Of a DNA stretch of 64,000 nucleotides, positions 1-64,000 are shown piece by piece; within the stretch, counting starts at the first letter, position 1; every line of letters starts with the position of its first letter. This DNA comes from Planctomycetaceae bacterium (GTDB lineage: Bacteria > Planctomycetota > Phycisphaerae > SM23-33), in the NCBI GenBank assembly GCA_039680605.1, contig JBDKTA010000050.1, positions 62,001-126,000 of the forward strand. Direction: 5' to 3'. The notes under the pieces were generated by a model. It made no database searches. It was not told the DNA's origin and was given only the letters and a program-made list of their open reading frames with translations. Both the position numbers and the translations under genes were made by a program.

Positions 1-174
1 GTCGAGATCGAGGCCCCGGACGAGACTGCCCTCGAGACCGTCGAGCGAAAGCTCGCCCTGGCCGGACCGCCGATCCAGCGTCACTACATCGATCTGGCCG
101 AGAGCGCCTGCCAGAAACTCAACATTGACTGCCGCACGATCACGTTCAAAGATTGCGACAAGTGCAGGGGGTAG
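1..174 (+). CDS. Unrecognised protein, C-terminal fragment
   Basis: The first forward frame is open from the window edge to a TAG at 172-174 and gives 57 residues with no start, so the gene begins outside the window. Composition is gene-like, with acidic helix-like residues then Cys residues, ending in a C-x2-C pair (DCDKCRG). I do not recognise the family. The stop abuts the first unit of the TAGGTCATAGG repeat, as several other genes here end against repeat elements. It lies upstream of dnaN but is separated by about 320 bp and a promoter-like site, so co-transcription is unlikely. Confidence 0.55.
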   Translation, partial: VEIEAPDETALETVERKLALAGPPIQRHYIDLAESACQKLNIDCRTITFKDCDKCRG

Positions 175-400
175 GTCATAGGGGGTAGGTCGTAGGTCAT
201 AGGTCATAGGGTGCCCGCTGCGCGGGCGGGAAGCTCGGCCCGGTGCCGTGGCGGGAGGGCTTCAGCCCGACAGCCACGACTCGCGCACCAGCGCTCAGGG
301 ATCGTGGCTCTCCGGGCCTTCGGCCCTGCGCGCCACGGCACCCATCAATCCGCGGCTCATCCTGCCCCGAACCCTAAGACCTCCGACCTATGACCTACGC
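171..400. repeat. Nested inverted-repeat element filling the gap before dnaN
   Basis: The left arm (about 171-210) is tandem TAGGTCATAGG-like units; the right arm (about 371-400) carries the complement (CCGACCTATGACCTAC). Inside is a perfect 12-bp inverted repeat, GGTGCCGTGGCG at 242-253 and CGCCACGGCACC at 331-342. No credible gene lies between 175 and 497; short ORFs here are simply the repeat read through. Function unknown; a large cruciform or RNA hairpin is possible. Confidence 0.7.
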
Positions 401-414
401 CCTGAATTTCTCCC

Positions 415-442
415 TTGCATCCCCCACCTGCTCTGGTATAAC
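415..442 (+). promoter_or_regulatory. Candidate sigma70-type promoter of dnaN
   Basis: TTGCAT at 415-420 and TATAAC at 437-442 are separated by 16 bp, about 55 bp upstream of the chosen dnaN start. Both hexamers match the bacterial consensus at five positions. Prediction by eye only. Confidence 0.5.
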
Positions 443-497
443 GGCACAAACAACTTATTGTTCCGAAGCCGGTAAGCACCACAAGGGAAGGTGTTCC

Positions 498-1598
498 ATG
501 AAAGTAATTGCTCAGACCGCCGCACTGCAGGAAGCATTGGCATTGGCTGGAACCATCGTCTCGGCCCGAACTCCCAAGCCCGTTCTCCAGTGCGTAAAGC
601 TGGTCGCATCAGAGGGAATGCTGACCATCCTGGCGACCGACCTCGAAGCCGCCCTGCGCTATCAGGTCTCGGCGGTCCAGATCGAGCAGGAAGGCGAGGC
701 CCTCGTGCCCGCCGACCGACTGGCCGGCATCGTGCGAGAGTCGGCTGACGAAGAGAGCCTGACCATCGAGGCCGACGCCGATGCCTGCCACGTCACCGGC
801 GCCGCGGCACACTTCAAGATCCTCGGTTACGATCCGGGCGAGTATCCCACCGTCGCCGAGTTTGCCGGCGACGCCGATTTCCAGGTTCCCGCCGCCACGC
901 TGGCCAAGATGATCGGCAAGACCCTCTTTGCCACCGCCAAGGCCCACAGCCACTACGCCATCTCCGGCGTGCTCTGGGAAGCCGGAGCAAAGAAAATCCA
1001 GCTCGTGGCCACCGATGGTCACCGCCTGGCGCTGGCCAAGGGGGCCTTGGCCAAGACGGCCGCCCGCGACGTCTCGGCCATCGTCCCGGCCAAGCTGATG
1101 AACCTGATGCAGCGTGTGGCCGTCGGCGGTGAGGAGATGCTCGATGTCCGCATCGAAGAGAACCAGATCCTCCTGCGCACGGCGCGGGCGGTTCTGATCA
1201 GCTCGCTGGTTCAGGGCAACTTCCCCAAATACGGCGACGTGATTCCCAAGGACTTCACCCGCAAAGTCACCGTCAAGCGGGCCAATTTCGAGCACCGCAT
1301 CCGCCAGGCGGCGCTGCTGACCAACGAAGAGTCGCGCGGCGTGCGCCTGAAGTTCCAGGACAAGCAGGTCACCCTCTCCAGCCGCGCCCCCGAAGCCGGC
1401 GAAGCCCAGGTCAACTGCGAGATCACCCTCGAAGGCGAACCGATGGACATCGCCTTCAACCCCAGCTTCCTTATCGAAGCCATGCGAGTGGTCGAACTCG
1501 AAGACGTGACGCTGGAAATGATGGCCTCGAACAAACCCGCCGTCGTCAAAGCCGGCAACGACTTCCTCTACGTCATCATGCCGGTGGACTTGGGATAA
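498..1598 (+). CDS. dnaN: DNA polymerase III beta subunit (sliding clamp)
   Basis: 366 residues, the same length as E. coli DnaN. The ring-shaped clamp tethers DNA polymerase III to DNA. Family features include MKVIAQTAALQEAL at the start, the LATDLEAALRY segment, and a C-terminus ending FLYVIMPVDLG, close to the canonical YVIMPMRL. The frame is open upstream to 390, but ATG 498 is chosen because AAGGGAAGG (484-492) precedes it and the N-terminus then aligns with the family. The next gene starts 30 bp after the stop. dnaA, recF and gyrB are not adjacent in the visible sequence. A long minus-strand ORF across this gene is an antisense artefact of the GC-rich code. Confidence 0.97.
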   Translation: MKVIAQTAALQEALALAGTIVSARTPKPVLQCVKLVASEGMLTILATDLEAALRYQVSAVQIEQEGEALVPADRLAGIVRESADEESLTIEADADACHVTGAAAHFKILGYDPGEYPTVAEFAGDADFQVPAATLAKMIGKTLFATAKAHSHYAISGVLWEAGAKKIQLVATDGHRLALAKGALAKTAARDVSAIVPAKLMNLMQRVAVGGEEMLDVRIEENQILLRTARAVLISSLVQGNFPKYGDVIPKDFTRKVTVKRANFEHRIRQAALLTNEESRGVRLKFQDKQVTLSSRAPEAGEAQVNCEITLEGEPMDIAFNPSFLIEAMRVVELEDVTLEMMASNKPAVVKAGNDFLYVIMPVDLG

Positions 1599-1628
1599 CG
1601 GCCTTCGGAACCCTGCCGCTTCCGCCAG

Positions 1629-2720
1629 ATGGATAATATGACCTCGCGCCGGCGAATTGAAGCTGCGCTGCACCATCGCGCGCCGGACCGCACGCCAATG
1701 TTCGAGTACGTGCTCCTGCCGCCGCTGGCGGACCGCCTCCTGGGGCGCCCCTTGGCCACGCACAATTGGGCGCTCTGGAATTCGATCGTGCAGGACCGCG
1801 GTTGGCAGGCGGCGGTGCGGCAGTCGGCGGTGGACCAGCTCGAACTGGCCCTGCGGATGGGCCACGACATGATGTACGTGCTGCCCAACCCCGCGCCTCC
1901 GGCGCCGCCGGCAAAGCGCGAGCCCGCCCCTTCGGCGGCCTTGCGCGACAGCGACGACCCGATCGAGCGCCTCGCCATGCGCAACGATCGCGCCGCCGCG
2001 GTCGAGCCTCCCGGCGATGAGACCCTGCTGATCTACGCGATGCTGAAGGAGGAGATGTGCCGCCGCGACGTGGATCTGCCGATTCTGGCCCCGGCGTATG
2101 CACACGGCGTCTGGACCGACACCGACTTGATGATGGCGATGGTGCTGGCGCCCGAGGTTGCCCATCGCCATTTCGAGCTGGCCACCGACCGAACCCTGGC
2201 GCTGGTCGAGAAGTACCTTGCCCTGGGGCTCGACCAGATCGGCGTCGGCGGCGACTTCTCCGGTACGCGACCGCTGATCGCCCCGGAGGCCTACCGCAAG
2301 TTCATCGTCCCCCAGGTGCGACGGCTGTCCCGCTGCATCCACGCCGCGGGCCGATGGTCCGTCAACGCCAGCGACGGCAACCTGTGGCCGGTGCTGGTGG
2401 ACTTCACCGCCGGCTGCGAGGTCGACGGCTACCTCGAGATCGACATGCATGCCGGCATGGACCTGGCGGCTCTCAAGGCCGCCGTCGGTGCGCGTGTCAC
2501 GCTGTACGGCAACCTCGATTGCGGCAACACCCTGTCATTCGCCAGTCCCGAGCAGGTTCGCGCCCACACGCTGGCCTGCCTGGAAGCCGGCCAGGGCGAC
2601 GGCGGCCACATCCTCTGTGCCTCCAACGCCATCATCGAAAGCGTTCCGATGGCGAATTACCTCGCCGTGATCAACGCCTACCGGGACATGTTCTCCCTGC
2701 CGCGATTCCAGGCGGAGTGA
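1629..2720 (+). CDS. Uroporphyrinogen decarboxylase superfamily protein, function unassigned
   Basis: 363 residues with the UroD/methyltransferase TIM-barrel pattern: an N-terminal RRRIEAALHHRAPDRTP segment, a central GVGGDFSG segment, and the C-terminal run YGNLDCGNTL, then GDGGHILCASNAI. True HemE is normally in heme operons, and this divergent branch is common in planctomycetes as proteins of unknown role. It lacks the H-x-C zinc pair seen in the MtaA-like paralogue at 4010-4990 (here IHAAG), so corrinoid methyl transfer is not supported. ATG 1638 is an alternative start nine bases downstream. It follows dnaN by 30 bp and could be read through from it. Confidence 0.8.
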   Translation: MDNMTSRRRIEAALHHRAPDRTPMFEYVLLPPLADRLLGRPLATHNWALWNSIVQDRGWQAAVRQSAVDQLELALRMGHDMMYVLPNPAPPAPPAKREPAPSAALRDSDDPIERLAMRNDRAAAVEPPGDETLLIYAMLKEEMCRRDVDLPILAPAYAHGVWTDTDLMMAMVLAPEVAHRHFELATDRTLALVEKYLALGLDQIGVGGDFSGTRPLIAPEAYRKFIVPQVRRLSRCIHAAGRWSVNASDGNLWPVLVDFTAGCEVDGYLEIDMHAGMDLAALKAAVGARVTLYGNLDCGNTLSFASPEQVRAHTLACLEAGQGDGGHILCASNAIIESVPMANYLAVINAYRDMFSLPRFQAE

Positions 2721-2792
2721 TTCCCGAACGCTTCCGTCCGCCACGCCATTCTCCCTCGTCGCTGAGGGGATGAATCACCGACGATTATATTA

Positions 2793-2820
2793 TTGAAGCG
2801 GTTCGCCGGCGCGGTATGAT
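2793..2820 (+). promoter_or_regulatory. Candidate sigma70-type promoter
   Basis: TTGAAG at 2793-2798 and TATGAT at 2815-2820 are separated by 16 bp in the gap between the UroD-family gene and the zinc-ribbon/GYF gene, 67 bp before the latter. Visual match only. Confidence 0.45.
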
Positions 2821-2887
2821 CCTGGGCGCATTTCGGTTGTAGCGGTACCCGGCAGTTCACTAATGGCATCGGCCCGAAGGAGTGGCG

Positions 2888-4003
2888 ATGTTCAAGATCA
2901 CCTGCCGCAAGTGCCTTGCTGTTCTGAGGCTCAGCAACGACCGCCTCGGCGAGACGGTCCAATGTCCGGTGTGCTCCTGCACGATGTTGATTGCGCGCCC
3001 GTCACGGGCGGCGGATGCCCCTGCGCCTCCGCCGGCGATGATCCGCCACGCGTGCGTGCGGTGCGGCAACGTGCTGGAGGTGGCCGCCGACCATGTGGGC
3101 AAGATGGAAGAGTGCCCCACGTGCGGGACGCGCCTGATCATTCCGGCGGCCTCGCCGTCAACGGACGGCGACGGGGCGTCGTCGTCGCGGCCGTCGCCGC
3201 GGGCGGATCGCGAGCGCGCGAACGTGCGACAGCTTGTGGCGCGCGACTGCGGGCAGATGGCGATCGTGGCCGCCACGCCGTTTGCCGACGAGGAAATGGT
3301 CCGCCTGTGCCGCCAGGGGCGCGACCTGGTGCTGCGAGTTCAGCAATGCAACAAGCGGGCCCGCAAGCTTCGCGAGGTTCTGGCCGAGACCGACCCCAGG
3401 ACCGAACACGCCCGCTTCGTCGAGGTGCGGGAGCACCTGGCGATCATTGAGCGCAAGGCCGCCAAGGTCCAGCGCGCCCTGAACAGCCTGGCGACGACGC
3501 TGGGGCAGATGATCATCGAGCAGTCGCCGCCGATGCCGGAGTTTGGCCGGATCCTCCATCGCCTCGACGAGCCGGCGGCGCCGGCGGCGAGGCGTCCGCC
3601 GCAGGAACCGGCTCGCGACCTGAACGTCTCGGGCACGCTGTGGTACTGCCGCATCAACGACCGGGCGTTCGGGCCTGTCGACGCAAGCGGCCTCATGACC
3701 TGGCTGCGGCAGGGATACATGAAACTCGACGACGCGGTGCGTTCGGAGGAAATGCCCCAGTGGCAGGCACTCAAGGATGTACGCGCCCTTGCCGCGGACG
3801 ACCAGCGGCGGCAGAAGTGGCCCCGAGAGTTCGTCGAGGAACTGGCGATGCTGCAACTGCCACCCGCGCAGGCCGACGCCCCGCGCTCGCTGTGGCGCGA
3901 CGGGACCGCCGCCCTGCGAAAGGCCGCCTCCCGCGTCGGGCTGTTTCGCAAGGAAGGCGACCTCGGCGCCCACGCCCCGCACGCATCGAGCGGGCCCAAT
4001 TGA
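2888..4003 (+). CDS. Double zinc-ribbon protein with GYF_2-like domain
   Basis: 371 residues, function unknown. Two N-terminal four-Cys ribbons are visible: C6/C9/C26/C29 and C56/C59/C76/C79. They resemble the 'KxxCxxC...CPxC' ribbons common at the N-termini of planctomycete proteins. A charged, helical middle (about 95-220) may be a coiled coil. A GYF_2-type module runs about 249-300 (LWYCRINDRAFGPVD ... QGYMKLDDAV ... WQALKDV); in known proteins such modules bind proline-rich peptides or sit in membrane proteins. No membrane segment is seen. ATG 2888 is preferred over GTG 2882 because AAGGAG (2877-2882) lies 5 nt upstream of it. Confidence 0.8.
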   Translation: MFKITCRKCLAVLRLSNDRLGETVQCPVCSCTMLIARPSRAADAPAPPPAMIRHACVRCGNVLEVAADHVGKMEECPTCGTRLIIPAASPSTDGDGASSSRPSPRADRERANVRQLVARDCGQMAIVAATPFADEEMVRLCRQGRDLVLRVQQCNKRARKLREVLAETDPRTEHARFVEVREHLAIIERKAAKVQRALNSLATTLGQMIIEQSPPMPEFGRILHRLDEPAAPAARRPPQEPARDLNVSGTLWYCRINDRAFGPVDASGLMTWLRQGYMKLDDAVRSEEMPQWQALKDVRALAADDQRRQKWPREFVEELAMLQLPPAQADAPRSLWRDGTAALRKAASRVGLFRKEGDLGAHAPHASSGPN

Positions 4004-4009
4004 AGCATC

Positions 4010-4990
4010 CTACATCTTGAACCGCTTGGTGGTTTCGACCAGTTCGACGATGTTCTCGATGGGCGTCTCGGCGGGCAGGTCGCAGCCGGTGGACAGGATG
4101 AAGTTTTCGTAGGGGCGCATGGCCTCGAGCAGGGCGGTGGTGTCGCGGCGCACTTTGTCGCGATTGCCCTGGAGCATGGTTCCGACGGGATCGACATTGC
4201 CGATGAGCACCACGTCGCCGGGAAGGCGGGGCATGATCTGCTCGAAGGGGACCATCGAGTCCAGGCTCAGCCCCTGCGTGCCGGTGCGGCACATGTTTTC
4301 CAGCAGGTGCGACGTCTGCCCGCACACGTGCAGGATCGTGCGCGTGTCGAGGTGGCGGACCATGTTCTCGACGCTGCGCCCGGCGAACTCCCAGTACGCG
4401 CTGGGCGAGAGGATCACGCTGGTCGGGTCGAGGATGCAGATGGCGTCGGCGCCGGCTTGCTGAAGCGACTTGGCGAAGTCGATCGCCACGCGCTCGCAGA
4501 AGTTGACGGTGGCCTGGACGACTTCGGGCGTCTCAATGGTGGCCATGGCGATATCGTTGGCGCCCATCATAAGCCCCGCCAGCGTGAACGGACCGATGAC
4601 ATAGGCGCCGATGGGGATGTCGAGCTTGGTCTTGAGCAGGCGGGTGGTTTCGAGGAAGACCCACACGCGGCCGTCGTAGACCGGGTCGATGACCTTGTAC
4701 TGATCGAGGTCGGCGACGGACTTGACGGGGTGCCACTCGACCGTGGCTGACTCGTCGATGGGGAATCGCACGGGCAGCCCGAGGGCGCCGGCTTCGATGG
4801 ACAGGTCCATCATGGTAAAGAGCATATCCGGGGCGGTGCGTTCGGCCAGCTTGTACAGCGAGCGGGCCTGCAACTCGGCGTTGAACTCGTTCTGCTTGAC
4901 GGTCGAGCAGGTCAGGTTGACGGCGGGATACCCCGCCAGCGGCGCCACCAGCCGTCGGTCGGCCTGGCGAACCATGTCGATGAGTCTCAT
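4010..4990 (-). CDS. MtaA/MtbA/CmuA-like methyltransferase of the UroD superfamily
   Basis: 326 residues. In the family, such proteins move methyl groups between a corrinoid protein and a thiol or pterin acceptor, using zinc bound by H-x-C plus a distal Cys. That triad is visible: H221-V-C223 (LHVCGQT) and C303 (STGCDLPAETP). Other marks are GPFTLAG and IGNVDPVGTM. ATG 4990 follows GGAAGGAG with good spacing; upstream in-frame codons fall in the repeat at 5027-5161 and are excluded. No corrinoid protein or reductive activase is nearby, so substrate and acceptor are unknown. It ends 6 bp from the convergent zinc-ribbon/GYF gene. Confidence 0.8.
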   Translation of the reverse strand: MRLIDMVRQADRRLVAPLAGYPAVNLTCSTVKQNEFNAELQARSLYKLAERTAPDMLFTMMDLSIEAGALGLPVRFPIDESATVEWHPVKSVADLDQYKVIDPVYDGRVWVFLETTRLLKTKLDIPIGAYVIGPFTLAGLMMGANDIAMATIETPEVVQATVNFCERVAIDFAKSLQQAGADAICILDPTSVILSPSAYWEFAGRSVENMVRHLDTRTILHVCGQTSHLLENMCRTGTQGLSLDSMVPFEQIMPRLPGDVVLIGNVDPVGTMLQGNRDKVRRDTTALLEAMRPYENFILSTGCDLPAETPIENIVELVETTKRFKM

Positions 4991-5026
4991 TGTGTTCTCC
5001 TTCCGGGGGAGGGGGATTATAGGGGA

Positions 5027-5161
5027 AAATCCGAAATTCGAATCTCGAAATCCGAAACAAACGACAAAACGGCAAACAACAATCAGAAGAATCATGTTGT
5101 TGAATTTGCTTCTTGTTTAATTGCCTTTTGTTTCGAATTTCGAGATTCGAATTTCGGATTT
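5027..5161. repeat. 35-bp inverted-repeat element, AATTCGAAATCCG family
   Basis: Arms at 5027-5061 and 5127-5161 are reverse complements with one mismatch over 35 bp, built from AAATCCGAAATTCG-like units. The 65-bp spacer is A/T-rich. The right arm ends 3 nt from the stop of the SpoIID-like gene. It is far more AT-rich than flanking DNA. A second member lies at 6534-6741. Confidence 0.85.
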
Positions 5162-5164
5162 GTT

Positions 5165-6505
5165 TCAATACACGGGGATGCGTTTGGATCCGGGGTAGTA
5201 GAAGTTCAGGATGCGTTCGGCGGACCAGCCTTGAAGGGCCTTGGCCTGGGCGCCCCATTGGCACAGGCCCACGCCGTGTCCGAAGCCCTGTCCGTCGCAG
5301 AAGACGATGAAATCACCGCGGGAGCGGATGGTGCAGTTGCTGCTGCGGATGTTGGCCACTTGCGGGGCGTAGGCCTTACGCGCCATCAGGGCGTAGCGGA
5401 GGTTCTCGGTCCGCAGGCGAAGCGTCTGCCCGCCGGCGCCGACGGCTTCCACCCAGATCGGTCGCCCCCACGGCGTCTGCTGGGTGACGCGGATGTCGGA
5501 AACGTTCTTGAGGACCTTGGCCTTGTCGCCCAGAGCGTCTACCAGGGCCAGATAGACCTGGCGTTTGGGGACGGTGACTTCCGGCCAGCGGTAGTAGTTC
5601 GACGCGCGGCAGTCGGAGCAGAACTGCCCGCCGCGCAGCGGTTCGATGGTTTCCCCGTCGCGCAGCACGTCGACGGGGTTCACCCGTCCGCCGCAGCAGG
5701 CGGAGTACTGCGCCAGGAAGATGCGCTCGTTGCCCTCCGGCCCGAACCCCAGCACCAGTCCGCGGGTATCGAGGGCGGCTTGGCGGCTCTTGTCGGTCTC
5801 GCCCGCGACGCCGGTGTACATCTGGGCGGACTGGTCGGCCCCGATATGGAACGCCTGCGCCGAGTTGCCCGTGACCACGTGGTAGAGGGCGAAGGTGCGT
5901 GCGGCCACGGCCAGGGCTTTATACGCCTCGATGTGCCAGTCGGTGTATAGCTCGCTGGCCAGCACGCCGGCGAGGTAGTTGTCCACGTCGATGTGGTTGA
6001 TCACCATCAGGGCGTTGGAGCCCGCCGGCGCCAGACGCAGCGCGCCGCGGTAGGCCTTGCTCGCATAGCCGACGTGGGCGCGGTTGAACGTCTCCAGCGT
6101 CAGGTCCGGCCCCAGGAACAGCCGCTGCCCGACGCGCCAGGAATTGCCCTCGCGCTTCACCGTCGTCACTGGCATCGCCAAGGACGATTCGCCGATGACC
6201 GTGTCGCCGCAGAGCAGGCGGTAGGGCCCGGTGGTGAAGACGGCCGCCGATTCCGCCGAACGTCCGCTGATGCGCACGCGCAGGAGCGGGGCCTTGCCCG
6301 GGGGGATGGCGTCGCGGTCGGGGCGGATCTTGCGGCTGCAACTGCCCGCCCCGACGAGCAGCCCGAGGCATCCGGCGGTCAGGAGACACACGGCCACCGC
6401 TCGGCCGATGCGCTGCATGGGGGAAAGACCGCGGTAGCGGTCGAGGGCCCGGCGCACCCAGTCGCCCCGAGATGCGAGAAACGCTTTGAAGTCGAAGGCC
6501 GCCAT
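5165..6505 (-). CDS. SpoIID/LytB-family cell-wall protein
   Basis: 446 residues. SpoIID-family enzymes are lytic transglycosylases that cut peptidoglycan glycan strands; outside spore formers they act in the envelope. An N-terminal hydrophobic segment (about 35-55, AVCLLTAGCLGLLVGAG) anchors or exports the protein. The SpoIID domain covers roughly the C-terminal 290 residues, including INHIDVDNYLAGVLASE, EAYKALAVAARTFAL and the terminal signature GFGHGVGLCQWGAQAKAL. ATG 6505 is chosen; upstream codons run into the repeat at 6534-6741. An internal ATG at residue 30 (MQRIGRAV) could also start it. Reported planctomycete peptidoglycan makes this role plausible. Confidence 0.88.
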   Translation of the reverse strand: MAAFDFKAFLASRGDWVRRALDRYRGLSPMQRIGRAVAVCLLTAGCLGLLVGAGSCSRKIRPDRDAIPPGKAPLLRVRISGRSAESAAVFTTGPYRLLCGDTVIGESSLAMPVTTVKREGNSWRVGQRLFLGPDLTLETFNRAHVGYASKAYRGALRLAPAGSNALMVINHIDVDNYLAGVLASELYTDWHIEAYKALAVAARTFALYHVVTGNSAQAFHIGADQSAQMYTGVAGETDKSRQAALDTRGLVLGFGPEGNERIFLAQYSACCGGRVNPVDVLRDGETIEPLRGGQFCSDCRASNYYRWPEVTVPKRQVYLALVDALGDKAKVLKNVSDIRVTQQTPWGRPIWVEAVGAGGQTLRLRTENLRYALMARKAYAPQVANIRSSNCTIRSRGDFIVFCDGQGFGHGVGLCQWGAQAKALQGWSAERILNFYYPGSKRIPVY

Positions 6506-6533
6506 GCCGGTCGTTGCTCCGCAACGAAAAACC

Positions 6534-6741
6534 AAATTCGAAATCCGAATATCGAAATCCGAAACAAACAGCAAGAAACAAACAACAAGAAACAAACAAC
6601 AAGCAGAAACAAGGAGATCAAGGCCCAGAATATCAATCGGCAAAACGCAAAGCGAATAAACACTCAGCGCGGTTCAGTTCTCGTTTGTTTCTTTCGCCTT
6701 TTGTTGTTTGTTTCGGATTTCGATATTCGAATTTCGAATTT
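6534..6741. repeat. 41-bp inverted-repeat element, AATTCGAAATCCG family
   Basis: Arms at 6534-6574 and 6701-6741 are reverse complements with two mismatches over 41 bp. The spacer contains AAACAAACAACAAG repeats. It belongs with the element at 5027-5161 (same core units) but has a different spacer. The right arm ends 5 nt from the stop of the TPR/alpha-CTD gene. No gene is seen between 6506 and 6746. Confidence 0.85.
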
Positions 6742-6746
6742 TCGGC

Positions 6747-8075
6747 TCAATCCGGTTCGCGCAGGGCCAGGCCGTATTCGCCGAGGCGCTGGCGGATTTC
6801 GTTGAGGCTGGTCTGACCGAAGTTTTCGCAGGCCAGCAGTTCCGCTTCGGTCTTGGCGGTCAGTTCGCCCAGGGTGGTGATGCCCAGGTTGTCCAGGGCT
6901 TTGCGGGCGCGCTTGGAGAAGGCGATCTGGGCCATCGGGGTGGCCAGCACGCCTTCGTTCTTGACGTTGGTCTTGGTGGCGGGGGCGGAGATGAGGCCGG
7001 ACAGTTCGGCTTCTTCCAGCGCCTGCCCGAGGCGCAGGCCCTTGGCCCCGAGCATGCTCTTGATTTCGCGCAGCGACGTCTCGCCGAAGTTCTTGTAGCT
7101 CATCAGTTCGGCTTCGCTGGTGCGGATCAGGTCGCCCAGGGTTCGAATGTTCATTTTCTTGAGGCAGTTTCGGGCCCGCACCGACAGCTCGAAATCGGTC
7201 ACCGGGATGTCGAGGATGGCATTGCGGTGGGCGATGCGCCGGGCCTGGTCCTCGTCGTAGTACATGTTCTTGGAGCTCTCGGCGTCCTTGAGGAACATGC
7301 GCGCCCGCGGGTGGTTGGGGTTGGTCATCAGGATGCGGCGCAGGCAACTGATCGAGTTGTCGTAGAGGCCCTGGTCTTCGTACAGCGTCGCCAGGTTCAA
7401 CAGGGCGTTGGCGAACACCGGCGGGCGCTCGACGCACTGCTTGTACAGCGTCATGGCCTGCTCTTCCTCGCCGTGGAGGTCCCAGAAGAACGCCAGGCGG
7501 AACATCGCCGCGGTGTCGTTGGGGTTGATCTCCAGGGCGCGCTGGTAGTCGGCCAGTGCCTGCTCGTCGTTGCCGGCCAGTTCCTGCGTCAGGCCGCGCG
7601 TCACGAGGAAGCGGGGGTCCGAACCGGCGGTCTTGGCCAGCTTGCCCAGCAGCCCCTGTGCGGTTTCGAGATTGCCCGACAGGGCGTGCGTCTCGGCGAT
7701 CTGGATGTCGACGCTGACCTGGTCGGCGCCCTTGTCGCGGGCGCGGGCGAACTCTTCCAAGGCCTTGTCGTAGCGGCGCAGGTGCTTGTAGCACAACGCC
7801 TGGAAGAAGCGGCGATCCTTGTTGTCAGCCGCGGCCGCCAGGGCCTCCAGCGCCGACTCGAATCGCCAGAGCATGTAGCGGGCGATGCCGATCTTCTGGG
7901 CGGCGGGGCCTTTGGGGTCGGGGTTCTCCGCTTCCAGCGTCGCCAGAATCTTCCGCACGCGGGCGGGGGCGTTGGACTCTTCCGTCAGCTTGACCAGGAT
8001 CGCGTCATGATCTTCAAGCGTCCAATTCTCTTTCTGCACAACTGTATCCAGGCTCTCGCTGACCGTCTCGGGCAT
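6747..8075 (-). CDS. TPR protein with two C-terminal RNA polymerase alpha-CTD repeats
   Basis: 442 residues. The N-terminal two-thirds contain TPR-like helical pairs (ALADYQRALEINPNDTAAMF, then ANALLNLATLYEDQGLYDNS). The C-terminus has two helix-hairpin-helix modules matching the DNA/activator-binding alpha-CTD of RpoA: one around LSVRARNCLKKMNIRTLGDL ... NFGETSLREIKSML, the other around FSKRARKALDNLGITTLGEL ... NFGQTSLNEIRQRL. There is no RpoA N-terminal domain, so it is not the core subunit; binding to DNA, UP elements or transcription factors is inference. ATG 8075 is preceded by GAGGAG. It ends 5 nt from a repeat arm. Confidence 0.85.
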   Translation of the reverse strand: MPETVSESLDTVVQKENWTLEDHDAILVKLTEESNAPARVRKILATLEAENPDPKGPAAQKIGIARYMLWRFESALEALAAAADNKDRRFFQALCYKHLRRYDKALEEFARARDKGADQVSVDIQIAETHALSGNLETAQGLLGKLAKTAGSDPRFLVTRGLTQELAGNDEQALADYQRALEINPNDTAAMFRLAFFWDLHGEEEQAMTLYKQCVERPPVFANALLNLATLYEDQGLYDNSISCLRRILMTNPNHPRARMFLKDAESSKNMYYDEDQARRIAHRNAILDIPVTDFELSVRARNCLKKMNIRTLGDLIRTSEAELMSYKNFGETSLREIKSMLGAKGLRLGQALEEAELSGLISAPATKTNVKNEGVLATPMAQIAFSKRARKALDNLGITTLGELTAKTEAELLACENFGQTSLNEIRQRLGEYGLALREPD

Positions 8076-8177
8076 CGCAGGTCTCCTCAACGCCAAGTTT
8101 TAGTGGTAAGATGTCACCGGCTAAATGACGAATGGAGTATTATACCTTCGGCCCAAGGGCTTGCAATAGCAACTGTA

Positions 8178-8260
8178 GTGGCACAGGCTTTCCAGCCTGT
8201 GGGCCAAAGGTGGCACAGGCTTTCCAGCCTGTGGGTCACAGCCTGGAAAGGCTGTGCCAC
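8178..8260. repeat. GGCACAGGCTTTCCAGCC repeat cluster
   Basis: Two identical 26-bp direct copies (8178-8203 and 8210-8235) of a near-palindrome beginning GTGGCACAGG are followed by an inverted imperfect copy (8237-8260). The cluster lies between the divergent TPR/alpha-CTD and lipid-kinase genes and ends 10 bp before the kinase start, so it may be part of that gene's leader. Confidence 0.85.
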
Positions 8261-8270
8261 GAATAGGACG

Positions 8271-9197
8271 ATGCAACACAAACCGGTACATCTGGTGATC
8301 AACCCGCACAGCGGCTACGGCGGCAGGAAGCTGCTGGTCAATAACCTGCGCCTGGCGATGCGGGCGGCGGGGATCCCGCTGGTCGAGCACCGCACGACCG
8401 GCCCGCACGACGCCACCGATTACGTGCGCAAGGTCGTCGACGACGCCGACTCGATCCTCGTCTGGGGCGGCGACGGCACGGTCAACGAAGTGGCCACCGC
8501 GCTGGCCGGCACCGACGTGCCCATGCTCGTCTGCCCGGCCGGCACGGAGAATCTGCTGGCCAATGAACTGGGGATGTCTGCCGACGCCGAGGCGATCCTG
8601 AACATCTACCGCGCCCGCATGATCGTCTCGTGCGACGTGGGCGTGGTCAACGACCGCAACTTCCTGCTGATCATCGGCGTGGGGTTCGACGGCGAGGTCG
8701 TGCGGCGCGTCTCTCAGGCCCGCACCGGGCACATCTCGCACCTGAGCTACTTCTGGCCGATCTGGCGGACGTTCTGGGAGCACGACTTCCCGCGCCTGCG
8801 CATCACGGCCGACGGCGAGCAGATCTTCGACGACTACGGTCTGGCGTTCATCGGCAATATCTCTCGTTACGCGGTGGGGCTGCGGATCTGCCGCAACGCC
8901 CACTTCGACGACGGGCTGCTGGACCTGGTGGTCTTCTCCTGCCACGAGCAGACGGCGCTGTTGCTGCACGCGGCCTGGACGATGCTGCGCCGCCACCCGC
9001 TCAAGGGCAACGCCCTGTACCGCCAGTTCCGCAAGCTGCACATCGAAACTGACCGTCGCGTGCTCTCGCAGGTCGACGGCGACGTCGGACCCGACAGCCC
9101 GCTGGACATCTCCGTCGGCACCGACCAGGTCAAGCTGATTGTCCCAGCGCCGGGAAGGCGCACGATCTGGCCTTGGAAGGGCGGCCACGTGGTATGA
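8271..9197 (+). CDS. Diacylglycerol kinase-family lipid kinase (YegS/LCB5 type)
   Basis: 308 residues. The catalytic domain shows VINPHSGYGG near the start and the nucleotide-binding GGDGTVNEVATAL motif (about residues 62-75), followed by CPAGTENLLANELG. The C-terminal half carries the beta-rich half of the fold (VGFDGEVVRR ... VDGDVG). The family phosphorylates diacylglycerol, sphingoid bases or phosphatidylglycerol; the lipid used here cannot be told. ATG 8271 lies at the end of a repeat cluster and the upstream open frame is repeat or antisense sequence, so it is excluded. Only a weak ribosome-binding site (AGGAC) is seen. Confidence 0.88.
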   Translation: MQHKPVHLVINPHSGYGGRKLLVNNLRLAMRAAGIPLVEHRTTGPHDATDYVRKVVDDADSILVWGGDGTVNEVATALAGTDVPMLVCPAGTENLLANELGMSADAEAILNIYRARMIVSCDVGVVNDRNFLLIIGVGFDGEVVRRVSQARTGHISHLSYFWPIWRTFWEHDFPRLRITADGEQIFDDYGLAFIGNISRYAVGLRICRNAHFDDGLLDLVVFSCHEQTALLLHAAWTMLRRHPLKGNALYRQFRKLHIETDRRVLSQVDGDVGPDSPLDISVGTDQVKLIVPAPGRRTIWPWKGGHVV

Positions 9198-9372
9198 CAA
9201 GCGCCCTTCACCGCAGAGGCCGCAGCCTTCGAGCCGTGAGCCTCAGGCCGAACGGAGACCGCGGAGGGCAGCGGAAGTGCGCTGACCTCTCCCGTCGCCG
9301 CAAGGCGACCCTGGAGTGCGGCGGCCGCGACGCCGCCCTGGATGTTTTTCCCTTTTTTGTGGCGGATTGAAA

Positions 9373-10188
9373 ATGTCGAAAGTGTGCAATATCGGGCCGG
9401 TGGCGGTGGGGCAGGGCGAGCTCGTGCTGATCGCCGGGCCTTGCATGGCCGAGAGCCTGGAACTGTGCCTGAACGTCGCCGCGGCGATGCGCGACGCCTG
9501 CGCGGCCCTGGGCGTGGGGTACGTCTTCAAGGCCAGCTACGACAAGGCCAATCGCTCCAGCGCGGCGGGCTATCGCGGACCGGGCCTGGAGACCGGGCTG
9601 GCGTGGCTGGCCCGGGTCAAGAAGGACATCGGCGTGCCCGTGCTGACCGACGTGCATGAGATCGCCCAGGTGGCCCCGGCGGCCGCCATCGTCGACTGCC
9701 TGCAGATCCCCGCGTTCCTGTGCCGCCAGACCGACCTGCTGGTCGCGGCCGCCCAGGCGGGCAAGCCCGTCAACATCAAGAAGGGGCAGTTCATGGCCCC
9801 GTGGGATATGGCCGGGGCGGTCGAGAAGGTCCGCACGGCTGGCAACGACCAGGTGCTCATCACCGAGCGCGGCACGAGCTTCGGCTACAACCGCCTCATT
9901 ACCGACTTCCGCGGCGTGTACGAGATGCGCCAGTGGGCCCCGGTGGTCTTCGACGCCACGCATTCGGTGCAGGAGCCCGGCGGGCTGGGCAACGCCTCGG
10001 GCGGCCGACGCGAGTTCGCCCCCGTCCTGGCCAAAGCCGCCATGGCCGCCGGCGCCGACGCGCTGTTCATCGAAACGCACCCCGACCCGTCCAAAGCCAA
10101 ATCCGACGCCGCCAGCCAGATCGCCCTGGCCGACATGCCCGCCATCCTGGCAAGCTGCCTGAAGATCTTCCAAGCCGCCCGGGCCTGA
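9373..10188 (+). CDS. kdsA: 2-dehydro-3-deoxyphosphooctonate aldolase (KDO-8-P synthase)
   Basis: 271 residues. It condenses arabinose-5-phosphate with phosphoenolpyruvate to give KDO-8-phosphate for LPS inner core. Motifs: AGPCMAES, FKASYDKANRSS, LTDVHE, NIKKGQFMAPWDM, FDATHSVQEPGG and ETHPDPSKAKSDAASQ. The Cys in AGPC is the metal ligand of the metal-dependent class; the E. coli-type enzyme has Asn at this position. ATG 9373 gives the usual N-terminus; the 175-bp gap before it holds only degenerate CCGCAGAGG-type repeat sequence. With lpxA in this window it indicates an LPS-type outer membrane. Confidence 0.96.
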   Translation: MSKVCNIGPVAVGQGELVLIAGPCMAESLELCLNVAAAMRDACAALGVGYVFKASYDKANRSSAAGYRGPGLETGLAWLARVKKDIGVPVLTDVHEIAQVAPAAAIVDCLQIPAFLCRQTDLLVAAAQAGKPVNIKKGQFMAPWDMAGAVEKVRTAGNDQVLITERGTSFGYNRLITDFRGVYEMRQWAPVVFDATHSVQEPGGLGNASGGRREFAPVLAKAAMAAGADALFIETHPDPSKAKSDAASQIALADMPAILASCLKIFQAARA

Positions 10189-10197
10189 TCCCGACGT

Positions 10198-10222
10198 GCG
10201 GCGGCACCGCAGGTGCAGCCGC
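10198..10222. terminator. Hairpin between convergent kdsA and hemW-like genes
   Basis: GCGGCGGCACC pairs with GGTGCAGCCGC across a 3-nt loop (11 positions, one mismatch) in the 59-bp gap between two convergent stops. There is no clear U-tract on either side, so bidirectional termination is tentative. Confidence 0.4.
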
Positions 10223-10247
10223 GCCACGAACGCTGCGTGCTCGGCAG

Positions 10248-11420
10248 TCAATCCCGTTCGGCGATGATGTCGGCCAAGATCGTGTCGGATGCGAAAAGGT
10301 ATTCACGAGCGATGCGGATGCGGTCGTCGGTCACCACCAGGGCGCCTTGCGACGCGTAACGGGTAACGGCCTGGGGAAACGCCTCGACGGGATCGGTGCC
10401 GAACCGCTTTACCATGGCGGGGCGATTGACGCCATCGATCAGGCGCAGGCCCAGCATCAGCGTTTCGGCGTAGGCCGCTTTGCCGCTGAGGTGCTCGGCG
10501 GAAGCTGGGGGCTGTCGCCCGGCAGTCAGGGAGGCGATATAGGCATCCAGATCAGGGTTGTTGGTGCGGCGCGTGCCGGCGACGTAGCTGGCGGCGGCTG
10601 GACCGATCCCCACGTATGGGCGGTTGTGCCAGTACGTCAGGTTGTGGCGGCAGCGGCGACCGGGGCGGGCGAAGTTGGAGATCTCGTAGTGTTCGAGGCC
10701 GCCGTCGCGCAGGGCGGCGATGGCGGCGCAGTAGCAGTCCTTCTGCGTCTGCTCGTCGGCGGGCTGCAGGCGTCCGGCGGCGACGTCGGCGGCCAGAGGC
10801 GTGCCGTCCTCGACGCTCAGGGCGTAGCAACTCATGTGCGAGGGTCGCAGTGCCATCGCGGCCGTCAATGATTGCTGCCACGAGGCGAGGGTCTGGCCGG
10901 GGATGCCGTATATCAGGTCGAGGCTGATGTTGTCGATACCGGCGCGGCGGACGGTCTCGACGGCGCGGGCGACATCGGCGGCTTTGTGCGGCCGCCCCAG
11001 CGTGGCCAGTTCCCCGTCATGCAGCGATTGTGCGCCGATCGAGACGCGGTTGACGCCGGCGGCTTCGATGACGCTCGCGACGGCAGAGTCGAGGCTGCAG
11101 GGATTGGCTTCGAGGGAGAACTCGCAATCGCGCGCGGCCAGAGCGGTCAGCGGAGCCAGCAGCTTTTCCAGCGCGGCCGGGCCCAGGGCGGTGGGCGTTC
11201 CGCCGCCGACGAAGATGCTGTCGGCGGGTGCGGACAGCTCGGCGCGTCGCATTTCCAGCTCTATCCCGGCGGCTCGGACAAATGTGGCGAATCGGGACGC
11301 GTCGGCCGTGACGGAGTAGAAGTCGCAGTATCGGCACTTGCGCAGGCAGAAGGGCACGTGGAGGTATAGGGCCTTAACCGTATCCGGCGAAATCGCGTCA
11401 CCTTTTTTCTTGCAGGCCAT
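10248..11420 (-). CDS. hemW: HemW-like radical SAM protein (coproporphyrinogen III oxidase family)
   Basis: About 390 residues. The radical SAM cluster motif is CLRKCRYC (C-x3-C-x2-C), preceded by LYLHVPF. Further family marks are FVGGGTPT, SLEANP, RVSIGAQS, LDLIYGIPGQT and the HNLTYWHNRPYVGIG block; HN-x2-YW is typical of HemW, a heme chaperone, rather than true HemN. Two starts are possible, ATG 11432 (MILRM) and ATG 11420 (MACKK); neither has a clear ribosome-binding site. It is convergent with kdsA and divergent from the FHA gene. Confidence 0.88.
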   Translation of the reverse strand: MACKKKGDAISPDTVKALYLHVPFCLRKCRYCDFYSVTADASRFATFVRAAGIELEMRRAELSAPADSIFVGGGTPTALGPAALEKLLAPLTALAARDCEFSLEANPCSLDSAVASVIEAAGVNRVSIGAQSLHDGELATLGRPHKAADVARAVETVRRAGIDNISLDLIYGIPGQTLASWQQSLTAAMALRPSHMSCYALSVEDGTPLAADVAAGRLQPADEQTQKDCYCAAIAALRDGGLEHYEISNFARPGRRCRHNLTYWHNRPYVGIGPAAASYVAGTRRTNNPDLDAYIASLTAGRQPPASAEHLSGKAAYAETLMLGLRLIDGVNRPAMVKRFGTDPVEAFPQAVTRYASQGALVVTDDRIRIAREYLFASDTILADIIAERD

Positions 11421-11497
11421 GCGTAAGATCATAAAATAAATGGGCAGTTATTCCTAGGCAGCCGGCAAACGTGGCTACCCCAACCATCGAGGCGGTT

Positions 11498-12046
11498 ATG
11501 GACGTAACACTGGTAATGTTCAAAGGCGATGGGCAGCGTAAGGACTTTCCTCTGACGGGGCAGTCGGTCACGATTGGCCGCTCTGAAGACTGCGACTTGC
11601 GGATTCCGCTGCTGAGCGTGTCGCGCCATCACTGCCAACTGGTTCTCAACGGCGACACGATCGCCGCCAAGGACCTGGGCTCTTCCAACGGCACGTACGT
11701 CAACAACCGCCGCATCAGCGGCGAGGTGTCTCTGCAGGCTGGCGACCGAGTCGTCGTCGGGCCCATCGTCTTCACCGTCCAGCTCGACGGCGAGCCCCAG
11801 GAAATCCAGCCCGTCAAGACCAAGGGCCAGAAGATGGCCGAGCAAGGCCAAGCCGCCCAGGAAGTCGTCGACGTTGACGCCGATGTCACCGCCCGAGGCG
11901 GGGCCTCCGATGCGGACATGCTGGGCGGTCTCGCCGGCGGCGAAGATAACGAGGTCGTCATCGAAGAAGAAGACGCCGTCGAACTCGACCCCATCGCCGC
12001 CCTGGAAGCCCTCGCCAGCGAACGCGACAAAGACAAAAAGAAGTAA
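11498..12046 (+). CDS. FHA-domain protein
   Basis: 182 residues. An N-terminal forkhead-associated phosphothreonine-binding domain spans about residues 10-95: GQSVTIGRSEDCDLRIP, then SVSRHHCQLVL and LGSSNGTYVNN contain the conserved GR, S-x-x-H and NG positions. The rest is a low-complexity acidic tail (about 125-182) ending in Lys, without a recognised domain. Such proteins usually read Ser/Thr kinase signals, which planctomycetes have in number; no kinase is adjacent. ATG 11498 follows GAGG (11489-11492). A GTG at 11471 would add nine residues. Confidence 0.88.
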   Translation: MDVTLVMFKGDGQRKDFPLTGQSVTIGRSEDCDLRIPLLSVSRHHCQLVLNGDTIAAKDLGSSNGTYVNNRRISGEVSLQAGDRVVVGPIVFTVQLDGEPQEIQPVKTKGQKMAEQGQAAQEVVDVDADVTARGGASDADMLGGLAGGEDNEVVIEEEDAVELDPIAALEALASERDKDKKK

Positions 12047-12071
12047 TCACGGGCTGGTTGCTCATGTATTA

Positions 12072-12154
12072 AGCCGCTGAGGTCGCAGAGGTCGCTGAGG
12101 CTGAAAGAAGATAAAAAACTTCTTTCCTCAGCGACCTCAGCGACCTCAGCGGCT
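12072..12154. repeat. 29-bp inverted-repeat element, CCTCAGCGA family
   Basis: Arms at 12072-12100 and 12126-12154 are reverse complements with one mismatch over 29 bp, each made of three CCTCAGCGA-type units. The 25-nt loop is AT-rich. It lies between the FHA and fucU-like genes and could serve as a terminator. Degenerate relatives lie near 15450-15525 and 18970-19001. Confidence 0.85.
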
Positions 12155-12188
12155 ATTTAATTATGTGCTCTTTCAGAAAGGAACGTTC

Positions 12189-12620
12189 ATGCTCAAAGGT
12201 ATCTCTCCGCTGCTGAGTCCGGAACTGCTAGCCGTGCTGGCCAGCATGGGTCACGGCGACGAGATCGTATTGGCCGACGCGCACTTTCCCGGACACACGA
12301 TGTGCAATAACGTCGTCCGGGCGGATGGGCTCAAGATCGCGGATCTGCTTGACGCGATTTTGCCGCTGTTCGAACTCGACGCGTACGTTGACGCGCCGCT
12401 GGTCATGATGGCGGCCGTTAAGGGCGACACGCTCGACGCCTCCGTCGAGAAGGCCTATCGCGCCGCCGTCGACCGCCACGCGCCGCAGACGCCGCCGATC
12501 AAGCGGATCGACCGCTTCGCTTTCTACGACCAGGCCCGCGAAGCCTTCGCCGTCGTCATGACCGGCGAGATGGCAAAGTACGGCAACATCATTCTCAAGA
12601 AAGGCGTCACCCCCTGCTGA
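12189..12620 (+). CDS. fucU: RbsD/FucU-family sugar mutarotase, L-fucose type
   Basis: 143 residues, normal family length. FucU interconverts anomers of L-fucose and RbsD those of ribose. The start [14 protein letters not shown], the [15 protein letters not shown] block with the conserved His, and the C-terminal [11 protein letters not shown] match FucU better than RbsD. ATG 12189 follows AAAGGAA; the open frame upstream runs into the repeat. No fucose permease, kinase or isomerase is adjacent, so the assignment rests on sequence alone. Confidence 0.88.
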
Positions 12621-12632
12621 CGCGTTTGGGAT

Positions 12633-12658
12633 TTGAAATCTGTGATTTGAGATTTCAA
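12633..12658. repeat. Short inverted repeat TTGAAATC/GATTTCAA
   Basis: An 8-bp stem at 12633-12640 and 12651-12658 with a 10-nt loop lies between fucU-like and ruvX genes. It resembles a small member of the AT-rich intergenic repeat class seen elsewhere in the window. It could also weakly terminate transcription. Confidence 0.5.
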
Positions 12659-12675
12659 GCCCCGGAGGGGCGAAG

Positions 12676-13104
12676 ATGTATTGGCTCGGCGTTGATCATG
12701 GCGACGTGCGCATAGGCTTGGCTGGCGGTGACGCCGGCAGGGGGATCGCCTCGCCGCTGAAGGTCATCCCCGCCCAGCCGCCCGAGGCCGTGGCGCCGGC
12801 GATCATCAAGCTTGCTCAAGAATACAACGCCGGCGGGATCGTCGTCGGACTGCCGCTGAACATGGACGATAGCGAAGGCCCCCAGGCCAAGCTCGCGCGG
12901 GACTTCGCCCTGATGCTCCAGCAGGCCACCGGCCTGGACGTGCGACTCTGGGACGAACGCCTGAGCAGCTTCGCAGCCGACAAGACTCTCGCCGGGCATA
13001 TGACCCGCGGCAAGCGCCGGGCGATCCAGGACGCCATCGCCGCCGCGGAGATTCTCCAGGACTTCTTCGCCTGCGACGGACCGGACGCAGCGCCGCGCCC
13101 GTGA
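12676..13104 (+). CDS. ruvX: Holliday junction resolvase-like / pre-16S rRNA nuclease (YqgF)
   Basis: 142 residues, full length for the RNase-H-fold YqgF/RuvX family that matures the 5' end of 16S rRNA. Visible family positions are LGVDHGDVRIGLA with the first catalytic Asp, IVVGLPLNMD, and RLWDERLSS with the conserved Glu; a later Asp lies in AIQDAIAAAEIL. GGAGGGG about 6 nt before ATG 12676 fixes the start. It follows fucU-like by 55 bp holding a small hairpin. Confidence 0.92.
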   Translation: MYWLGVDHGDVRIGLAGGDAGRGIASPLKVIPAQPPEAVAPAIIKLAQEYNAGGIVVGLPLNMDDSEGPQAKLARDFALMLQQATGLDVRLWDERLSSFAADKTLAGHMTRGKRRAIQDAIAAAEILQDFFACDGPDAAPRP

Positions 13105-13108
13105 AGAA

Positions 13109-13147
13109 GCCGCTTGCGCGTTTAAAAACTGCTAAGCCGCAAGCGGC
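13109..13147. repeat. Inverted repeat GCCGCTTGC/GCAAGCGGC
   Basis: A perfect 9-bp inverted repeat (13109-13117 and 13139-13147) begins 5 bp after the ruvX stop, in the gap between the convergent ruvX and manC genes. It shares the CCGCAAGCGGC core with the element at 16759-16820. Confidence 0.65.
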
Positions 13148-13214
13148 AAAAGCGGGGACGGGTGGCATGTCGACGTGCGTTGTTGTTTGACTCGCTAGCG
13201 GTTGCGATTCACCA

Positions 13215-13260
13215 AGTAATCAGTTAACCAGTTAACCTATTGACCAGTCACCAATCAACC
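13215..13260. repeat. Tandem CAGTTAACC-type repeat
   Basis: AT-richer run of CAGTTAACC, CAGTTAACC, then degenerate ACCAGTCACC and CAATCAACC units just downstream of manC. No coding potential. Unit length and style match the tandem arms of other repeat elements here. Confidence 0.6.
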
Positions 13261-13281
13261 GACCTGACAGTGCCCATTTTC

Positions 13282-14355
13282 TCAGGTGTACTTCTTGCCG
13301 TACTTTTCTTCCAGCAGAGCGACGAGTTCCTTGAGGCGCTGCGAGTCGGACTTGTTGCACACCAGCGTCGCGTCGCCTGAGTGGACGATGATGCAGTCGT
13401 CCATCCCGACCACGGCCAGCAGGTGGCCGTTCTCGCTGACGATGATGTTGCGGCCGCTGTCGATCACTGCGGCATTTTTCGCGACGATCACGTTGCCGCT
13501 CTCGTCATTCTCGACCACGTCGGACAGGGCGGGCCAACTGCCGATGTCGAGCCACTCGGCGGTGAGCTCGACCATCAGCACGCGCGGGGCCTTTTCCATC
13601 ACCGCGTAGTCGATGCTGATCTTCTGCAGCGAGGGATAGATCTTCGCCAGCAGCGGCGCCACGTCCTGGCCGTCGGCGGCGGCCTGGCGGATCGGGTCCA
13701 GCGCGGCAATGGTTTCGGGCAGGAACTGCTTGAGCGACTGCAGGATGGTCTGGATCTTCCAGACGAACATGCCGCTGTTCCAGTAGTACTTGCCCGACTC
13801 GACGTACTTGCGGGCGTCCTGGTGGCTGGGCTTTTCCTTGAAGCCTGAAACCTCCTGCAGTCCGGCGCCGTATTCTTCCTGGCAGTGGATGTACCCCAGG
13901 CCGGTGTGCGGCCACGTCGGGCGGATGCCCAGCGTCACCAGAGCGTCGGCGTGTTCGGTGGCGGCCTCGATGGCGCGTTCGACGCAGCGTGCAAACTCCC
14001 GTTGGGGTCGGATGACGTGGTCGGCGGTGAAGACGGCCATGACGGCCTCGGCGTCGCGGGCGGCCAGGAGTTGGGCGCCCAGGGCGATGGCGGCGGCGGT
14101 GTCACGGCCTTCCGGTTCGCCGACGATGTTTTGCGGCGGCAGTTCGGGCAGGGCGTCGGCGACCTGTCGTGCGTACTCGGCGTTGGTGATGACGAGGATG
14201 TTCTCGGGGGGGAAGAGTCCCTTGAGGCGTTCGACGGCGATGGTCAGCAGCGTCTTGCCCTCAATCAGGGGCAGGAGCTGCTTGGGGCGGTTCAACCGGC
14301 TCAAAGGCCAGAGGCGTTTGCCGGCGCCGCCGGCCAGGATCACGGCATACCTCAT
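13282..14355 (-). CDS. manC: Mannose-1-phosphate guanylyltransferase
   Basis: 357 residues. Makes GDP-mannose from mannose-1-phosphate and GTP for glycan synthesis. The N-terminus has the nucleotidyltransferase signature LAGGAGKRLWPLSR...PKQ; further marks are FTADHVI, GYIHCQEE (GYI block), SGFKEKP, YYWNSGMFVWK and WLDIGSWPAL. It lacks the C-terminal phosphomannose isomerase domain of bifunctional ManC/AlgA, so it is the monofunctional short form. The symbol is by family. GAGGAAG precedes ATG 14355. It lies 87 bp downstream of dapA on the same strand. Confidence 0.92.
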   Translation of the reverse strand: MRYAVILAGGAGKRLWPLSRLNRPKQLLPLIEGKTLLTIAVERLKGLFPPENILVITNAEYARQVADALPELPPQNIVGEPEGRDTAAAIALGAQLLAARDAEAVMAVFTADHVIRPQREFARCVERAIEAATEHADALVTLGIRPTWPHTGLGYIHCQEEYGAGLQEVSGFKEKPSHQDARKYVESGKYYWNSGMFVWKIQTILQSLKQFLPETIAALDPIRQAAADGQDVAPLLAKIYPSLQKISIDYAVMEKAPRVLMVELTAEWLDIGSWPALSDVVENDESGNVIVAKNAAVIDSGRNIIVSENGHLLAVVGMDDCIIVHSGDATLVCNKSDSQRLKELVALLEEKYGKKYT

Positions 14356-14442
14356 CGATGCTTCCTCAATTCATTGGTCCAGCGTATGAACAATAATAGC
14401 GCTAACCTTCTATCGGACGCACAGACCGATTTGGTGAAGTCT

Positions 14443-15321
14443 TCAACCTATCCCAAAGGGCGCCAGCAGTTTCGCCAGCTCCGGGCGCAGCTTTTCCGAC
14501 AGCGGCGTCATCGGCAGGCGCAATTCGTTCCGGATCATGCCAGCCATTGCCATCGCCGCCTTGATCGGGATGGGATTGGTCTCCATGAAGATCCCGCGAA
14601 ACAGCGGAAAGAGCTTGAGGTGCTGCGCGGCGGCGCCGGCCATGTCGCCGGCAAGCATCAGGTCGCAGAGCTTGCGCACTTCGGCGGGCAGCAGGTTGGC
14701 CAGCACGCTGATGACGCCCCGCCCGCCGACCGAGCCGATGGGCAGCGTCAGGGAGTCGTCGCCGCTGAGGATGGTGATGTCGCACTCGGCGGCGATGGCG
14801 CTGGCCATGTCGAGCTTGCCGGTGGCTTCCTTGACGGCCACCACCTGCGGAATCTCGCGGTACATGCGCACGACGGTCTCGGCGGACAGCTCGATGCCGG
14901 CGCGCCCCGGGATGTTATACAGCACGATGGGCAGGTCGATCTCAGCCAATCGCTTGACGTGCTCGATCATGCCGCCCTGGGTGGGCTTGTTGTAGTAGGG
15001 GTTGACGATCAGGCAGGCGTCGGCCCCGGCCTTCTTGGCGTGAGCGGTCAGTTCGAGGGCCTCGGCGGTGGAGTTGCTGCCCGTGCCGGCGATGACCGGC
15101 ACGCGCCCTGCAGTGCGTTCGACGGTGAACTCGATCACCCGGTCGTGCTCGGCGTAGTTGAGCGTGGGCGATTCGCCCGTGGTGCCGCAGGGCACGAGCC
15201 CCTGCGTGCCGCCGGCAATCTGCGCATCAATGATCCTGCCCAGCGCCGCGTAGTCGACCTCGCCGCCGGCAAAGGGCGTCACTAACGCCGTCATCGATCC
15301 TTCAAGTTTCATCCGCGCCAT
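14443..15321 (-). CDS. dapA: 4-hydroxy-tetrahydrodipicolinate synthase
   Basis: 292 residues, usual length. Condenses aspartate semialdehyde with pyruvate in lysine and diaminopimelate synthesis. Motifs: GTTGESPTL, VIAGTGSNST, VNPYYNKPTQGG, LYNIPGRAG containing the active-site Tyr, and VAVKEATG with the Schiff-base Lys. DAP supply fits a cell making peptidoglycan, consistent with the SpoIID-like gene. ATG 15321 has GAGG about 8 nt upstream; ATG 15312 (MKLEG) is an alternative. Head-to-tail with manC. Confidence 0.95.
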   Translation of the reverse strand: MARMKLEGSMTALVTPFAGGEVDYAALGRIIDAQIAGGTQGLVPCGTTGESPTLNYAEHDRVIEFTVERTAGRVPVIAGTGSNSTAEALELTAHAKKAGADACLIVNPYYNKPTQGGMIEHVKRLAEIDLPIVLYNIPGRAGIELSAETVVRMYREIPQVVAVKEATGKLDMASAIAAECDITILSGDDSLTLPIGSVGGRGVISVLANLLPAEVRKLCDLMLAGDMAGAAAQHLKLFPLFRGIFMETNPIPIKAAMAMAGMIRNELRLPMTPLSEKLRPELAKLLAPFGIG

Positions 15322-15609
15322 GATCCAATCCTCTACCCCACTGCCAATTCCGGACGCATACTACCACAGCCCTCGCCGTGCGGGCAATTGCCCCGCAAAT
15401 TTCGTTCCGTGAATTCCTGTGACGATTTGCTCAGAAATCATATCAGCCGCCGAGGTCGCTGAGGGGGAATCTGTTTCATCTTCCGACATTCTCAGCGTCC
15501 TGGCCGACCTGCGGCGGCTCATCGATCGACGGCGGTTGCGAGCAAGCTGTTGGAAATGGAGGAAAGGTTCTGTTACCATCCTGCCTCGTTTTACGGAAAG
15601 GAACGGCCG

Positions 15610-16722
15610 ATGGCTGCACACAAAGTTGCGTTGATCATGGGGGATGGCGTGGGGCCCGAACTGGCCGAGGCGGCGCGGAAGTGCGTCGACGCGGCGCTGG
15701 TCTGCACCAGCGGCGCCGGCTCGATCGCCTGGACCGTCTGTCAGGCGGGAGTCGATATCATGGCCACCGCCGGCACGCCCATGCCGGCCGAAACCATCGA
15801 AGCGGTCCGCGCCAGCGATGCGACGCTCAAGGCCCCGATCACCACGCCCATCGGCACGGGCTTCCGCTCCGTCAACGTGCTGCTGCGCCAGACGCTGGAT
15901 CTCTACGCCTGCGTTCGCCCGTGCAAGAGCTACAAGGGCGTCCGCAGCCGCTATGAAAATATCGATCTGGTGATCGTGCGCGAGAACTGCGAAGACCTGT
16001 ACGCCGGCGTCGAGTTCGAGCGCGGGCTGCCCGCTACCGCCGAGCTGATCGACCAGATCAACCGCTTGGCGACCGACCGAAAGATCAAAACCGGCAAGGA
16101 TAGCACCGGCATCTCGATCAAGCCCATCAGCGTCGAGAACACGCGGCGGATCGTGAAATATGCCTTTGATTACGCCCGCGCCAACGGCCGCAAGAAGGTC
16201 ACCGCCATCCACAAGGCCAACATCATGAAGTACACCGACGGGCTGTTCAAAGCCGTCGCCGAAGAAGTGGCCGCCGGATACAGCGACGTGCAGTTCGATC
16301 AGTGCCTCGTCGACAACATGTGCATGCAGCTCGTGCAGAAGCCCGAGCTCTACGACGTGCTCGTGCTGCCGAACCTCTACGGCGACATCCTCTCGGACCT
16401 GTGCGCGGGCCTGGTGGGCGGCCTGGGCGTGGCGCCCGGGGCCAACATTGGCACGACCAGCGCGGTTTTCGAGGCCACCCACGGCTCGGCCCCCAAGTAC
16501 AAGGGGCTCAACAAGGTCAACCCTACGGCCCTGATCCTCTCGGGCATGCTGATGCTGCGGCACCTGGGCGAAAAGGCCGCCGCCGAGCGGCTGGAGAAAG
16601 CCACCGCCGCCGTCATCGCCGAGGGCAAGAGCGTCACCTACGACATGAAGCCCCAGCGCACTGACCCGACCGCCGTGGGCACCAGCGAAATGGCAGACGC
16701 CATCGTCGCGGCGATGAAGTAA
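15610..16722 (+). CDS. NAD-type isocitrate/isopropylmalate dehydrogenase family enzyme
   Basis: 370 residues, beta-decarboxylating dehydrogenase fold. Marks include [57 protein letters not shown] and [13 protein letters not shown]. The [10 protein letters not shown] block resembles NAD-dependent isocitrate dehydrogenases more than LeuB, so a TCA-cycle role is favoured, but family members overlap and the substrate is not proved. AAAGGAA (15596-15602) sets ATG 15610. The 288-bp gap before it (15322-15609) carries a degenerate CCTCAGCG-type repeat near 15450-15525. Confidence 0.88.
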
Positions 16723-16758
16723 GCTCATAGTGACGCCGTGAAGCGTTTCCGGAGTGTT

Positions 16759-16820
16759 TTGCCGCTTGCGGCTTCGTGGTTTCTTTGCTTTCAGAACAAC
16801 CGCGAAGCCGCAAGCGGCAA
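16759..16820. repeat. 23-bp inverted-repeat element, GCCGCTTGCGGC family
   Basis: Arms at 16759-16781 and 16798-16820 are reverse complements with one mismatch over 23 bp; each arm itself contains the palindrome GCCGCTTGCGGC. It lies downstream of the isocitrate dehydrogenase gene and may end its transcript. Confidence 0.8.
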
Positions 16821-16847
16821 GAGTGTGCATCCAATCCCGTCCTGGTG

Positions 16848-16853
16848 TATAAT
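16848..16853 (+). promoter_or_regulatory. Candidate -10 element of the DUF5989 gene
   Basis: A perfect TATAAT lies 21 bp before the GTG start. The expected -35 position (GTGCAT, 16825-16830) is a poor match, so only the -10 is listed. Confidence 0.4.
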
Positions 16854-16874
16854 GCATCCCGACGAGGATCGATC

Positions 16875-17081
16875 GTGGCAAAGAACAACAGCAAGTTGAA
16901 CGATTTCGCCTCGCAGGCAGACGCGCCCGCCCCCGGTTTCTTCGCCGAGTTCCTGGACTTCCTCCTGCACAACAAGAAATGGTGGTTGGCGCCGATCATC
17001 ATCGTCCTGCTGCTGGTGGCGCTGCTGATCGTCATCAGCGGCTCATCCGCCGTTGCGCCGTTCATCTATACGCTGTTCTAA
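16875..17081 (+). CDS. DUF5989-family small membrane protein
   Basis: 68 residues starting at GTG 16875, after GAGG (16864-16867). A short soluble N-terminus is followed by FLLHNKKWWLAPIIIVLLL, a transmembrane helix, and the C-terminal SSAVAPFIYTLF, the diagnostic end of DUF5989. In other genomes DUF5989 proteins commonly accompany carbamoyltransferases and small membrane partners in exopolysaccharide or natural-product loci. No carbamoyltransferase is here. The function is unknown. A possible small membrane partner follows at 17134-17303. Confidence 0.85.
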   Translation: MAKNNSKLNDFASQADAPAPGFFAEFLDFLLHNKKWWLAPIIIVLLLVALLIVISGSSAVAPFIYTLF

Positions 17082-17085
17082 AAGA

Positions 17086-17108
17086 AGCTGTCAGCTCTCA
17101 GCTATCAG
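17086..17108. repeat. Tandem AGCTNTCAG repeat
   Basis: Three tandem units (AGCTGTCAG, CTCTCAG, CTATCAG) start 5 bp after the DUF5989 stop. Non-coding and AT-richer than its surroundings; one of the short tandem families that recur between genes in this window. Confidence 0.55.
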
Positions 17109-17133
17109 TGGATAATGTGGCGTGAGCAGTCGC

Positions 17134-17303
17134 ATGCAAACTAACCGCATCAGCATGGGAAAAGCCAACTGCTTTCGTGGCTGTGGAGACAGAAAACCTC
17201 TGCGGGCCTGAAGGCAGGATTGACTGTATTGATACTGGCGATCTCAATCCCGGCCCTGCTCTTCAGCGGGTTCTTTTGGCTGCTCTCCCACATGCCGCCT
17301 TAA
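17134..17303 (+). pseudogene. Small membrane-protein ORF interrupted by a -1 frame change
   Basis: ATG 17134 opens a frame that ends after 25 codons (TGA), but the -1 frame entered at GGGAAAA (17157-17163) continues to TAA 17301-17303. The joined product would be about 56 residues: MQTNRISMGK-SQLLSWLWRQ, a charged stretch, then a single hydrophobic helix (LTVLILAISIPALLFSGFFW). The heptamer G GGA AAA fits the X XXY YYZ slippery pattern in the zero frame, so programmed frameshifting, a real 1-nt deletion and a sequencing error are all possible. Its position after the DUF5989 gene suggests a small membrane partner. Confidence 0.35.
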
Positions 17304-17366
17304 GTAGCGACCCACGGTCCAAATTGGATGACAGCCGTATATGTGGCTGAAAGCGGATAGCTAAAT

Positions 17367-18857
17367 CTATTCTTTGAACGCCAGCGCGCCTGTAGGGCAG
17401 GCTTCTATGCAGGCTTGGGCGGCATTGGTGAAGGCGTCGCTGAGGGGCTTGTCGAAGGGGACGGCGATTTCCACGTTGAACCCGCGGCCGGTGATGCTCA
17501 GGCCCAGCGGTTCGCCGTCTTGCTGGCAGATCGCTACGCACAGGCCGCACTTGATGCACTTGCCGGCTTCGTAGATCACATCGGCGTGGCGCAGGTCCTG
17601 CGCGAACGGCGGGCGGGGCAGGTGGTAGCGGTTGACTGCGGCGTCGAGGGCGTCGGACCAGTCGCGCAGGCGGCAGTTGTCGGCCTTGCGGCAGTCGCAG
17701 TGCATGCAGCGGGCGGCTTCGGCGGCGGCCTGCTCGTCGGTCAGAACGCTGCGGTCGCCGGTGTCGGTCCATCGTCTGGCGGGGCTGACCGCATGCATGA
17801 ACACCTTTACGTCGTCTTCGGTCGGGCGGCCCATCCGGGTCGAGAACGGTTTGTCCAGGCCGGTAACGTCGCGTCCGTTGAGGAACTGATCCACGCGCGA
17901 GGCGGCGTCTTTTCCGTCGGCAGCGGCCCTCAGAGCGGACATGCCGGGTCGGTGGGCGGCCCCGGCTCGGAAGATGTTGGGCGCCGCGGCATTGTCGCTG
18001 AAGGACTCGCCCGCGGCCACAACAACGGCGTCATACTCACGGGCCAGTTCCGCCAGAGGCCGCTGGGAACCGATCGCCGTCTTCATCTCGAAGACCACGC
18101 CCATCTTTGCGATGACGCCGATCTCCTTGGCCGCCACGTGCGGATGCAGCAGATCCTCCGGCACGCCGCGCAGCTTGCCGCCGGGCCAATCGCCGCGATC
18201 GAAGAGCGTGCATGCGTGTCCGGACCGCTGCAGAAAGTATGCCGCCGACAGGCCGGCCACGCCGGCGCCGATGACGGCCACTCGTTTGCCCGTCGCGGCC
18301 GCGCATTGCGGGACGCGCGGACCGGCGGCGAGGTTCGCGTCGGCCACGTGGCGTTCGATGGCGCCGATGGCGACGGCGGCATCTTGGTACATGCGGCGGC
18401 ATGCTTTTTCGGCCGGTTCGTCCTCGATGCGGGTCAGGATGGCCGGCAGGGCTACTTCGGCGGTGAGCGTCTTGATGGCGGCGTTCATGTCGCCGGCCAT
18501 CACCTGTCGCAGCAGTTGCGGGATGTGTACGCGGTGGGCGCTGGCGAGCTGGCACGGGGCCAGGCAGTCGCCCAGGTGCTCGGCCAGCAGCAGTTCCAGG
18601 GCTGTGCGGCGCGCCTCGATCACCTCGCTCGTCTGACTCTGCACGCGCATGCCTTCAGCGGCCGGCGTCGCACACGAGGGCAGCATCCGCGACATCCCCT
18701 CGACCTTCACCAGACAGACCATGCACGACGTCTGCGGCGTGCAGCCGCCCCAGTGGCACAGCGTGGGAATCTCGATCCCGAGCGCCCGGGCCGCATCAAG
18801 CACCGTCGCGCCCTCGTCGACTGAGACTTCCTGGTTGTCGATAGTCAGCGTAATCAT
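17367..18857 (-). CDS. 2Fe-2S/GltD-like flavoprotein lacking the NAD(P)H domain, with C-terminal ferredoxin
   Basis: 496 residues from ATG 18857 (ATG 18866 is possible). N-terminal NuoG/HydA-type [2Fe-2S] domain with C34, C45, C48 and C62. Then a GltD-like helical linker and an FAD Rossmann motif, GAGVAGLS at about 197-204. After YDAVVVAAGES (about 275-285) the chain goes straight to the final FAD-contact segment NIFRAGAAHRPGMSAL (about 294). The roughly 190-residue NAD(P)H-binding portion found there in GltD and NfnB is absent. The C-terminus has a Cys cluster (CMHCDCRKADNC) and ferredoxin motifs (CIKCGLCVAIC, CIEACP). Likely role: FAD/Fe-S electron transfer partner of the adjacent NuoEF-like protein. 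It is last in the long minus-strand cluster. Confidence 0.82.
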   Translation of the reverse strand: MITLTIDNQEVSVDEGATVLDAARALGIEIPTLCHWGGCTPQTSCMVCLVKVEGMSRMLPSCATPAAEGMRVQSQTSEVIEARRTALELLLAEHLGDCLAPCQLASAHRVHIPQLLRQVMAGDMNAAIKTLTAEVALPAILTRIEDEPAEKACRRMYQDAAVAIGAIERHVADANLAAGPRVPQCAAATGKRVAVIGAGVAGLSAAYFLQRSGHACTLFDRGDWPGGKLRGVPEDLLHPHVAAKEIGVIAKMGVVFEMKTAIGSQRPLAELAREYDAVVVAAGESFSDNAAAPNIFRAGAAHRPGMSALRAAADGKDAASRVDQFLNGRDVTGLDKPFSTRMGRPTEDDVKVFMHAVSPARRWTDTGDRSVLTDEQAAAEAARCMHCDCRKADNCRLRDWSDALDAAVNRYHLPRPPFAQDLRHADVIYEAGKCIKCGLCVAICQQDGEPLGLSITGRGFNVEIAVPFDKPLSDAFTNAAQACIEACPTGALAFKE

Positions 18858-18870
18858 GCTATTCATGCAC

Positions 18871-18905
18871 CCATCCACTCATCCATCCATCCATCCATCC
18901 ATCCA
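18871..18905. repeat. ATCC tandem repeat
   Basis: About eight CATC/ATCC units lie just upstream of the GltD-like start. Read on the minus strand they give GGATGG-rich sequence immediately before the start codon and may substitute for a ribosome-binding site. The same unit forms the inverted repeat at 45104-45207. Confidence 0.75.
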
Positions 18906-18923
18906 ATATCATGTTGCAGGCCC

Positions 18924-19001
18924 ATGGCGACTCGCTTCCCGTGTCGCCATGCCACCCCTCTCTCTTTCATTTCTCTGCGTCCTCTGCGTCCTCTGCGGTT
19001 A
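18924..19001. repeat. ATGGCGAC/GTCGCCAT hairpin plus CTCTGCGTC tandem units
   Basis: A short inverted repeat (18924-18931 and 18943-18950) of the GGTGGCATGGCGACACGCG family is followed by CTCTGCGTCCTCTGCGTC units (about 18970-19001) that overlap the end of the NuoEF-like gene. Together with the ATCC run they fill the 141-bp gap. Confidence 0.7.
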
Positions 19002-21338
19002 ACGGATTTCAACAGCGCCGACGGGGCAGACGCCCTTGCACGTGCCGCAGCGGATGCACTTCTGCTTGTCGATCTCGTGGCGGCGGTACGGGTGCGCCTC
19101 GATGGCGCCCACCGGACAGTGCTGGGCGCAGCGCGTGCAGCCGATGCACTTGTCGTTGATCGCGTAGGCGATCAGCGCCTTGCACACGCCGGCGGGGCAG
19201 CGGCCGGCCACGTGGGCTTCGTACTCATGGCGGAAGTACCGCAGCGTCGTCAGCACCGGGTTGGGGGCGGTGCCGCCCAGGGCGCAGAGGCTGCCGGCTT
19301 TGACCTGGTGTGCCAGTTCTTCCAGGCGTGCCAGGTCGGCGGCGACGGCGCGGCCTTGACAGAGGCCTTCGAGAATATCCAGCATCGCCCGCGTGCCGAC
19401 GCGGCAGAACGTACACTTGCCGCATGATTCGTGCTGCGTGAAGTCCAGGAAGAACCGCGCGATGTCGACCATGCAGTCTTCGTCGTCGAGCACGACCAGG
19501 CCGCCCGAGCCCATGATGGCCCCGGCGTGCGTCAGGGCCTCGAAGTCGATGGGCGTGTCGAGGTGTTCGGCGGGCAGGCAGCCGCCGCTGGGCCCGCCGA
19601 TCTGCACGGCCTTGAGCGTGCGCCCCGGCAGCACGCCGCCGCCGATCTCGTTGACGATCTGGCCGATGGTCGCGCCCATGGGCACTTCGATGAGTCCGCC
19701 GCGGGCAACCTTGCCCGCCAGGGCGAAGACCTTGGTGCCCTTGCTGGCGTCGGTGCCGATGGCGGCGAACGCCTCGGCGCCGTTGCGGATGATCCAGGGC
19801 ACCAGGGCCATGGTCTCAACGTTGTTGACCAGCGTCGGGCGCCCGTGCAGGCCCTGGCGGCTGGGATAGGGCGGGCGGAGGCGCGGCATGCCGCGGCGGC
19901 CTTCCAGCGAGGCGATCAGGGCGGTCTCCTCGCCGCAGACGAACGCTCCGCCGCCTTCGACGATGCGCAGGTCCAGCGAGAAGTCGCCGGCGAAAATGTT
20001 CTTGCCCAGCAGGCCGCGCCGGCGACATGTATCAATCGCGTGCGAAAGACGCATCACCGCAAGCGGGTATTCGTGACGGATGTAAAAAATGCCTTCCGCA
20101 GCGCCCACGGCGCGGGCGGCGATCATTGCGCCCTCAATGATCCGATAGGGGCTGCTCTCCAGCAGCATGCGGTCCATGAAGGCGCCCGGGTCGCCCTCGT
20201 CGCAATTGCAGACGAGGTATCGCGGGCCGTCGCCTGACGCAACGGCCGCCCACTTGCGACCGGTCGGGAAGCCCGCCCCGCCGCGACCGCGCAGACCGCT
20301 GCGAGCGATCGTATCGACGATCTGCGCCGGCGATAGTTGGCCCAGGCATCGCTTCAGCGCGTCGAACCCGCCGGTGCTGAGGTATTCATCGAGATCCAGC
20401 GGGTCGACCTGCCCGCCGTGCTCGGTGGCCAGATGCATCTGAGGGCCCAGGAAGTCCGACACTTGGGCGTCGCGGGCGTTGAGCGAGTAGCGCGTCAGCG
20501 GACGGGCCGCCTCGTCGGTAAGGAGGCGATCGAGCATCGCCGTCGCGGCGGTGCGCAGGCGATTGGCCGCCCCGTGCGGAGCGAAGTGCCTCAGCACGAT
20601 CGCCGCGGCGTCCTCGGGTTGCACGCAGGCGTAGAGGGCGGCGGGCTTTCCCTGGCGGACAATCTCCAACAGCGGGGTCTGGTGGCACATGCCCACGCAC
20701 CCGACGCGTTTAACTGCCGCCGCGGCGCCCGAGCCGGCGACGGCGTCTTCGACAGCCGCCAGCACCTTGGCGCTGCCGCGGGCCTGGCAGCACGAACCCA
20801 TGCCGATGCGCACCTCGCCTCGCGGCGCTGCGCCCTTGCCCCGCCGGGGCGATGGCGCCGGCTGATCGGCCTGGCTGAGAAAATCGCCCAGCATCGCCGC
20901 CACCGTCTCGGGACTCTGATGGCCGTAGATCACGTCGTCGATCTTCACCACCGGCGCCAGCGTGCAGCAGCCCAGGCACGAGACCTTGTCCAGCGTGAAG
21001 AGGCCTTGCGGATCGGTGTCGCTGCCGTCGGCGATGCCCAGAATCTTGCGCAGCGCCTCGGTTACCAGGCCCGCTCCCTTGATGTGGCAGGCGGTCCCGT
21101 GGCAGACGGCAATGGTGTGCCGCCCGGCCTCCTGATGACGGAACCGCTTGTAGAAGGTGGACACGCCCGCGACATCCGCGGCCGTGATCTCCGTCTGCTC
21201 GACGAGATATTCCATCGCCGCCGAAGGCAGATAGCGATAGCGATCCTGCAACTCCTGCAGAATAGGGATAAGCGCCTCGCGCTGCCGCCCGTGGCGTACG
21301 ATCAAGTCATTAACGTATTTCACATCCGACTCGGTCAT
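18999..21338 (-). CDS. NuoE-NuoF fusion with C-terminal 2x[4Fe-4S] ferredoxin
   Basis: 779 residues. Residues 1-160 are NuoE/HydC-like with [2Fe-2S] ligands C79, C84, C121 and C125. Residues about 175-255 are a second thioredoxin-like [2Fe-2S] module (GSCCQARGS ... GCVGMCHQ). Residues about 280-700 are NuoF/HydB: GRGGAGFPTGRKW, CNCDEGDPGAFMDR and EGGGAFVCGEETAL bind FMN/NADH, and ESCGKCTFCRVG ligates [4Fe-4S]. The end carries two ferredoxin motifs (CIGCTRCAQHCP, CIRCGTCKGVCP). The family oxidises NADH and passes electrons to Fe-S partners. No hydrogenase H-cluster subunit or complex I membrane arm is present, so it is not a complete hydrogenase or complex I. ATG 21338 is preferred over TTG 21341. 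Confidence 0.9.
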   Translation of the reverse strand: MTESDVKYVNDLIVRHGRQREALIPILQELQDRYRYLPSAAMEYLVEQTEITAADVAGVSTFYKRFRHQEAGRHTIAVCHGTACHIKGAGLVTEALRKILGIADGSDTDPQGLFTLDKVSCLGCCTLAPVVKIDDVIYGHQSPETVAAMLGDFLSQADQPAPSPRRGKGAAPRGEVRIGMGSCCQARGSAKVLAAVEDAVAGSGAAAAVKRVGCVGMCHQTPLLEIVRQGKPAALYACVQPEDAAAIVLRHFAPHGAANRLRTAATAMLDRLLTDEAARPLTRYSLNARDAQVSDFLGPQMHLATEHGGQVDPLDLDEYLSTGGFDALKRCLGQLSPAQIVDTIARSGLRGRGGAGFPTGRKWAAVASGDGPRYLVCNCDEGDPGAFMDRMLLESSPYRIIEGAMIAARAVGAAEGIFYIRHEYPLAVMRLSHAIDTCRRRGLLGKNIFAGDFSLDLRIVEGGGAFVCGEETALIASLEGRRGMPRLRPPYPSRQGLHGRPTLVNNVETMALVPWIIRNGAEAFAAIGTDASKGTKVFALAGKVARGGLIEVPMGATIGQIVNEIGGGVLPGRTLKAVQIGGPSGGCLPAEHLDTPIDFEALTHAGAIMGSGGLVVLDDEDCMVDIARFFLDFTQHESCGKCTFCRVGTRAMLDILEGLCQGRAVAADLARLEELAHQVKAGSLCALGGTAPNPVLTTLRYFRHEYEAHVAGRCPAGVCKALIAYAINDKCIGCTRCAQHCPVGAIEAHPYRRHEIDKQKCIRCGTCKGVCPVGAVEIR

Positions 21339-21359
21339 CAATTCTCGTTCTTGTCTGGG

Positions 21360-23069
21360 TCAATTCTTTCCCACCGCCAGCAAATGCTTCTGGGTGCGGA
21401 TAAACATTCGCCCACCGACGAAGGCCGGGCAGGTCTGGCAGGGCTCGCCGAGATCGGCTTTTTCAACCGGTCGGTATTCGTCCGCCTGCGCCAGCATGTG
21501 TACCACGCCTTTTTCGGTGATCACGTACAGCAGTCCGCCGGCAAGCGTCGGCGAGGCGATGCACTTTTCGCCCAGGTTGTGTTCCCACAGCTTCCGGCCG
21601 TCGGCCATGCTCAGGCACGTCAGCATGCCTTCGGTCGTCAACAGGTAGGCCCGCTTGGCGTCGGCGACGGGGCTGCAGATGTTCGGCAGGTGGTGGGCTT
21701 CGTCGTACTTCCAGGTGATCCTGGAAGCCGTCACGTCGCCCTGCCCGTCAGGGCGTATCGCCGCGAGCATGCTGCTTTCGTTGGCAGCCAGCACGAGCCC
21801 GCCGGCGAAGGCGGCCGAGGGTCCGCCGTCGCCCTCGAGACATTTGACTCGCCACAGCTCTGTGCCGGTGGCGGGCTGGTACGCGATCACCCACGGGTTC
21901 GAGCACGTGATAAGCTGATCACCCGCATTCGTCGCGATCACAATCGGCGACGTCCACGACTGCCCGACGCCGCGCGGGCGACGGTACGCCTGCCGACCGG
22001 TGGCGATATCGAAGGCCAACAGCGAACTGCGACCGTCGCTCTCGCCGCCTTGGTCGTATTGAACCAGCACGAGGTTTCGGTACATCGCCAGCGAACTGGC
22101 GTGGCCGTACCCGTTCCGCGGCGTGCCGAGATTAACTGCCCAGGCGGGCTTGCCCTCGACGCTGTAGCAGACGAGGTCGCCGTTGGGGAAGACCGCGACA
22201 ACAAACTTTCCGTCTGTCACCGGGGTGGGGGCGGCCCAGCCGGTGTCTTCGAGAATTTCCGTCGGCGGGGGCTCGCGTCCAGGGATCTCGCCGACGGTCC
22301 CGACCCACAGCATCCGCCCATCGTCGGCGGCGATGCAATACACCTCGCGTTTGTCGGCCGTGCCGCCGGTCAGGAAGACGCGGTCGCCCCAGGCCACGGG
22401 CGAGCTGTGCCCGGGCAGAGGCAGGGGCGTTTTCCACAGCACGCCTTTGCCGCTGCGGGCGTCGAAGCTCGTTGATGAACCGGCGGCGGGACCGATGCCC
22501 GATCCGTCGAACCCGCGAAAGGCGGGCCAATTAGCTGCAAGCTCGGCTGGGGCAGGCCACGTCGGGGCTGGCGGCGCCGGCGGGGCGGTGGTCCATCCCG
22601 CCAGCACGGCTGCCCCGGCCAGCATCAGCGTGCAACCGGCCAGGGCCCAGCGTCCCAATGACGAGCGAGGCGCCGGTGGCGGGGCGTGTGCGGCCGGGTG
22701 GGGCAGGCGCCGCCGGCAGAGCACCACCAATCGCGTAGAGGCCACAAAGAGGGCGACGGTCGCTGCAAGGACCCACAGCCCACGCGTCTGCATGTCTCGC
22801 CGGGTGAAGTAATCCTGGCGGAGTCGGCTGTCCAGATCGCTAAGCTGGCGGCGGAGCGAGACGTCCTTTGGCGCGACGGCCAACTGCGTTTTGATCTGCG
22901 TCATCTGGGGGCTGTCGAGCGGGTCGGCCAGTCGCAGATACGCGTGATTGACCGCCAGCAGCACCGCAACGAGCGCGGCCATAGCCGCCGCGATCATCGC
23001 CGAGAGGGTCGCGGCGCGCAGCCAGAGCCTGGCCGCTCCGGGGTGCCAGAGTGTGCGGGGGTCGGTCAT
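21360..23069 (-). CDS. Membrane-anchored PQQ-like beta-propeller protein
   Basis: 569 residues. Two hydrophobic helices (about 20-42 and 98-118) flank a charged loop; a third lies near 140-160. The C-terminal 400 residues are a PQQ-like beta-propeller with blade motifs such as DDGRMLWVGTVG, EGKPAWAVNLG and ADGRKLWEHNLG. Such propellers may bind PQQ or act only as scaffolds (BamB-like); no dehydrogenase active site is recognised. The start overlaps the upstream gene stop by 4 bp (ATGA, 23066-23069), so the two are translationally coupled. GGGAGG precedes the ATG. It ends 21 bp before the NuoEF-like gene. Confidence 0.82.
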   Translation of the reverse strand: MTDPRTLWHPGAARLWLRAATLSAMIAAAMAALVAVLLAVNHAYLRLADPLDSPQMTQIKTQLAVAPKDVSLRRQLSDLDSRLRQDYFTRRDMQTRGLWVLAATVALFVASTRLVVLCRRRLPHPAAHAPPPAPRSSLGRWALAGCTLMLAGAAVLAGWTTAPPAPPAPTWPAPAELAANWPAFRGFDGSGIGPAAGSSTSFDARSGKGVLWKTPLPLPGHSSPVAWGDRVFLTGGTADKREVYCIAADDGRMLWVGTVGEIPGREPPPTEILEDTGWAAPTPVTDGKFVVAVFPNGDLVCYSVEGKPAWAVNLGTPRNGYGHASSLAMYRNLVLVQYDQGGESDGRSSLLAFDIATGRQAYRRPRGVGQSWTSPIVIATNAGDQLITCSNPWVIAYQPATGTELWRVKCLEGDGGPSAAFAGGLVLAANESSMLAAIRPDGQGDVTASRITWKYDEAHHLPNICSPVADAKRAYLLTTEGMLTCLSMADGRKLWEHNLGEKCIASPTLAGGLLYVITEKGVVHMLAQADEYRPVEKADLGEPCQTCPAFVGGRMFIRTQKHLLAVGKN

Positions 23070-24346
23070 GTCGCGGCGCCTCCCAGCGCCGTCTCGGCAG
23101 CGCCGCGCCCGACAGGGCAGTACTTCAGGCAGCGTCCGCACGCGAGGCACAGTGCCTTGTCGGCTTCATAGGTGGTGCGGGTTGTGCGGCGACAGAGGCT
23201 CACGAGCTTGCCGCCGACAGTCAACCCCATGAACGCGCCCAGGAGCGTCGAGCCCAGCAGGAACTTTTCCCGCAGAGCGGCGGCGTCTTTTTGCAGGTCC
23301 TTGACCGGGCGTGCAGTCGCCCGGAAGGCGTCGCTGGCTTCGGTCGTGCCGGCCGCGGCGCCGGAGGCCTCGGCGTCAAGCTGTTCGGCCAGGCGCACGG
23401 TGGCATCGAGACGCGCCAGCGTTGGGGCCAATAGCTTACCGCCCCAGGCGCCGGCGGCGACGAGCACGGGCAGCAGCACGAGCGTGGCTGCCAGCGCGCC
23501 GCGGCCCTGATGTCGCGGGACGGGGCGACCGCTGTTGGGCGTTTGGATTGCCCCGACGGGGCAAGCGTCTTCGCACAGGCGGCAGTTGACGCATTGCGTA
23601 GGAGCGATCTTCACGCGGCGCTGGCTGAATCGCGACGCCCAACTCAGCATCAACCCATAGGGGCAAAGCCAGCGGCAGTACGGGCGGGCGATGATCGTGC
23701 CGATGGCCAGAAGCGACAGGCCCGCGATGACGATCGTCAGGGGCCCGGCCAGGCGGAACAGACCCAGGAACGGGTCGTATTCGCAGATCAGGTACGCGCT
23801 GCCGGTGGCGGCCGCCAGCACCGCAAGGCCCAGGTACGCGTAGGGCAGCAGGCGCAGCGAGCCATCGAGCCACGAGGGGACGCGAAGCGGATGGATTACC
23901 ACCAGGTCCTGGATGGCGCCCAGGGGGCACACGCCGGCGCAGAAGGCGCGTCCGACGAAGATCGCCACGATCAGCGGCAGCAGGAAGACGACCACGACCA
24001 GCACGGGCAGGACCGCCCCCCCGCCCAGCGCTTGTGCGACGTTCTGCACCGCTCCGACGGGGCAGAGGCACCCGCCGTAAAACCAGCCGAAATACCCCAG
24101 CGACACGATCGCCAGCACGACGATCGCGACGCGGCTGCGCAGGACGTGAACGAACAGCGCCGCCAATGCCAGTGCGACCGCCAAGGCGCCGATGTAGACC
24201 ATGTCTGCCACCACGCTGCGCGGCGCGGGGGTAGTGGTTGTGGGCAGAACGTGGTTGGTGAACTCCGGCGGCGGGAACCGCTCGGCGCCCAGCGCCGCAG
24301 CCGTAAGGACCAGCACCAACGCAATCGTCGGCAGCGAACGCTTCAC
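23066..24346 (-). CDS. NapH/NosR-type polytopic membrane Fe-S protein
   Basis: 426 residues starting GTG 24346 behind AAAGGAGT. A signal-like N-terminus (LPTIALVLVLTAAALGA) is followed by several transmembrane helices bearing paired Cys motifs: CLCPVGAVQN, FCAGVCPLGAIQD and YCRWLCPYGLML, as in the NapH/NosR/CcoG group. A cytoplasm-type ferredoxin segment (CVNCRLCEDACPVG) and a C-terminal CLACGRCLKYCPVG add two more cluster sites. Known relatives carry electrons through the membrane to periplasmic partners. GTGA overlap (24343-24346) with the upstream gene and ATGA overlap with the downstream one. The N-terminal open frame upstream of 24346 is antisense-like and rejected. Confidence 0.85.
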   Translation of the reverse strand: MKRSLPTIALVLVLTAAALGAERFPPPEFTNHVLPTTTTPAPRSVVADMVYIGALAVALALAALFVHVLRSRVAIVVLAIVSLGYFGWFYGGCLCPVGAVQNVAQALGGGAVLPVLVVVVFLLPLIVAIFVGRAFCAGVCPLGAIQDLVVIHPLRVPSWLDGSLRLLPYAYLGLAVLAAATGSAYLICEYDPFLGLFRLAGPLTIVIAGLSLLAIGTIIARPYCRWLCPYGLMLSWASRFSQRRVKIAPTQCVNCRLCEDACPVGAIQTPNSGRPVPRHQGRGALAATLVLLPVLVAAGAWGGKLLAPTLARLDATVRLAEQLDAEASGAAAGTTEASDAFRATARPVKDLQKDAAALREKFLLGSTLLGAFMGLTVGGKLVSLCRRTTRTTYEADKALCLACGRCLKYCPVGRGAAETALGGAAT

Positions 24347-24954
24347 TGGGGCGACTCCTTTGCGTTCTCGGAGCGATCCTTGAGCAGGTACGGGTGTGCG
24401 GCGCTGACGCGGCGGTAGGCGCCGGCCGGGCAGGCGGCGGCGATGGCGCACTGGTTGCAGTTGAGGCACAGGTCGTGGCGCACCTGCATGAACAGCGACC
24501 CGTTGCCGAAGGCCGCGCAACCCTTGACGCACTTGCCGCAGCCGATGCAGAGCTTCTCGTCGATGATGTACTCGTAATAAGGATCTTCGATGTAGCTGCG
24601 CTGGATGGCCCCGGTGGGGCAGAGCTGGTTTTCGGCGGCCGTGGTGAGATCGTACGGATCGGGCGGGAAGTACCCGGTGCATAGTTCGCAGTAGCCGCAC
24701 ATCGCGTAGGCGTGTACGCACTTGACGGCAGAGGGCGTCAGCACGCAGGCAGTGGCGCACCGCCCGCACTGGATGCACTTGTGTGGGTCGAGCTGCCAGA
24801 CCTCGCGCTGGGCCGTGGTCGATGCGGCGGCCGGGCCGCCGGCCCAACGCCCGATCGACGCCACGGCCGCCCCCAGCCCGACGGCGCCGGCGATGCGCAC
24901 GATCATGCCCAGCGCGCCGCGGCGGGTGGGCTGCCTTCCGGAAGGGGCACTCAC
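24343..24954 (-). CDS. Tat-type exported polyferredoxin
   Basis: 203 residues starting GTG 24954. The N-terminus has a twin-arginine-like signal (TRRGALGMIVRIAGAVGLGA). The mature part holds four Cys-rich ferredoxin motifs (CIQCGRCATAC, CGYCELC, CIGCGKCVKGC, CLNCNQCAIAAACP), similar to NapG/HybA-type proteins that relay electrons outside the membrane. It is coupled by GTGA overlaps at both ends (24343-24346 and 24951-24954). Placement directly before the NapH-like gene mirrors NapG-NapH pairing. The Tat assignment is inferred from the RR motif and hydrophobic stretch. Confidence 0.82.
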   Translation of the reverse strand: MSAPSGRQPTRRGALGMIVRIAGAVGLGAAVASIGRWAGGPAAASTTAQREVWQLDPHKCIQCGRCATACVLTPSAVKCVHAYAMCGYCELCTGYFPPDPYDLTTAAENQLCPTGAIQRSYIEDPYYEYIIDEKLCIGCGKCVKGCAAFGNGSLFMQVRHDLCLNCNQCAIAAACPAGAYRRVSAAHPYLLKDRSENAKESPQ

Positions 24955-25325
24955 GGTTTCACCCCCGCCTGCTTGGCCGACATCGCTGCCGGCAGAGCGC
25001 AGGTCTGAAATGCGCCGCAGCCGCGGCAGAGACCGCGGCTGGTGCATGACTGATTTTTCAACGGACCTTCGCCGCCTTTGCGAAGGAGGCTCAGTGCCGC
25101 GCCACCGGCGGCCAAGCCCGCCGCCGCGGCGACTCGGGCGAGTATCCCGAAGAACCCGCGGCGCGTGACGTTCGGGGACACGCTCAACGGAGTTGTGCGT
25201 GGCACCCCGTCGCGTAGCAAGGGCGTCTCGCCCGTGAGTGGCATGGGCGTCTCGCCCATGCTCTTGCTTTGTGGCATGGGCGTCTCGCCCATGCTCCCCG
25301 AACCTTTGTGGTTGTTATCAGCCAT
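24951..25325 (-). CDS. Small Tat-type four-Cys protein with repeat-derived insertion
   Basis: 124 residues. ATG 25325 follows GGAGG and overlaps the upstream NHL gene by 8 bp. Residues about 8-51 are translated repeat DNA (MGETPMP twice, then TGETPLL). They are followed at once by a twin-arginine signal (TRRGFFGILARVAAAAGLAAG, RR at 55-56). The repeat has therefore lengthened the n-region of a signal peptide without breaking the frame. The mature part is short and ends in C-x5-C-x2-C-x5-C (CTSRGLCRGCGAFQTC), which could hold one cluster. The family is unknown; the context is an Fe-S envelope module. Confidence 0.75.
   Translation of the reverse strand: MADNNHKGSGSMGETPMPQSKSMGETPMPLTGETPLLRDGVPRTTPLSVSPNVTRRGFFGILARVAAAAGLAAGGAALSLLRKGGEGPLKNQSCTSRGLCRGCGAFQTCALPAAMSAKQAGVKP
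25175..25310. repeat. GGGCGTCTCGCCC palindrome cluster inside a coding sequence
   Basis: Three palindromes (25221-25233, 25241-25261 and 25274-25294; core GGGCGTCTCGCCC, the last two flanked by GCAT/ATGC) sit beside a 33-bp unit (25175-25207) that recurs with two mismatches at 55165-55197. All of it is translated in frame in the small Tat protein. Confidence 0.85.
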
Positions 25326-26373
25326 GCTTTGCCTCCGCAGGCTTTGGCACAAAGACGCGCACTTGTCGTGTGCATGGATCAAGCACGTAGAGCGTATCGT
25401 CGGGCGCTGCCGCGACGGACAGGCCGCCGTACGTGCATCCGCCCGTGCCGGCCGCACAGATCGTGTCGTGCTCGGCAAATTGATCAGGCCCGGCCACGAC
25501 GCCCTGGAACTTGCCCTCGGCGTCGTAGACCTTGATGCGCGTGATGCCCTTCTCGACGGTCACGAAGCGCCCGCCGCTGATCATCGCCAAGGCGATCGGA
25601 TTGCAGCAGCCGCAGAACTTGTCGATGGCGGTGCCATGCATTCCCCAAGACAGTTCGAAGCGTCCGTCGAAGGTGTACGCCTCGACACGGTGCTTGCCCG
25701 GGTTGGACACGCGCAGCAGCCCGTCCGACGTCACGGCCAGCGGCATGTACGGGCTGGGCACGACAAGCCCCTCGCAGCCTTTGGCCGCATCCTTGCGGCC
25801 GATCTCGTTGATCAGCTTGCCCGCGCGGTCATATCGCAGCACGACGCGGTTGCCCGCGTCGGCGACAAAGACGTTGTCGCCACTGACGGCGATGGCGGCG
25901 AAGCGGGCCTTGTCGCCGCGGCTGGGCCAGGGTTTCTGCCATTTCGACAAATCCGTGAGGACGGCGATGCGATCCTTGAACCCCAAGAAAAGCGTCTTTT
26001 CGCTCTCAGCCGCGCACATCGGCGCACCCGGCGGGCAATTGATCTCGTAAGGCTGGTCGCCGTAAAGGGAGTACGGAAGGCGGATGATCTGGTCGCCGAC
26101 GACATAGACGCCCCCGGATCCTCCTATCGCGATACCGCGCGGCTCCTTCAGCTTCGTGGCAATCCCTCTTGTGACCTCCTCTCTATACAGAATGGGCGCG
26201 CCTTGAGTTCCCTGGTAGGGCGAGAGGTCGTAGCGGTGCTCGGCGGGGGGCTGGTCCTTATTGGCGACGTAGCGGTAGACGGAGTATCCCGCCGCGCCGG
26301 CGGCCACGGCGCCCGCGGCCCCGAGCAGCAACTCGCGGCGCGTCTTTTTGCCGTCTTTGTTTTCGTCAGCCAT
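25318..26373 (-). CDS. Exported NHL-repeat beta-propeller protein
   Basis: 351 residues. Tat-like N-terminus (KKTRRELLLGAAGAVAAGAAG) then NHL/SMP-30-like blades: EPRGIAIGGSGGVYVVGD, ARFAAIAVSGDNVFVADAG with NRVVLRYD, and PDDTLYVLD near the end. A Cys pair, FCGCCNP (about 280), and other Cys residues are unusual for a plain propeller and might bind a metal. ATG 26373 follows GAGG; the upstream open frame is an inverted-repeat element. It overlaps the next gene by 8 bp. Function unknown; likely an envelope partner of the adjacent Fe-S proteins. Confidence 0.8.
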   Translation of the reverse strand: MADENKDGKKTRRELLLGAAGAVAAGAAGYSVYRYVANKDQPPAEHRYDLSPYQGTQGAPILYREEVTRGIATKLKEPRGIAIGGSGGVYVVGDQIIRLPYSLYGDQPYEINCPPGAPMCAAESEKTLFLGFKDRIAVLTDLSKWQKPWPSRGDKARFAAIAVSGDNVFVADAGNRVVLRYDRAGKLINEIGRKDAAKGCEGLVVPSPYMPLAVTSDGLLRVSNPGKHRVEAYTFDGRFELSWGMHGTAIDKFCGCCNPIALAMISGGRFVTVEKGITRIKVYDAEGKFQGVVAGPDQFAEHDTICAAGTGGCTYGGLSVAAAPDDTLYVLDPCTRQVRVFVPKPAEAKHG

Positions 26374-26391
26374 CAAGAACCTCGCATTCCG

Positions 26392-26478
26392 GGGTGCCAT
26401 GGCGGCCGTTTCTCTGCCACCATGTCCCTCATCGTCATCCGCAAGCATGGCGGCTGGACAACGGCCGCCATGGCACCC
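26392..26478. repeat. 18-bp perfect inverted repeat, GGGTGCCATGGCGGC family
   Basis: Arms at 26392-26409 and 26461-26478 are perfect complements over 18 bp, with a 51-nt spacer that holds a further CATGGCGGC copy. It fills the gap between two propeller genes. Related shorter copies are at 37073-37099 and 40607-40642. Confidence 0.85.
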
Positions 26479-26486
26479 GAGCCACA

Positions 26487-27893
26487 CTACTCAGCCACGC
26501 TCAGGCACACGATGCGGGTCAGGTCGCGGGCGATCAATCGCCCGCCCGCCAGCGCCAGCGGACCCCAGCAGTCGTGGCCGCTGAGCACCTTTGCGCGGGC
26601 AAGCTGCTCGTAGCCCGAGGGCGTAGCCCGGGCCATCGTGAGGGTTCCATCATCATCCAAGGCATAGATCAGCCCCTGTGAAATCAGCAGCGGGCCCAGG
26701 CCGAAGCGATTGGCCGGGCCGGAGTTCCAGAGGAGGTTTCCACTCTTGTCGATGCACGCCAGTTCCCCGTCGGGGCGGATGGCGTAGATGTAGCCCTCGT
26801 AGAAGACCGGCGTCTGCTGCGTGGCGCCGAAGACCTCGGCTGGCTTGGCCCAGAGCTTCCTCGCGATGACGCGGCCGTCCTTCTCTTCGATCTGCATCAT
26901 CATGCATCCGGCGTTGTACCCGCCGGCCAGGAAGATCTTGCCCTCGCCGACGTCCACCGGGGTGGGGATGTTGGCGATCTTAATGCGCCACTCGGTGCTG
27001 GTAAAGGCGATGGTCCCGTCGTCAGCCCAGAGGCCGGCGATGCCCTTGTCGGCACAGTAGAGGTACATCCGCCGTCCGCCCACTTCCAGCGGGGTGACTG
27101 AGGAGTGCGTCATCTTCCAGCCCTGCGGATTGGGGGCCTTCCACTTGACGGCCCCGGTCGCGCAGTCGACGGCCATCATTAAGACATCCGGTCCGCCGGG
27201 TGCAAGGATGGTCAGGCCGTTATCGATCAGCGGGCACTGCCCGGCGTACCAGGGCGGAACGACGCTGCCGTACTCGGCGACGAGGTCGATCTTCCAGAGC
27301 AGCTCGCCGCTCTTGGCGTCCAGGCAGGTCACGTGGCACTTGGGGCCGATCGAGACGACGAACTTGTCGGTGACGGCCGGGGTCGTGCGGCTCATGCCAT
27401 GGAAGCGTTTGACCGGCACGGGGTAGGTGTAGCGCCAGAGCTCCTTGCCATCGCCCAGCGAGAGGCATCGCACCGCGTCGGCTCGGCGGACCTGGTCGTA
27501 GTCGGTGAGGTACACGCGGCCGTTGAGGACGGCCGGTCCGGCGTAGCCTTCGCCGGCCTCGATATTCCACAGCGGCGCGGGCCCGGCGGGCGGCCACTTC
27601 TTGGCCAGGAAGATGTTATCCTCGCGATTGACGTTGTCGCGGTCAGCTCCGCGAAAGCACGGCCAGGCGCCAGTGAGTGATTCATCCGCCGTGGCGCCCT
27701 GAACGGCGATGAGCTTTCCCTGGAAGCTCTGGCTTGTCGCCGCGGCGGCCTGTGGCGGTCGGTCGGTTCCGGCGACGCGCGGCGAAACCATGATCGACGG
27801 CTGCCACTGCAGCCACGCCGTGACGCCCGCGATGCCGCCGGCGGCCACCAGCGCCGGAACCAGCCAGGTTGTTATCGTGCCCGTGCTGCGCAT
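26487..27893 (-). CDS. PQQ-like beta-propeller protein, membrane-anchored or exported
   Basis: 468 residues. An N-terminal hydrophobic helix (ITTWLVPALVAAGGIAGVTA) suggests export or anchoring. The rest has propeller blades with the G-x-W pattern: GDGKELWRYTYP, KSGELLWKIDL, TGAVKWKAPNP and KSGNLLWNSGP, preceded by WPCFRGADRDN, a common opening in planctomycete WD/PQQ proteins. No catalytic residues of quinoprotein dehydrogenases can be assigned. It lies 21 bp after the ABC permease stop, in the same operon. Confidence 0.82.
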   Translation of the reverse strand: MRSTGTITTWLVPALVAAGGIAGVTAWLQWQPSIMVSPRVAGTDRPPQAAAATSQSFQGKLIAVQGATADESLTGAWPCFRGADRDNVNREDNIFLAKKWPPAGPAPLWNIEAGEGYAGPAVLNGRVYLTDYDQVRRADAVRCLSLGDGKELWRYTYPVPVKRFHGMSRTTPAVTDKFVVSIGPKCHVTCLDAKSGELLWKIDLVAEYGSVVPPWYAGQCPLIDNGLTILAPGGPDVLMMAVDCATGAVKWKAPNPQGWKMTHSSVTPLEVGGRRMYLYCADKGIAGLWADDGTIAFTSTEWRIKIANIPTPVDVGEGKIFLAGGYNAGCMMMQIEEKDGRVIARKLWAKPAEVFGATQQTPVFYEGYIYAIRPDGELACIDKSGNLLWNSGPANRFGLGPLLISQGLIYALDDDGTLTMARATPSGYEQLARAKVLSGHDCWGPLALAGGRLIARDLTRIVCLSVAE

Positions 27894-27914
27894 ATCACGC
27901 CAGTATACCCGGAA

Positions 27915-30900
27915 TCATTCCTCTCTCAGCGCGTCAATGAGCCGCCCGCGCAGCGCCAGTCTCGCCGCCAGCAGGGTCGAGGCTGCGCCGACGAGAACGA
28001 CCCCGCCCAATACCGCTGACAGCAGGGCGACGGGCACATGCGGATCCATGAAGCGGGACTGGGGGATCACGACCATCGCAGCCGCCGCCAGGCCGATCAC
28101 CAGTCCCATCGCCAGCAGTGCCAGGTGCTCGGTCAGCACCATCGCGACGATGCGCCCGCGGGTGAAGCCGACCGCGCGGAGGATCGCCAACTCGCTGCGG
28201 CGCTCGAGCACGTTTCGCATCAGAACCAGCCCCAGGCCGACACCGCCCAGCACCAGCCCCAGCCCGCCCAGCGCCTGGAAGATCGCCAGGTACGTGTTCT
28301 GCACCGAGTTGAGCCGGGCGAGCAACTCATCCGTCGGTCGCAATTCCAGACCGTAGTCTTGATAGGCCTCAGACAGCTTGGATTCTACCGCGGCGCGATC
28401 GGCGGCTGGCGTATCGATCAGGAAGGATCGATATCCGCTTTCGGAGGAAAAGTGCCGCACGAAGTGCTTCTCAGAAATGATCAGCGAGCCCTGCAGGATG
28501 GAATTCCGCAGTGAACCGACGAGACGGATCTTCAGAGGTTTGCCCCGGTCGTCGGTGATCGCGATCGTCTGCCCGACGGCTGAGTGCAGCGCGTACGTGA
28601 TCGTGTTCTGATCCGCAACAGCGGGAACGGTGTCGGCGGCGATATCGGCATCGAGCATCATCCACCGTCCATCCGTCGAGGCGAAGCGGAACCGGTGGGT
28701 GCTTTCCAATGCGGCTGTGTCCACGCCCAGAATGCGGGGACGCTGCGGGGCGTTGAGGTTCAAGCATGTTGCATCGTCGCCATCGTGAAGCCTCAACGGG
28801 ACGATAGAAGTGTGCTGCTCAACCTCGTCGGCGGGCAACGCCGCTTTGGCGGATGGGATCGGAACTGCCGATTCGCCGATCAGGGCGTAGCCGCCGGTGC
28901 CGGAACTGCGGCTGTCGGAGGGCTGGCCGTCCTGGCGAAACACGCTGACCACGGCGATAAGAAAGACCGCGCAGGCCAGCAGGGCGACGGTAGCGATGTT
29001 GCGACCGCAGCGGCCCAGAAGATATCGCACGGTCAACCGCTGCACCGAAAACGCGCTGCCCGCGCGATGGGGGAGCGACCATCGCCGCCTGCGAGGCGCG
29101 GCGCGATGGCCGCTGAGCAACTGCTGGACCGGGCGCCCGCTCAGGCGACGGAGGGTGGCGTACATCGCGATGATCGCCGCGACGGCGGCCAACGCCGCGC
29201 CTGCCGCTAGCGACACGGGCATCACATGCAGGTCAACCTGTGCTCCGGCCACGGCGGCTGACCAGATCGTCGACAACCCGCGCAGGATCAGCCATGCATA
29301 GCCGATCCCGAGAATAACGCCCAGCGAGCCGCCGGTCATCGCCAGCAGCAGGCCTTCGGCCATCAGCAGCCGCCGGATGGCTCCGGCCGTGAATCCCGTG
29401 GCCTTCAGGATTCCGATCTGCTCGCTGCGCTGAGTGACGCCCAGCGAGAAGACCAGTGCCGTCAGCAGCAGCGCTGAGGCGATGACGAAAAAGCTCAAGC
29501 CGATGAACAGGCCGGAGAAATCGTTCGCGCCTTTGGCCGCAGCTAATGCCTGCTCCCGCACGTCCTGGGCAACGATGCCCAGATACTTCGGCAGCGGCGC
29601 GGCCGTAGCACGGGCGTCTCGCCCGTGGTCCCTGTCTTGCTTTTTATGCATGGGCGGGACGCCCATGCGACTCACGGGCGAGACGCCCGTGCTACTGGGG
29701 ACGCCCGTGCCAGTGAAACGTACGGCAGTCAAGTTGCCGTAGCGGTTGGCCCACATGCTTTGGGCGGCGGCGAGGGTGACGAAGGCCTTAGGGGTGCCAC
29801 GGTACTGCTTCCAGTACTGCTCGTCCTTGGGGCGGATCTTGTTCAGATTGATGTAGGACCCGGCTTTCCAGTCGCGGCAGTTTTCCGCATCGGCCAGGCC
29901 GGGGAAGTCCGGCATGAGCGTCGCATCGGCGGCCAGGCCTTCGATCGGCACGACGGCCGCGATCGTGAACGTGCGGCTGGTTTCGCTCAGCCGCCCGGTC
30001 TCGCCCATCACGTAGTACTTGAGCGTCAGCGTGTCGCCAGCCTTGGCCGCCAGATCCTCCGCCAGCCAGCCGTTGATGACGATCTGGTCATCGTTTGCGG
30101 GCGAGACGCCCGTGCTACTGGGGGCGCCGATGCCGCTGACCATGGAATATGGCGTCGCCTTGTCGCCCACGCGCAATTCGTTGACGAAATATGTCAGCAC
30201 CCCCGTAGCCGCGGGCGAGTTGCCAATCGCCGCTTGCACCTCCGGCTGCGAGAGAAAGACCGCCTCACTGCGCAGCTCCACCTCCTTGCCGCCGGGGACA
30301 GCGACGATCTTCAGGCCCGCATCCTCCAGGCTGTAGGCCTTGTCCAACGCGCGTTGGACCGCATCTCGCGGTGCGTCGGACACAATCAGATTCGCCCGGT
30401 CCGGCCGCTCGAGTTGGCGGGCCAGCATCTCGCGCGAGACGAAGATGTTTTGCGGCGGAGTCGGGTTTGCCCGCAGGCTGAAATTGCCCCAGGGGGTGTC
30501 TGGCGCCACGGCGGCCACCTCTACAGCCAGCGCCGCGACGTTAGACCCTGTGTCGGCCAATGGTGCATCGGCGCCCAGAACCGACGGTCGGGCGATCCGC
30601 AGCACGACGCGGTCGCCGGCGGCGATGCCCAACTGCTGCGCCAGAGTGACATTGACGATGGCGCCGTCGGCAAAGCGATCGGCCGGGGCGTTGCACTGGC
30701 GCCAGGTCCGGATGTCCACGCCCAGCACCTGGACGTTGTTGGCTCGGGCCTTGGCTTCGCGGGCGGTTGCAGAGCCACGTGCCTGTACCCACGCCGCCGC
30801 ATGCATGTCGCCGGCGGCATTCATGCGATCGTCCAGTGTCGTAGTGAACATCCTCTGCGGACTGTCCACCGCCGCCTGCACGCCGCCCAGGCGCTCCAGG

Positions 30901-31049
30901 GCACGAGTGCGCAGCGTGCCGCGCACGCTGTCGCCGACGAGCAATGCGCCAACAAGCACCGCCGACGCCACGGCCGTGGCGAGTGCCACTGCGCCGCTGG
31001 TCCAGCGGTAATGTCGCAGGCTGCAGATTATGAATCTGGTCTTGGTCAC
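27915..31049 (-). CDS. FtsX/LolC-type ABC transporter permease, double-module
   Basis: 1044 residues from GTG 31049 (MTKTRFIICSLRHYRW). An N-terminal helix is followed by a large MacB-like extracytoplasmic domain and an FtsX core (about 490-620), then a second hydrophobic/extracytoplasmic half and a C-terminal FtsX core (about 920-1044, LGLVLGGVGLGLVLMRNVLE). Such permeases work with LolD-type ATPases to extract lipoproteins or move large molecules across the envelope. Two repeat-derived in-frame insertions are visible at about residues 307-318 and 445-481. The start is uncertain because only a weak ribosome-binding site exists and repeats lie upstream. Confidence 0.85.
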   Translation of the reverse strand: MTKTRFIICSLRHYRWTSGAVALATAVASAVLVGALLVGDSVRGTLRTRALERLGGVQAAVDSPQRMFTTTLDDRMNAAGDMHAAAWVQARGSATAREAKARANNVQVLGVDIRTWRQCNAPADRFADGAIVNVTLAQQLGIAAGDRVVLRIARPSVLGADAPLADTGSNVAALAVEVAAVAPDTPWGNFSLRANPTPPQNIFVSREMLARQLERPDRANLIVSDAPRDAVQRALDKAYSLEDAGLKIVAVPGGKEVELRSEAVFLSQPEVQAAIGNSPAATGVLTYFVNELRVGDKATPYSMVSGIGAPSSTGVSPANDDQIVINGWLAEDLAAKAGDTLTLKYYVMGETGRLSETSRTFTIAAVVPIEGLAADATLMPDFPGLADAENCRDWKAGSYINLNKIRPKDEQYWKQYRGTPKAFVTLAAAQSMWANRYGNLTAVRFTGTGVPSSTGVSPVSRMGVPPMHKKQDRDHGRDARATAAPLPKYLGIVAQDVREQALAAAKGANDFSGLFIGLSFFVIASALLLTALVFSLGVTQRSEQIGILKATGFTAGAIRRLLMAEGLLLAMTGGSLGVILGIGYAWLILRGLSTIWSAAVAGAQVDLHVMPVSLAAGAALAAVAAIIAMYATLRRLSGRPVQQLLSGHRAAPRRRRWSLPHRAGSAFSVQRLTVRYLLGRCGRNIATVALLACAVFLIAVVSVFRQDGQPSDSRSSGTGGYALIGESAVPIPSAKAALPADEVEQHTSIVPLRLHDGDDATCLNLNAPQRPRILGVDTAALESTHRFRFASTDGRWMMLDADIAADTVPAVADQNTITYALHSAVGQTIAITDDRGKPLKIRLVGSLRNSILQGSLIISEKHFVRHFSSESGYRSFLIDTPAADRAAVESKLSEAYQDYGLELRPTDELLARLNSVQNTYLAIFQALGGLGLVLGGVGLGLVLMRNVLERRSELAILRAVGFTRGRIVAMVLTEHLALLAMGLVIGLAAAAMVVIPQSRFMDPHVPVALLSAVLGGVVLVGAASTLLAARLALRGRLIDALREE
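29607..29715. repeat. In-frame GGGCGTCTCGCCC-type cluster in the ABC permease
   Basis: Palindromes CACGGGCGTCTCGCCCGTG, CATGGGCGGGACGCCCATG (29649-29667) and CACGGGCGAGACGCCCGTG (from 29673) are joined to GCTACTGGGG. Read through on the minus strand they give the insert TGVPSSTGVSPVS ... MGVPPM ... GRDARAT, flanked by normal permease sequence. Confidence 0.85.
30098..30129. repeat. Single in-frame palindrome copy in the ABC permease
   Basis: GCGGGCGAGACGCCCGTG followed by CTACTGGGGG encodes GAPSSTGVSPAND in the extracytoplasmic domain. Same family as 29607-29715 but a separate insertion. Confidence 0.8.
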
Positions 31050-31063
31050 ACTGTTTCTGTCCA

Positions 31064-31156
31064 GGGTGGCATGGCGACACGCGCTTTTGTGTTTGCGGGT
31101 CGCCAGGTTAGCGCACACGCCCATGGCGACCCGCTGCGCGTGTCGCCATGCCACCC
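31064..31156. repeat. 20-bp perfect inverted repeat, GGTGGCATGGCGAC family
   Basis: Arms at 31064-31083 and 31137-31156 are perfect complements over 20 bp; the spacer holds two further GGTCGCC/CATGGCGAC part-copies. It lies directly upstream of the ABC permease start. Relatives are at 18924-18950, 47933-47965 and 53908-53943. Confidence 0.85.
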
Positions 31157-31172
31157 GATTCATGACGACCAT

Positions 31173-31240
31173 CGTCCTCGTCCTCGTCCTCGTCGTCGGT
31201 TTCCCGGTCCAACAACCGAGGACGACGAGGACGAGGACGA
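31173..31240. repeat. CGTCCT tandem inverted repeat
   Basis: GTCCTCGTCCTCGTCC-type units (about 31173-31199) face their complement (31217-31240, CGAGGACGACGAGGACG) across a short spacer. It adjoins the 20-bp element, and together they fill the 197-bp gap between ABC ATPase and permease genes. Confidence 0.8.
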
Positions 31241-31246
31241 TTGCGA

Positions 31247-31930
31247 TCAGGAGAGTCTTCCGCCCTTGAGGGTCATTACGCTCTGCATGCGGGCGGCCAG
31301 TTCCGTCCAGTGCGTTGCCAGCACGAGCGTGAGCCCGCCGTCACGAGCCAGTTCGGTCAGCAGATCGGCTACCGACTCAGCGCCGGCGCGGTCGAGCGAG
31401 CCGGTGGGTTCGTCGGCCAGCAGGATCGCCGGGTCGTTGATCAGCGCCCGCGCGACGGCCACACGCTGGCGCTGCCCGCCGGAAAGCTGCCCCGGGCGAT
31501 GGTCGGCATGGTCGCCCAGGCCAACGCGTTCGAGCAGCGCCCCCGCGCGGTCGGCAGCGGCCTTGTCGACCTTTCCGCCAGCCAGCACAGGCACGAGCAC
31601 GTTCTCCATCGCCGTACACTGAGGCAGTAGGTGATGGAGCTGGAAGATCATCCCGATGCGACGATTCCGCAGGGATGAAAGCTGGCGGTCGTTCAGGCCG
31701 GCGAGGTCCCGCCCTTCCAGCAGCACGGTTCCGGCCGTGGGGCGGTCGAGGGCGCCGATGAGATTCAGCAGCGTGCTCTTTCCGCTGCCGCTGGGCCCGA
31801 CGATTCCCAGTGACTGCCCGGCGGCTACTTGCAGGTCTACGCCGGCGAGCACGTCCGTGATTCCCTCGCCGGCGGGGGCCGGGTAGCTCTTGTGTACGCC
31901 GCGCAGTTCCACGGCAATGGTCTGGCTCAT
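31247..31930 (-). CDS. LolD/MacB-type ABC transporter ATP-binding protein
   Basis: 227 residues, typical for LolD. Walker A GPSGSGKST, Q-loop region MIFQLHHLLPQ, signature LSGGQRQR, Walker B ILLADEPTGSLD and the switch His in LATHW are all intact. It should power the FtsX-type permease encoded next. The gene starts inside the stop of the upstream GT-like gene (ATGA, 31927-31930). Substrate unknown; lipoprotein or lipid export fits the permease type. Confidence 0.92.
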   Translation of the reverse strand: MSQTIAVELRGVHKSYPAPAGEGITDVLAGVDLQVAAGQSLGIVGPSGSGKSTLLNLIGALDRPTAGTVLLEGRDLAGLNDRQLSSLRNRRIGMIFQLHHLLPQCTAMENVLVPVLAGGKVDKAAADRAGALLERVGLGDHADHRPGQLSGGQRQRVAVARALINDPAILLADEPTGSLDRAGAESVADLLTELARDGGLTLVLATHWTELAARMQSVMTLKGGRLS

Positions 31931-32685
31931 GTGGCTGCCTCCATGGCTGCGGCCTGGAAGATGTTGGACATCGCCGCGGCCGCCAGGGGCAGTTCATCCC
32001 CTTGGGCGCCCAGATCGACCACATGCACGGCATCAGGGGGAAGGTTTAGTCGGCCGGCCATCGTTTCGGCGTACGCGTGGGAGGGGGCGATGAAGGCGCG
32101 AACATCCCTGCAGCAGCGGGCCAGTTCACTCCAGGCCTCTGCCGAGTAGGACTCGCCCAAGCCCTCGACAAAGCCATCCTCATCCTGCAGCAGGCACACC
32201 ACCGGCAGGCGCAGCTCGCGGGCGATGGGGCAGGCCAGTCCCGACAGCAGGGCGTTGGACAGCACGACCACGTCGTGCCGCTGGAGGCTCAGGAAGTCCA
32301 TGAGTCGCTGAAGCTCTTTGGCTTGTCGCCCGTCGCGGCCGGCGAGCATCGACAGCAGCGTGTTGGCCAAATCGGCGGGGCGGGTCATCGAACTGCGCCG
32401 CGAGAGCCACCGCAGCAGGGTGGGGGAGTCGAAGAGGCGATCGATCCAGCGCGGCGTGCGGCGAAACAGGGCGAGCTTCTGCTGCAGATAGACATTGATG
32501 CCGCCGAAGAACATCGGCGCGACGACGGCTTGGCCGGGTTGCTCGACATACGCCGGCAGGTACAGTGGCACGGCCAGCACCTGATGCCCCGCCTGCGACA
32601 GGGCCCGCAGCAGCGCGGCGTCGCGAAGGCAGTTGTCGCAGCGGTAGTTCTCGCCCGCACCGGCGGTGATGTACGCGATTTTCAT
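31927..32685 (-). CDS. GT-B-like glycosyltransferase N-terminal half, short form
   Basis: 252 residues. It begins MKIAYITAGAGENYRCDNCLR and continues with ALLRALSQAGHQVLAVPLYLP, the N-terminal Rossmann pattern of group 4 glycosyltransferases. HDVVVLSNALLSGLACPIAR and FIAPSHAYAETMAGRLNLPP match the segment before the domain junction. The C-terminal nucleotide-sugar domain (with its E-x7-E motif) is missing, although the gene looks intact: it overlaps the next by 4 bp and starts inside the previous stop. It may be a binding or regulatory relative rather than an enzyme, or pair with a partner protein elsewhere. Confidence 0.7.
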   Translation of the reverse strand: MKIAYITAGAGENYRCDNCLRDAALLRALSQAGHQVLAVPLYLPAYVEQPGQAVVAPMFFGGINVYLQQKLALFRRTPRWIDRLFDSPTLLRWLSRRSSMTRPADLANTLLSMLAGRDGRQAKELQRLMDFLSLQRHDVVVLSNALLSGLACPIARELRLPVVCLLQDEDGFVEGLGESYSAEAWSELARCCRDVRAFIAPSHAYAETMAGRLNLPPDAVHVVDLGAQGDELPLAAAAMSNIFQAAAMEAAT

Positions 32686-33878
32686 CTGGCAGTCCCGAAG
32701 GCATAGATAACGCCGTCATTGCAGCCAACGACGACCATTCCGCCCGCCACCGCGGGCGAAGACAGCAGCGGTTGACCGGCGTCGAACGACCACACGCGTT
32801 TGCCGTCGGCCAGGCGCAGCAGGTACAGCCGCCCGTCGGCCGAGGCGACGAGGACCTTGTCGCCGCAGATGACCGGGGAGGCATCGACGGAGTTCTTGGC
32901 CACGAATCCCCAGACGCGCCGCCCCGTTGCGCGTTCGAGGCAGTACACGCGGTTGGCCTTGCTGCCCAGGATCACGTGCCGATCGCCCACGGCCGGGGCG
33001 CCCATGAACGAGGCGTCGTCGTGACGATACAACCAAACCTTGCCGCCGTCGGTCAGGTCCATGCACAAGACCGCGTTGTCGAAGAGACCGAGATAGACCC
33101 TGTTGTCGGCGACGGCGAGCGAGCCGGGGATGGCCGTCGTGGCGCCCTCTGGCAGATGGGGCTTGATGTCGTAGCTCTTGAGCACCTTTCCCGACTGGCC
33201 GTCGATCACGCGCACCACGCCGTCACAACTGCCGATGACGACCCTGCCGCGGTCGATTACGGCCGAACCGTTGACGTAGTTCTCAGTGTCGACGCTCCAG
33301 AGCTTCTTGCCGCTGCCGGCGTCGAGGCAGTAGATCTTGTAGTCATAGCTACCGACGACCACGCAGGTCTTGCCGGTCTTGTCGGTGAAAACCGTGGCCG
33401 CCCCCCAGATCTGCCCCTGCGTTTCAAAGCTCCAGAGCTTCTTGCCGTCCGCGACCGCCAGGCAGTAGAGGTTTCCATCGTTGGAGCCGACAATCACGGT
33501 CTGGCCCAGCAGCGTCGGCGGGGCCTTGATCTCTTTGCCGGTCTTGAACGTCCAGAGTTTCTCGCCCGAGGCCAGGTTGAGCGCGTAGAGGCTGCCATCG
33601 TCGCTGCCAACGAACACCCGCCCGCCGCCGATGACAGGTGAGGATTGCACCTTGTCGCCCGTCTTGAACTTCCACCGCAGCGCGAGCTTGTCCGCCAGCG
33701 TCCCCGCCGCCACGCCCTGCTGGGCGCTATTGCCCCGCCAGGATGGCCACGATGGCTGCGACGCGGTACCCGTCGCCGGCGCCGAGGCAGGTTGCCGTGC
33801 CGCTGCCAGCGACATAAACGCCAGCGCTGTCAGCGTAAGTGCAGAGATTCCCAAGGGCCGATTCATGTTCTTCATCAT
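32682..33878 (-). CDS. Exported PQQ-like beta-propeller protein
   Basis: 398 residues with a signal peptide (ALTLTALAFMSLAAARQ) then WPSWRGNSAQQG and seven or eight blades of the type SGEKLWTFKTGKE, DGKKLWSFETQG, SGKKLWSVDTEN and DGKRVWSFDAGQ. Regular blades suggest a BamB-like scaffold or PQQ-type protein; no catalytic site is evident. ATG 33878, 33875 or 33866 could start it. It overlaps the GT-like gene by 4 bp and lies 36 bp after the cyclase-like gene. Confidence 0.85.
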   Translation of the reverse strand: MMKNMNRPLGISALTLTALAFMSLAAARQPASAPATGTASQPSWPSWRGNSAQQGVAAGTLADKLALRWKFKTGDKVQSSPVIGGGRVFVGSDDGSLYALNLASGEKLWTFKTGKEIKAPPTLLGQTVIVGSNDGNLYCLAVADGKKLWSFETQGQIWGAATVFTDKTGKTCVVVGSYDYKIYCLDAGSGKKLWSVDTENYVNGSAVIDRGRVVIGSCDGVVRVIDGQSGKVLKSYDIKPHLPEGATTAIPGSLAVADNRVYLGLFDNAVLCMDLTDGGKVWLYRHDDASFMGAPAVGDRHVILGSKANRVYCLERATGRRVWGFVAKNSVDASPVICGDKVLVASADGRLYLLRLADGKRVWSFDAGQPLLSSPAVAGGMVVVGCNDGVIYAFGTAR

Positions 33879-33914
33879 ACGTCACGAAAGTGCCGATTGG
33901 GAACCTGTTTGCGA

Positions 33915-35708
33915 TCAACGGCCCAGGATCTTGGTTGAGGCCAGCGCGGCGGCGGTGAAGATCGGGGCGTAGAGGTCTTCGTAGTACCACAGGCTGGCGA
34001 AGTAGAGGCCGATGGGGGCGTGCTCGAATCGGGTGCCGGCGTCGGTGGCGGCCAGGAGGAATCGCACGCCGGCGGCGACCGCCTGGCGGGCGGCCTGGGA
34101 CTGCGCCGGCGGCAGGACCGCCCCTGCCGTAGCGAGCGCCTCGACCGCCAGGGCGGTCTCTTCGATTGACGCAGCCATCCCCGGCGCGCCGCCCCATCCG
34201 CCATTGTCGCCCTGCGCGCTGATGAGCCAGTTCGCCGCGCGGGGGAGCAGGTCATCCCGGGGAGTTGGGCAGGTCGCCAGCGCCAGCAGCACGCGGCTGG
34301 TGCCGTAAGTGGGATTGGCCTGGGCGGGCGCGTTCTCGTTGCCGAACCACAGTGGCAGGAATGAGCCGTGGTGCTGTTGCGCGCGTGCGAGAAACCTCCA
34401 GGCCTTTTTCGTTGCCGCGTCAATCTGCTCTTGCAGTTCGAGATCCATGTGGGGTTTCCACGCGTTCCAGGCACGCAGGGCGTGCGCGGTCAGGTCGGCG
34501 CAGCTTCGGTCGAAGGGCAGGCGCCCCCAGCCGCGGCAGAAGGTCGGTATCCCGCCGTCGCGATTCTGCAGGCCCATCAGCCACAGCGCCCCGGCCACGG
34601 CAGAGCGGCCGGCCGCGGCGTCGTCGGATCCCAGCGCATGCAGGGCGAGCATGGCTCCGGCTGTGTCGTCGGCGTCCGGCACGCCGCCGGAGAGGTTGGT
34701 CCATGCCCACCCGCCGGCCTCGGCGCCGGTATATGGATGCACCTGCTTGTGCTGGCACGACAGGATCCACGCGCGAAGCGAGGCTCGCTGTGAGTCGTCA
34801 AGGCCTGACGGCATGGCGTTTACCGCCAGCGTGGTGACCCACGTGGCGAGGTTGGTGTCGATCGGCCAGGACCCGTCGCTGCGCATCGTGCTCTTGAGAA
34901 AGCCCACACCGGCGGCCACGGTGGCGTGATCGCCAAAGCCGGAACTGATAAGAGCGGCCGTGACGAAACTTGTCAGTGGGGCGGCCTCAAGAAAACCGCC
35001 TGACTCAGGCTGGATGCGGGCGAGCTTTCGCAGCGCGGCGCCCAGCACGGCGTCGCGAAGAGGACGCAGCAGCGAGCGAGGGCGGCGGTGATGGTGGACG
35101 GCGGCGCCAATGGCGATCAGCGCCGGCAGGGCGTAGCTGACCATTGGCAGGCGGAGCCATCGCAGCAGGCGGTGGGGGAGGATGGCCAGTTCGAAGGGTA
35201 GCGGCGGGATGCAACTCCACAAAGAGTCCTGGGTCACTGAAGTGACCAGGCCGTGATCAAGCAGTCCGCTCATGGCGCAGGCGGCGAGGATGGGCGTGGC
35301 GAAGGTTCGATCATCGCCGTAGGCGGCGGTAACGGCGGCGGCGATGGACCTGGCGTCCAACGAGCCGGTTTGGGAAGAGACGTACTCTCTGGCGCGATCG
35401 AGGCCATCGCTGTCGCTGTCGTGTTTCGCGGCGGCGAAGGCCGATAACACCAGCAGCGTCGTCGCGAGGTTCGAGGCGCTGCGGTCGGTGTCGCCCCAGC
35501 CGCCGTCGGCGTTCTGGTTGGCGATCAGCCACGCCAGCGACGGCTGTACGTCGTCGCCGTGCATCGCCAGCGCCATCGCGGCCGTGGCGGTGGAGAGGGC
35601 GCTGCTGGAAAGCCGGCCACTCCAGTGATCGCCTTTGTCCAGTTCATCCATCAGGCGACGACGCACGTTGGCGAGGGCGGCATCGATCTGGGCGGCGCAT
35701 TGGCTCAT
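33915..35708 (-). CDS. Squalene-hopene-cyclase-like class II terpene cyclase
   Basis: 597 residues, slightly shorter than bacterial hopene cyclases. Repeated QW-like motifs occur (QNADGGWGD, SGGFLEA, RSDGSWPI, QNRDGGIPTF, QGDNGGWGG). The catalytic acid motif D-x-D-D is present as D345-A-D-D348 in GGVPDADDTAGAMLAL, aligned with GGWAW just upstream, as in hopene cyclases. This supports protonation-initiated cyclisation of a polyprenyl substrate. A hydrophobic patch (about 185-205) may face the membrane. Product unknown: the adjacent genes do not include squalene synthase. It starts 9 bp after the stop of the second toroid gene. Confidence 0.82.
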   Translation of the reverse strand: MSQCAAQIDAALANVRRRLMDELDKGDHWSGRLSSSALSTATAAMALAMHGDDVQPSLAWLIANQNADGGWGDTDRSASNLATTLLVLSAFAAAKHDSDSDGLDRAREYVSSQTGSLDARSIAAAVTAAYGDDRTFATPILAACAMSGLLDHGLVTSVTQDSLWSCIPPLPFELAILPHRLLRWLRLPMVSYALPALIAIGAAVHHHRRPRSLLRPLRDAVLGAALRKLARIQPESGGFLEAAPLTSFVTAALISSGFGDHATVAAGVGFLKSTMRSDGSWPIDTNLATWVTTLAVNAMPSGLDDSQRASLRAWILSCQHKQVHPYTGAEAGGWAWTNLSGGVPDADDTAGAMLALHALGSDDAAAGRSAVAGALWLMGLQNRDGGIPTFCRGWGRLPFDRSCADLTAHALRAWNAWKPHMDLELQEQIDAATKKAWRFLARAQQHHGSFLPLWFGNENAPAQANPTYGTSRVLLALATCPTPRDDLLPRAANWLISAQGDNGGWGGAPGMAASIEETALAVEALATAGAVLPPAQSQAARQAVAAGVRFLLAATDAGTRFEHAPIGLYFASLWYYEDLYAPIFTAAALASTKILGR

Positions 35709-35717
35709 GGCTGAAAT

Positions 35718-36659
35718 TTACCTTGCCAGACAGCCGCAGGCCAGCAGCCCGTAATAGAGGTACTCGACGTCGACCATCGCGTCGTCGCCCCATGTTGAGC
35801 GAAAGGCCCCGCTCTCGTGCCGGCAGGCAATGTAAACGAATTCGCGGCAGACTTGGCGCACGTCTGCCAACGAAGCGTTGGCCGACTTCAACGCATGCAA
35901 GGCGACCGCCGTCGAGAGCAGATCGGGCTGCGGCGCCCCTTCCCATGCGACGAAGCCTCTGTGACCGAAGTCTCCCTCGATGCGGCACTGACGGATCAGC
36001 CACTCCACATGCCGTCTCTCGGCGGGGCGGCCCAGGTGTCGCAGCACGATCATCGCCGCGGCCGTGGCGGGAACGTTGGCGATGGGAATCAAAGAGGAGT
36101 TGGTGAACCCGCCTTCGGCCGTCGCCAGTTGTTCCAGGGCTTGTGCGAGTTGATCGCTCTGAGGCAACGGCCGGCGCAGGTCCTGGTAAGCTCCCATCGC
36201 GAGAAACGCGTCATAGGCGCTGCCCTCGCGGCTGGCGGGGGTTTGGGCGTATCCACCGTCGGCGCTGCGGTATGACTCGATGCGTTTGAGGATATCGTCG
36301 GCCAGTCCCGGCGGCATCTGTGAGTGTTCCATCGCCGCCAGCGAAATCCAGCAGCGAGCCAGGCACGCCAGGTGGGTCAGGTCCAGGTTGGTCTTGCAGT
36401 ATTCCTCCAGGCATAGCCGGTGGCCGCCGGGGCTGTGCAACCCGAAGTACAGGTGCAGGTCCAGCGCTTCGAGGCACTGGTATCCGAACATCGTGTAGTA
36501 GAGATCGGAACTGGTTTGCCCGGCGCTGTTGGAGCCGCCGAAGCCGCCGTCGACGGTGCTGAACAGCGGGAGGAACCTCTTGACGGCCTCCATGCCGCTG
36601 CTGTCCAGGGCGGTGCAGCCGCGGCGCAGGGCGGCTTGGAGTTCATCGCGAATGGTCAT
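35718..36659 (-). CDS. Prenyltransferase/terpene-cyclase alpha-alpha toroid protein
   Basis: 313 residues from ATG 36659, which lies inside the end of the polyprenyl synthase gene (17-bp overlap). Repeats typical of the squalene-cyclase/protein prenyltransferase beta fold: STVDGGFGGSNSAG, SADGGYAQTP, TAEGGFTNSS and a last blade ending TWGDDAMVDVEYLYYGLLA. There is no D-x-D-D motif, and the zinc triad of protein prenyltransferases cannot be assigned with confidence. It may be a second cyclase domain, an accessory protein or a prenyl-binding subunit for the larger cyclase beside it. Confidence 0.72.
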   Translation of the reverse strand: MTIRDELQAALRRGCTALDSSGMEAVKRFLPLFSTVDGGFGGSNSAGQTSSDLYYTMFGYQCLEALDLHLYFGLHSPGGHRLCLEEYCKTNLDLTHLACLARCWISLAAMEHSQMPPGLADDILKRIESYRSADGGYAQTPASREGSAYDAFLAMGAYQDLRRPLPQSDQLAQALEQLATAEGGFTNSSLIPIANVPATAAAMIVLRHLGRPAERRHVEWLIRQCRIEGDFGHRGFVAWEGAPQPDLLSTAVALHALKSANASLADVRQVCREFVYIACRHESGAFRSTWGDDAMVDVEYLYYGLLACGCLAR

Positions 36660-38241
36660 CGCAGCAGCCCATGCGGCCGAGGTCGTTGAAGATGGCCGCC
36701 AGCACGCGGCGGCACAGGCCCTTGAGGGCGACGTTGGTGAGGCCGCCCAGGGCATCGATGGCTCGGCGCTTGAAGCCGCTCAGCAGTGCCTCGGCGGCGG
36801 CTCGCGGATCCTGGTCCGGTCGTTCGGCGGCCAGCGAGGGCAGGATGGACAGTCCGCCGTCGCTCTCATCGGCCAGGTCGTCGTGAATTTGATATGCCGC
36901 GCCCAGCGCCTGGCTGTACGAGGCCAGCGCTTTGAGCACGTCCTCGCCCGCGCCGCCATAGATGGCGCCCAGTTCCAAAGCGACCTGGAACGCCGGGGCG
37001 GTCTTCATGCGGTGGATTTCGAGGATGTCAGAGACCGGGAGCACGGGCGGGACGCCCGTGCTACGGGGGTGCCATGGCGGCTGTTTTTCAGCCGCCATGT
37101 TTGTCCAGGCCAGTTCGCGGCCTTGACCGAGGCACAGGTCGCGATGGCCGTTGCTTGCGGCCAACAGCATTGCGGCCATTCGCTCCGGCGCGGCGCCGCA
37201 CTGGGCGATGAGACGGTATCCCTGCCCCAGCAGCAGGTCGCCGACGTTGAGGGCGATCGGCACGCCGTGGCTCTGATGGAGCGTCTGTTCGCCGTAGCGG
37301 CTGGCGTCGGCGTCTTCGATGTCGTCGTGGATCAGCGAGGCCTTGTGGAAACACTCGACGGCCATCGCCAGCGTGTGAAGCTCTCCAGTCGCTTCGCCGC
37401 TTTGGCCGCTCAACGCCGCAGCGGCACAAACTGTCAGCAGCGGGCGCCATCGTTTGCCTGCCCGCGCCAGCCACGCCCGGGCGAGTTCGTCGGCCGGCCC
37501 GGCGACGTCGCCGAAGATGTCGTCGATCGCCTCGGGCGTGAACCAGCTCTCCACTTGTGTTCGCAGGGCCTGCAGATCGATGCATCCCCCGGCGTCGCTG
37601 CTGGCGTAGAGGGCTTCCCACAGCCAGTCTTCATCGAGAGAGGTATCGACGCACCCATCCTGCAGCAGCGGCAGGGCGATGCCCGGCACGGCGGCGGCTT
37701 CCATGTACGGATAGACGCTGCGAAGGGTCGCCAGGCAACTGACGCCGATGACGGCCTGCACCTGCCCCGACTGGATCAGCGACATCACTACCGGCGAGCC
37801 CTCGGCAACGAGCGTGACGTATCCGAGGCGCTGGGCTTCGGTTTCAAAATCGCCGATGGCGCATCCGCCGCAGCGGCGGCACGTCAAGCCGAGCGGATCG
37901 ACGTCGGCCTTGCAGGAGGGCGCAAGTCTAAGGCACTGGGGCAGCAGCAGCATCCGGCGGTTCATGGGGACCGCCGCTACGGTGGGGCGCCACAATTCAT
38001 TGCTGAGGATGACGGCGGCGAATTCTTCGAACTGGTGGGCAAGCCCCGCCTCGGTCAGGGCCGCACGGCCATGCCGCACGAGGGCGTCCAGCGGCAGCGG
38101 GGGCGTGAGGGCGCATCGGGCGGCGTAGTCGCGGCAGGCGGCGCGCACGTCCTGGCGCTGCCGGGCGGTTGGGGGAATGCCCGGGCCGGCGTCTCGCGCG
38201 GGTCGAAGGGTCCGGGGGTTATTCTGCAGCCGATCAGTCAT
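36643..38241 (-). CDS. DUF116-polyprenyl synthase fusion
   Basis: 532 residues. Residues about 75-215 form a DUF116-like Cys-rich domain (PQCLRLAPSC, then CRRCGGCAIGD, and GVSCLATL). Residues about 245-530 are a trans-isoprenyl diphosphate synthase with both aspartate-rich motifs, D306-D-I-E-D310 and D454-D-L-A-D458, plus AGKRWRPLL and GQGREL. This domain should elongate allylic diphosphates with isopentenyl diphosphate. Residues 381-402 are a repeat-derived insert (PPWHPRSTGVPPV) just before the KTA helix. ATG 38241 overlaps the radical SAM stop (ATGA). The Fe-S-like DUF116 domain fused to a synthase is unusual. Confidence 0.85.
   Translation of the reverse strand: MTDRLQNNPRTLRPARDAGPGIPPTARQRQDVRAACRDYAARCALTPPLPLDALVRHGRAALTEAGLAHQFEEFAAVILSNELWRPTVAAVPMNRRMLLLPQCLRLAPSCKADVDPLGLTCRRCGGCAIGDFETEAQRLGYVTLVAEGSPVVMSLIQSGQVQAVIGVSCLATLRSVYPYMEAAAVPGIALPLLQDGCVDTSLDEDWLWEALYASSDAGGCIDLQALRTQVESWFTPEAIDDIFGDVAGPADELARAWLARAGKRWRPLLTVCAAAALSGQSGEATGELHTLAMAVECFHKASLIHDDIEDADASRYGEQTLHQSHGVPIALNVGDLLLGQGYRLIAQCGAAPERMAAMLLAASNGHRDLCLGQGRELAWTNMAAEKQPPWHPRSTGVPPVLPVSDILEIHRMKTAPAFQVALELGAIYGGAGEDVLKALASYSQALGAAYQIHDDLADESDGGLSILPSLAAERPDQDPRAAAEALLSGFKRRAIDALGGLTNVALKGLCRRVLAAIFNDLGRMGCCDDHSR
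37039..37099. repeat. In-frame palindrome pair in the polyprenyl synthase gene
   Basis: GCACGGGCGGGACGCCCGTGC is followed directly by a hairpin with an 11-bp stem (CATGGCGGCTG, 5-nt loop, CAGCCGCCATG; 37073-37099). Two repeat families are therefore joined and translated as a 22-residue insert. Confidence 0.85.
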
Positions 38242-39779
38242 GAGGGCCTCTCATCGGCGGCGATGCGTTTGCCCAGGCGGGCGAACCGCCGCCGCCAGAG
38301 CATGACCTCGCCGCGTCCCAGCGTCTGGTAGACGCTGCGTCGCAGCCATGATACCCCGCCCGCTCGCTGATTGTCCCAGAACAATAATGGGACGCGCTTG
38401 AAATTGAGCTCGTAGCATTCGCTGAACAGCGCCAGGTGGTCGGCCCGCATGTCGGCGGTGGTAAAGGCGGGCGCCGGGTCGCCATTCATTGCCGGCACGT
38501 AGAAGACCGGGAAGATCACGCACGGCCCGGCAGAAAGCTCTCGTACCAGACGGTGCGTGGCGGCGATATCCTGTGATGTCTCGCCGGGCAGGCCCAGCAC
38601 GATGCTGAAGACCGGGAAGAATCCGCTCTCCCGCAATCGCGCGGCGGTCTGGCGCACCAGGTCGGCCCAGTCGTCGGCGGCGAAAGGCCCCAGCTTGCCC
38701 GCACCATTGGCGGCGACAAGTCGGCCGCTGGCGCTCTCGACGCCGACGTTCACCCAGAGGTACTCGCAAGGCCGGTCCCAGGTCAGCAGGCGGCGGATCT
38801 CGGTCAGCTCCCGCGTCTCAAGCTGAACGATCGACGCGACGTTGGCATGGTCGATCTGCATGAACGACAGGTCGGCGGTCTTGCGCATCGCCTCGAGCAG
38901 TCCGCACAGGGCAGGCACGTTCAGCTTCCAGCCGGCGGCGCCGTAGCGGAAGAAATCTTCGCTGCCGCTGACGACCGCCCGCAGGCCGGCCGCCGCGTTC
39001 GCCTCGAGATCCGCCAAAATCAGATCCTGCCCCAGATGCACCATCGCCTTGGCCGAGCTGGTGCAGAAGGTGCAGCCGTTGCCGCAGCCTCGCGAGAGCT
39101 CGAGAGCGCCCATGAGACTGGCGCCGCGGATCGGGGCTATCGCGTCCAGGCACGTGCCTTGCTCTACCACGTGGGCCGGCGGCGTGCGGCCGGCGAGGAT
39201 CGATTCGATCAGAGCCGGTCCGGCCGATTCGAAGTAGCCTTCGAAGACCGTGTCGATGCCTTGCCGCTGCGCCGCGGCCGGGTCGGCGGCCCACTGCCAG
39301 GCCCCCGCGCCGCCGGCGACGACCGTGAAACCATGCCGCTCCTTGGCGGCCTTGATGTGCTGCATCATCTCGCCGGTCAACTTGGCGGTGTAAAGCTCGC
39401 CGCCGCAGAACCAGTGGGTGGTGGTGTTGCTCATGGCTTGGCCCAGCGGGTCGCTCGAGCTGACAGCCACGATCTTCGTCCAAGGCCCCAGCAGGCGGTG
39501 CAGGGTTTCGGGCGTGGCGACGGCGACATCCGCCTCGGTCAGGCCGCTTGCCCGCAACGCCGACTCGACGCGACGCAGGCCCAGCGGCGCGGCTTTGGCT
39601 CGCCCGGCCGTGTCGGTGGGCATGGGCGGCGAGAGCAGGTGTCGCATCATGAATCGCGGCGTGCTGGTGGTCTGCATGGTGCCGAAGATGCCCTCGAACA
39701 ACACGCTGTAGTTGCCGCTGAGGGTGCGGTCGGCCACCAGCACGACCGAGGGCTGCAGGGTTGGGCTACTTTGAGTCAT
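38238..39779 (-). CDS. Radical SAM protein with B12-binding-like N-terminal domain
   Basis: 513 residues from ATG 39779 (14-bp overlap with the ferredoxin gene). The N-terminal 200 residues look like a cobalamin-binding Rossmann domain of the radical SAM group (VVLVADRTLSGNY ... VAVSSSDPLG), but the D-x-H-x2-G corrinoid motif is not seen. The SAM cluster motif is C-x3-C-x2-C in SRGCGNGCTFCTS (about 237-249). SIVLGLPGET and WVNVGVESASG are typical of the radical SAM barrel. Placed between a ferredoxin and a polyprenyl synthase, it is a candidate lipid- or isoprenoid-modifying enzyme; this is inference. Confidence 0.82.
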   Translation of the reverse strand: MTQSSPTLQPSVVLVADRTLSGNYSVLFEGIFGTMQTTSTPRFMMRHLLSPPMPTDTAGRAKAAPLGLRRVESALRASGLTEADVAVATPETLHRLLGPWTKIVAVSSSDPLGQAMSNTTTHWFCGGELYTAKLTGEMMQHIKAAKERHGFTVVAGGAGAWQWAADPAAAQRQGIDTVFEGYFESAGPALIESILAGRTPPAHVVEQGTCLDAIAPIRGASLMGALELSRGCGNGCTFCTSSAKAMVHLGQDLILADLEANAAAGLRAVVSGSEDFFRYGAAGWKLNVPALCGLLEAMRKTADLSFMQIDHANVASIVQLETRELTEIRRLLTWDRPCEYLWVNVGVESASGRLVAANGAGKLGPFAADDWADLVRQTAARLRESGFFPVFSIVLGLPGETSQDIAATHRLVRELSAGPCVIFPVFYVPAMNGDPAPAFTTADMRADHLALFSECYELNFKRVPLLFWDNQRAGGVSWLRRSVYQTLGRGEVMLWRRRFARLGKRIAADERPS

Positions 39780-40557
39780 GGCAATCGCAGTCGCAGCCGC
39801 AATCGGAATTTGAGGCGTCAGAATCACTGCAGGCGCACTTGCCGTCGCCGCTGCAATCGCAATCGCATGCTTTTCGTTCGCTCATGGCCTGCTGCAGTTG
39901 CTCGGCCGTCACGCTGCGGCGGCGCAGGGCTTCGTAGGCATCGCTCTTGAGCAGGTCGTTGAGATTCGCTCCGGCGGCGCGTTCCCCGCGGCCGTTGATC
40001 TCGGGCGAGGCGTGCTTGGCGAAGAGGATCGCCCCCTGGGGGCAGACGCGGGCGCAGGCGGGGCAGCTCAGCTTGCAGTTGCGGGGCTTGGAGACGACGA
40101 CGCGGCCGTCGTCGCCCAGGCTGTACACGCCGAAGAGGCAGAAGTTCATGCACTGCTTGCAGCCGCTGCAGCGGTCGTAGTCGAGGACGGGATACCAGCC
40201 GGTCCAGCCTTGGACCATGGCAGGGGGGGCGGCGACGGGTGCGGGACCGCCAGGGGCCGCGTTGCAGGCCTGAAGCGCCTCGGGAAGGTTTGCAGGAATG
40301 CTCAAGTCGATCAGTCTTGTGCCCTCAGCCAGCGCCTCGCCCGCGAAATCGGCAAGCCATCGCACAGCGCGGGCGCTGCAGGCCAGCACGATATCCGCCG
40401 CGGGCAGAGGCCGGCGGTTGGCCGCCAGCACGCATAGATCGTCGACGACGGTGACGCCGTCGCGTCCGGCCAGCGCCTGATGCATCGCCGCGACCGAGCC
40501 TGGATCGAGGGTGCGGGCGTTGGAGCACAGGCACAAGAGTATCTTCTTCGTCGGCAT
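39766..40557 (-). CDS. Ferredoxin-type protein with Cys/Asp-rich tail
   Basis: 263 residues. Residues 1-110 resemble a Rossmann-like domain (KKILLCLCSNARTLDPG ... DIVLACSARAVRWL), as in HdrA-associated or 'NIL-type' proteins. The middle has two Fe-S motifs, CSGCKQCMNFC and CKLSCPACARVCPQG. The last 30 or so residues are extraordinary: runs of CDCDCSGDGKCAC and CGCDCDCHD, likely a metal-binding tail. It is the likely electron donor for the radical SAM enzyme that overlaps its end. GGAGG precedes ATG 40557 with long spacing. Confidence 0.8.
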   Translation of the reverse strand: MPTKKILLCLCSNARTLDPGSVAAMHQALAGRDGVTVVDDLCVLAANRRPLPAADIVLACSARAVRWLADFAGEALAEGTRLIDLSIPANLPEALQACNAAPGGPAPVAAPPAMVQGWTGWYPVLDYDRCSGCKQCMNFCLFGVYSLGDDGRVVVSKPRNCKLSCPACARVCPQGAILFAKHASPEINGRGERAAGANLNDLLKSDAYEALRRRSVTAEQLQQAMSERKACDCDCSGDGKCACSDSDASNSDCGCDCDCHDSK

Positions 40558-40606
40558 GTCGATGCTAATCCTCCGCTGTGACCTCTCCTGCACAATCTTG
40601 ACTCGG

Positions 40607-40642
40607 GGGCGCGGCGGTGGGGAAAAGACCGCCATGGCGCCC
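40607..40642. repeat. Degenerate GGCGC/GCCATGGCGCC inverted repeat
   Basis: GGGCGCGGCGGT (40607-40618) pairs imperfectly with ACCGCCATGGCGCCC (40628-40642) in the 102-bp gap at the head of the ferredoxin gene. It is a divergent member of the GCCATGGCGGC family. Confidence 0.5.
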
Positions 40643-40659
40643 GAGTGCTCGACCGCTGA

Positions 40660-41853
40660 TCATTTTGATCCCACGCAGACCAGGTCGCCGTCGGCGTTGC
40701 GGGCATAGATGCGCCCGCCGGACAGGACCGGGGCCGTCCAGCACTTGCCCGCCAGGATCTTGACAGCCAGCAGTTCTTTGTACGCCGCGGGAGCGGCCTC
40801 GGCGATCACCAGTTTGCCGTCCTCGCTCAGGACGATCAGTTTCCCGTCGGCGGCCATCAGAGAACCTTTGCCCAGGCCTTCCTTCTTCCAGAGGCTCTTG
40901 CCGTCGGCGAGATTCAGGCAGACCAGGCTGCTCTCGTCGAATCCGTACACGTGGCCGTCGATCAGGACGGCGGTGTTGAAGTGCGCCCGCATGTTGGCGT
41001 TCTGCCAGAGCACTTTGGGTTTGCCGCCGGCGATGGAAACCAGGGCGCAGCCCTTATTGTACCCGCTGGAGATGAAGATGTTGTCGCCCGATACGATCGG
41101 GTCGGCGATGTTCGCGTCGTACTCTGTCCGCCAGGGATGCTGCCAGAGCTTCTTGCCGCTGGCGGCGTCGATGCCGTAAAGATGGTCCTTGCCGAAGATC
41201 GCCAGGCATTCTTTGCCGCCGTCGACATAGGGCACAGGCGTGGCGTAGCCCGAGCACTCGGGCCCGCTCTGCCAGAGCAACTTGCCGGAAGCCTTGTCCA
41301 ACGCCACGCCCGCCGTGCCCAGGTTGATCAGCAGCATCTTGCCCTGCACGATGGCGCTGGACCCGAACGCCCACGTGGGCGTTTGGGCGTTAATAGCCTT
41401 GGCGACATCGTTCTGCCAGGCGAGCTTGCCGTCGGCCGCGGCCAGGCAGAACACCTGCCCCCACTTGCTGACGGCGTAGACCTTGTCCCCGTCGACCGCC
41501 ACGGTGGCATGCGGGCCGCCTTCGTAGTACTTGGCGCCCTTGTCGCCGGCGAAGGAGTAGACCCACTGCTGCTTGCCGGTGGCGGCGTCGAAGCAATAGA
41601 CGCCGTTGCGGTTGGACGCGTAGCCCATGGTATAGACCCTCGAGTCGGCCACGGCGATTGACGAGAACCCTGTGCCGACCTTGGCCTTCCACAGCACTAC
41701 CGGTCGCGAGGCCTGCCACTTGGCCAACCAGCCCGTTTCGGCGGAAATACCGTTGTGGCCTGGCCCGCGCCAGTTGGGCCAGTCCGCCGCCACCGCGCAG
41801 GCGCCCAGGACGATCATCGACAGCACAGCCGGTATCATCGCTCGAGTCTTCAT
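40660..41853 (-). CDS. Exported PQQ-like beta-propeller protein
   Basis: 397 residues with a signal peptide (MIPAVLSMIVLGACAVAA) and the opening WPNWRGPGHNGIS. Blades follow the pattern ATGKQQWVYSFAG, DGKLAWQNDV, SGKLLWQSGPE, SGKKLWQHPW and DGKSLWKKEG. No quinoprotein active site is identifiable. ATG 41853 follows GGAG; the longer open frame upstream lacks support. It is the first gene of the long minus-strand cluster, separated from the ferredoxin gene by a 102-bp gap with a repeat, so a separate transcript is possible. Confidence 0.83.
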   Translation of the reverse strand: MKTRAMIPAVLSMIVLGACAVAADWPNWRGPGHNGISAETGWLAKWQASRPVVLWKAKVGTGFSSIAVADSRVYTMGYASNRNGVYCFDAATGKQQWVYSFAGDKGAKYYEGGPHATVAVDGDKVYAVSKWGQVFCLAAADGKLAWQNDVAKAINAQTPTWAFGSSAIVQGKMLLINLGTAGVALDKASGKLLWQSGPECSGYATPVPYVDGGKECLAIFGKDHLYGIDAASGKKLWQHPWRTEYDANIADPIVSGDNIFISSGYNKGCALVSIAGGKPKVLWQNANMRAHFNTAVLIDGHVYGFDESSLVCLNLADGKSLWKKEGLGKGSLMAADGKLIVLSEDGKLVIAEAAPAAYKELLAVKILAGKCWTAPVLSGGRIYARNADGDLVCVGSK

Positions 41854-42047
41854 CGCCGATCTCCGCTTTTGGGTCAGGGGTCGTTCCGCTGCCGCGAGAG
41901 AGCGAGTGTAACGTTCTGGCAACCAAAATTCCAGCCGACTCGCTCCGGGGCCCCGCTGCGGCAGATCGCGGCGACGACTGGATTTTTCGCGCGCACGTGT
42001 CATAATGTCTGGCCTTGCTGGCGGGCCAGACCCGCGGGAGTTTGCTG

Positions 42048-42875
42048 ATGGCCAGAATACACCCAACCGCCATTGTCGACGCCAAGGCCCAGGTGGACGA
42101 AGACGTCGAGATTGGCCCGTACTGTATCGTTGAAGACGCGGTGACCCTCGGTGCCGGCACGGTCCTGCGCTCGGGCGCGGTGATCCGCCGCTACACCACG
42201 CTGGGACGGGGCAACTTCGTCGACAGCCACACCGTCATCGGCGGAGATCCGCAGGACTTCAAGTTCGACCCCAGGCAGGTTAGCTACGTCCGCATCGGCG
42301 ACAACAACATCATCCGCGAGTACGTGACGATCTCGCGCGCCACCGGCGAGGGCAACGCCACAATCATAGGCAACAACACAATGTGGATGACCGGCGCCCA
42401 CGCCGGGCACAACGCCGTCATCGAAGACAACGTCATTCTCGTCAACGGCTCGGCCGTCGGCGGGCACGCCACCATCGGCACCGGGGCGATCCTGTCAGCC
42501 CACGCGCTGGTACACCAGTTCTGCTGGATCGGGCGCAACGTCATGACGCAGGGGCAGAGCGGTTTCAGCACGCACGTGCCCCCGTTCACCCTCTGCGCCA
42601 ACATCAACTGCTGCATCGGGCTCAATGGGATCGGGCTGCGGCGAAACCCCAAGGTCACCGAGACCGATCGCGCCGAGGTCAAGGAAGCTTTCAAGCTGCT
42701 GTACCGGCGCAGGCTCTCGGCCAGGGAATCGCTGGCTGCGATGGACGCCCACACGGAGTGGGGCTGGGCGGCGTCGGAGTTCCGCCAGTTCATCCACAAC
42801 GTCCGAGAGGCCCGCAAACCCCACAACCGCGGACTGTGCCCGCTGCGCCGCCGCATCATGAGCGGCGAGGAGTAA
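42048..42875 (+). CDS. lpxA: Acyl-ACP--UDP-N-acetylglucosamine O-acyltransferase
   Basis: 275 residues, usual length. First step of lipid A synthesis. It begins IHPTAIVDAKAQVDEDVEIG with hexapeptide repeats of the left-handed beta-helix, contains the HAGHN block with the catalytic His, and has the C-terminal helical domain (GLRRNPKVTETDRAEVKEAFK). GGGAG precedes ATG 42048. CATAAT at 42001-42006 is a possible -10. The next gene starts 4 bp after the stop. With kdsA it supports an LPS-bearing outer membrane. Confidence 0.95.
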   Translation: MARIHPTAIVDAKAQVDEDVEIGPYCIVEDAVTLGAGTVLRSGAVIRRYTTLGRGNFVDSHTVIGGDPQDFKFDPRQVSYVRIGDNNIIREYVTISRATGEGNATIIGNNTMWMTGAHAGHNAVIEDNVILVNGSAVGGHATIGTGAILSAHALVHQFCWIGRNVMTQGQSGFSTHVPPFTLCANINCCIGLNGIGLRRNPKVTETDRAEVKEAFKLLYRRRLSARESLAAMDAHTEWGWAASEFRQFIHNVREARKPHNRGLCPLRRRIMSGEE

Positions 42876-42879
42876 TCCC

Positions 42880-44142
42880 ATGCCCGACCTGACCGATGCC
42901 GCTTCGCTGCAGCAGGCCGTCCGCCGTTGCATCGCCCAGACCAACATCACCGACATCCACACCCACCTCTTCCCGCCCTCGCACGGGGGGCTGATGCTCT
43001 GGGGCATTGACGACCTGCTGACGTACCACTACCTGGTCGCCGAGCTGTTCATGGTCGCTCCCCGTTCGCTGACGCCGGAAAAGTTCTGGGCCATGCCCAA
43101 GACCACCCAGGCCGACCTGGTCTGGAAGCACGTGTTCATCGAAGGCGGGGCTCTGAGCGAAGTGGCCGGCGGCGTCGTCACGACGCTGAACCTGCTGGGC
43201 CTTGATGCCGGTCCACGCGACCTGGCCGCCATCCGCAAATGGTACGCCGCGCAAAGCGCCAATGCCTACCTCACGCGTGTCTTCGAGCAGACGCGCATTG
43301 ATTACGCCGTCATGACCAACGACCCCTTCAAGGCCGAAGAGGTCAAGCACTGGAAGACATCCAGCTCTCTACGACCAGTGCCGGAGTTTCTGAAGACCGC
43401 CCTGCGCATCGACACGATGATCGTCGATTGGCCCGGCGCCTGCCGACTGTTGCAGGCTCAGGGCTACGACGCCCAGCCCGCCGGCGGCAGCGTCAGCTTC
43501 GCAGAGGCCCGCAGGTTCCTTCTCGACTGGGCGAAGATCCTCAAGCCGACGTACCTGGCCGCCTCACTGCCGCCGACGTTCATCTACCCTGAAGGCACGA
43601 CGGCCCCGCAGGTGGTGCAGAACGTCGTCGTGCCGGTGGCGATGGAACTGGGCGTGCCACTGGCGATGATGATTGGCGTGCGTCGCGGCGTCAACCCGCC
43701 CCTGCGCGACGGCGGCGACGGGTTAGGCGTGGCGGACGTTCGGGCGGTGGAGAACCTCTGCCGCGACTTCCCCGGTGCCAAGTTCATCGTGACGATGCTC
43801 GCCCGGGCCAATCAGCACGAGCTGACGGTGCTCGGCCGCAAGTTCCGCAACCTGCACGTCGAGGGCTGCTGGTGGTTCTGCAACAACGCCAGCATTATTG
43901 AAGAGATGACCCGCATGCGCGTGGAACTACTGGGGACGGCTTTCACGCTCCAGCACAGCGACGCCCGGGTGCTCGACCAGGTGATCTACAAATGGGCCCA
44001 CGCCAAGCGCATCGCCGAGAAAGTGCTCGTCGAGCGATACACGAAGCTCTTCAACGACGGCTGGCGGCCGACCGAATCTGAAATCGCCAGAGACATCCGT
44101 AACCTCTTCGGCGGTTCGTTCAAGACGTTCCTGGCAAAATAA
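42880..44142 (+). CDS. Uronate-isomerase-like amidohydrolase
   Basis: 420 residues. The N-terminus has the metal-binding H-x-H of the amidohydrolase superfamily (TDIHTHLFPP, H27 and H29). Composition and length fit the UxaC/glucuronate isomerase group: LTYHYLVAE, FEQTRIDYAVMTNDPF, FIVTMLARANQHELTVLGRKF, and a C-terminal segment around WAHAKRIAEKVL. UxaC converts glucuronate to fructuronate; the exact substrate here is not provable. GAGGAG precedes ATG 42880, 4 bp after lpxA, so the pair is probably co-transcribed although the pathways differ. Confidence 0.75.
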   Translation: MPDLTDAASLQQAVRRCIAQTNITDIHTHLFPPSHGGLMLWGIDDLLTYHYLVAELFMVAPRSLTPEKFWAMPKTTQADLVWKHVFIEGGALSEVAGGVVTTLNLLGLDAGPRDLAAIRKWYAAQSANAYLTRVFEQTRIDYAVMTNDPFKAEEVKHWKTSSSLRPVPEFLKTALRIDTMIVDWPGACRLLQAQGYDAQPAGGSVSFAEARRFLLDWAKILKPTYLAASLPPTFIYPEGTTAPQVVQNVVVPVAMELGVPLAMMIGVRRGVNPPLRDGGDGLGVADVRAVENLCRDFPGAKFIVTMLARANQHELTVLGRKFRNLHVEGCWWFCNNASIIEEMTRMRVELLGTAFTLQHSDARVLDQVIYKWAHAKRIAEKVLVERYTKLFNDGWRPTESEIARDIRNLFGGSFKTFLAK

Positions 44143-44162
44143 TCCTGCTGCCGAAGAATTAC

Positions 44163-44270
44163 GTCCACGAATGACACGAATGAAGAATAGGAAACTTCAT
44201 GTAAGGATACGCCTATTCTCCATGCATCTTTGATTGTTCCCCATTAGTGCCATTCGTGTCATTCGTGGAC
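44163..44270. repeat. 20-bp perfect inverted repeat, CATTCGTG family
   Basis: Arms at 44163-44182 and 44251-44270 are perfect complements over 20 bp, each with two CATTCGTG units. It fills the gap between two convergent genes and the right arm directly abuts the proC stop (44271), so it could act as a two-way terminator or 3'-end structure. Confidence 0.88.
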
Positions 44271-45083
44271 TTACTTCTTTTTCCCCAACTCCCGGCTGCG
44301 ATCGGCGGCGGCGGCGATGGCTTTGATGAGCTTGCTCTTGGTGCCGGCGCTGTCGAGGACTTTGATGGCCGCTTCGGTCGTGCCGTGGGGGCTGGTGACT
44401 TTGGCGCGCAGGGCTTCGGGGGTCAGCTTTCCGGCGGCTAGCAGTTTTGCTGCCCCGGCGCAGGTCTGCGTGGCCAGCAGCGTGGCGGTGTTTTCGGGCA
44501 GGCCCTGGGCGACGCCGGCCTCGATCATCGCTTCGATCAGGTAGAAGAAGTATGCCGGTCCGCTACCGGAGACAGCCGTCACGGCGTCCATCATGTTTTC
44601 TTCGACGCGCACCGTCTTGCCTCGGAAGGCGAAGAATTCTTCGGCCTGGCGCATGTCGCTTTCGCTGGCCCGTGGGCCCGCACACAGGGCGCTCATGCCC
44701 TCGCCCGCCAGCAGCGGGGTGTTGGGCATCACGCGGATGATGCGCCCTTTGCCGCCCAGGCCGCTGTCGATGGCCGCGGTGGTGATCCCGGCGGCGATGG
44801 AGATGACCAGGCTGGCGTCGGTGATATCTTCTTGGATGCCCGCCAGCACGTCGGCCATCGTCTGAGGCTTGACCGCCAGCACGACGCACGGACAGGCAGC
44901 CGGGATGGAGTTGTCGGTGACGGCCTCGGCGCCGATGGCGGTCATCAACTCACGCCGGTCGGATACCGGATCGGACACGACGACATTGGAGGCCTGCACG
45001 CGCGGGCTGTTGTTGACGATGCCCCGGACCAGGGCCTCGGCCATGTTGCCTCCGCCAATAATTCCCAGCGTATAGTTCTGCAT
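44271..45083 (-). CDS. proC: Pyrroline-5-carboxylate reductase
   Basis: 270 residues, usual length. Last step of proline synthesis. N-terminal Rossmann motif GIIGGGNMAEALVRG, middle VLAVKPQ and RVMPNTPLLAGEG, and the C-terminal dimerisation/active-site block SGSGPAYFF ... TSPHGTTEAAI. GGAG lies 7 nt before ATG 45083. The gaps on both sides are repeat elements. It lies downstream of mutS on the same strand. Confidence 0.96.
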   Translation of the reverse strand: MQNYTLGIIGGGNMAEALVRGIVNNSPRVQASNVVVSDPVSDRRELMTAIGAEAVTDNSIPAACPCVVLAVKPQTMADVLAGIQEDITDASLVISIAAGITTAAIDSGLGGKGRIIRVMPNTPLLAGEGMSALCAGPRASESDMRQAEEFFAFRGKTVRVEENMMDAVTAVSGSGPAYFFYLIEAMIEAGVAQGLPENTATLLATQTCAGAAKLLAAGKLTPEALRAKVTSPHGTTEAAIKVLDSAGTKSKLIKAIAAAADRSRELGKKK

Positions 45084-45103
45084 GACTCACTCCGTCGGAT
45101 AGA

Positions 45104-45207
45104 GGAATGGATGAATGGATGAATGGATGGAAGGATGAATGGATGGAGCGACAATCGTCCAACCATCCAACCATCCAGTCATCCACCCATCCACCCATCC
45201 ACTCATC
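45104..45207. repeat. ATGG/CCAT tandem inverted repeat
   Basis: GGAATGGATGAATGG-type units (45104-45146) face CCATCCAACCATCC-type units (45159-45207). Arms are imperfect tetranucleotide-based tandem repeats with a 12-nt spacer. The region between mutS and proC holds nothing else. Same unit as 18871-18905. Confidence 0.85.
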
Positions 45208-45212
45208 TGTTC

Positions 45213-47849
45213 CTACAGTTCACTCTTAAGCCTCTTAAGCGTATTCAGCGCCTCCAGCGGCGTCAGGTTGTCCAGGTCCAGGCTGGCAAGTTCCCGTGCG
45301 ATTCTGACGGGGGCGTCGGCAAAGAGGTTGAGCTGGGCCGCAGCCAATCGGGCCCGCTCTGCCAGTTCGGGCATGTCGAGGCCTTCGGCCAGGTGCGCCT
45401 GGAGTTGGGGCAGGATTTCCCGCGCCCGCTCGATGACCTCTCGGGGCACGCCGGCCAGCCGCGCCACATGCACGCCGTAGCTGCGGTCGGTGCCGCCGGT
45501 GGTGATCTTGTGGAGGAAGATCACCTCGTCGGCCCACTCGCGCACAGCCACGTTGAGGTTCTTCGTGCCGTCGAGGAGGCTCTCGAGTTCCGTCAGTTCA
45601 TGATAGTGCGTGGCGAACAGGGCGCGGCACTTGACTCGCAGGGCCAGGTGCTCGCTGATCGCCCACGCCAGCGCCAGCCCGTCGTACGTGCTGGTGCCGC
45701 GACCGACCTCGTCCAGGATCACCAGCGAGCGGCTGGTGGCGTTGTTGAGGATGTTGGCCGTTTCGACCATCTCGAGCATGAAGGTGCTCAGCCCGCGTGT
45801 CAGTTCGTCGGCCGCCCCGACGCGCGTGAAGATGCGGTCGGCCAGGCCGATCACCGCCTCGTCGGCGGGGATGAAACTGCCCGTCTGCGCCAGCAGCACC
45901 AGCAGCGCCACCTGGCGGATGTACGTGCTTTTGCCGGCCATGTTCGGGCCGGTGATGATCAGCAGGCGGTCGTCCTTGGCGTCCATGATGACGTCGTTGG
46001 GGACGAACTGCTCGCGGAGCTGCTCGGCCAGCACCGGGTGGCGCCCGCCGATGATGCGCAGGACGTTGTCCTGTGTGATCTTCGGTCGCTTGTAGCCGCG
46101 GTGGCGGGCGAGCTGGGCCAGCGCGGCCAGCACGTCCAGCGTCGCCAGCGCCTCGGCGGCGGCCTGCAACGCCGCCAGGTGCGTCGCCAGGGCCAGTCGC
46201 AGCTTCTCGAAGATATCGGCCTCGAGCGAACGGGCCCGCTCCTGGGCCGTGAGCACCTCGCTCTCGTACTGCTTGAGGGGCCCGGTAACGTACCGTTCGG
46301 CGTTCTTGAGCGTCTGCTTGCGGATGTAGTCGGGGGGGGCCTTGTCCAGGTTCAGGTGCGACAGTTCGATGTAGAACCCGAAGACGCGGTTGAAGCCGAC
46401 CTTCAGGTTCGGCACGCCGATGCGCTGGGCCTCGGCGGCCTGATATTCGGCCAGCCAGCGCTGCCCGTCCTGGCCGATCGACCGCAGGCGGTCGAGCTCG
46501 AGGTCGTACCCCGCGGCGATGACGCCGCCCTCGCGCAGGATGTTGGGGCAGTCCGGATCGATCGCCCCGGCGATAAGCTGCGCCGGGGCGTCCAGCCCCG
46601 TCAGGCGCGGCGACAGTTCGCTGACGAGCTCGCTGGCGATGCCTTCGAGCATGGCCGCCAGCTTGGGCAGCATTATCAGCGTTTGCCCCAGGGCGACGAC
46701 TTCGCGCGGGCGCACGCGCGCCAGGGCGATATTGGCGGCGATGCGGTCGATCTGCGAGGCGCTCTTGAGCAGCTCGCGCAGGGCGTGCAGGCGGCGCGGG
46801 TCTTCGGCGAGCTCTTCGATGGCGTCCTGGCGGGCGACGATCTGGCTGTAGTGGGTCAGCGGGAAGGTTACCCACCGCTCCAGCAGCCGCGCGCCCATGC
46901 CCGTGCATGTCTGGTCGATGCACGCCAGCAGACTGCCGGCCCGCTGGTTGCTGCGCAGCGTGCGGTGAACCTCCAGGCAGCGCAGCGTGTTGCCGTCGAT
47001 GGCCATGTGGCTGGTGCGCTGGAACTTTCGCAACTGCGCGATGTGCGCCAAGGCGGTCTTCTGGGTCTCCCGCAGGTATTCGATCAGCGCCCCTGCGGCC
47101 GACAGCGACGGCTCGTACGCTTCGAACCCGAACCCCTCCAGCGTGTGGACGCGGAAGTGCTCGCGAAGCTGCTGCAAGGCCGTGTGCATGTCAAAGGCCC
47201 ACGCCCCGCGCGACGTGACAGCGGCGTTGGTGCACTGTCGAATCGAATCGCGAAACGCTGGGGCGTCGTGCGCCGAGCCCTCGGCGATCAGCACCTCCGC
47301 CGGGGCGATGCGGACAAGTTCATCCAGCAGATGTTCGCCGGGGGCGAGCATCGTCCAGAACGCCCCGCTGGAAAGCTCGACCCAGGCCAGTCCCGCTTGC
47401 CTCTTGGCGTCGTTTTCTTCCGCTTTCGACGCGGCGGGCGGGGTAAAAATCGCCGCCAGATAATTCCCTTCGTTGCGGTCCAGCAGCGTCTCGTCGGTGA
47501 GCGTGCCGGGCGTGATCAGGCGCGTCACGTCGCGTTTCACCACGCCGACCGCTTCCTTGGGATCCTCCACCTGTTCGCAGATGGCGACGCGATGCCCCGC
47601 CTTGACCAGGCGGGCCAGGTAGCTGTCCAGGGCGTGGTAGGGGATCCCCGCCAGCGGCACGGCCGAGGCGCCCTTGCTGCGGCTGGTCAGGGCCAAACCC
47701 AGTTCCCGCGAGGCGGTCTTGGCGTCTTCATAGAACATCTCATAGAAGTCGCCCATCCGGAACAGGAGGATGTACTGCGGGTACTGGTCCTTGAAGACCT
47801 TGTACTGCCGCATCGCGGGGGTATCGAACTGGCTGTCGGCTTCGCTCAC
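45213..47849 (-). CDS. mutS: DNA mismatch repair protein MutS
   Basis: 878 residues from GTG 47849 (SEADSQFDTPAMRQYKVFK), which aligns with E. coli MutS N-terminus. Mismatch-recognition segment FRMGDFYEMFYEDA, connector and clamp domains, then ATPase: Walker A GPNMAGKSTY, STFMLEMVETANIL, Walker B LVILDEVGRGTSTYDG and ATHYHEL. The next domain ends in the dimerisation helix. No clear ribosome-binding site precedes the GTG. mutL is not nearby. A 918-residue plus-strand ORF across it is an antisense artefact. Confidence 0.97.
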   Translation of the reverse strand: MSEADSQFDTPAMRQYKVFKDQYPQYILLFRMGDFYEMFYEDAKTASRELGLALTSRSKGASAVPLAGIPYHALDSYLARLVKAGHRVAICEQVEDPKEAVGVVKRDVTRLITPGTLTDETLLDRNEGNYLAAIFTPPAASKAEENDAKRQAGLAWVELSSGAFWTMLAPGEHLLDELVRIAPAEVLIAEGSAHDAPAFRDSIRQCTNAAVTSRGAWAFDMHTALQQLREHFRVHTLEGFGFEAYEPSLSAAGALIEYLRETQKTALAHIAQLRKFQRTSHMAIDGNTLRCLEVHRTLRSNQRAGSLLACIDQTCTGMGARLLERWVTFPLTHYSQIVARQDAIEELAEDPRRLHALRELLKSASQIDRIAANIALARVRPREVVALGQTLIMLPKLAAMLEGIASELVSELSPRLTGLDAPAQLIAGAIDPDCPNILREGGVIAAGYDLELDRLRSIGQDGQRWLAEYQAAEAQRIGVPNLKVGFNRVFGFYIELSHLNLDKAPPDYIRKQTLKNAERYVTGPLKQYESEVLTAQERARSLEADIFEKLRLALATHLAALQAAAEALATLDVLAALAQLARHRGYKRPKITQDNVLRIIGGRHPVLAEQLREQFVPNDVIMDAKDDRLLIITGPNMAGKSTYIRQVALLVLLAQTGSFIPADEAVIGLADRIFTRVGAADELTRGLSTFMLEMVETANILNNATSRSLVILDEVGRGTSTYDGLALAWAISEHLALRVKCRALFATHYHELTELESLLDGTKNLNVAVREWADEVIFLHKITTGGTDRSYGVHVARLAGVPREVIERAREILPQLQAHLAEGLDMPELAERARLAAAQLNLFADAPVRIARELASLDLDNLTPLEALNTLKRLKSEL

Positions 47850-47932
47850 GTGACGGATGATATACCAGCGGGCGGCTGAGAAAAACGAGAAAGGGGGATT
47901 TTGCCTGCCTCCCAAGAAGTCGCGGGTGGCGG

Positions 47933-48023
47933 GTGGCACGGCGACACGCGCAGCGGGTCGCCATGGGCGTTCGGGAACGGGGAGTGCGGGATTGACGGGA
48001 TTGAGAGGATTAAGAGGATTGGG
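47933..48023. repeat. GGCGACACGCG half-element and GGGATTGAGAGGATT tandem units
   Basis: A GGTGGCACGGCGAC...GTCGCCATGG copy (about 47933-47965) is followed by tandem GGATTGACG, GGATTGAGA and GGATTAAGA units (47989-48023). Both lie in the 289-bp gap between mutS and the XylR-like gene. No gene is supported there. Confidence 0.7.
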
Positions 48024-48087
48024 ACAAGAGTCAAAGGTGGCGGCATCTGGTTTCTTTTATACAGATCTTCTCGTTTTTCTCTGTGCC

Positions 48088-48107
48088 CCTGCCTGCCGGC
48101 AGGCAGG
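48088..48107. repeat. Perfect 20-bp palindrome
   Basis: CCTGCCTGCCGGCAGGCAGG is a perfect palindrome with no loop, 31 bp from the stop of the XylR-like gene. A 6-bp inverted repeat (CAACTT/AAGTTG, 48118-48135) adjoins it. It could form a cruciform or be a protein-binding site. Confidence 0.75.
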
Positions 48108-48138
48108 TCTGTGGCCCAACTTTGTCCGAAGTTGCCGA

Positions 48139-49338
48139 CTAAGTCGCGACGTCTTCTTTGCGATGCTGTTTCCGCCAGGCGCGGGGGCTCAGGCGCGTGG
48201 CGCGGCGAAGGGTCGCCCGCAGGTGCTCCTCGTCGCGATAGCCGCTCGTGGCGGCGATGTCCTTGACGGTCAAGGTCGTGGCCGCCAGCAGGTTCATCGC
48301 GCGGTCGAGCCTTACGCGGCGGATCTCCTCGACGACCGAGCGTCCCAGGTGCCGGTGAAAAGCCAGGTACAGCCCCGGGCGCGACAGCGTGGTGGCGGCA
48401 ACGACGTCGTCGACGCCCAAGCGCGGGTTGGCGTAATTGCCCCAGATGAACCGGATGGCCTTGGCGACCTCGACGTGCGGTACGGCGACGATATCGCTGC
48501 TCTGGCGTACGATCAACTCACCCGGTGGAATGCGGATCGGTTTGCGCGGGGCGAGCTTTCGCCAGCGCCGGCCCGCGCGGATCAGGCGATCCAGCAGTTC
48601 CGCGGCGGCGTATCCCTGGGCGCGGCGGTTAGTGTCGATGGTGCTGATGGGCAGCGGGGCGTTCTCGCACAGAATCGGGTCTTCGTCTACGGCGATGACG
48701 GCTATCTGCTCGGGCACCAGCAGTCCGCAGGCGCGGCAGGCCTCGATGGCTTCCAGGGCGGTCCAGGGGCTGTCTACCAGCAGCGCCAGCGGCGTGGGCA
48801 AGGCCGCCAACTCCTCTGCCAGCCACAGGCGAAATCGTGCGGGGTAGGCGTATCGCCCCTGGCCGGTGGCCACCCAGTCTAGGCAATGGAAGGTCTGCCC
48901 GGCGCGCTCGACGCTACGGCGGAACCCATGGGCGTGCTCCAGCAGGAAGGGGTCCGGCGCCATGAGACAATACGCCAGATGCTCAAATCCGCGCTGCAGG
49001 AAGTGCTCCGCTGCCGTCGCGGCCACGGCTGCATGGTCTGACTCGACGGCCGGTATATCCGTAACGGCTGTATGCTCCGCTGAGAGCATTACCGTCGGCA
49101 CGGTTGTCTGCCGCCAGAGGGGCAGATACGCTGAGTCGGGTCCGGCGGGAAGGTAGCCGCACAAGATAGCCTGGACGTCCCAATTGTCTGCCAGGGCCTC
49201 GGGCGGATCGTTGGCCATCCCGCAGAGAATGGGCAGCCATCCGCCTTTTCGGGCGTATTCCAGCGCGCCGGCCCGGCTGGCTTCGTGCAGGCTCAGCAGC
49301 AATACGCCCGGCGGGTTGGGATGTTTGGATTGCGCCAT
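48139..49338 (-). CDS. XylR-type transcription regulator (LacI-like sensor + AraC HTH)
   Basis: 399 residues, close to E. coli XylR. The N-terminal 270 residues match a periplasmic-binding-like sugar sensor (GVLLLSLHEASRAGALEY ... IAVIAVDEDPILCENA). The C-terminal 100 residues contain two AraC-type helix-turn-helix motifs (LGVDDVVAATTLSRPGLYLAF and VKDIAATSGYRDEEHLRATL). The sensed sugar is unknown. ATG 49338 is chosen as the natural N-terminus. The gene is divergent from the LamG/PEP-CTERM gene; the shared upstream region holds a candidate operator. Confidence 0.88.
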   Translation of the reverse strand: MAQSKHPNPPGVLLLSLHEASRAGALEYARKGGWLPILCGMANDPPEALADNWDVQAILCGYLPAGPDSAYLPLWRQTTVPTVMLSAEHTAVTDIPAVESDHAAVAATAAEHFLQRGFEHLAYCLMAPDPFLLEHAHGFRRSVERAGQTFHCLDWVATGQGRYAYPARFRLWLAEELAALPTPLALLVDSPWTALEAIEACRACGLLVPEQIAVIAVDEDPILCENAPLPISTIDTNRRAQGYAAAELLDRLIRAGRRWRKLAPRKPIRIPPGELIVRQSSDIVAVPHVEVAKAIRFIWGNYANPRLGVDDVVAATTLSRPGLYLAFHRHLGRSVVEEIRRVRLDRAMNLLAATTLTVKDIAATSGYRDEEHLRATLRRATRLSPRAWRKQHRKEDVAT

Positions 49339-49370
49339 GGGACTATCTGGAAAACACGGTATATCTATTA

Positions 49371-49389
49371 AAAACGCGGGTACCGTTTT
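49371..49389. promoter_or_regulatory. Candidate operator, AAAACG-N7-CGTTTT
   Basis: A perfect 6-bp inverted repeat with 7-nt spacing (49371-49376 and 49384-49389) lies in the divergent region, 32 bp upstream of the regulator start. It is a plausible autoregulatory site for the XylR-like protein, but could be chance. Confidence 0.3.
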
Positions 49390-49481
49390 CGTCAAGGATT
49401 CATTAGGATCATCGAGCAAATTAACTCAGCGGCGTTGGCCCCCGCCTGATGGGCGGGGGAACAATTTAAAGGAGATTGATG

Positions 49482-50348
49482 ATGATCGCGAAGACAGTTG
49501 TAGCCCTCGGACTGGTGTTGTGCCTGGCGTCAGCAGCGCAGGCGACCGTGACCTCGAATTACGCGTACTACCGGCTGGGCGAAGACCAAGGCGCTGTTGT
49601 CGGCGGCGACGCCTCTGCTCCGCAACTCGCCAACACGGATGGAACGACATTCCAGGACACGCTATATACGTACCTTGGCGGCAGTGGCGGCACGGCCGTC
49701 TATTCCGATGACGTCAAGGCCGGTTCCGGCAGCACGACGTCGGTCCTGCTGAACGGATGGGGCGGTTGGGCCAACAACATCGGCGGGGTCTGGGACACCG
49801 GCACGAATCCCAGCATCCAGGCGATGAGCGGCGGGAACTGGGGCATGGAAGTTTACGTCAAGTCGGTCGGCGCCTCTTTTGCCAACGACGGCCGTATCTA
49901 CCAGAACGGCCGCGGCCCCATTGGCGGTCAGTGGTCGGCCCTGCAGGTCAGCGGCAACGGTTCCACATTGTTCCGCGAAGGCGACAATGGGACGCCGCAA
50001 TGGTCCGCCAGCGCGATCGCCGACGAGCAGTGGCACAGCGTGGTGCTCGTGCAGCGCGACAGCAGCTTCGCCGGCGATAAGTTCTACGTCTACTATGACG
50101 GCGTGCTGGCTTACTCCGACAACAGCCTTGGCCAGACCAGCACCCCGCAGAGCATGTTCATGCTGGGCGGCAGCGACGGCGCCACGTGGACCGGATACCT
50201 CGACGAGTTCCGGATCTTCACCTTCGACGCGTCGGCTGCCAATGACCAGATCCTCGCCGAAACGAACATGACCATCCCTGAGCCGGCAACGATGAGCCTG
50301 CTGGTCATCGGCGCTGTGGCGGGCTTGATCCGCCGCAAGAAGACGTAA
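49482..50348 (+). CDS. LamG-domain PEP-CTERM exported protein
   Basis: 288 residues. Signal peptide (TVVALGLVLCLASAAQA), a LamG/concanavalin-like beta-sandwich (GWGGWANNIGGVWDTG ... WHSVVLVQRD ... YYDGVLAY ... GYLDEFRIFTFDAS), and a PEP-CTERM sorting tail: IPEPATM, a hydrophobic helix and RRKK at the end. Exosortase would cut the tail, so the protein is likely surface-exposed or in an extracellular matrix and may bind glycans. AAAGGAGA (49468-49475) sets ATG 49482 (or ATG 49479). No exosortase gene is in the window. A hairpin follows at 50411-50438. Confidence 0.9.
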   Translation: MIAKTVVALGLVLCLASAAQATVTSNYAYYRLGEDQGAVVGGDASAPQLANTDGTTFQDTLYTYLGGSGGTAVYSDDVKAGSGSTTSVLLNGWGGWANNIGGVWDTGTNPSIQAMSGGNWGMEVYVKSVGASFANDGRIYQNGRGPIGGQWSALQVSGNGSTLFREGDNGTPQWSASAIADEQWHSVVLVQRDSSFAGDKFYVYYDGVLAYSDNSLGQTSTPQSMFMLGGSDGATWTGYLDEFRIFTFDASAANDQILAETNMTIPEPATMSLLVIGAVAGLIRRKKT

Positions 50349-50410
50349 GAAGATTTCCAGAAACACCGCGCTTGAAGGGCGCCTTGCCGTGGTTGCCCTC
50401 CAAGTGTCAT

Positions 50411-50438
50411 GGCGGCCGGTCCCAAGGGGCCGGCCGCC
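50411..50438 (+). terminator. Hairpin terminator after the PEP-CTERM gene
   Basis: GGCGGCCGG and CCGGCCGCC form a 9-bp stem, extended by TCCC/GGGG, about 60 bp after the stop. The following sequence (TTATTG) is only weakly U-rich, so termination may be rho-assisted. Confidence 0.6.
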
Positions 50439-50521
50439 TTATTGCGCTTCGGCACAGGCGGCAAGGACGGGCCCCAACCTTCTGCGCTCTCTTGTGAGTA
50501 TCGTTGATTGTTGAAGTTCGA

Positions 50522-50575
50522 GGAGCATGGGCGGGACGCCCATACTCCTCACGTGCGAGACGCCCGTGCTACTCC
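50522..50575. repeat. GGGCGGGACGCCC-type palindromes at the acyl-CoA dehydrogenase 3' end
   Basis: GGAGCATGGGCGGGACGCCC (50522-50541) continues into CATACTCC; a second copy (50550-50575) contains CGAGACGCCCGTGCTACTCC. The second copy overlaps the stop codon (TAG, 50569-50571), so the repeat supplies the end of the gene. Confidence 0.85.
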
Positions 50576-52314
50576 AGAACCGGCACCGGTCCGGCCAGGG
50601 TGGCGAAGTCGGTGATGGCGCTGCGGTCGCCGCTGCAGACGAGTTCCTTGTTCATGCGCATCTCGGGCAGCTTGACGGCCATCCAGCGGGCCGCGACCGC
50701 CTTCTTCGATTCCTTGCCGGTGGCCTGGTCGCAGAACAGGGCGCCCACGATCGTGGCGATGGCCATGTCGACGATCTTGCGGCCGTACAGGTCGGTGTAT
50801 TCCATGCCCTTTTCCTTGGCGAAGGCCATGGCCTCGGTAAGCAGGGCGTAGCCTTCCTTGACCTTGTCGACGGTGGGCTGGAGATCGGCGGGCCAATCGC
50901 GGTTGAGGAGCACCTCGTTCATCACGCCATCGACGCCGCCGCTGCTGACGCCGCGGACGGCCGCGACGACCTGGAGCTGGCTGGTGCCTTCGTAGATCGT
51001 CGTGATGCGGCTGTCGCGCAGGTACCGCTCGACGGGGTAGTCCTTCATGTAGCCGCTGCCGCCGAGCACGGCCATCGAGCCGTTGCTGACGCGCATCGAC
51101 ATCTCGGAGGCGTAGTACTTGGCCATCGGCGTGAGCATGCCGTTGAGCCGCTTGTACGTGCGGGAGGTCTGCTTGAGGGCCTTGGCCTGGTCCTTGTCGG
51201 TCACGTTGCCGAACTCGAGCTGCTTGAGGGCGCCGGTCTCGAGGTCGACGCAGAACGTCGCGTAGTACGTCAACGCGCGGGCGGCCTGCACGTCGACGTT
51301 CATGTCGATCAGCAGTTCGCGGACGGCCGGGAAGTTCTCGATCTCGGTGTCGAACTGCCGGCGGCTGTGGGCGTAATCGCGGGCGACGCGGTAGGCGGCC
51401 TCGCCGATGCCCAGGGCCTGGGCGGCGATGCCGATTCGGGCGCCGTTCATCAGGCTCATGACGTAGGTGATCAGCCCGCGCTGGCGCTCGCCGACGAGCA
51501 GGCCGGGGGCGTTGTCGAAGAAGATTTCGCACGTCGGGCTGCCGTGGATGCCCAGTTTGTTCTCCAGGCGGCGAATCTTGACCTTGGGACCGCGCTCGAC
51601 CAGGATCACGCTCAGGCCGCGCCCGTCGGTGATCTCCGGCTCGGACCGCGCCAGCACCAGCAGCACCTCGCCGCAGCCGTTGGTGATGAAGCGTTTCACG
51701 CCGCGGACGAACCAGTTGCCCTTGTCGTCCTGGTACGCCTGCACCTTGACCGACTGCAGGTCAGAGCCGGCGTCAGGCTCGGTGAGCACCATCGCGCCGG
51801 TCCACTTGCCGCTGGCCATGGGGGGCAGGTACTGCTGCTTGATCTCTTCGCTGGCAAAAGCGTTGATCGTCTCGGCGATGCCCTGCAGGCCGTAGATGTT
51901 CATCAGCGACGCATCGGCGCGGCTGATCATCTCGTTGCTCATCGTGTAGACGAGCTGCGGGCAGTTGATTCCGCCGAAGCGGTAGGGCAGGGTGAAGCCC
52001 ATCAGGTCGGCCTGGCCCAGCAGCTTGATCGCCAGGGCGATCCCGGGGGCATAGGTCACCGAACCGTCGGCGTTGAGGACGTTGCCGACCTTGTCGGTCT
52101 CCTCGGCCGTCGGGGCGATGCGGTCGCCGGCGATCTCGCCGAGGCTGGCGAGGATCTGGCGGTAGTTGTCGACAGCCTCTTTGGCGTCGGCGGGGGCAAA
52201 GTCGCACTCCTTGGCAAAGCGGAAGTCTTCTTCCACGATGCCCGCCAGGCGCGCCACGTTCATGTGGTCAAAGAGAAAGCTGATGTCTTCGTTATCGGTG
52301 TAGAAATTCGCCAT
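50569..52314 (-). CDS. Acyl-CoA dehydrogenase
   Basis: 581 residues, longer than the 380-residue core owing to a C-terminal extension, as in many anaerobe and planctomycete acyl-CoA dehydrogenases. Core marks: LTEPDAGSDL, GVKRFITNG, GARIGIAAQALG, HSRRQF, and IYEGTSQLQ with the catalytic-base region. It should oxidise an acyl-CoA and pass electrons to EtfAB encoded just upstream. AGGAAGAAG precedes ATG 52314. The final codons lie in a repeat copy, so the C-terminus may have been changed by it. Substrate chain length cannot be told. Confidence 0.92.
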   Translation of the reverse strand: MANFYTDNEDISFLFDHMNVARLAGIVEEDFRFAKECDFAPADAKEAVDNYRQILASLGEIAGDRIAPTAEETDKVGNVLNADGSVTYAPGIALAIKLLGQADLMGFTLPYRFGGINCPQLVYTMSNEMISRADASLMNIYGLQGIAETINAFASEEIKQQYLPPMASGKWTGAMVLTEPDAGSDLQSVKVQAYQDDKGNWFVRGVKRFITNGCGEVLLVLARSEPEITDGRGLSVILVERGPKVKIRRLENKLGIHGSPTCEIFFDNAPGLLVGERQRGLITYVMSLMNGARIGIAAQALGIGEAAYRVARDYAHSRRQFDTEIENFPAVRELLIDMNVDVQAARALTYYATFCVDLETGALKQLEFGNVTDKDQAKALKQTSRTYKRLNGMLTPMAKYYASEMSMRVSNGSMAVLGGSGYMKDYPVERYLRDSRITTIYEGTSQLQVVAAVRGVSSGGVDGVMNEVLLNRDWPADLQPTVDKVKEGYALLTEAMAFAKEKGMEYTDLYGRKIVDMAIATIVGALFCDQATGKESKKAVAARWMAVKLPEMRMNKELVCSGDRSAITDFATLAGPVPVLE

Positions 52315-52340
52315 TAGAGCTTCTTCCTTTTAGCCTCAGA

Positions 52341-52480
52341 AACTTTGCCACAAAGGTCACAAGGAACACAAAGGAGTTGTTTCTGTCTTATCACTTCGTG
52401 TTCTCTGTGATCTCTGTGGCCGATCTTCGCTTTCTGTTTTTCTTTTACTTCGTGTTCTTTGTGATCTTTGTGGCCAAGTT
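52341..52480. repeat. 33-bp imperfect inverted repeat, TTTGTGGCC family
   Basis: Arms at 52341-52373 and 52448-52480 match at 29 of 33 positions; an extra middle copy lies at about 52394-52423. It fills the gap between the acyl-CoA dehydrogenase and etfA genes, and the right arm ends 7 nt from the etfA stop. Confidence 0.85.
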
Positions 52481-52487
52481 TTTGTTG

Positions 52488-53540
52488 TTACGCCTTGGCC
52501 GCCTGCTCGATCGAGGCGCCGCCGCGGATGGCCTTGATCATCTTGGGGATCACGATGTTCATGTCGCCGACGATGCCGTAGTGGGCGATGGAAAAAATCG
52601 GCGCCTCGCGGTCGGTGTTGATCGCCAGGATCTTGGCCGCTTCCTGCATGCCCGCGCGGTGCTGCACGGCGCCGCTGATGCCGCACGCCACGTACAGCGC
52701 CGGGCGAACGGTCGTGCCGGTCTGCCCGACCTGGTGGTCGTGGTCGACATAGCCCAGGTCCACGGCCGCCCGGCTGCCGCCGACGGCGGCGCCCAGGCAG
52801 TGGGCCAGATCCCAGATCAGCTTGAAGTTGTCGCGGCTGCCGACGCCGGCGCCGCCGGCGACGATGATGCGGGAGGCCTTGAGGTTGACCTTCTTCTCGC
52901 GACGCTCGCTCTCGAGAACTTCCAGCGGCAGCACCAGGGCGTCCAGGCCGCCCTTGCAGGCGACAACCTGCCCCTTGCGGGAGGGTTTGGCCTCGCTCAT
53001 GGGCATGACGCCTTCGCGCACGGTGGCCATCTGAGGCCAGCGGTCGTAGTTGACGATCGTGGCGATGATGTTGCCGCCGAAAGCCGGGCGAATCTGCAGC
53101 AGCAGGTTCTCATGGTTGACCTCGCTGCCGGCGGGCTTGTGGTCGCCGATCTGCAGGTCGGTGCAGTCGGCCGTCAGCCCGCACTTCATGGCGCTGGCGA
53201 CGGTGGGGGCCAGATCGCGTCCCATCGCCGTGGCGCCGTAGAGGCAGATCTGCGGCTTGAACTGCTCGATCAGCGAGCAGATGGCCGTGCGGTAGGATGC
53301 GTTCTGGTAGCGGGCCAACTTGGCGTCGTCGACGAGGTAGACCTTGTCGGCCCCGCGGGCGATGAGCGTCTCGGCCAGGCTCTTGACGCCCGAGCCCAGC
53401 AGCATTGCGCCGACGGGCACCTTGAGGGTGTCGGCCAGTTCGCGCGCCTTGGTCAGCAGTTCCAGCGGCACGTCCGACAACTGCCCCGCTTCCTGCTCGG
53501 CAAAAATCCAGACTTCGCCTTTTCGGTTTACGTCGATCAT
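52488..53540 (-). CDS. etfA: Electron transfer flavoprotein alpha subunit
   Basis: 350 residues from ATG 53540. C-terminal FAD-binding block is intact: VGSRDNFKLIWDLAHCLGA, SRAAVDLG, then GQTGTTVRPALYVACGISGA. The N-terminal domain lacks a ferredoxin extension. With EtfB it accepts electrons from the acyl-CoA dehydrogenase; whether it bifurcates cannot be decided from the sequence by eye. Transcription order is etfB, etfA, acyl-CoA dehydrogenase, interrupted by repeats in both gaps. A TTG two codons upstream is a less likely start. Confidence 0.93.
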   Translation of the reverse strand: MIDVNRKGEVWIFAEQEAGQLSDVPLELLTKARELADTLKVPVGAMLLGSGVKSLAETLIARGADKVYLVDDAKLARYQNASYRTAICSLIEQFKPQICLYGATAMGRDLAPTVASAMKCGLTADCTDLQIGDHKPAGSEVNHENLLLQIRPAFGGNIIATIVNYDRWPQMATVREGVMPMSEAKPSRKGQVVACKGGLDALVLPLEVLESERREKKVNLKASRIIVAGGAGVGSRDNFKLIWDLAHCLGAAVGGSRAAVDLGYVDHDHQVGQTGTTVRPALYVACGISGAVQHRAGMQEAAKILAINTDREAPIFSIAHYGIVGDMNIVIPKMIKAIRGGASIEQAAKA

Positions 53541-53592
53541 TGGCAAACTCGTTTTCCGTTGGTGAATCCGGCCTCGAAGAGGCCGGCAGGAT

Positions 53593-53755
53593 TTAGCCGG
53601 AGGCGTAAGCCCCCGGAAAAGGTCAAAGAAGAAACCAGAGCCCCGAAGGGGCGAAAGATATTAGCGGTGAGTGTGCGGCCGGCACGGGATTGTGTCGCCC
53701 CTTCGGGGCTCTGACCAAGAGAGACCGCTGACCGGGGGCTGACGCCCCCGGCTAA
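53593..53755. repeat. Nested inverted-repeat element between etfB and etfA
   Basis: Outer arms at 53593-53616 and 53732-53755 match at 22 of 24 (TTAGCCGG...CCCCCGG). Inner arms at 53637-53654 and 53695-53712 are perfect over 18 bp (AGAGCCCCGAAGGGGCGA). Further GGCCCTTCGGGCC palindrome just after. No gene is supported between 53541 and 53979. Confidence 0.9.
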
Positions 53756-53907
53756 GTTCTGTCGGCCCTTCGGGCCGAAGAATCCGCCGCTAGCGGGCGC
53801 GAACAACTCCCGCCGTGGCTCAAAGCATCCCGTCTTGTCAAAAGCTTCTTTCATATCCAGGCCGCAGAATCTTCCAGTATTCCAATATTCCAGTCTTCCT
53901 CTCCCCC

Positions 53908-53943
53908 ATGGCGACCCGCAAGAAACAAAAACGCGTGTCGCCA
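53908..53943. repeat. ATGGCGAC/GTCGCCAT hairpin
   Basis: An 8-bp inverted repeat (53908-53915 and 53936-53943) in GGTGGCATGGCGAC-family context ends about 36 bp before the etfB stop. Tandem TCCAATATTCCAG-like units lie at 53872-53898. Confidence 0.65.
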
Positions 53944-53979
53944 TGCCACCCACCCAATCATCCATACATCCGCCGCCGG

Positions 53980-54903
53980 CTATCCCAGCGTGTGTTCCTC
54001 AATCAGCTCATGCACCAGCCGAACGACGTCTTCGTCGGTGGGCTTGAACTCATGGTACTCGCCGCCGGTGAGGACGACCGACTGGATGCGATGCACCTTG
54101 GTCGGGCTGCCATCGCGGCCGCACCAGGCCAGGTCCGCTTCGATCTGGTCGAGGCTCATCTGCTCGATCAGCAGGCGCTTGTCCTTGAGCTTGGCGCAGT
54201 ATTTCTCGACCTCGGTGGCCTTAAGTTCTTCGGTGTAATCTTCGTAATCGCCGGGCAGAAGGTTTTCAGCTTTCTTTTCGACCTCGGACTTGGCCATGGC
54301 GCGTTTGAACTTCATGATTCTCTTGGTCGCGCGGGGGCGGGGCTCATTGGCGGTGTCCATCACCGTCACCAGCACCGGCAGCTTGGCACGGACGACTTCC
54401 CATCCGTTGCCGACGTTGCGCCGCACGGTGATCTTTCCGTCGGTGATCTGCACGGTCTCTTCGAGGTAGCTGATCAGCGGCAGGCCCATTTTCTCGGCCA
54501 ACTGCGGACCGACCTGGGCGGTGTCGCCGTCGATGGCCTGGCGGCCGCACAGGACGATGTCGGGTTTGAGCTTGGCCATCAGGCGTGAAAGGATGTAGCT
54601 GGTGGCCAGAGTGTCGGAGGCGGCGGCGCGCCGGTCTGTAATAAGGATGGCGCGGTCGGCGCCGCGATAGAGGGCTTCGCGCAGCACGTCGCAGGCGGTG
54701 GGCAGGCCCATGGTGACGACCGTGACGGTTCCGCCGTGGGCGTCGCGGATCTTCAGCGCCTCTTCCAGGGCGTTGAGATCTTCGGGGTTGAAGATCGCCG
54801 GAAGGGCGGCGCGGTTGACGGTTCCGTCTTCCTTCATCGCCTCGCCGGTGATCCGTTTGGTGTCGGGCACCTGTTTTACGCAAACGACACAGTTGTATCC
54901 CAC
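53980..54903 (-). CDS. etfB: Electron transfer flavoprotein beta subunit
   Basis: 307 residues starting GTG 54903, preceded by GGAG. Longer than the 250-residue typical EtfB because of a C-terminal extension (about 255-307). Marks: VKQVPDTKRI, NPEDLNALEEAL, and CGRQAIDGDTAQVGPQLAE for AMP/FAD binding. Pairs with the etfA gene 440 bp downstream; that gap is a nested repeat element, yet gene order and strand support one unit. The C-terminal extension resembles those in FixA/bifurcating groups but does not prove bifurcation. Confidence 0.93.
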   Translation of the reverse strand: MGYNCVVCVKQVPDTKRITGEAMKEDGTVNRAALPAIFNPEDLNALEEALKIRDAHGGTVTVVTMGLPTACDVLREALYRGADRAILITDRRAAASDTLATSYILSRLMAKLKPDIVLCGRQAIDGDTAQVGPQLAEKMGLPLISYLEETVQITDGKITVRRNVGNGWEVVRAKLPVLVTVMDTANEPRPRATKRIMKFKRAMAKSEVEKKAENLLPGDYEDYTEELKATEVEKYCAKLKDKRLLIEQMSLDQIEADLAWCGRDGSPTKVHRIQSVVLTGGEYHEFKPTDEDVVRLVHELIEEHTLG

Positions 54904-55092
54904 GTCATCGACTCCTGTCTTGTGGGCTGCGGCACGCAGGCGTGAACCGCAGGCCGCCGCATAGCCAAGTGGCCCGCCGGGGCGGGCCGATCGTTCAGAA
55001 CGTACGGGGGCAAGATATTACGGGGCGCTTCGGGGCAAGTCAAGCGCCAAAAATAAGGCGTGAAGGCGGGGCATGGATGTCGCGGTTGTGTG

Positions 55093-55197
55093 GCATGGGC
55101 GTCTCGCCCATGCTCCCGGTGTGGCATGGGCGTCTCGCCCATGCTCCCCGGAACGTCACAGTCAGGGACACGCACAACGGAGTTGTGCCTGGCACCC
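55093..55197. repeat. GGGCGTCTCGCCC palindrome cluster upstream of an exported-protein gene
   Basis: Two palindromes (55093-55113 and 55124-55144) and a 33-bp unit (55165-55197, GGGACACGCACAACGG...) match the units inside the Tat protein gene at 25175-25310, but in a different order. The 455-bp gap (54904-55359) otherwise holds nothing recognised. Confidence 0.85.
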
Positions 55198-55359
55198 GGG
55201 GACGGCTACACCTCAATCCCGATACAAAATAATGTCATTTCCGCAATACCGCAACATCCGCAGAGTTTAACAGGTATCCGGCTAGTATTCACCAGAGCGG
55301 CGATGGCGGTGTGTGGCCGACACGTCGCCCGCTCTTGCAGGACATAAAGGAGATACGTG

Positions 55360-56868
55360 ATGATCCGCCTTATCGCACCCTTATTGGCAGCGTGCCTGGC
55401 ATTGGCGTCGACGGCATCGGCCGCCGACGACCAGGCCGCCCAGGCCCAGAAGCAGGCCCAGGCCTCCGTAAAGGAAGCCCAGGCCGCACAGCAGGACGTC
55501 CAGGCCGCCCTGAAGAAATATGAAGACGCCCGCCGCAAGGCCGAAGTCCTCACCCGCAAGGCCTACGCCGAAAAGCAGCGGGCTGAACAACTGGCCAAGG
55601 CCCAAGCCAAAGCCCAGGCCCAGGCCTCCAGGAAAACCGCCGCCAAGACGCCCGCCAAGCCCGAGACGGCCAAAAAGCCCGAGGCCAAGAAGCCAGAAGT
55701 GAAAAAGCCCCAGGCCAAGAAACCCGAGGCGAAGAAGCCTGAGGCCAAAAAGCCAGTGGCCAAGAAGCCTGAGACGAAGAAGCCCGAAGCCCAGAAGCCC
55801 GAGGCCAAGAAGCCCGAGGCCAAGAAGCCTGCCGTTGCCCGCCAGGCGCCGCCCGCCCGGCCTCACGCCAGCTTCGAAGATGTCATGGGCGACCCGGTCA
55901 AGTCCGGCTTCCTGGCCATCGCCAGGATCAAGGCCATAACGGCCAGAACGCAGTCGACCACGATGACCCAGGCGGCACTGGAAAAGATTTCCAAAGAAGC
56001 CGTCAGCCTGTCCGTGCGTCGGGCGGCGCTTTTTGCCCTGGCGGAACTCGATGAGAAGAACGGCAACGCCGAAAAGGCGGCCGACCGGCTTGCCCAGGCG
56101 ACGAAGATTCCTGCTGAGCCCAAGCCCCAACCCAAGCCGGCCATGGGGATGATGGGCATGATGCAGCACGGTCAGATGATGCAGCACGGCCCGATGATGG
56201 GCGGAGGAATGATGGGACGCGGGCAGATGGACAAGCCCGCCTCGCCCGCCGCGGAGAAGCGACCGGCATGCCCGAGCGAAAACTGCCCGAAGATGAAGGA
56301 CGGCAAAGGTCCCTCGCCCCAAGGCAGAATGATGCCCGGCCCGATGCATGGACAGATGATGATGCGAGGCCGCATGCATGCCCATGACGGCCTCGACCGC
56401 GAGCAGATGCGCCAGCGCATCCGCGAGCACATCAAGGAAGGGCTCGATTATCTCGCCAAGCGCACGGCGGAATACCAGAGCCAGCGCCGTGAATTACCTC
56501 GCGGCGAGATGGACCGCCAAAGCCGCGGCCAGCGGGACATGGAGCGCGGCCGCGATCCCTGGATATCCCACCATGGCCGGCACGAGTCGGATGCGCCTCA
56601 GGCCGGCGACGATGCCAAGGCCCAGCAGGCGCGGCATATCCAGCAGTGGCTCAAGGACAACCCGGACATGGCCCGCAGGATCTTTCAGGACCTGCGAGCC
56701 GGCGCCGCCCAGCCGCCTGCCGCCCATCCGGAAAGATCCAAGCCGCCGGCGCCTTCGGCACAGCCTCGTGGCCAGACCAAACCCGACCAACCGGACCGCC
56801 AGAAGCTCGAGCAGGAGCTCAAGCAGCTCCGCCGTGACCTGGAACGGCTGGAAAAAATGGAACAGTGA
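55360..56868 (+). CDS. Exported Lys/Pro-rich, Met/His-rich protein
   Basis: 502 residues. Signal peptide ([14 protein letters not shown]), an Ala/Gln-rich coiled coil (about 25-85), then tandem KKPEAKKPE repeats (about 100-155) like bacterial histone-H1-type tails. A globular-looking helical stretch (about 165-250) precedes a Met/His/Gly-rich block ([19 protein letters not shown], about 262-285, and [16 protein letters not shown]), a possible copper-binding region. The end is a charged helix. AAAGGAGA sets ATG 55360. Function is unknown. A strong terminator follows. Confidence 0.8.
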
Positions 56869-56892
56869 CGGATTCAACCAGCACCGATTCAA

Positions 56893-56931
56893 GGAAGCAC
56901 GGCACTGGGGGGCCGTGCTTCCGGTTTTTTT
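56893..56931 (+). terminator. Rho-independent terminator
   Basis: GGAAGCACGGC (56893-56903) pairs perfectly with GCCGTGCTTCC (56912-56922) over 11 bp, followed by seven T (56925-56931). This is the cleanest intrinsic terminator in the window. Confidence 0.9.
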
Positions 56932-57019
56932 CGTGCATGACCGCCGCGGGCGAGACTACCATGACGATCAATCGGCGGCGCCAGACGGCGCGGCCATTTC
57001 AATGGGAAAGGGTTCGGCG

Positions 57020-58126
57020 ATGAAGAACTGTTTTTCGATCCTGCTTCTGGTCAGCACAGTGTTCTTGATTGGCTGCTTCCCTGTCGAGTTGAGCGTCTCC
57101 AAGGACGGGCAGGTTCTCATCCCGCGCCAGGAGGGGTTCTACCTGCTCAAGACTGCCGACGCGGCCGAGGCCAAACTCATCTACTCGCCCAAGGGCGAAA
57201 AGCCGGTCTGGGCGGCCTTTACCCCCGATGCCAGTAGCGTCCTGGCGCTGAGCCAGGGCAAAGGCGACATGGGCGATACCAATTACACGCTGCGCCGCAT
57301 GGGGCCGGACGCCAGTGCGCTCAAGGCGTTGATGACGGCGTCTAACCTGCTGTACGCGCGAGTCAGCCCTGACGGCGCCAAAGTCAGCCTCGCCCGGGCC
57401 TCGGATACCGAGAGCAAGACCCTGGCCAAGAAAATGCCCGAGCTGCTGGTGGTCTCGACCGCCGATGGCGCCAAGAAGCCGCTGCTGTCGGACGTGGCGG
57501 CCGTTCACCGCTGGACGACCGACGGCAAGGGCATTCTGGCCGTTCACGTCACCTCGCGCGAGAAAGACGGCGACCAGTATGTCGGCAAGCTTGTGATCGT
57601 GGCCGTGGCCGACGGAAAGACTACCGACGCCGCCTCGGTTCTCGCTGGCGACAAGATCTACATGGACGTTTCGCCCGACGGCAACAAGGTGCTGTTGACA
57701 GCCCTGAAGGTGTTGCCGACCGCCCAGGCGGTTCCCGCCAAGTCGGACGAGAAACCCTCGCTGTTTGAGATCGACCTGCGCAGCGGCCAGGTGCGCTTGC
57801 TCAAGCAAAAGGCGCTGCTGGGGGTGTATTCGCCCAAGGGCGACAAGGTGCTGGCGGCCACCGAAGGCGGCGAGGGCACGACCGAACTGTCGATTGCTTC
57901 GGGGGATATGAAGGAGTTCAAGACCATCGCCACCGACGCCGCCAAGTCGGCGGGGTCCAGTGAAATCTATCCCGGATGGCTCAACAACGACACGGTGCTC
58001 TACGTCGGCCTGCGGGCCGTCTACGGCACCGAAGCCAAGAACTTCCAGCTCATGGCCCTGTCCGCCGATGGCAAGACCCGCCGCAACTTCCAACCGACGA
58101 TCGATCAAGCGGTGGAACAGAAATAG
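57020..58126 (+). CDS. TolB/WD40-like beta-propeller lipoprotein
   Basis: 368 residues. The N-terminus has a lipobox (LLVSTVFLIGCFPVE), so it is likely a membrane-anchored lipoprotein. Blades have the PD-x-S/G-x-K-V pattern of TolB-type WD40-like propellers: FTPDASSVLALSQG, VSPDGAKVSLARAS, VSPDGNKVLLTALK and YSPKGDKVLAATEG. Function unknown; a protein scaffold in the envelope is likely. ATG 57020 is preferred; ATG 57002 (MGKGSAM) adds six residues. It follows the terminator at 56893-56931, so it has its own promoter. Confidence 0.82.
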   Translation: MKNCFSILLLVSTVFLIGCFPVELSVSKDGQVLIPRQEGFYLLKTADAAEAKLIYSPKGEKPVWAAFTPDASSVLALSQGKGDMGDTNYTLRRMGPDASALKALMTASNLLYARVSPDGAKVSLARASDTESKTLAKKMPELLVVSTADGAKKPLLSDVAAVHRWTTDGKGILAVHVTSREKDGDQYVGKLVIVAVADGKTTDAASVLAGDKIYMDVSPDGNKVLLTALKVLPTAQAVPAKSDEKPSLFEIDLRSGQVRLLKQKALLGVYSPKGDKVLAATEGGEGTTELSIASGDMKEFKTIATDAAKSAGSSEIYPGWLNNDTVLYVGLRAVYGTEAKNFQLMALSADGKTRRNFQPTIDQAVEQK

Positions 58127-58149
58127 AATCAATCACGGTCTGCATTCAG

Positions 58150-58185
58150 CGCAAGCACGGTCCCAAGGGATCGTGCTTGCGTTTT
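58150..58185 (+). terminator. Hairpin terminator between convergent genes
   Basis: CGCAAGCACG (58150-58159) pairs with CGTGCTTGCG (58172-58181), extended by TCC/GGA, and is followed by TTTT (58182-58185). It lies between the convergent TolB-like and phi genes. Confidence 0.8.
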
Positions 58186-58258
58186 CATAAGCGGTCGAGC
58201 TTGCTCGACGCAGTTTTCCTGATCGTGAAACAATCGCGCGGGCAAGCCCCGCCGCCAA

Positions 58259-58810
58259 TCACTCCAGGTTCGCGTGACGCTGGCGGTATCGGTCGATGTC
58301 CAGCTTGAGGCGATCGGAAAGGATGTCGAACACGGCGTCGAGGCACAACCCGGCGGCGTGCTCGAAGACGCACGCGCGGGTGACGATGTCGTCGGCCTCG
58401 GCGGGGATGATGACGACCTTGTCGGCGGTGTCGGCCAGCGGGCTGCTCGCCTCGGCCGAGAGCACCACGACTTTGGACCCAAGCTTTCGCGCGCGGTCGG
58501 CCATGTACTGCGTGTAGCCCGTCTGGCCGGTGCAACTGATCGCCACCAGCAGGTCGCCCTCTGCCGCGGCGGGGGTGATCGTCTCGCCGGGCACGTACGC
58601 CGTCAGGCCCGCGTGCATCAGCCGCATGCCGAAGCTGCGGGCCACCAGCCCGCTGCGCCCCGCGCCGGTCACGAACGTGCGCCCGACCGTCGGGAGCATG
58701 TTGGCCAGCACCAGCAGGCCCGCCCAGTCGGCCTGCTCCATCGCCCGGTCGATCAGCGTCAGCAGCTCGCGACCGGCGGTCTTGACCTTGTCGCTATCCC
58801 ACGATGGCAT
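58259..58810 (-). CDS. 6-phospho-3-hexuloisomerase-type SIS protein
   Basis: 183 residues, usual for PHI. The SIS domain shows GAGRSGLVARSFGMRL (about 50-65) and AISCTGQTGYTQ (about 90-101), where most SIS proteins have S-G-S/T-G-x-T. PHI isomerises 3-hexulose-6-phosphate to fructose-6-phosphate in the ribulose monophosphate route. The assignment rests on its 17-bp overlap with the HPS fusion gene. Last gene of the mntA-hepT-hps/rraA-phi operon. Confidence 0.85.
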   Translation of the reverse strand: MPSWDSDKVKTAGRELLTLIDRAMEQADWAGLLVLANMLPTVGRTFVTGAGRSGLVARSFGMRLMHAGLTAYVPGETITPAAAEGDLLVAISCTGQTGYTQYMADRARKLGSKVVVLSAEASSPLADTADKVVIIPAEADDIVTRACVFEHAAGLCLDAVFDILSDRLKLDIDRYRQRHANLE

Positions 58811-60110
58811 CGCCGGGGCCTTTCTTTTCCCACCGCTTGAGGTTCACCACGGCCGCCAGCGTGCTGCCGCTGTCGCGGATCTCGCGGCGGATGCGGTTCT
58901 CGGCCTCGAGCACGTCGGCGGCGCGGTTGGCCATTTCGACTGCTCGGGTGCGCGGCAGCACCATCACGCCGTCGTCGTCGGCGACGATCCAGTCGCCGGG
59001 AAAGATCGCCTGTCCGCCGATGGCGATGGGGGCGTTGATCTCGCCCAGACCGTGCGGATCGCCGGCGTGGCTGCATGTCAGCGTCGACCAGACGGGCAGG
59101 CCCAGGCGGCGGATGTCAGCCGTGTCGCGAACGGCCCCATGCACCACCAGTCCGGCGATCTGTTTGTTCCTGGCGCTCTCGGTGGCCAGTTCGCCCCAGA
59201 CCGCCGGGGCCAGCCCGCAGGCGTCGATCACGATCACGTCGCCCGGCCCGGCGGCGTCGATGGCCTCGACGGGCTTGGCCCAGTCGCCCGGCAGGGTCCG
59301 CACGGTGACGGCAGGCCCGCAGGCGAAGGTGCCCGGGACGAGTTGCTTCAGGCCCGGCAGGCACGCCAGGCGATGGGCGCCGTCGGAGATATTGCTGGTG
59401 CGCACCTTCGCCAGCAGCTCGCGCAGGCCCGAGCCCGAGGCCCGCTTGAAGTGCTCACTCGCCACCGCTTGGCCTGATTCCATCGCTTTGCGGATGGCCG
59501 CCGTGGCCGCCCGCGGGTCGTCGGCCTTGGTGATGGCCCCGCCGACGATGATGACATCGGCGCCGGCCGCCACCGCCGCCGTGGCGGTTTCGGAATTGAT
59601 GCCGCCGGCCACCGCCACGGTGAGATTCGTGGCCGCTCGCACGGCCTTGAGCAGCTCCATCGGATCGCGCCCCTGCATCTGCTGGTCGATGGGGCAGTGT
59701 ACGTCCACCCAGTCGACGCCCATCTCGCTCATGCGAGCCGCGGCGGCCGCCGGATCAGGGATGCCCATCAGGTCTACCGCCACGGCGATGCCGTAGTGCT
59801 TGCCCGCCTCGACGCACTCGCGGATGGTGCTTTCGCTGGCCGCGGCGCACACGGTCATGACCTGCGCGCCGGCCTTGGCTGCCGCCTCGGCCTCGATGCG
59901 CCCGGCGTCCATGGTCTTGGTGTCGGCGATGATCGTTTTGCCGGGCAGGAGCTGGCGAAGCTTACGCACCGCGTCGAGCCCTTCGGACTTGATCAGCGGC
60001 GTGCCGGCCTCGAAGTAATCCGCCCCGCCATCGGCGGCCGCCTTAGCCACCGCCAGCGCCCGAGGCAGTTCCAGAAAATCCAACGCCACTTGAAGTTTGG
60101 CTTTGCTCAT
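58794..60110 (-). CDS. 3-hexulose-6-phosphate synthase fused to an RraA-like domain
   Basis: 438 residues. Residues 1-210 are HPS, which condenses formaldehyde with ribulose-5-phosphate (or runs in reverse to make ribulose-5-phosphate): ALDFLELPRAL, catalytic D63-T-K-T-M-D68, VHCPIDQQMQG and AVAGGIN. Residues about 230-430 are RraA/demethylmenaquinone methyltransferase-like (GPAVTVRTLPGD, GDVIVIDACG, GLVVHGAVRDT). Such fusions are known, mainly in archaea; here the second domain may be a carboxylyase/aldolase rather than an RNase E inhibitor. ATG 60110 overlaps the hepT stop by 4 bp. Confidence 0.9.
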   Translation of the reverse strand: MSKAKLQVALDFLELPRALAVAKAAADGGADYFEAGTPLIKSEGLDAVRKLRQLLPGKTIIADTKTMDAGRIEAEAAAKAGAQVMTVCAAASESTIRECVEAGKHYGIAVAVDLMGIPDPAAAAARMSEMGVDWVDVHCPIDQQMQGRDPMELLKAVRAATNLTVAVAGGINSETATAAVAAGADVIIVGGAITKADDPRAATAAIRKAMESGQAVASEHFKRASGSGLRELLAKVRTSNISDGAHRLACLPGLKQLVPGTFACGPAVTVRTLPGDWAKPVEAIDAAGPGDVIVIDACGLAPAVWGELATESARNKQIAGLVVHGAVRDTADIRRLGLPVWSTLTCSHAGDPHGLGEINAPIAIGGQAIFPGDWIVADDDGVMVLPRTRAVEMANRAADVLEAENRIRREIRDSGSTLAAVVNLKRWEKKGPGDAIVG

Positions 60111-60454
60111 TGCTGCTCGTCATCCAGGAGCTTTTGAAGAGGGGCCAGAAGGAGTGGAAGATCATGCTGAATTGTGCGCCATACGATGGTCTCGGACACG
60201 CCAAAATAGACATGAACCAGTACGTTTCTTGTTGCGTTCATGAGGCCCCAGGGGATTTCGGGATGGTTCGCCACGATTTGCTTGGGCATGGCCCGAGCCG
60301 CCTCTCCAATGATCGTAAAGTTTCTGGCGACTGCATCCACCGTCTTGCGGTCAGCGCAAAACGCTTCAAAAGTCATATTGCGAGTGTACTCTTCAATGGC
60401 ATGCACGGCATCTATGATATCTCTGACGCGGAATTTCCAATCTCTAGGCGGCAC
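60107..60454 (-). CDS. hepT: HepT-like HEPN toxin
   Basis: 115 residues from GTG 60454, which follows AAGGAGG closely; this gives the usual family length. The longer frame to 60502 is rejected. HEPN RNase motif R-x4-H-x-Y is present as R76-NVLV-H81-V-Y83. The partner mntA overlaps by 11 bp upstream. In the known MntA/HepT system, MntA AMPylates the Tyr in this motif to silence the RNase. Its stop overlaps the start of the HPS fusion by 4 bp. Confidence 0.9.
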   Translation of the reverse strand: MPPRDWKFRVRDIIDAVHAIEEYTRNMTFEAFCADRKTVDAVARNFTIIGEAARAMPKQIVANHPEIPWGLMNATRNVLVHVYFGVSETIVWRTIQHDLPLLLAPLQKLLDDEQQ

Positions 60455-60734
60455 GTACGGCCTCCTTGAGAATTTGTTCTCGCATCTCTTTTCGCAGCGC
60501 ATCGCATGTTGCCAAGTCGACCTTTGTCCCCAGTATGCCTTCCAGAAAGAGCTTCAGGCCACAAAATGTAAACAACCCCACCGGCTCGGAGAACTCCACC
60601 AGAATATCTACATCGCTGAAATCCGTGGCCTCGTCGCGCGCGACCGAACCGAAGATCGACAGCGACTTGACGTGGAACTCGTCCATGCGGTTGCGGTTGT
60701 CGTGCAGGATTTTGATAACCTGTTCTTTCTTCAT
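60444..60734 (-). CDS. mntA: MntA-like minimal nucleotidyltransferase antitoxin
   Basis: 96 residues from ATG 60734, preceded by AAAGGTG. The catalytic pattern GS-x10-D-x-D is intact: G29-S30 ... D41-V-D43 (FGSVARDEATDFSDVD). It should neutralise the HepT-like toxin by AMPylation. It is first in the operon, just downstream of a good promoter at 60751-60779. Confidence 0.92.
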   Translation of the reverse strand: MKKEQVIKILHDNRNRMDEFHVKSLSIFGSVARDEATDFSDVDILVEFSEPVGLFTFCGLKLFLEGILGTKVDLATCDALRKEMREQILKEAVRAA

Positions 60735-60750
60735 ATTGCACCTTTGGCTT

Positions 60751-60779
60751 ATTATACGGCCGCTGCAGGCGTGTGTCAC
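60751..60779 (-). promoter_or_regulatory. Candidate promoter of the mntA-hepT-hps/rraA-phi operon
   Basis: On the minus strand GTGACA (60779-60774) and TATAAT (60756-60751) are separated by 17 bp, 17 bp before the mntA start. A near-perfect sigma70 match. It may also influence the divergent MttB-like gene, whose start is 25 bp away. Confidence 0.6.
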
Positions 60780-60803
60780 TAACCCAAGCAGGAGCAAGCA
60801 CTG

Positions 60804-62192
60804 GTGGACTTCATCAATCTCAGCGAATTGAACGTCGAGCGGATCTGGGCCGATGCGGTCAGGCTGATGGACCGGGTGGGCTTTTCAGTTCCCAATCCTT
60901 CCACCCTCAAGAAGCTGCAGGGCAAGCTGCCGCTGCGCGGCGGCCGCGTGTGCGTTCCGCCGCAGACAGCCCAGCATTACGCCGACGAGGTGCGGACGCG
61001 ATTTGGCTCCAAGCCCGAGGAGCTCGTTGTCAAACCCGTCGACAAGCTGAGCCTGTTCAACTCGTACCTCAACACGCACTGGGTCGATCCGGCCGACGGG
61101 CAGATCAAGCTGCACTCGACGGCAGACGTGATCCGCCACACCAAACTGGTTCTGGCGCTGGCCGAGGAGGGGACCATTGCACCCAATACCGCCGGCGTGC
61201 CGCAGGACGTGCCGCCGGAAATGCGGTTCATCATGGCCCACTACCTTCGGTGCCTTTACCTGCGCCAGCCGGGTCCCTTCGGGCTCATCCACAGCGAGGC
61301 CATGATGCGGTACTTCATCGAGATGGACGCGGTGATGGGGTTCCGCCCTGCTGTGGGCACCGAGATCATCTCGCCGCTGCAGTTCGCCGGCGATTCGGTC
61401 GACCTGGCGCTGGAGTACCACGACAAGGGCGTGCAGGTCTCGTGCGTCGATCCCATCCCGATCATGGGCGTCACCGCGCCTTCAGACTGGCACATGGCCT
61501 GGGCGCAGACTCTTGCCGAGAACATCGGAGCCTACACGATCTTCCGCGAGTGCGGCGTTGAGAAGATGGGCCCGCCCTCGATCCGCCTGTTCACGCCCAA
61601 TTGGGCCGCCTCGACCGTCTCCTTCAGCGGCCCGCAGCACGTGCTGGCGCTGATGACGCGCCGCAAGGTGCGCGAGTTCTTCAACATGCCCACGCCCTGG
61701 GGCGAACTGCTGCTGGTGAGCTCCAAGGCCCCCGACGCCCAGGCCGCCATCGAGAAGACTGCCGGCTGCATCCTGGCTCGCGTCTTCGGTCTCTGGGGCG
61801 TCGAAGGCGCCGGCGGGCTATGGATGGACGAGATCTTCAGCCCCCAGCAGCTCATCATCGACATCGAGGCCAAGCACTTTGCCGAGGGCGTCCGTGCCGA
61901 TGTGAGCCCGCGAGAGGGCGACGTGGTAGCCGTCGTCGAGGAAGGCCTCCGCAGCGGCGGGTTCCTCCAGGCCGACATGACGCTGGAAAACTTCCGTGAC
62001 TTCGTCTGGAACGCGGCCGTCTCCGACCAGCGCCCCCGCGGAAGCTGGACCGGCGACCACACCACGCTGCTGAAGAAAGCCACCGCCATCGCCGCGGACA
62101 AGCCCTCCCAGTACACCTATGAAATGACCGACACTCGCCGCGAAGGGCTTGACCGGATCATCGCCAAGGCGAGAAAAGAGTTTGGAGCATGA
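60804..62192 (+). CDS. MttB-family (trimethylamine methyltransferase-like) protein
   Basis: 462 residues starting GTG 60804 behind AGGAG. The MttB/COG5598 fold is suggested by EEGTIAPNTAGVPQDVP, MDAVMGFRPAVGTEIISPLQ, PIMGVTAPSDWHMAW and the C-terminal WMDEIFSPQQLIIDIE. Archaeal MttB needs pyrrolysine; here the frame is open with no internal UAG, so it belongs to the non-pyrrolysine group, whose known members act on glycine betaine or other quaternary amines. No corrinoid protein is adjacent. Divergent from the mntA operon; it ends 2 bp from a convergent beta-propeller gene. Confidence 0.8.
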   Translation: MDFINLSELNVERIWADAVRLMDRVGFSVPNPSTLKKLQGKLPLRGGRVCVPPQTAQHYADEVRTRFGSKPEELVVKPVDKLSLFNSYLNTHWVDPADGQIKLHSTADVIRHTKLVLALAEEGTIAPNTAGVPQDVPPEMRFIMAHYLRCLYLRQPGPFGLIHSEAMMRYFIEMDAVMGFRPAVGTEIISPLQFAGDSVDLALEYHDKGVQVSCVDPIPIMGVTAPSDWHMAWAQTLAENIGAYTIFRECGVEKMGPPSIRLFTPNWAASTVSFSGPQHVLALMTRRKVREFFNMPTPWGELLLVSSKAPDAQAAIEKTAGCILARVFGLWGVEGAGGLWMDEIFSPQQLIIDIEAKHFAEGVRADVSPREGDVVAVVEEGLRSGGFLQADMTLENFRDFVWNAAVSDQRPRGSWTGDHTTLLKKATAIAADKPSQYTYEMTDTRREGLDRIIAKARKEFGA

Positions 62193-62194
62193 TC

Positions 62195-63538
62195 CTACTT
62201 CTCAGCCCGAGAGGTCGTTGACGCCGGTGCCGTGCCGCCGACGGCATAGCAGGCGAGCTGGCCCGACCCGTCCTTGATGAGCAGGCATCCTTCGCCGAGG
62301 GCGACGTGGGAGTAGCAGTGGCCTCTGCTGTTGGCGATAGGATTCTCCAATGCGGCCAGTTCCTTGTATTTGTCGGGCGAGTTTCGCGCCGACTCCACCA
62401 GCAGCAGTCGCCGGTCGCCCCAGGCGATGAGCTTGTTGTCGCCGGTGACCAGTACCGATCCGGTCTCGCCGCCCATGGACCCTCCCTCCCACTTAAGAGC
62501 TCCCGTGGCCCAGTCCATGCAGTAAAGCTTTCTGCTAACGTCATAGACGTAGCCGTCGTGGGCGACAGGACTGCACACGTAGCTCTGGCGCACACCTTGC
62601 CACTGGCGGACGATCCCGCCGGGGGCTATTTTGAGGAAGGTGGACTTCTTGCCCGAAGCGTACTGGGCCGTCCCGGTTATGAGCACGGTGTCACCCAAAA
62701 CGCAAGGCGTGGGTATGTTCACGTTGAATGGCATGGCCCACTGGAGAAAGGCGACATTTTGCCCTTCGTGCCCGGAGTCGGCCCGCATCACGCGCAGCCC
62801 CTCCAGCGTGAAGCTGACGACGCAGGCAATGCCCTCGATCTCCATCATCACCGGACCGCAACTGTGGCCGGCCTGGCTCTTGTCCTGTGATGCCCAAACC
62901 CTGCGCCCGGTGCGCTTGTCGAAGGCCATGATATTGCCTTCCCGTGTGCTGCCAACCTCCATGATTGCCCAATCTTTGTAGATAAGGACATTCCCCGTGT
63001 AGCCGTAGTCCCTGCCGGGGTCTTGCCTGGCACTGCTGTGCCGGGCCGTGACTTTGTAAGCGTCGTACAGGTTGATATGCCAGACCTTCCTGGCTTGGTT
63101 ATCGGCAGTATCCCAGCAGTACAAGTCGCCGTCGTTGCCCCGCGTGTAGAGGTATCCGGTGTCCTTATCAAATGTGGGCGTGCAGGTAGGTCCTTCGGGG
63201 GATTCCCCCTTCTGAAACCGCCCGTCGCGTCTGGCCTTGTATTCCTGTTTCCAGATCGTTTTGCCGCTCTTGGCGTCCAGGCACCGCACGACATCCCCCT
63301 GCCCGCCCCAGCCCATGACATAGACTCTGCCACCGACGATAATGGGCGATCCGCCCAGACCAGCACCCACCGACATCTGCCATCTTTTGCGGATGTTCCA
63401 TTTTGTGCCGTCCCATCCGGAGGGGGCAGTGGTCACGCCATTACGCGCGGGGCCGCGCCACTGAGGCCAGGATTGAGCTTGAATTGCGCTTGTCGCCAGG
63501 ATGACGCCGAGCAGAAATACTACGGTTCGCATCCTCAT
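62195..63538 (-). CDS. Exported PQQ-like beta-propeller protein
   Basis: 447 residues. Signal peptide (TVVFLLGVILATSAIQAQ) then WPQWRGPARNGV and blades of the type AKSGKTIWKQEY, RTGRRVWASQDK and ATGALKWEGGS. ATG 63538 (or 63532). It begins 2 bp from the stop of galK, so they form an operon on the minus strand. No enzymatic residues can be assigned; a BamB-like or PQQ scaffold role is likely. Confidence 0.82.
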   Translation of the reverse strand: MRMRTVVFLLGVILATSAIQAQSWPQWRGPARNGVTTAPSGWDGTKWNIRKRWQMSVGAGLGGSPIIVGGRVYVMGWGGQGDVVRCLDAKSGKTIWKQEYKARRDGRFQKGESPEGPTCTPTFDKDTGYLYTRGNDGDLYCWDTADNQARKVWHINLYDAYKVTARHSSARQDPGRDYGYTGNVLIYKDWAIMEVGSTREGNIMAFDKRTGRRVWASQDKSQAGHSCGPVMMEIEGIACVVSFTLEGLRVMRADSGHEGQNVAFLQWAMPFNVNIPTPCVLGDTVLITGTAQYASGKKSTFLKIAPGGIVRQWQGVRQSYVCSPVAHDGYVYDVSRKLYCMDWATGALKWEGGSMGGETGSVLVTGDNKLIAWGDRRLLLVESARNSPDKYKELAALENPIANSRGHCYSHVALGEGCLLIKDGSGQLACYAVGGTAPASTTSRAEK

Positions 63539-63540
63539 GA

Positions 63541-64000
63541 TTACAGGCCTCTTTCACGCTCATGCGCATCGCCATTGAGATCCTGCGCACCTGCACAGGC
63601 GACTGTGGCGAAGATCGGGCAGCGGCGATTGAACTGTCGCTCGAAATCATCCACCACCTTCTCGCATACCGCATCGGCGGCGGCAGCGTCGGCCAGAATG
63701 ATCGCGCAGCCGCCGAAGCCTCCGCCGGTCATTCTTGCCCCGTACACGCCGGAGCACTTGGCGGCTGAGGCTACGATGGTGTCGAGTTCTTCGCAGCTTA
63801 CGTCGTAGTCGCCGGCCAGCGACTCGTGTGAGGCGTACATCAGTCTACCGAAGGTGGTGTAGTCGCCGGCCTTGAGGGCGGCGACGGCGTCAACGGTGCG
63901 GGCGATCTCGCCGACGGCGTGGCGGGCGCGGCGGAGTTCTTTGCCTTGGAGCGTGCCGGCGGCCGCGGCTTCTTCGATCTGCGCCGGCGTCACGTCGCGG
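63541..64000 (-). CDS. galK: Galactokinase, C-terminal part (truncated by window edge)
   Basis: 153 residues remain; the gene continues past 64000. The visible part starts RDVTPAQIEEA, fitting the conserved LRDVT segment, and contains YDVSCEELDTIV and the GHMP motif 3 GARMTGGGFGGCAI. The end matches GalK length. It phosphorylates galactose for the Leloir pathway. It overlaps nothing but lies 2 bp before the beta-propeller start. Confidence 0.9.
   Translation of the reverse strand, partial: RDVTPAQIEEAAAAGTLQGKELRRARHAVGEIARTVDAVAALKAGDYTTFGRLMYASHESLAGDYDVSCEELDTIVASAAKCSGVYGARMTGGGFGGCAIILADAAAADAVCEKVVDDFERQFNRRCPIFATVACAGAQDLNGDAHERERGL

Follow-up and report, generated by a model that had tools for sequence, protein, structure and literature searches.

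The closest described systems are the GTAG-tagged REPs, which were reported in 2013 to occur in PVC hosts, to include members with GTGG tags and to have some copies that sit in-frame inside genes (PMC3733652). GTGG tags are carried, for example, by the GTAG-20 family of Opitutus terrae (PMC3733652). RAYTs have been described as separate, single-copy genes that are vertically inherited (PMC8049555), and a RAYT together with its REPs has been described as a REPtron (PMC6006769). In a current population model, a REPIN that is copied into a gene is assumed to destroy that gene (PMC8049555). REPs are extragenic by name; in the genome discussed here, a substantial share of the REP clusters lies in-frame in proteins.

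The window (the whole stretch of 64,000 nucleotides that was analysed) carries a small minus-strand gene, the focal gene, whose product reads MADNNHKG-SGSMGETPMPQSKSMGETPMPLTGETPLLRD-GVPRTTPLSVSP-NVTRRGFFG..., with the RR pair at residues 55-56. Past the repeat block the protein reads NVTRRGFFGILARV.... The features of the locus are as follows:

24343..24906, minus strand: 4Fe-4S ferredoxin gene, downstream (Pfam Fer4 families; conserved neighbour).
24951..25325, minus strand: small RR-signal protein gene with a repeat-derived n-region (translation, 124 aa; syntenic orthologues).
25101..25169, minus strand: RR motif and hydrophobic stretch (VTRRGFFGILARVAAAAGLAAGG), common to orthologues.
25175..25206, plus strand: second palindromic repeat GGGACACGCTCAACGGAGTTGTGCGTGGCACC, encoding most of GVPRTTPLSVSP (29 copies in a 1.25 Mb genome sample, 11 of the 29 at most 150 bp from a REP; shuffled controls, 0).
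25214..25236, plus strand: REP copy GTAGCAAGGGCGTCTCGCCCGTG, minus-strand reading TGETPLL (repeat search).
25238..25260, plus strand: REP copy identical to GTGGCATGGGCGTCTCGCCCATG, minus-strand reading MGETPMP (repeat search).
25271..25293, plus strand: REP copy GTGGCATGGGCGTCTCGCCCATG, minus-strand reading MGETPMP (repeat search).
25318..26373, minus strand: NHL-repeat gene, upstream, its stop overlapping the focal start (Pfam NHL; conserved neighbour).
25332..25336, minus strand: Shine–Dalgarno sequence GGAGG (best match to AGGAGG, 5/6; spacing 6), serving the ATG at 25323-25325.

A further inverted repeat, GGGTGCCATGGCGG.../...CCGCCATGGCACCC, is located just 5′ of the start of the NHL gene, at 26392-26478 of the window, and a similar sequence is found at about 37070-37100.

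The REP is a 23-nt palindrome, GTRGCAxGGGCGTCTCGCCCxTG, and its focal copies start at 25214, 25238 and 25271, with spacings of 24 and 33 bp. Together with the second palindromic repeat, the three REPs account for about 43 of the 54 residues ahead of the RR pair. The preliminary description had counted about 44 such residues (MGETPMP, MGETPMP, TGETPLL), which is close to this figure, and the second repeat, which it did not name, can now be added to the block. It had also held that the frame is kept, and the translation of 24951-25325 does run through the block to the RR. A search of the 5.23 Mb genome for exact copies of the REP core GGGCGTCTCGCCC gave 300, and the reversed control gave none. 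Near-matches to this core within the 64-kb window number 29, against 8 expected. A search of the 1.25 Mb sample for the 23-nt consensus with at most three mismatches, with five shuffled consensuses as controls, returned 155 places (shuffled consensuses, 0-2), of which 63 carry a GTAG tag and 57 a GTGG tag. A hairpin in the size range of this kind (about 20-40 nt) with the tag at one end, a high and dispersed copy number and a REP-flanked RAYT gene were all found, and the focal repeat is a GTAG-type REP, a known kind with a different stem sequence. A sister hairpin family, CGTGTCGCGGGCGTCTCGCCCGCGCGTGGCGAGGGCATCTT, has its core in common with the REP and other stems (G000:C4 and C9, e.g., C4:193129 and C9:85499).

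Seventeen homologous loci in other genomes of the class place a small RR protein between the NHL gene and the ferredoxin gene, including L050, where the protein was seen in the orthologue comparison and was not re-found in the synteny tally. The preliminary description had proposed a search for an insert-free version, and an insert of this kind is absent from 16 of the 17 syntenic orthologues. Insert-free orthologues with a readable start begin about 8-20 residues ahead of the RR, with n-regions such as MKDNDRQLSRRGLF, MERKTENKDRREF and MQTSPDNSHELPPGASRRGLF. The focal protein minus its repeat block would be MADNNHKG-NVTRRGFF, which is of ordinary length (cf. the orthologue MKDNDRQLSRRGLF). 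This comparison rests on orthologous proteins, with no close relative showing the focal empty site at the nucleotide level, and the focal protein alone, used as a query against the genome contigs, gave no match. The focal signal is of the export type, and its Tat nature is suggested by the RR-plus-hydrophobic pattern common to the orthologues.

The choice of start codon bears on whether the block is translated at all. The repeat could instead be an untranslated leader, with translation beginning at GTG 25181 or a neighbouring codon and the REP array serving as a regulatory RNA hairpin. GTG and TTG codons are indeed present 6-14 residues before the RR, and it has been cautioned that many N-terminal REPs are misannotated leaders (PMC3733652). 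The preliminary description had likewise noted that a good start near the RR in this genome would point to a leader. No Shine–Dalgarno sequence was found for the later candidates (GTG 25205, TTG 25187 and GTG 25181), whereas ATG 25325 is preceded by GGAGG (spacing 6) and overlaps the stop of the upstream gene, to which it is coupled. Furthermore, no stop interrupts the frame along the roughly 130 bp of repeat, the candidate codons themselves lie inside the second repeat, and one orthologue, L051, shows the same pattern with another repeat family. A leader is unlikely on this evidence, and the focal block is very likely a translated in-frame insertion, as judged from sequence.

The L051 orthologue (genome G076) reads MNSTGNLNKNLLHNALPHRAPCGTAGLSGRVESRGEPRTAGQAGRATPGCETTPRRRALLE behind a GGAGG-ATG. 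Its insert, at about 1350-1530, is an inverted pair of an unrelated hairpin, GTGGCACGGCCGGCTTGTCCGGCCGTG, in the same n-region. The 17-nt core of this hairpin, GGCCGGCTTGTCCGGCC, occurs in 121 copies in G076 and 179 copies in G088 (reversed control, 0). It appears that this is an independent insertion into the same n-region as the focal one. Because two unrelated REP-like families have entered this n-region in-frame, the site seems to be a tolerant one. The in-frame retention and the unrelated insert in the n-region of a second lineage could also be read as signs that the extra residues were selected, either to tune Tat targeting or to bind a partner. Such a function is highly improbable given the absence of the insert from all but one of the orthologues, and the occurrence of the same repeat in unrelated proteins and in several frames argues against a sequence-specific role.

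The extent to which REPs enter genes was assessed with a simple dicodon gene caller, a crude tool by which 83% of the 1.25 Mb sample is called coding. Inside genes, 15 of the 52 REP clusters are in-frame, with the sequence on either side scoring as coding in that frame, while the other 37 lie outside genes. REP clusters are thus rarer in genes than expected, as selection predicts, yet common there. Within the window, two genes besides the focal gene are also decorated with REPs, encoding an FtsX-type permease and a polyprenyl-synthetase-like protein. The remaining REP features of the window, given without strand and drawn from the repeat and gene calls, are:

29605..29695: REP cluster in-frame in the FtsX-type permease gene (27915-30944, minus strand).
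30096..30118: one isolated REP, also in-frame in this permease gene.
37042..37064: REP in-frame in the polyprenyl-synthetase-like gene (36643-38241, minus strand).
50526..50572: pair of REPs, not within any called gene.
55090..55196: two REPs plus the second repeat, between genes, forming the same composite as in the focal gene.

Elsewhere in the genome, the REP-decorated proteins identified from sequence include KsgA, TruB, an ABC exporter, a LarA-like enzyme, a GH3 enzyme and a U32 peptidase in which the unit QQEHGRDAHAT stands six times in tandem. Several reading frames of the repeat are used (MGETPMP, HGRDAHAT, TGVSPV and HGRLAHA), so none of these peptides is preferred. The translated motif HGRDARAT had no match in the literature searched. 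Two candidate coding adaptations were rejected: openness of the REP in all six frames as a selected property, as 29-37% of shuffled units are likewise open in all six, and a tandem spacing divisible by three, as these spacings also predominate where the REPs lie outside genes. The decorated TruB is located at G000:C43:6045-7004. Studies have reported that TruB also bears repeats, of unrelated sequence, in Rickettsia conorii and several Proteobacteria (PMC3733652), and the protein is a recurrent tolerant host for repeats.

There are 15 Y1_Tnp loci in the focal genome, and only one of them has these REPs on both sides, those on one flank being inverted relative to those on the other. This RAYT resides within a single 544-codon open frame (G000:C4:18782-20416; loci L070 and L140). 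Pfam assigns to the frame an ETF domain in two stretches plus Y1_Tnp, the two ends together making up the electron transfer flavoprotein beta subunit. In eight relatives etfB is without the insert and reads ...AIRKLG-FDLILCGERATDGDTG.... From its sequence context, the etfB-embedded RAYT is the likely cognate mobiliser of these REPs. A more distant etfB paralogue (45% identity) is present in the same genome, so the cell may not depend on the RAYT-fused etfB.

Among the 298 genomes of the class, 24 have close relatives of the etfB RAYT, and the open frames that contain these span 471-1381 codons, well beyond the length of a RAYT. When embedding is defined as at least 100 aa open upstream and at least 80 aa open downstream, 38 of the 80 related RAYT loci in named public genomes are embedded, a count that depends on open frames, with Pfam backing for 19 scanned ORFs and with most of the genomes metagenome-assembled. 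The remainder are largely separate genes. One embedded case, in G080, lies on a single 7.2 Mb contig, and a MetH with an in-frame Y1_Tnp domain is encoded by the cultured type strain Roseibacillus persicicus KCTC 12988 (L296:2098-5637). In valS the RAYT sits in-frame at one recurring site, ...FWYLRYPL[REP-RAYT-REP]YVTVATTRPETMLGD..., and in a DinG-like helicase at another. Pfam further identified LeuRS, AlaRS, MetH, IspG/GcpE, GH38 and type IIG and other restriction-modification proteins as hosts around the RAYT; the C-terminal part of ValS and DUF1156 were also read as hosts. Scans of the 19 embedded ORFs returned host domains and Y1_Tnp only, with no Hint/intein family. The linkers between RAYT and host protein are REP-encoded.

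At least eight genomes (G020, G027, G038, G219, G294, G015, G030 and G143) yielded no ValS match other than the enlarged one, so the enzyme presumably works despite the insert. AlphaFold gave a poor model of the ValS-RAYT fragment from ten loci (mean pLDDT 54.6), in which the editing domain alone is confident, the insert lies between strands at 196-207 and 460-465, and confidence is low for the REP-encoded linkers. The model agrees with a loop insertion and proves little. No report of protein-embedded RAYTs, including a RAYT with valyl-tRNA synthetase or an intein, was found in the literature searched, whose coverage leaves out most subscription papers.

The related RAYTs show the HUH and Tyr motifs of a Y1 transposase core (Pfam Y1_Tnp), the catalytic H123, H125 and Y183 being conserved in at least 26 of 27, and have REP hairpins on both sides. 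Perfect stems of at least 8 bp occur within 150 bp of the embedded RAYTs in 27/38 cases upstream and 24/38 downstream, against 6/122 control windows. Genomes rich in the REP core make up 18 of the 24 with the RAYT versus 49 of the 274 without it (p about 1e-8, by a hand tally that ignores relatedness). Four genomes (G104, G122, G035 and G134) hold 123-363 REP core copies and gave no match in a RAYT search at 1e-30, and in some genomes with a RAYT this core is scarce; the pairing of RAYT and REP sequences is therefore not one to one. Mapped onto the RAYT tree, the hosts require 9 changes, against 14.0 when their labels are shuffled; the sites are clustered and several host-to-host moves are required. 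Distances of the ValS host and of its RAYT are moderately correlated (Mantel r 0.44, p 0.006), a pattern consistent with inheritance plus a move now and then. Purely vertical inheritance of the RAYT at one site is only partly supported by this correlation and the 9 host changes, and was set aside.

The repeats might also have spread without a transposase, through recombination or replication slippage, the REP-flanked RAYT in etfB being incidental. Tandem spacings of 24 and 33 bp, seen inside and outside genes, do suggest local duplication of units. To reach unrelated loci, however, the repeats must be copied to new places; a RAYT flanked by REPs is found repeatedly, across many genomes and hosts, and the presence of the RAYT accompanies REP number. 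This makes spread without a transposase unlikely.

A translated in-frame REP array, copied by a RAYT and filtered by selection, is with good confidence the best joint explanation of the locus. GTAG- and GTGG-tagged REP hairpins and the associated palindromic repeat would have been inserted in-frame between MADNNHKG and NVTRRGFF. The block would then be translated as about 43 extra residues, lengthening the n-region and leaving the start site, the RR motif and the mature part intact, and export would be unimpaired by the extra residues. The REPs are probably copied by the RAYT, a Y1 HUH transposase that would work on the hairpins while the DNA is single-stranded. Selection would remove most intragenic REPs, so that frame-keeping copies in tolerant places remain. 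A broader proposal, somewhat favoured by the evidence, is that this RAYT clade forms an in-frame, non-splicing domain of ValS, LeuRS, AlaRS, MetH, IspG, DinG, EtfB and restriction-modification enzymes. Joined by REP-encoded linkers and made together with its host, it would seed REP arrays that are translated in many other proteins of those genomes, the focal RR signal included.

The presumed mobiliser lies inside enzyme genes, several of which are essential in most bacteria, and would thereby gain host-driven expression and become costly to lose. A mobile element thus seems able to live inside proteins rather than destroy them. Mobile DNA may in this way add residues to loops, linkers and signal peptides. 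The persistence of RAYTs also becomes testable, as the embedded MetH-RAYT case is found in the cultured R. persicicus.

The preliminary description had likened the insert to Rickettsia palindromic elements. The likeness stands as regards in-frame translated palindromes in many proteins, TruB included; the focal REP is set apart by its tag and host, the two features compared, and the GTAG-tagged REPs, already known in-frame, are closer (PMC3733652). With these the focal family shares a short tagged hairpin, high copy number, dimers and clusters, and some in-frame copies in PVC genes. It differs in its stem, in the lengthened n-region of an RR signal and in a REP-flanked RAYT that is in-frame in a host gene. 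The RAYT/TnpA_REP systems, or REPtrons, likewise consist of a Y1 HUH transposase flanked by REP hairpins (PMC6006769, PMC8049555). There the transposases are described as separate single-copy genes, whereas here they are in-frame in enzyme genes at 38 of the 80 related loci. Inteins and homing endonucleases offer a parallel in that a mobile enzyme domain lies in-frame in housekeeping genes, with one recurring site (valS). Unlike inteins, the present case has no splicing domain in the scanned hosts, flanking peptides that are REP-encoded and a Y1 transposase as its enzyme. The focal in-frame REP insert is a well-supported member of a class known since 2013 (PMC3733652), and the embedded RAYT is the unexpected part.
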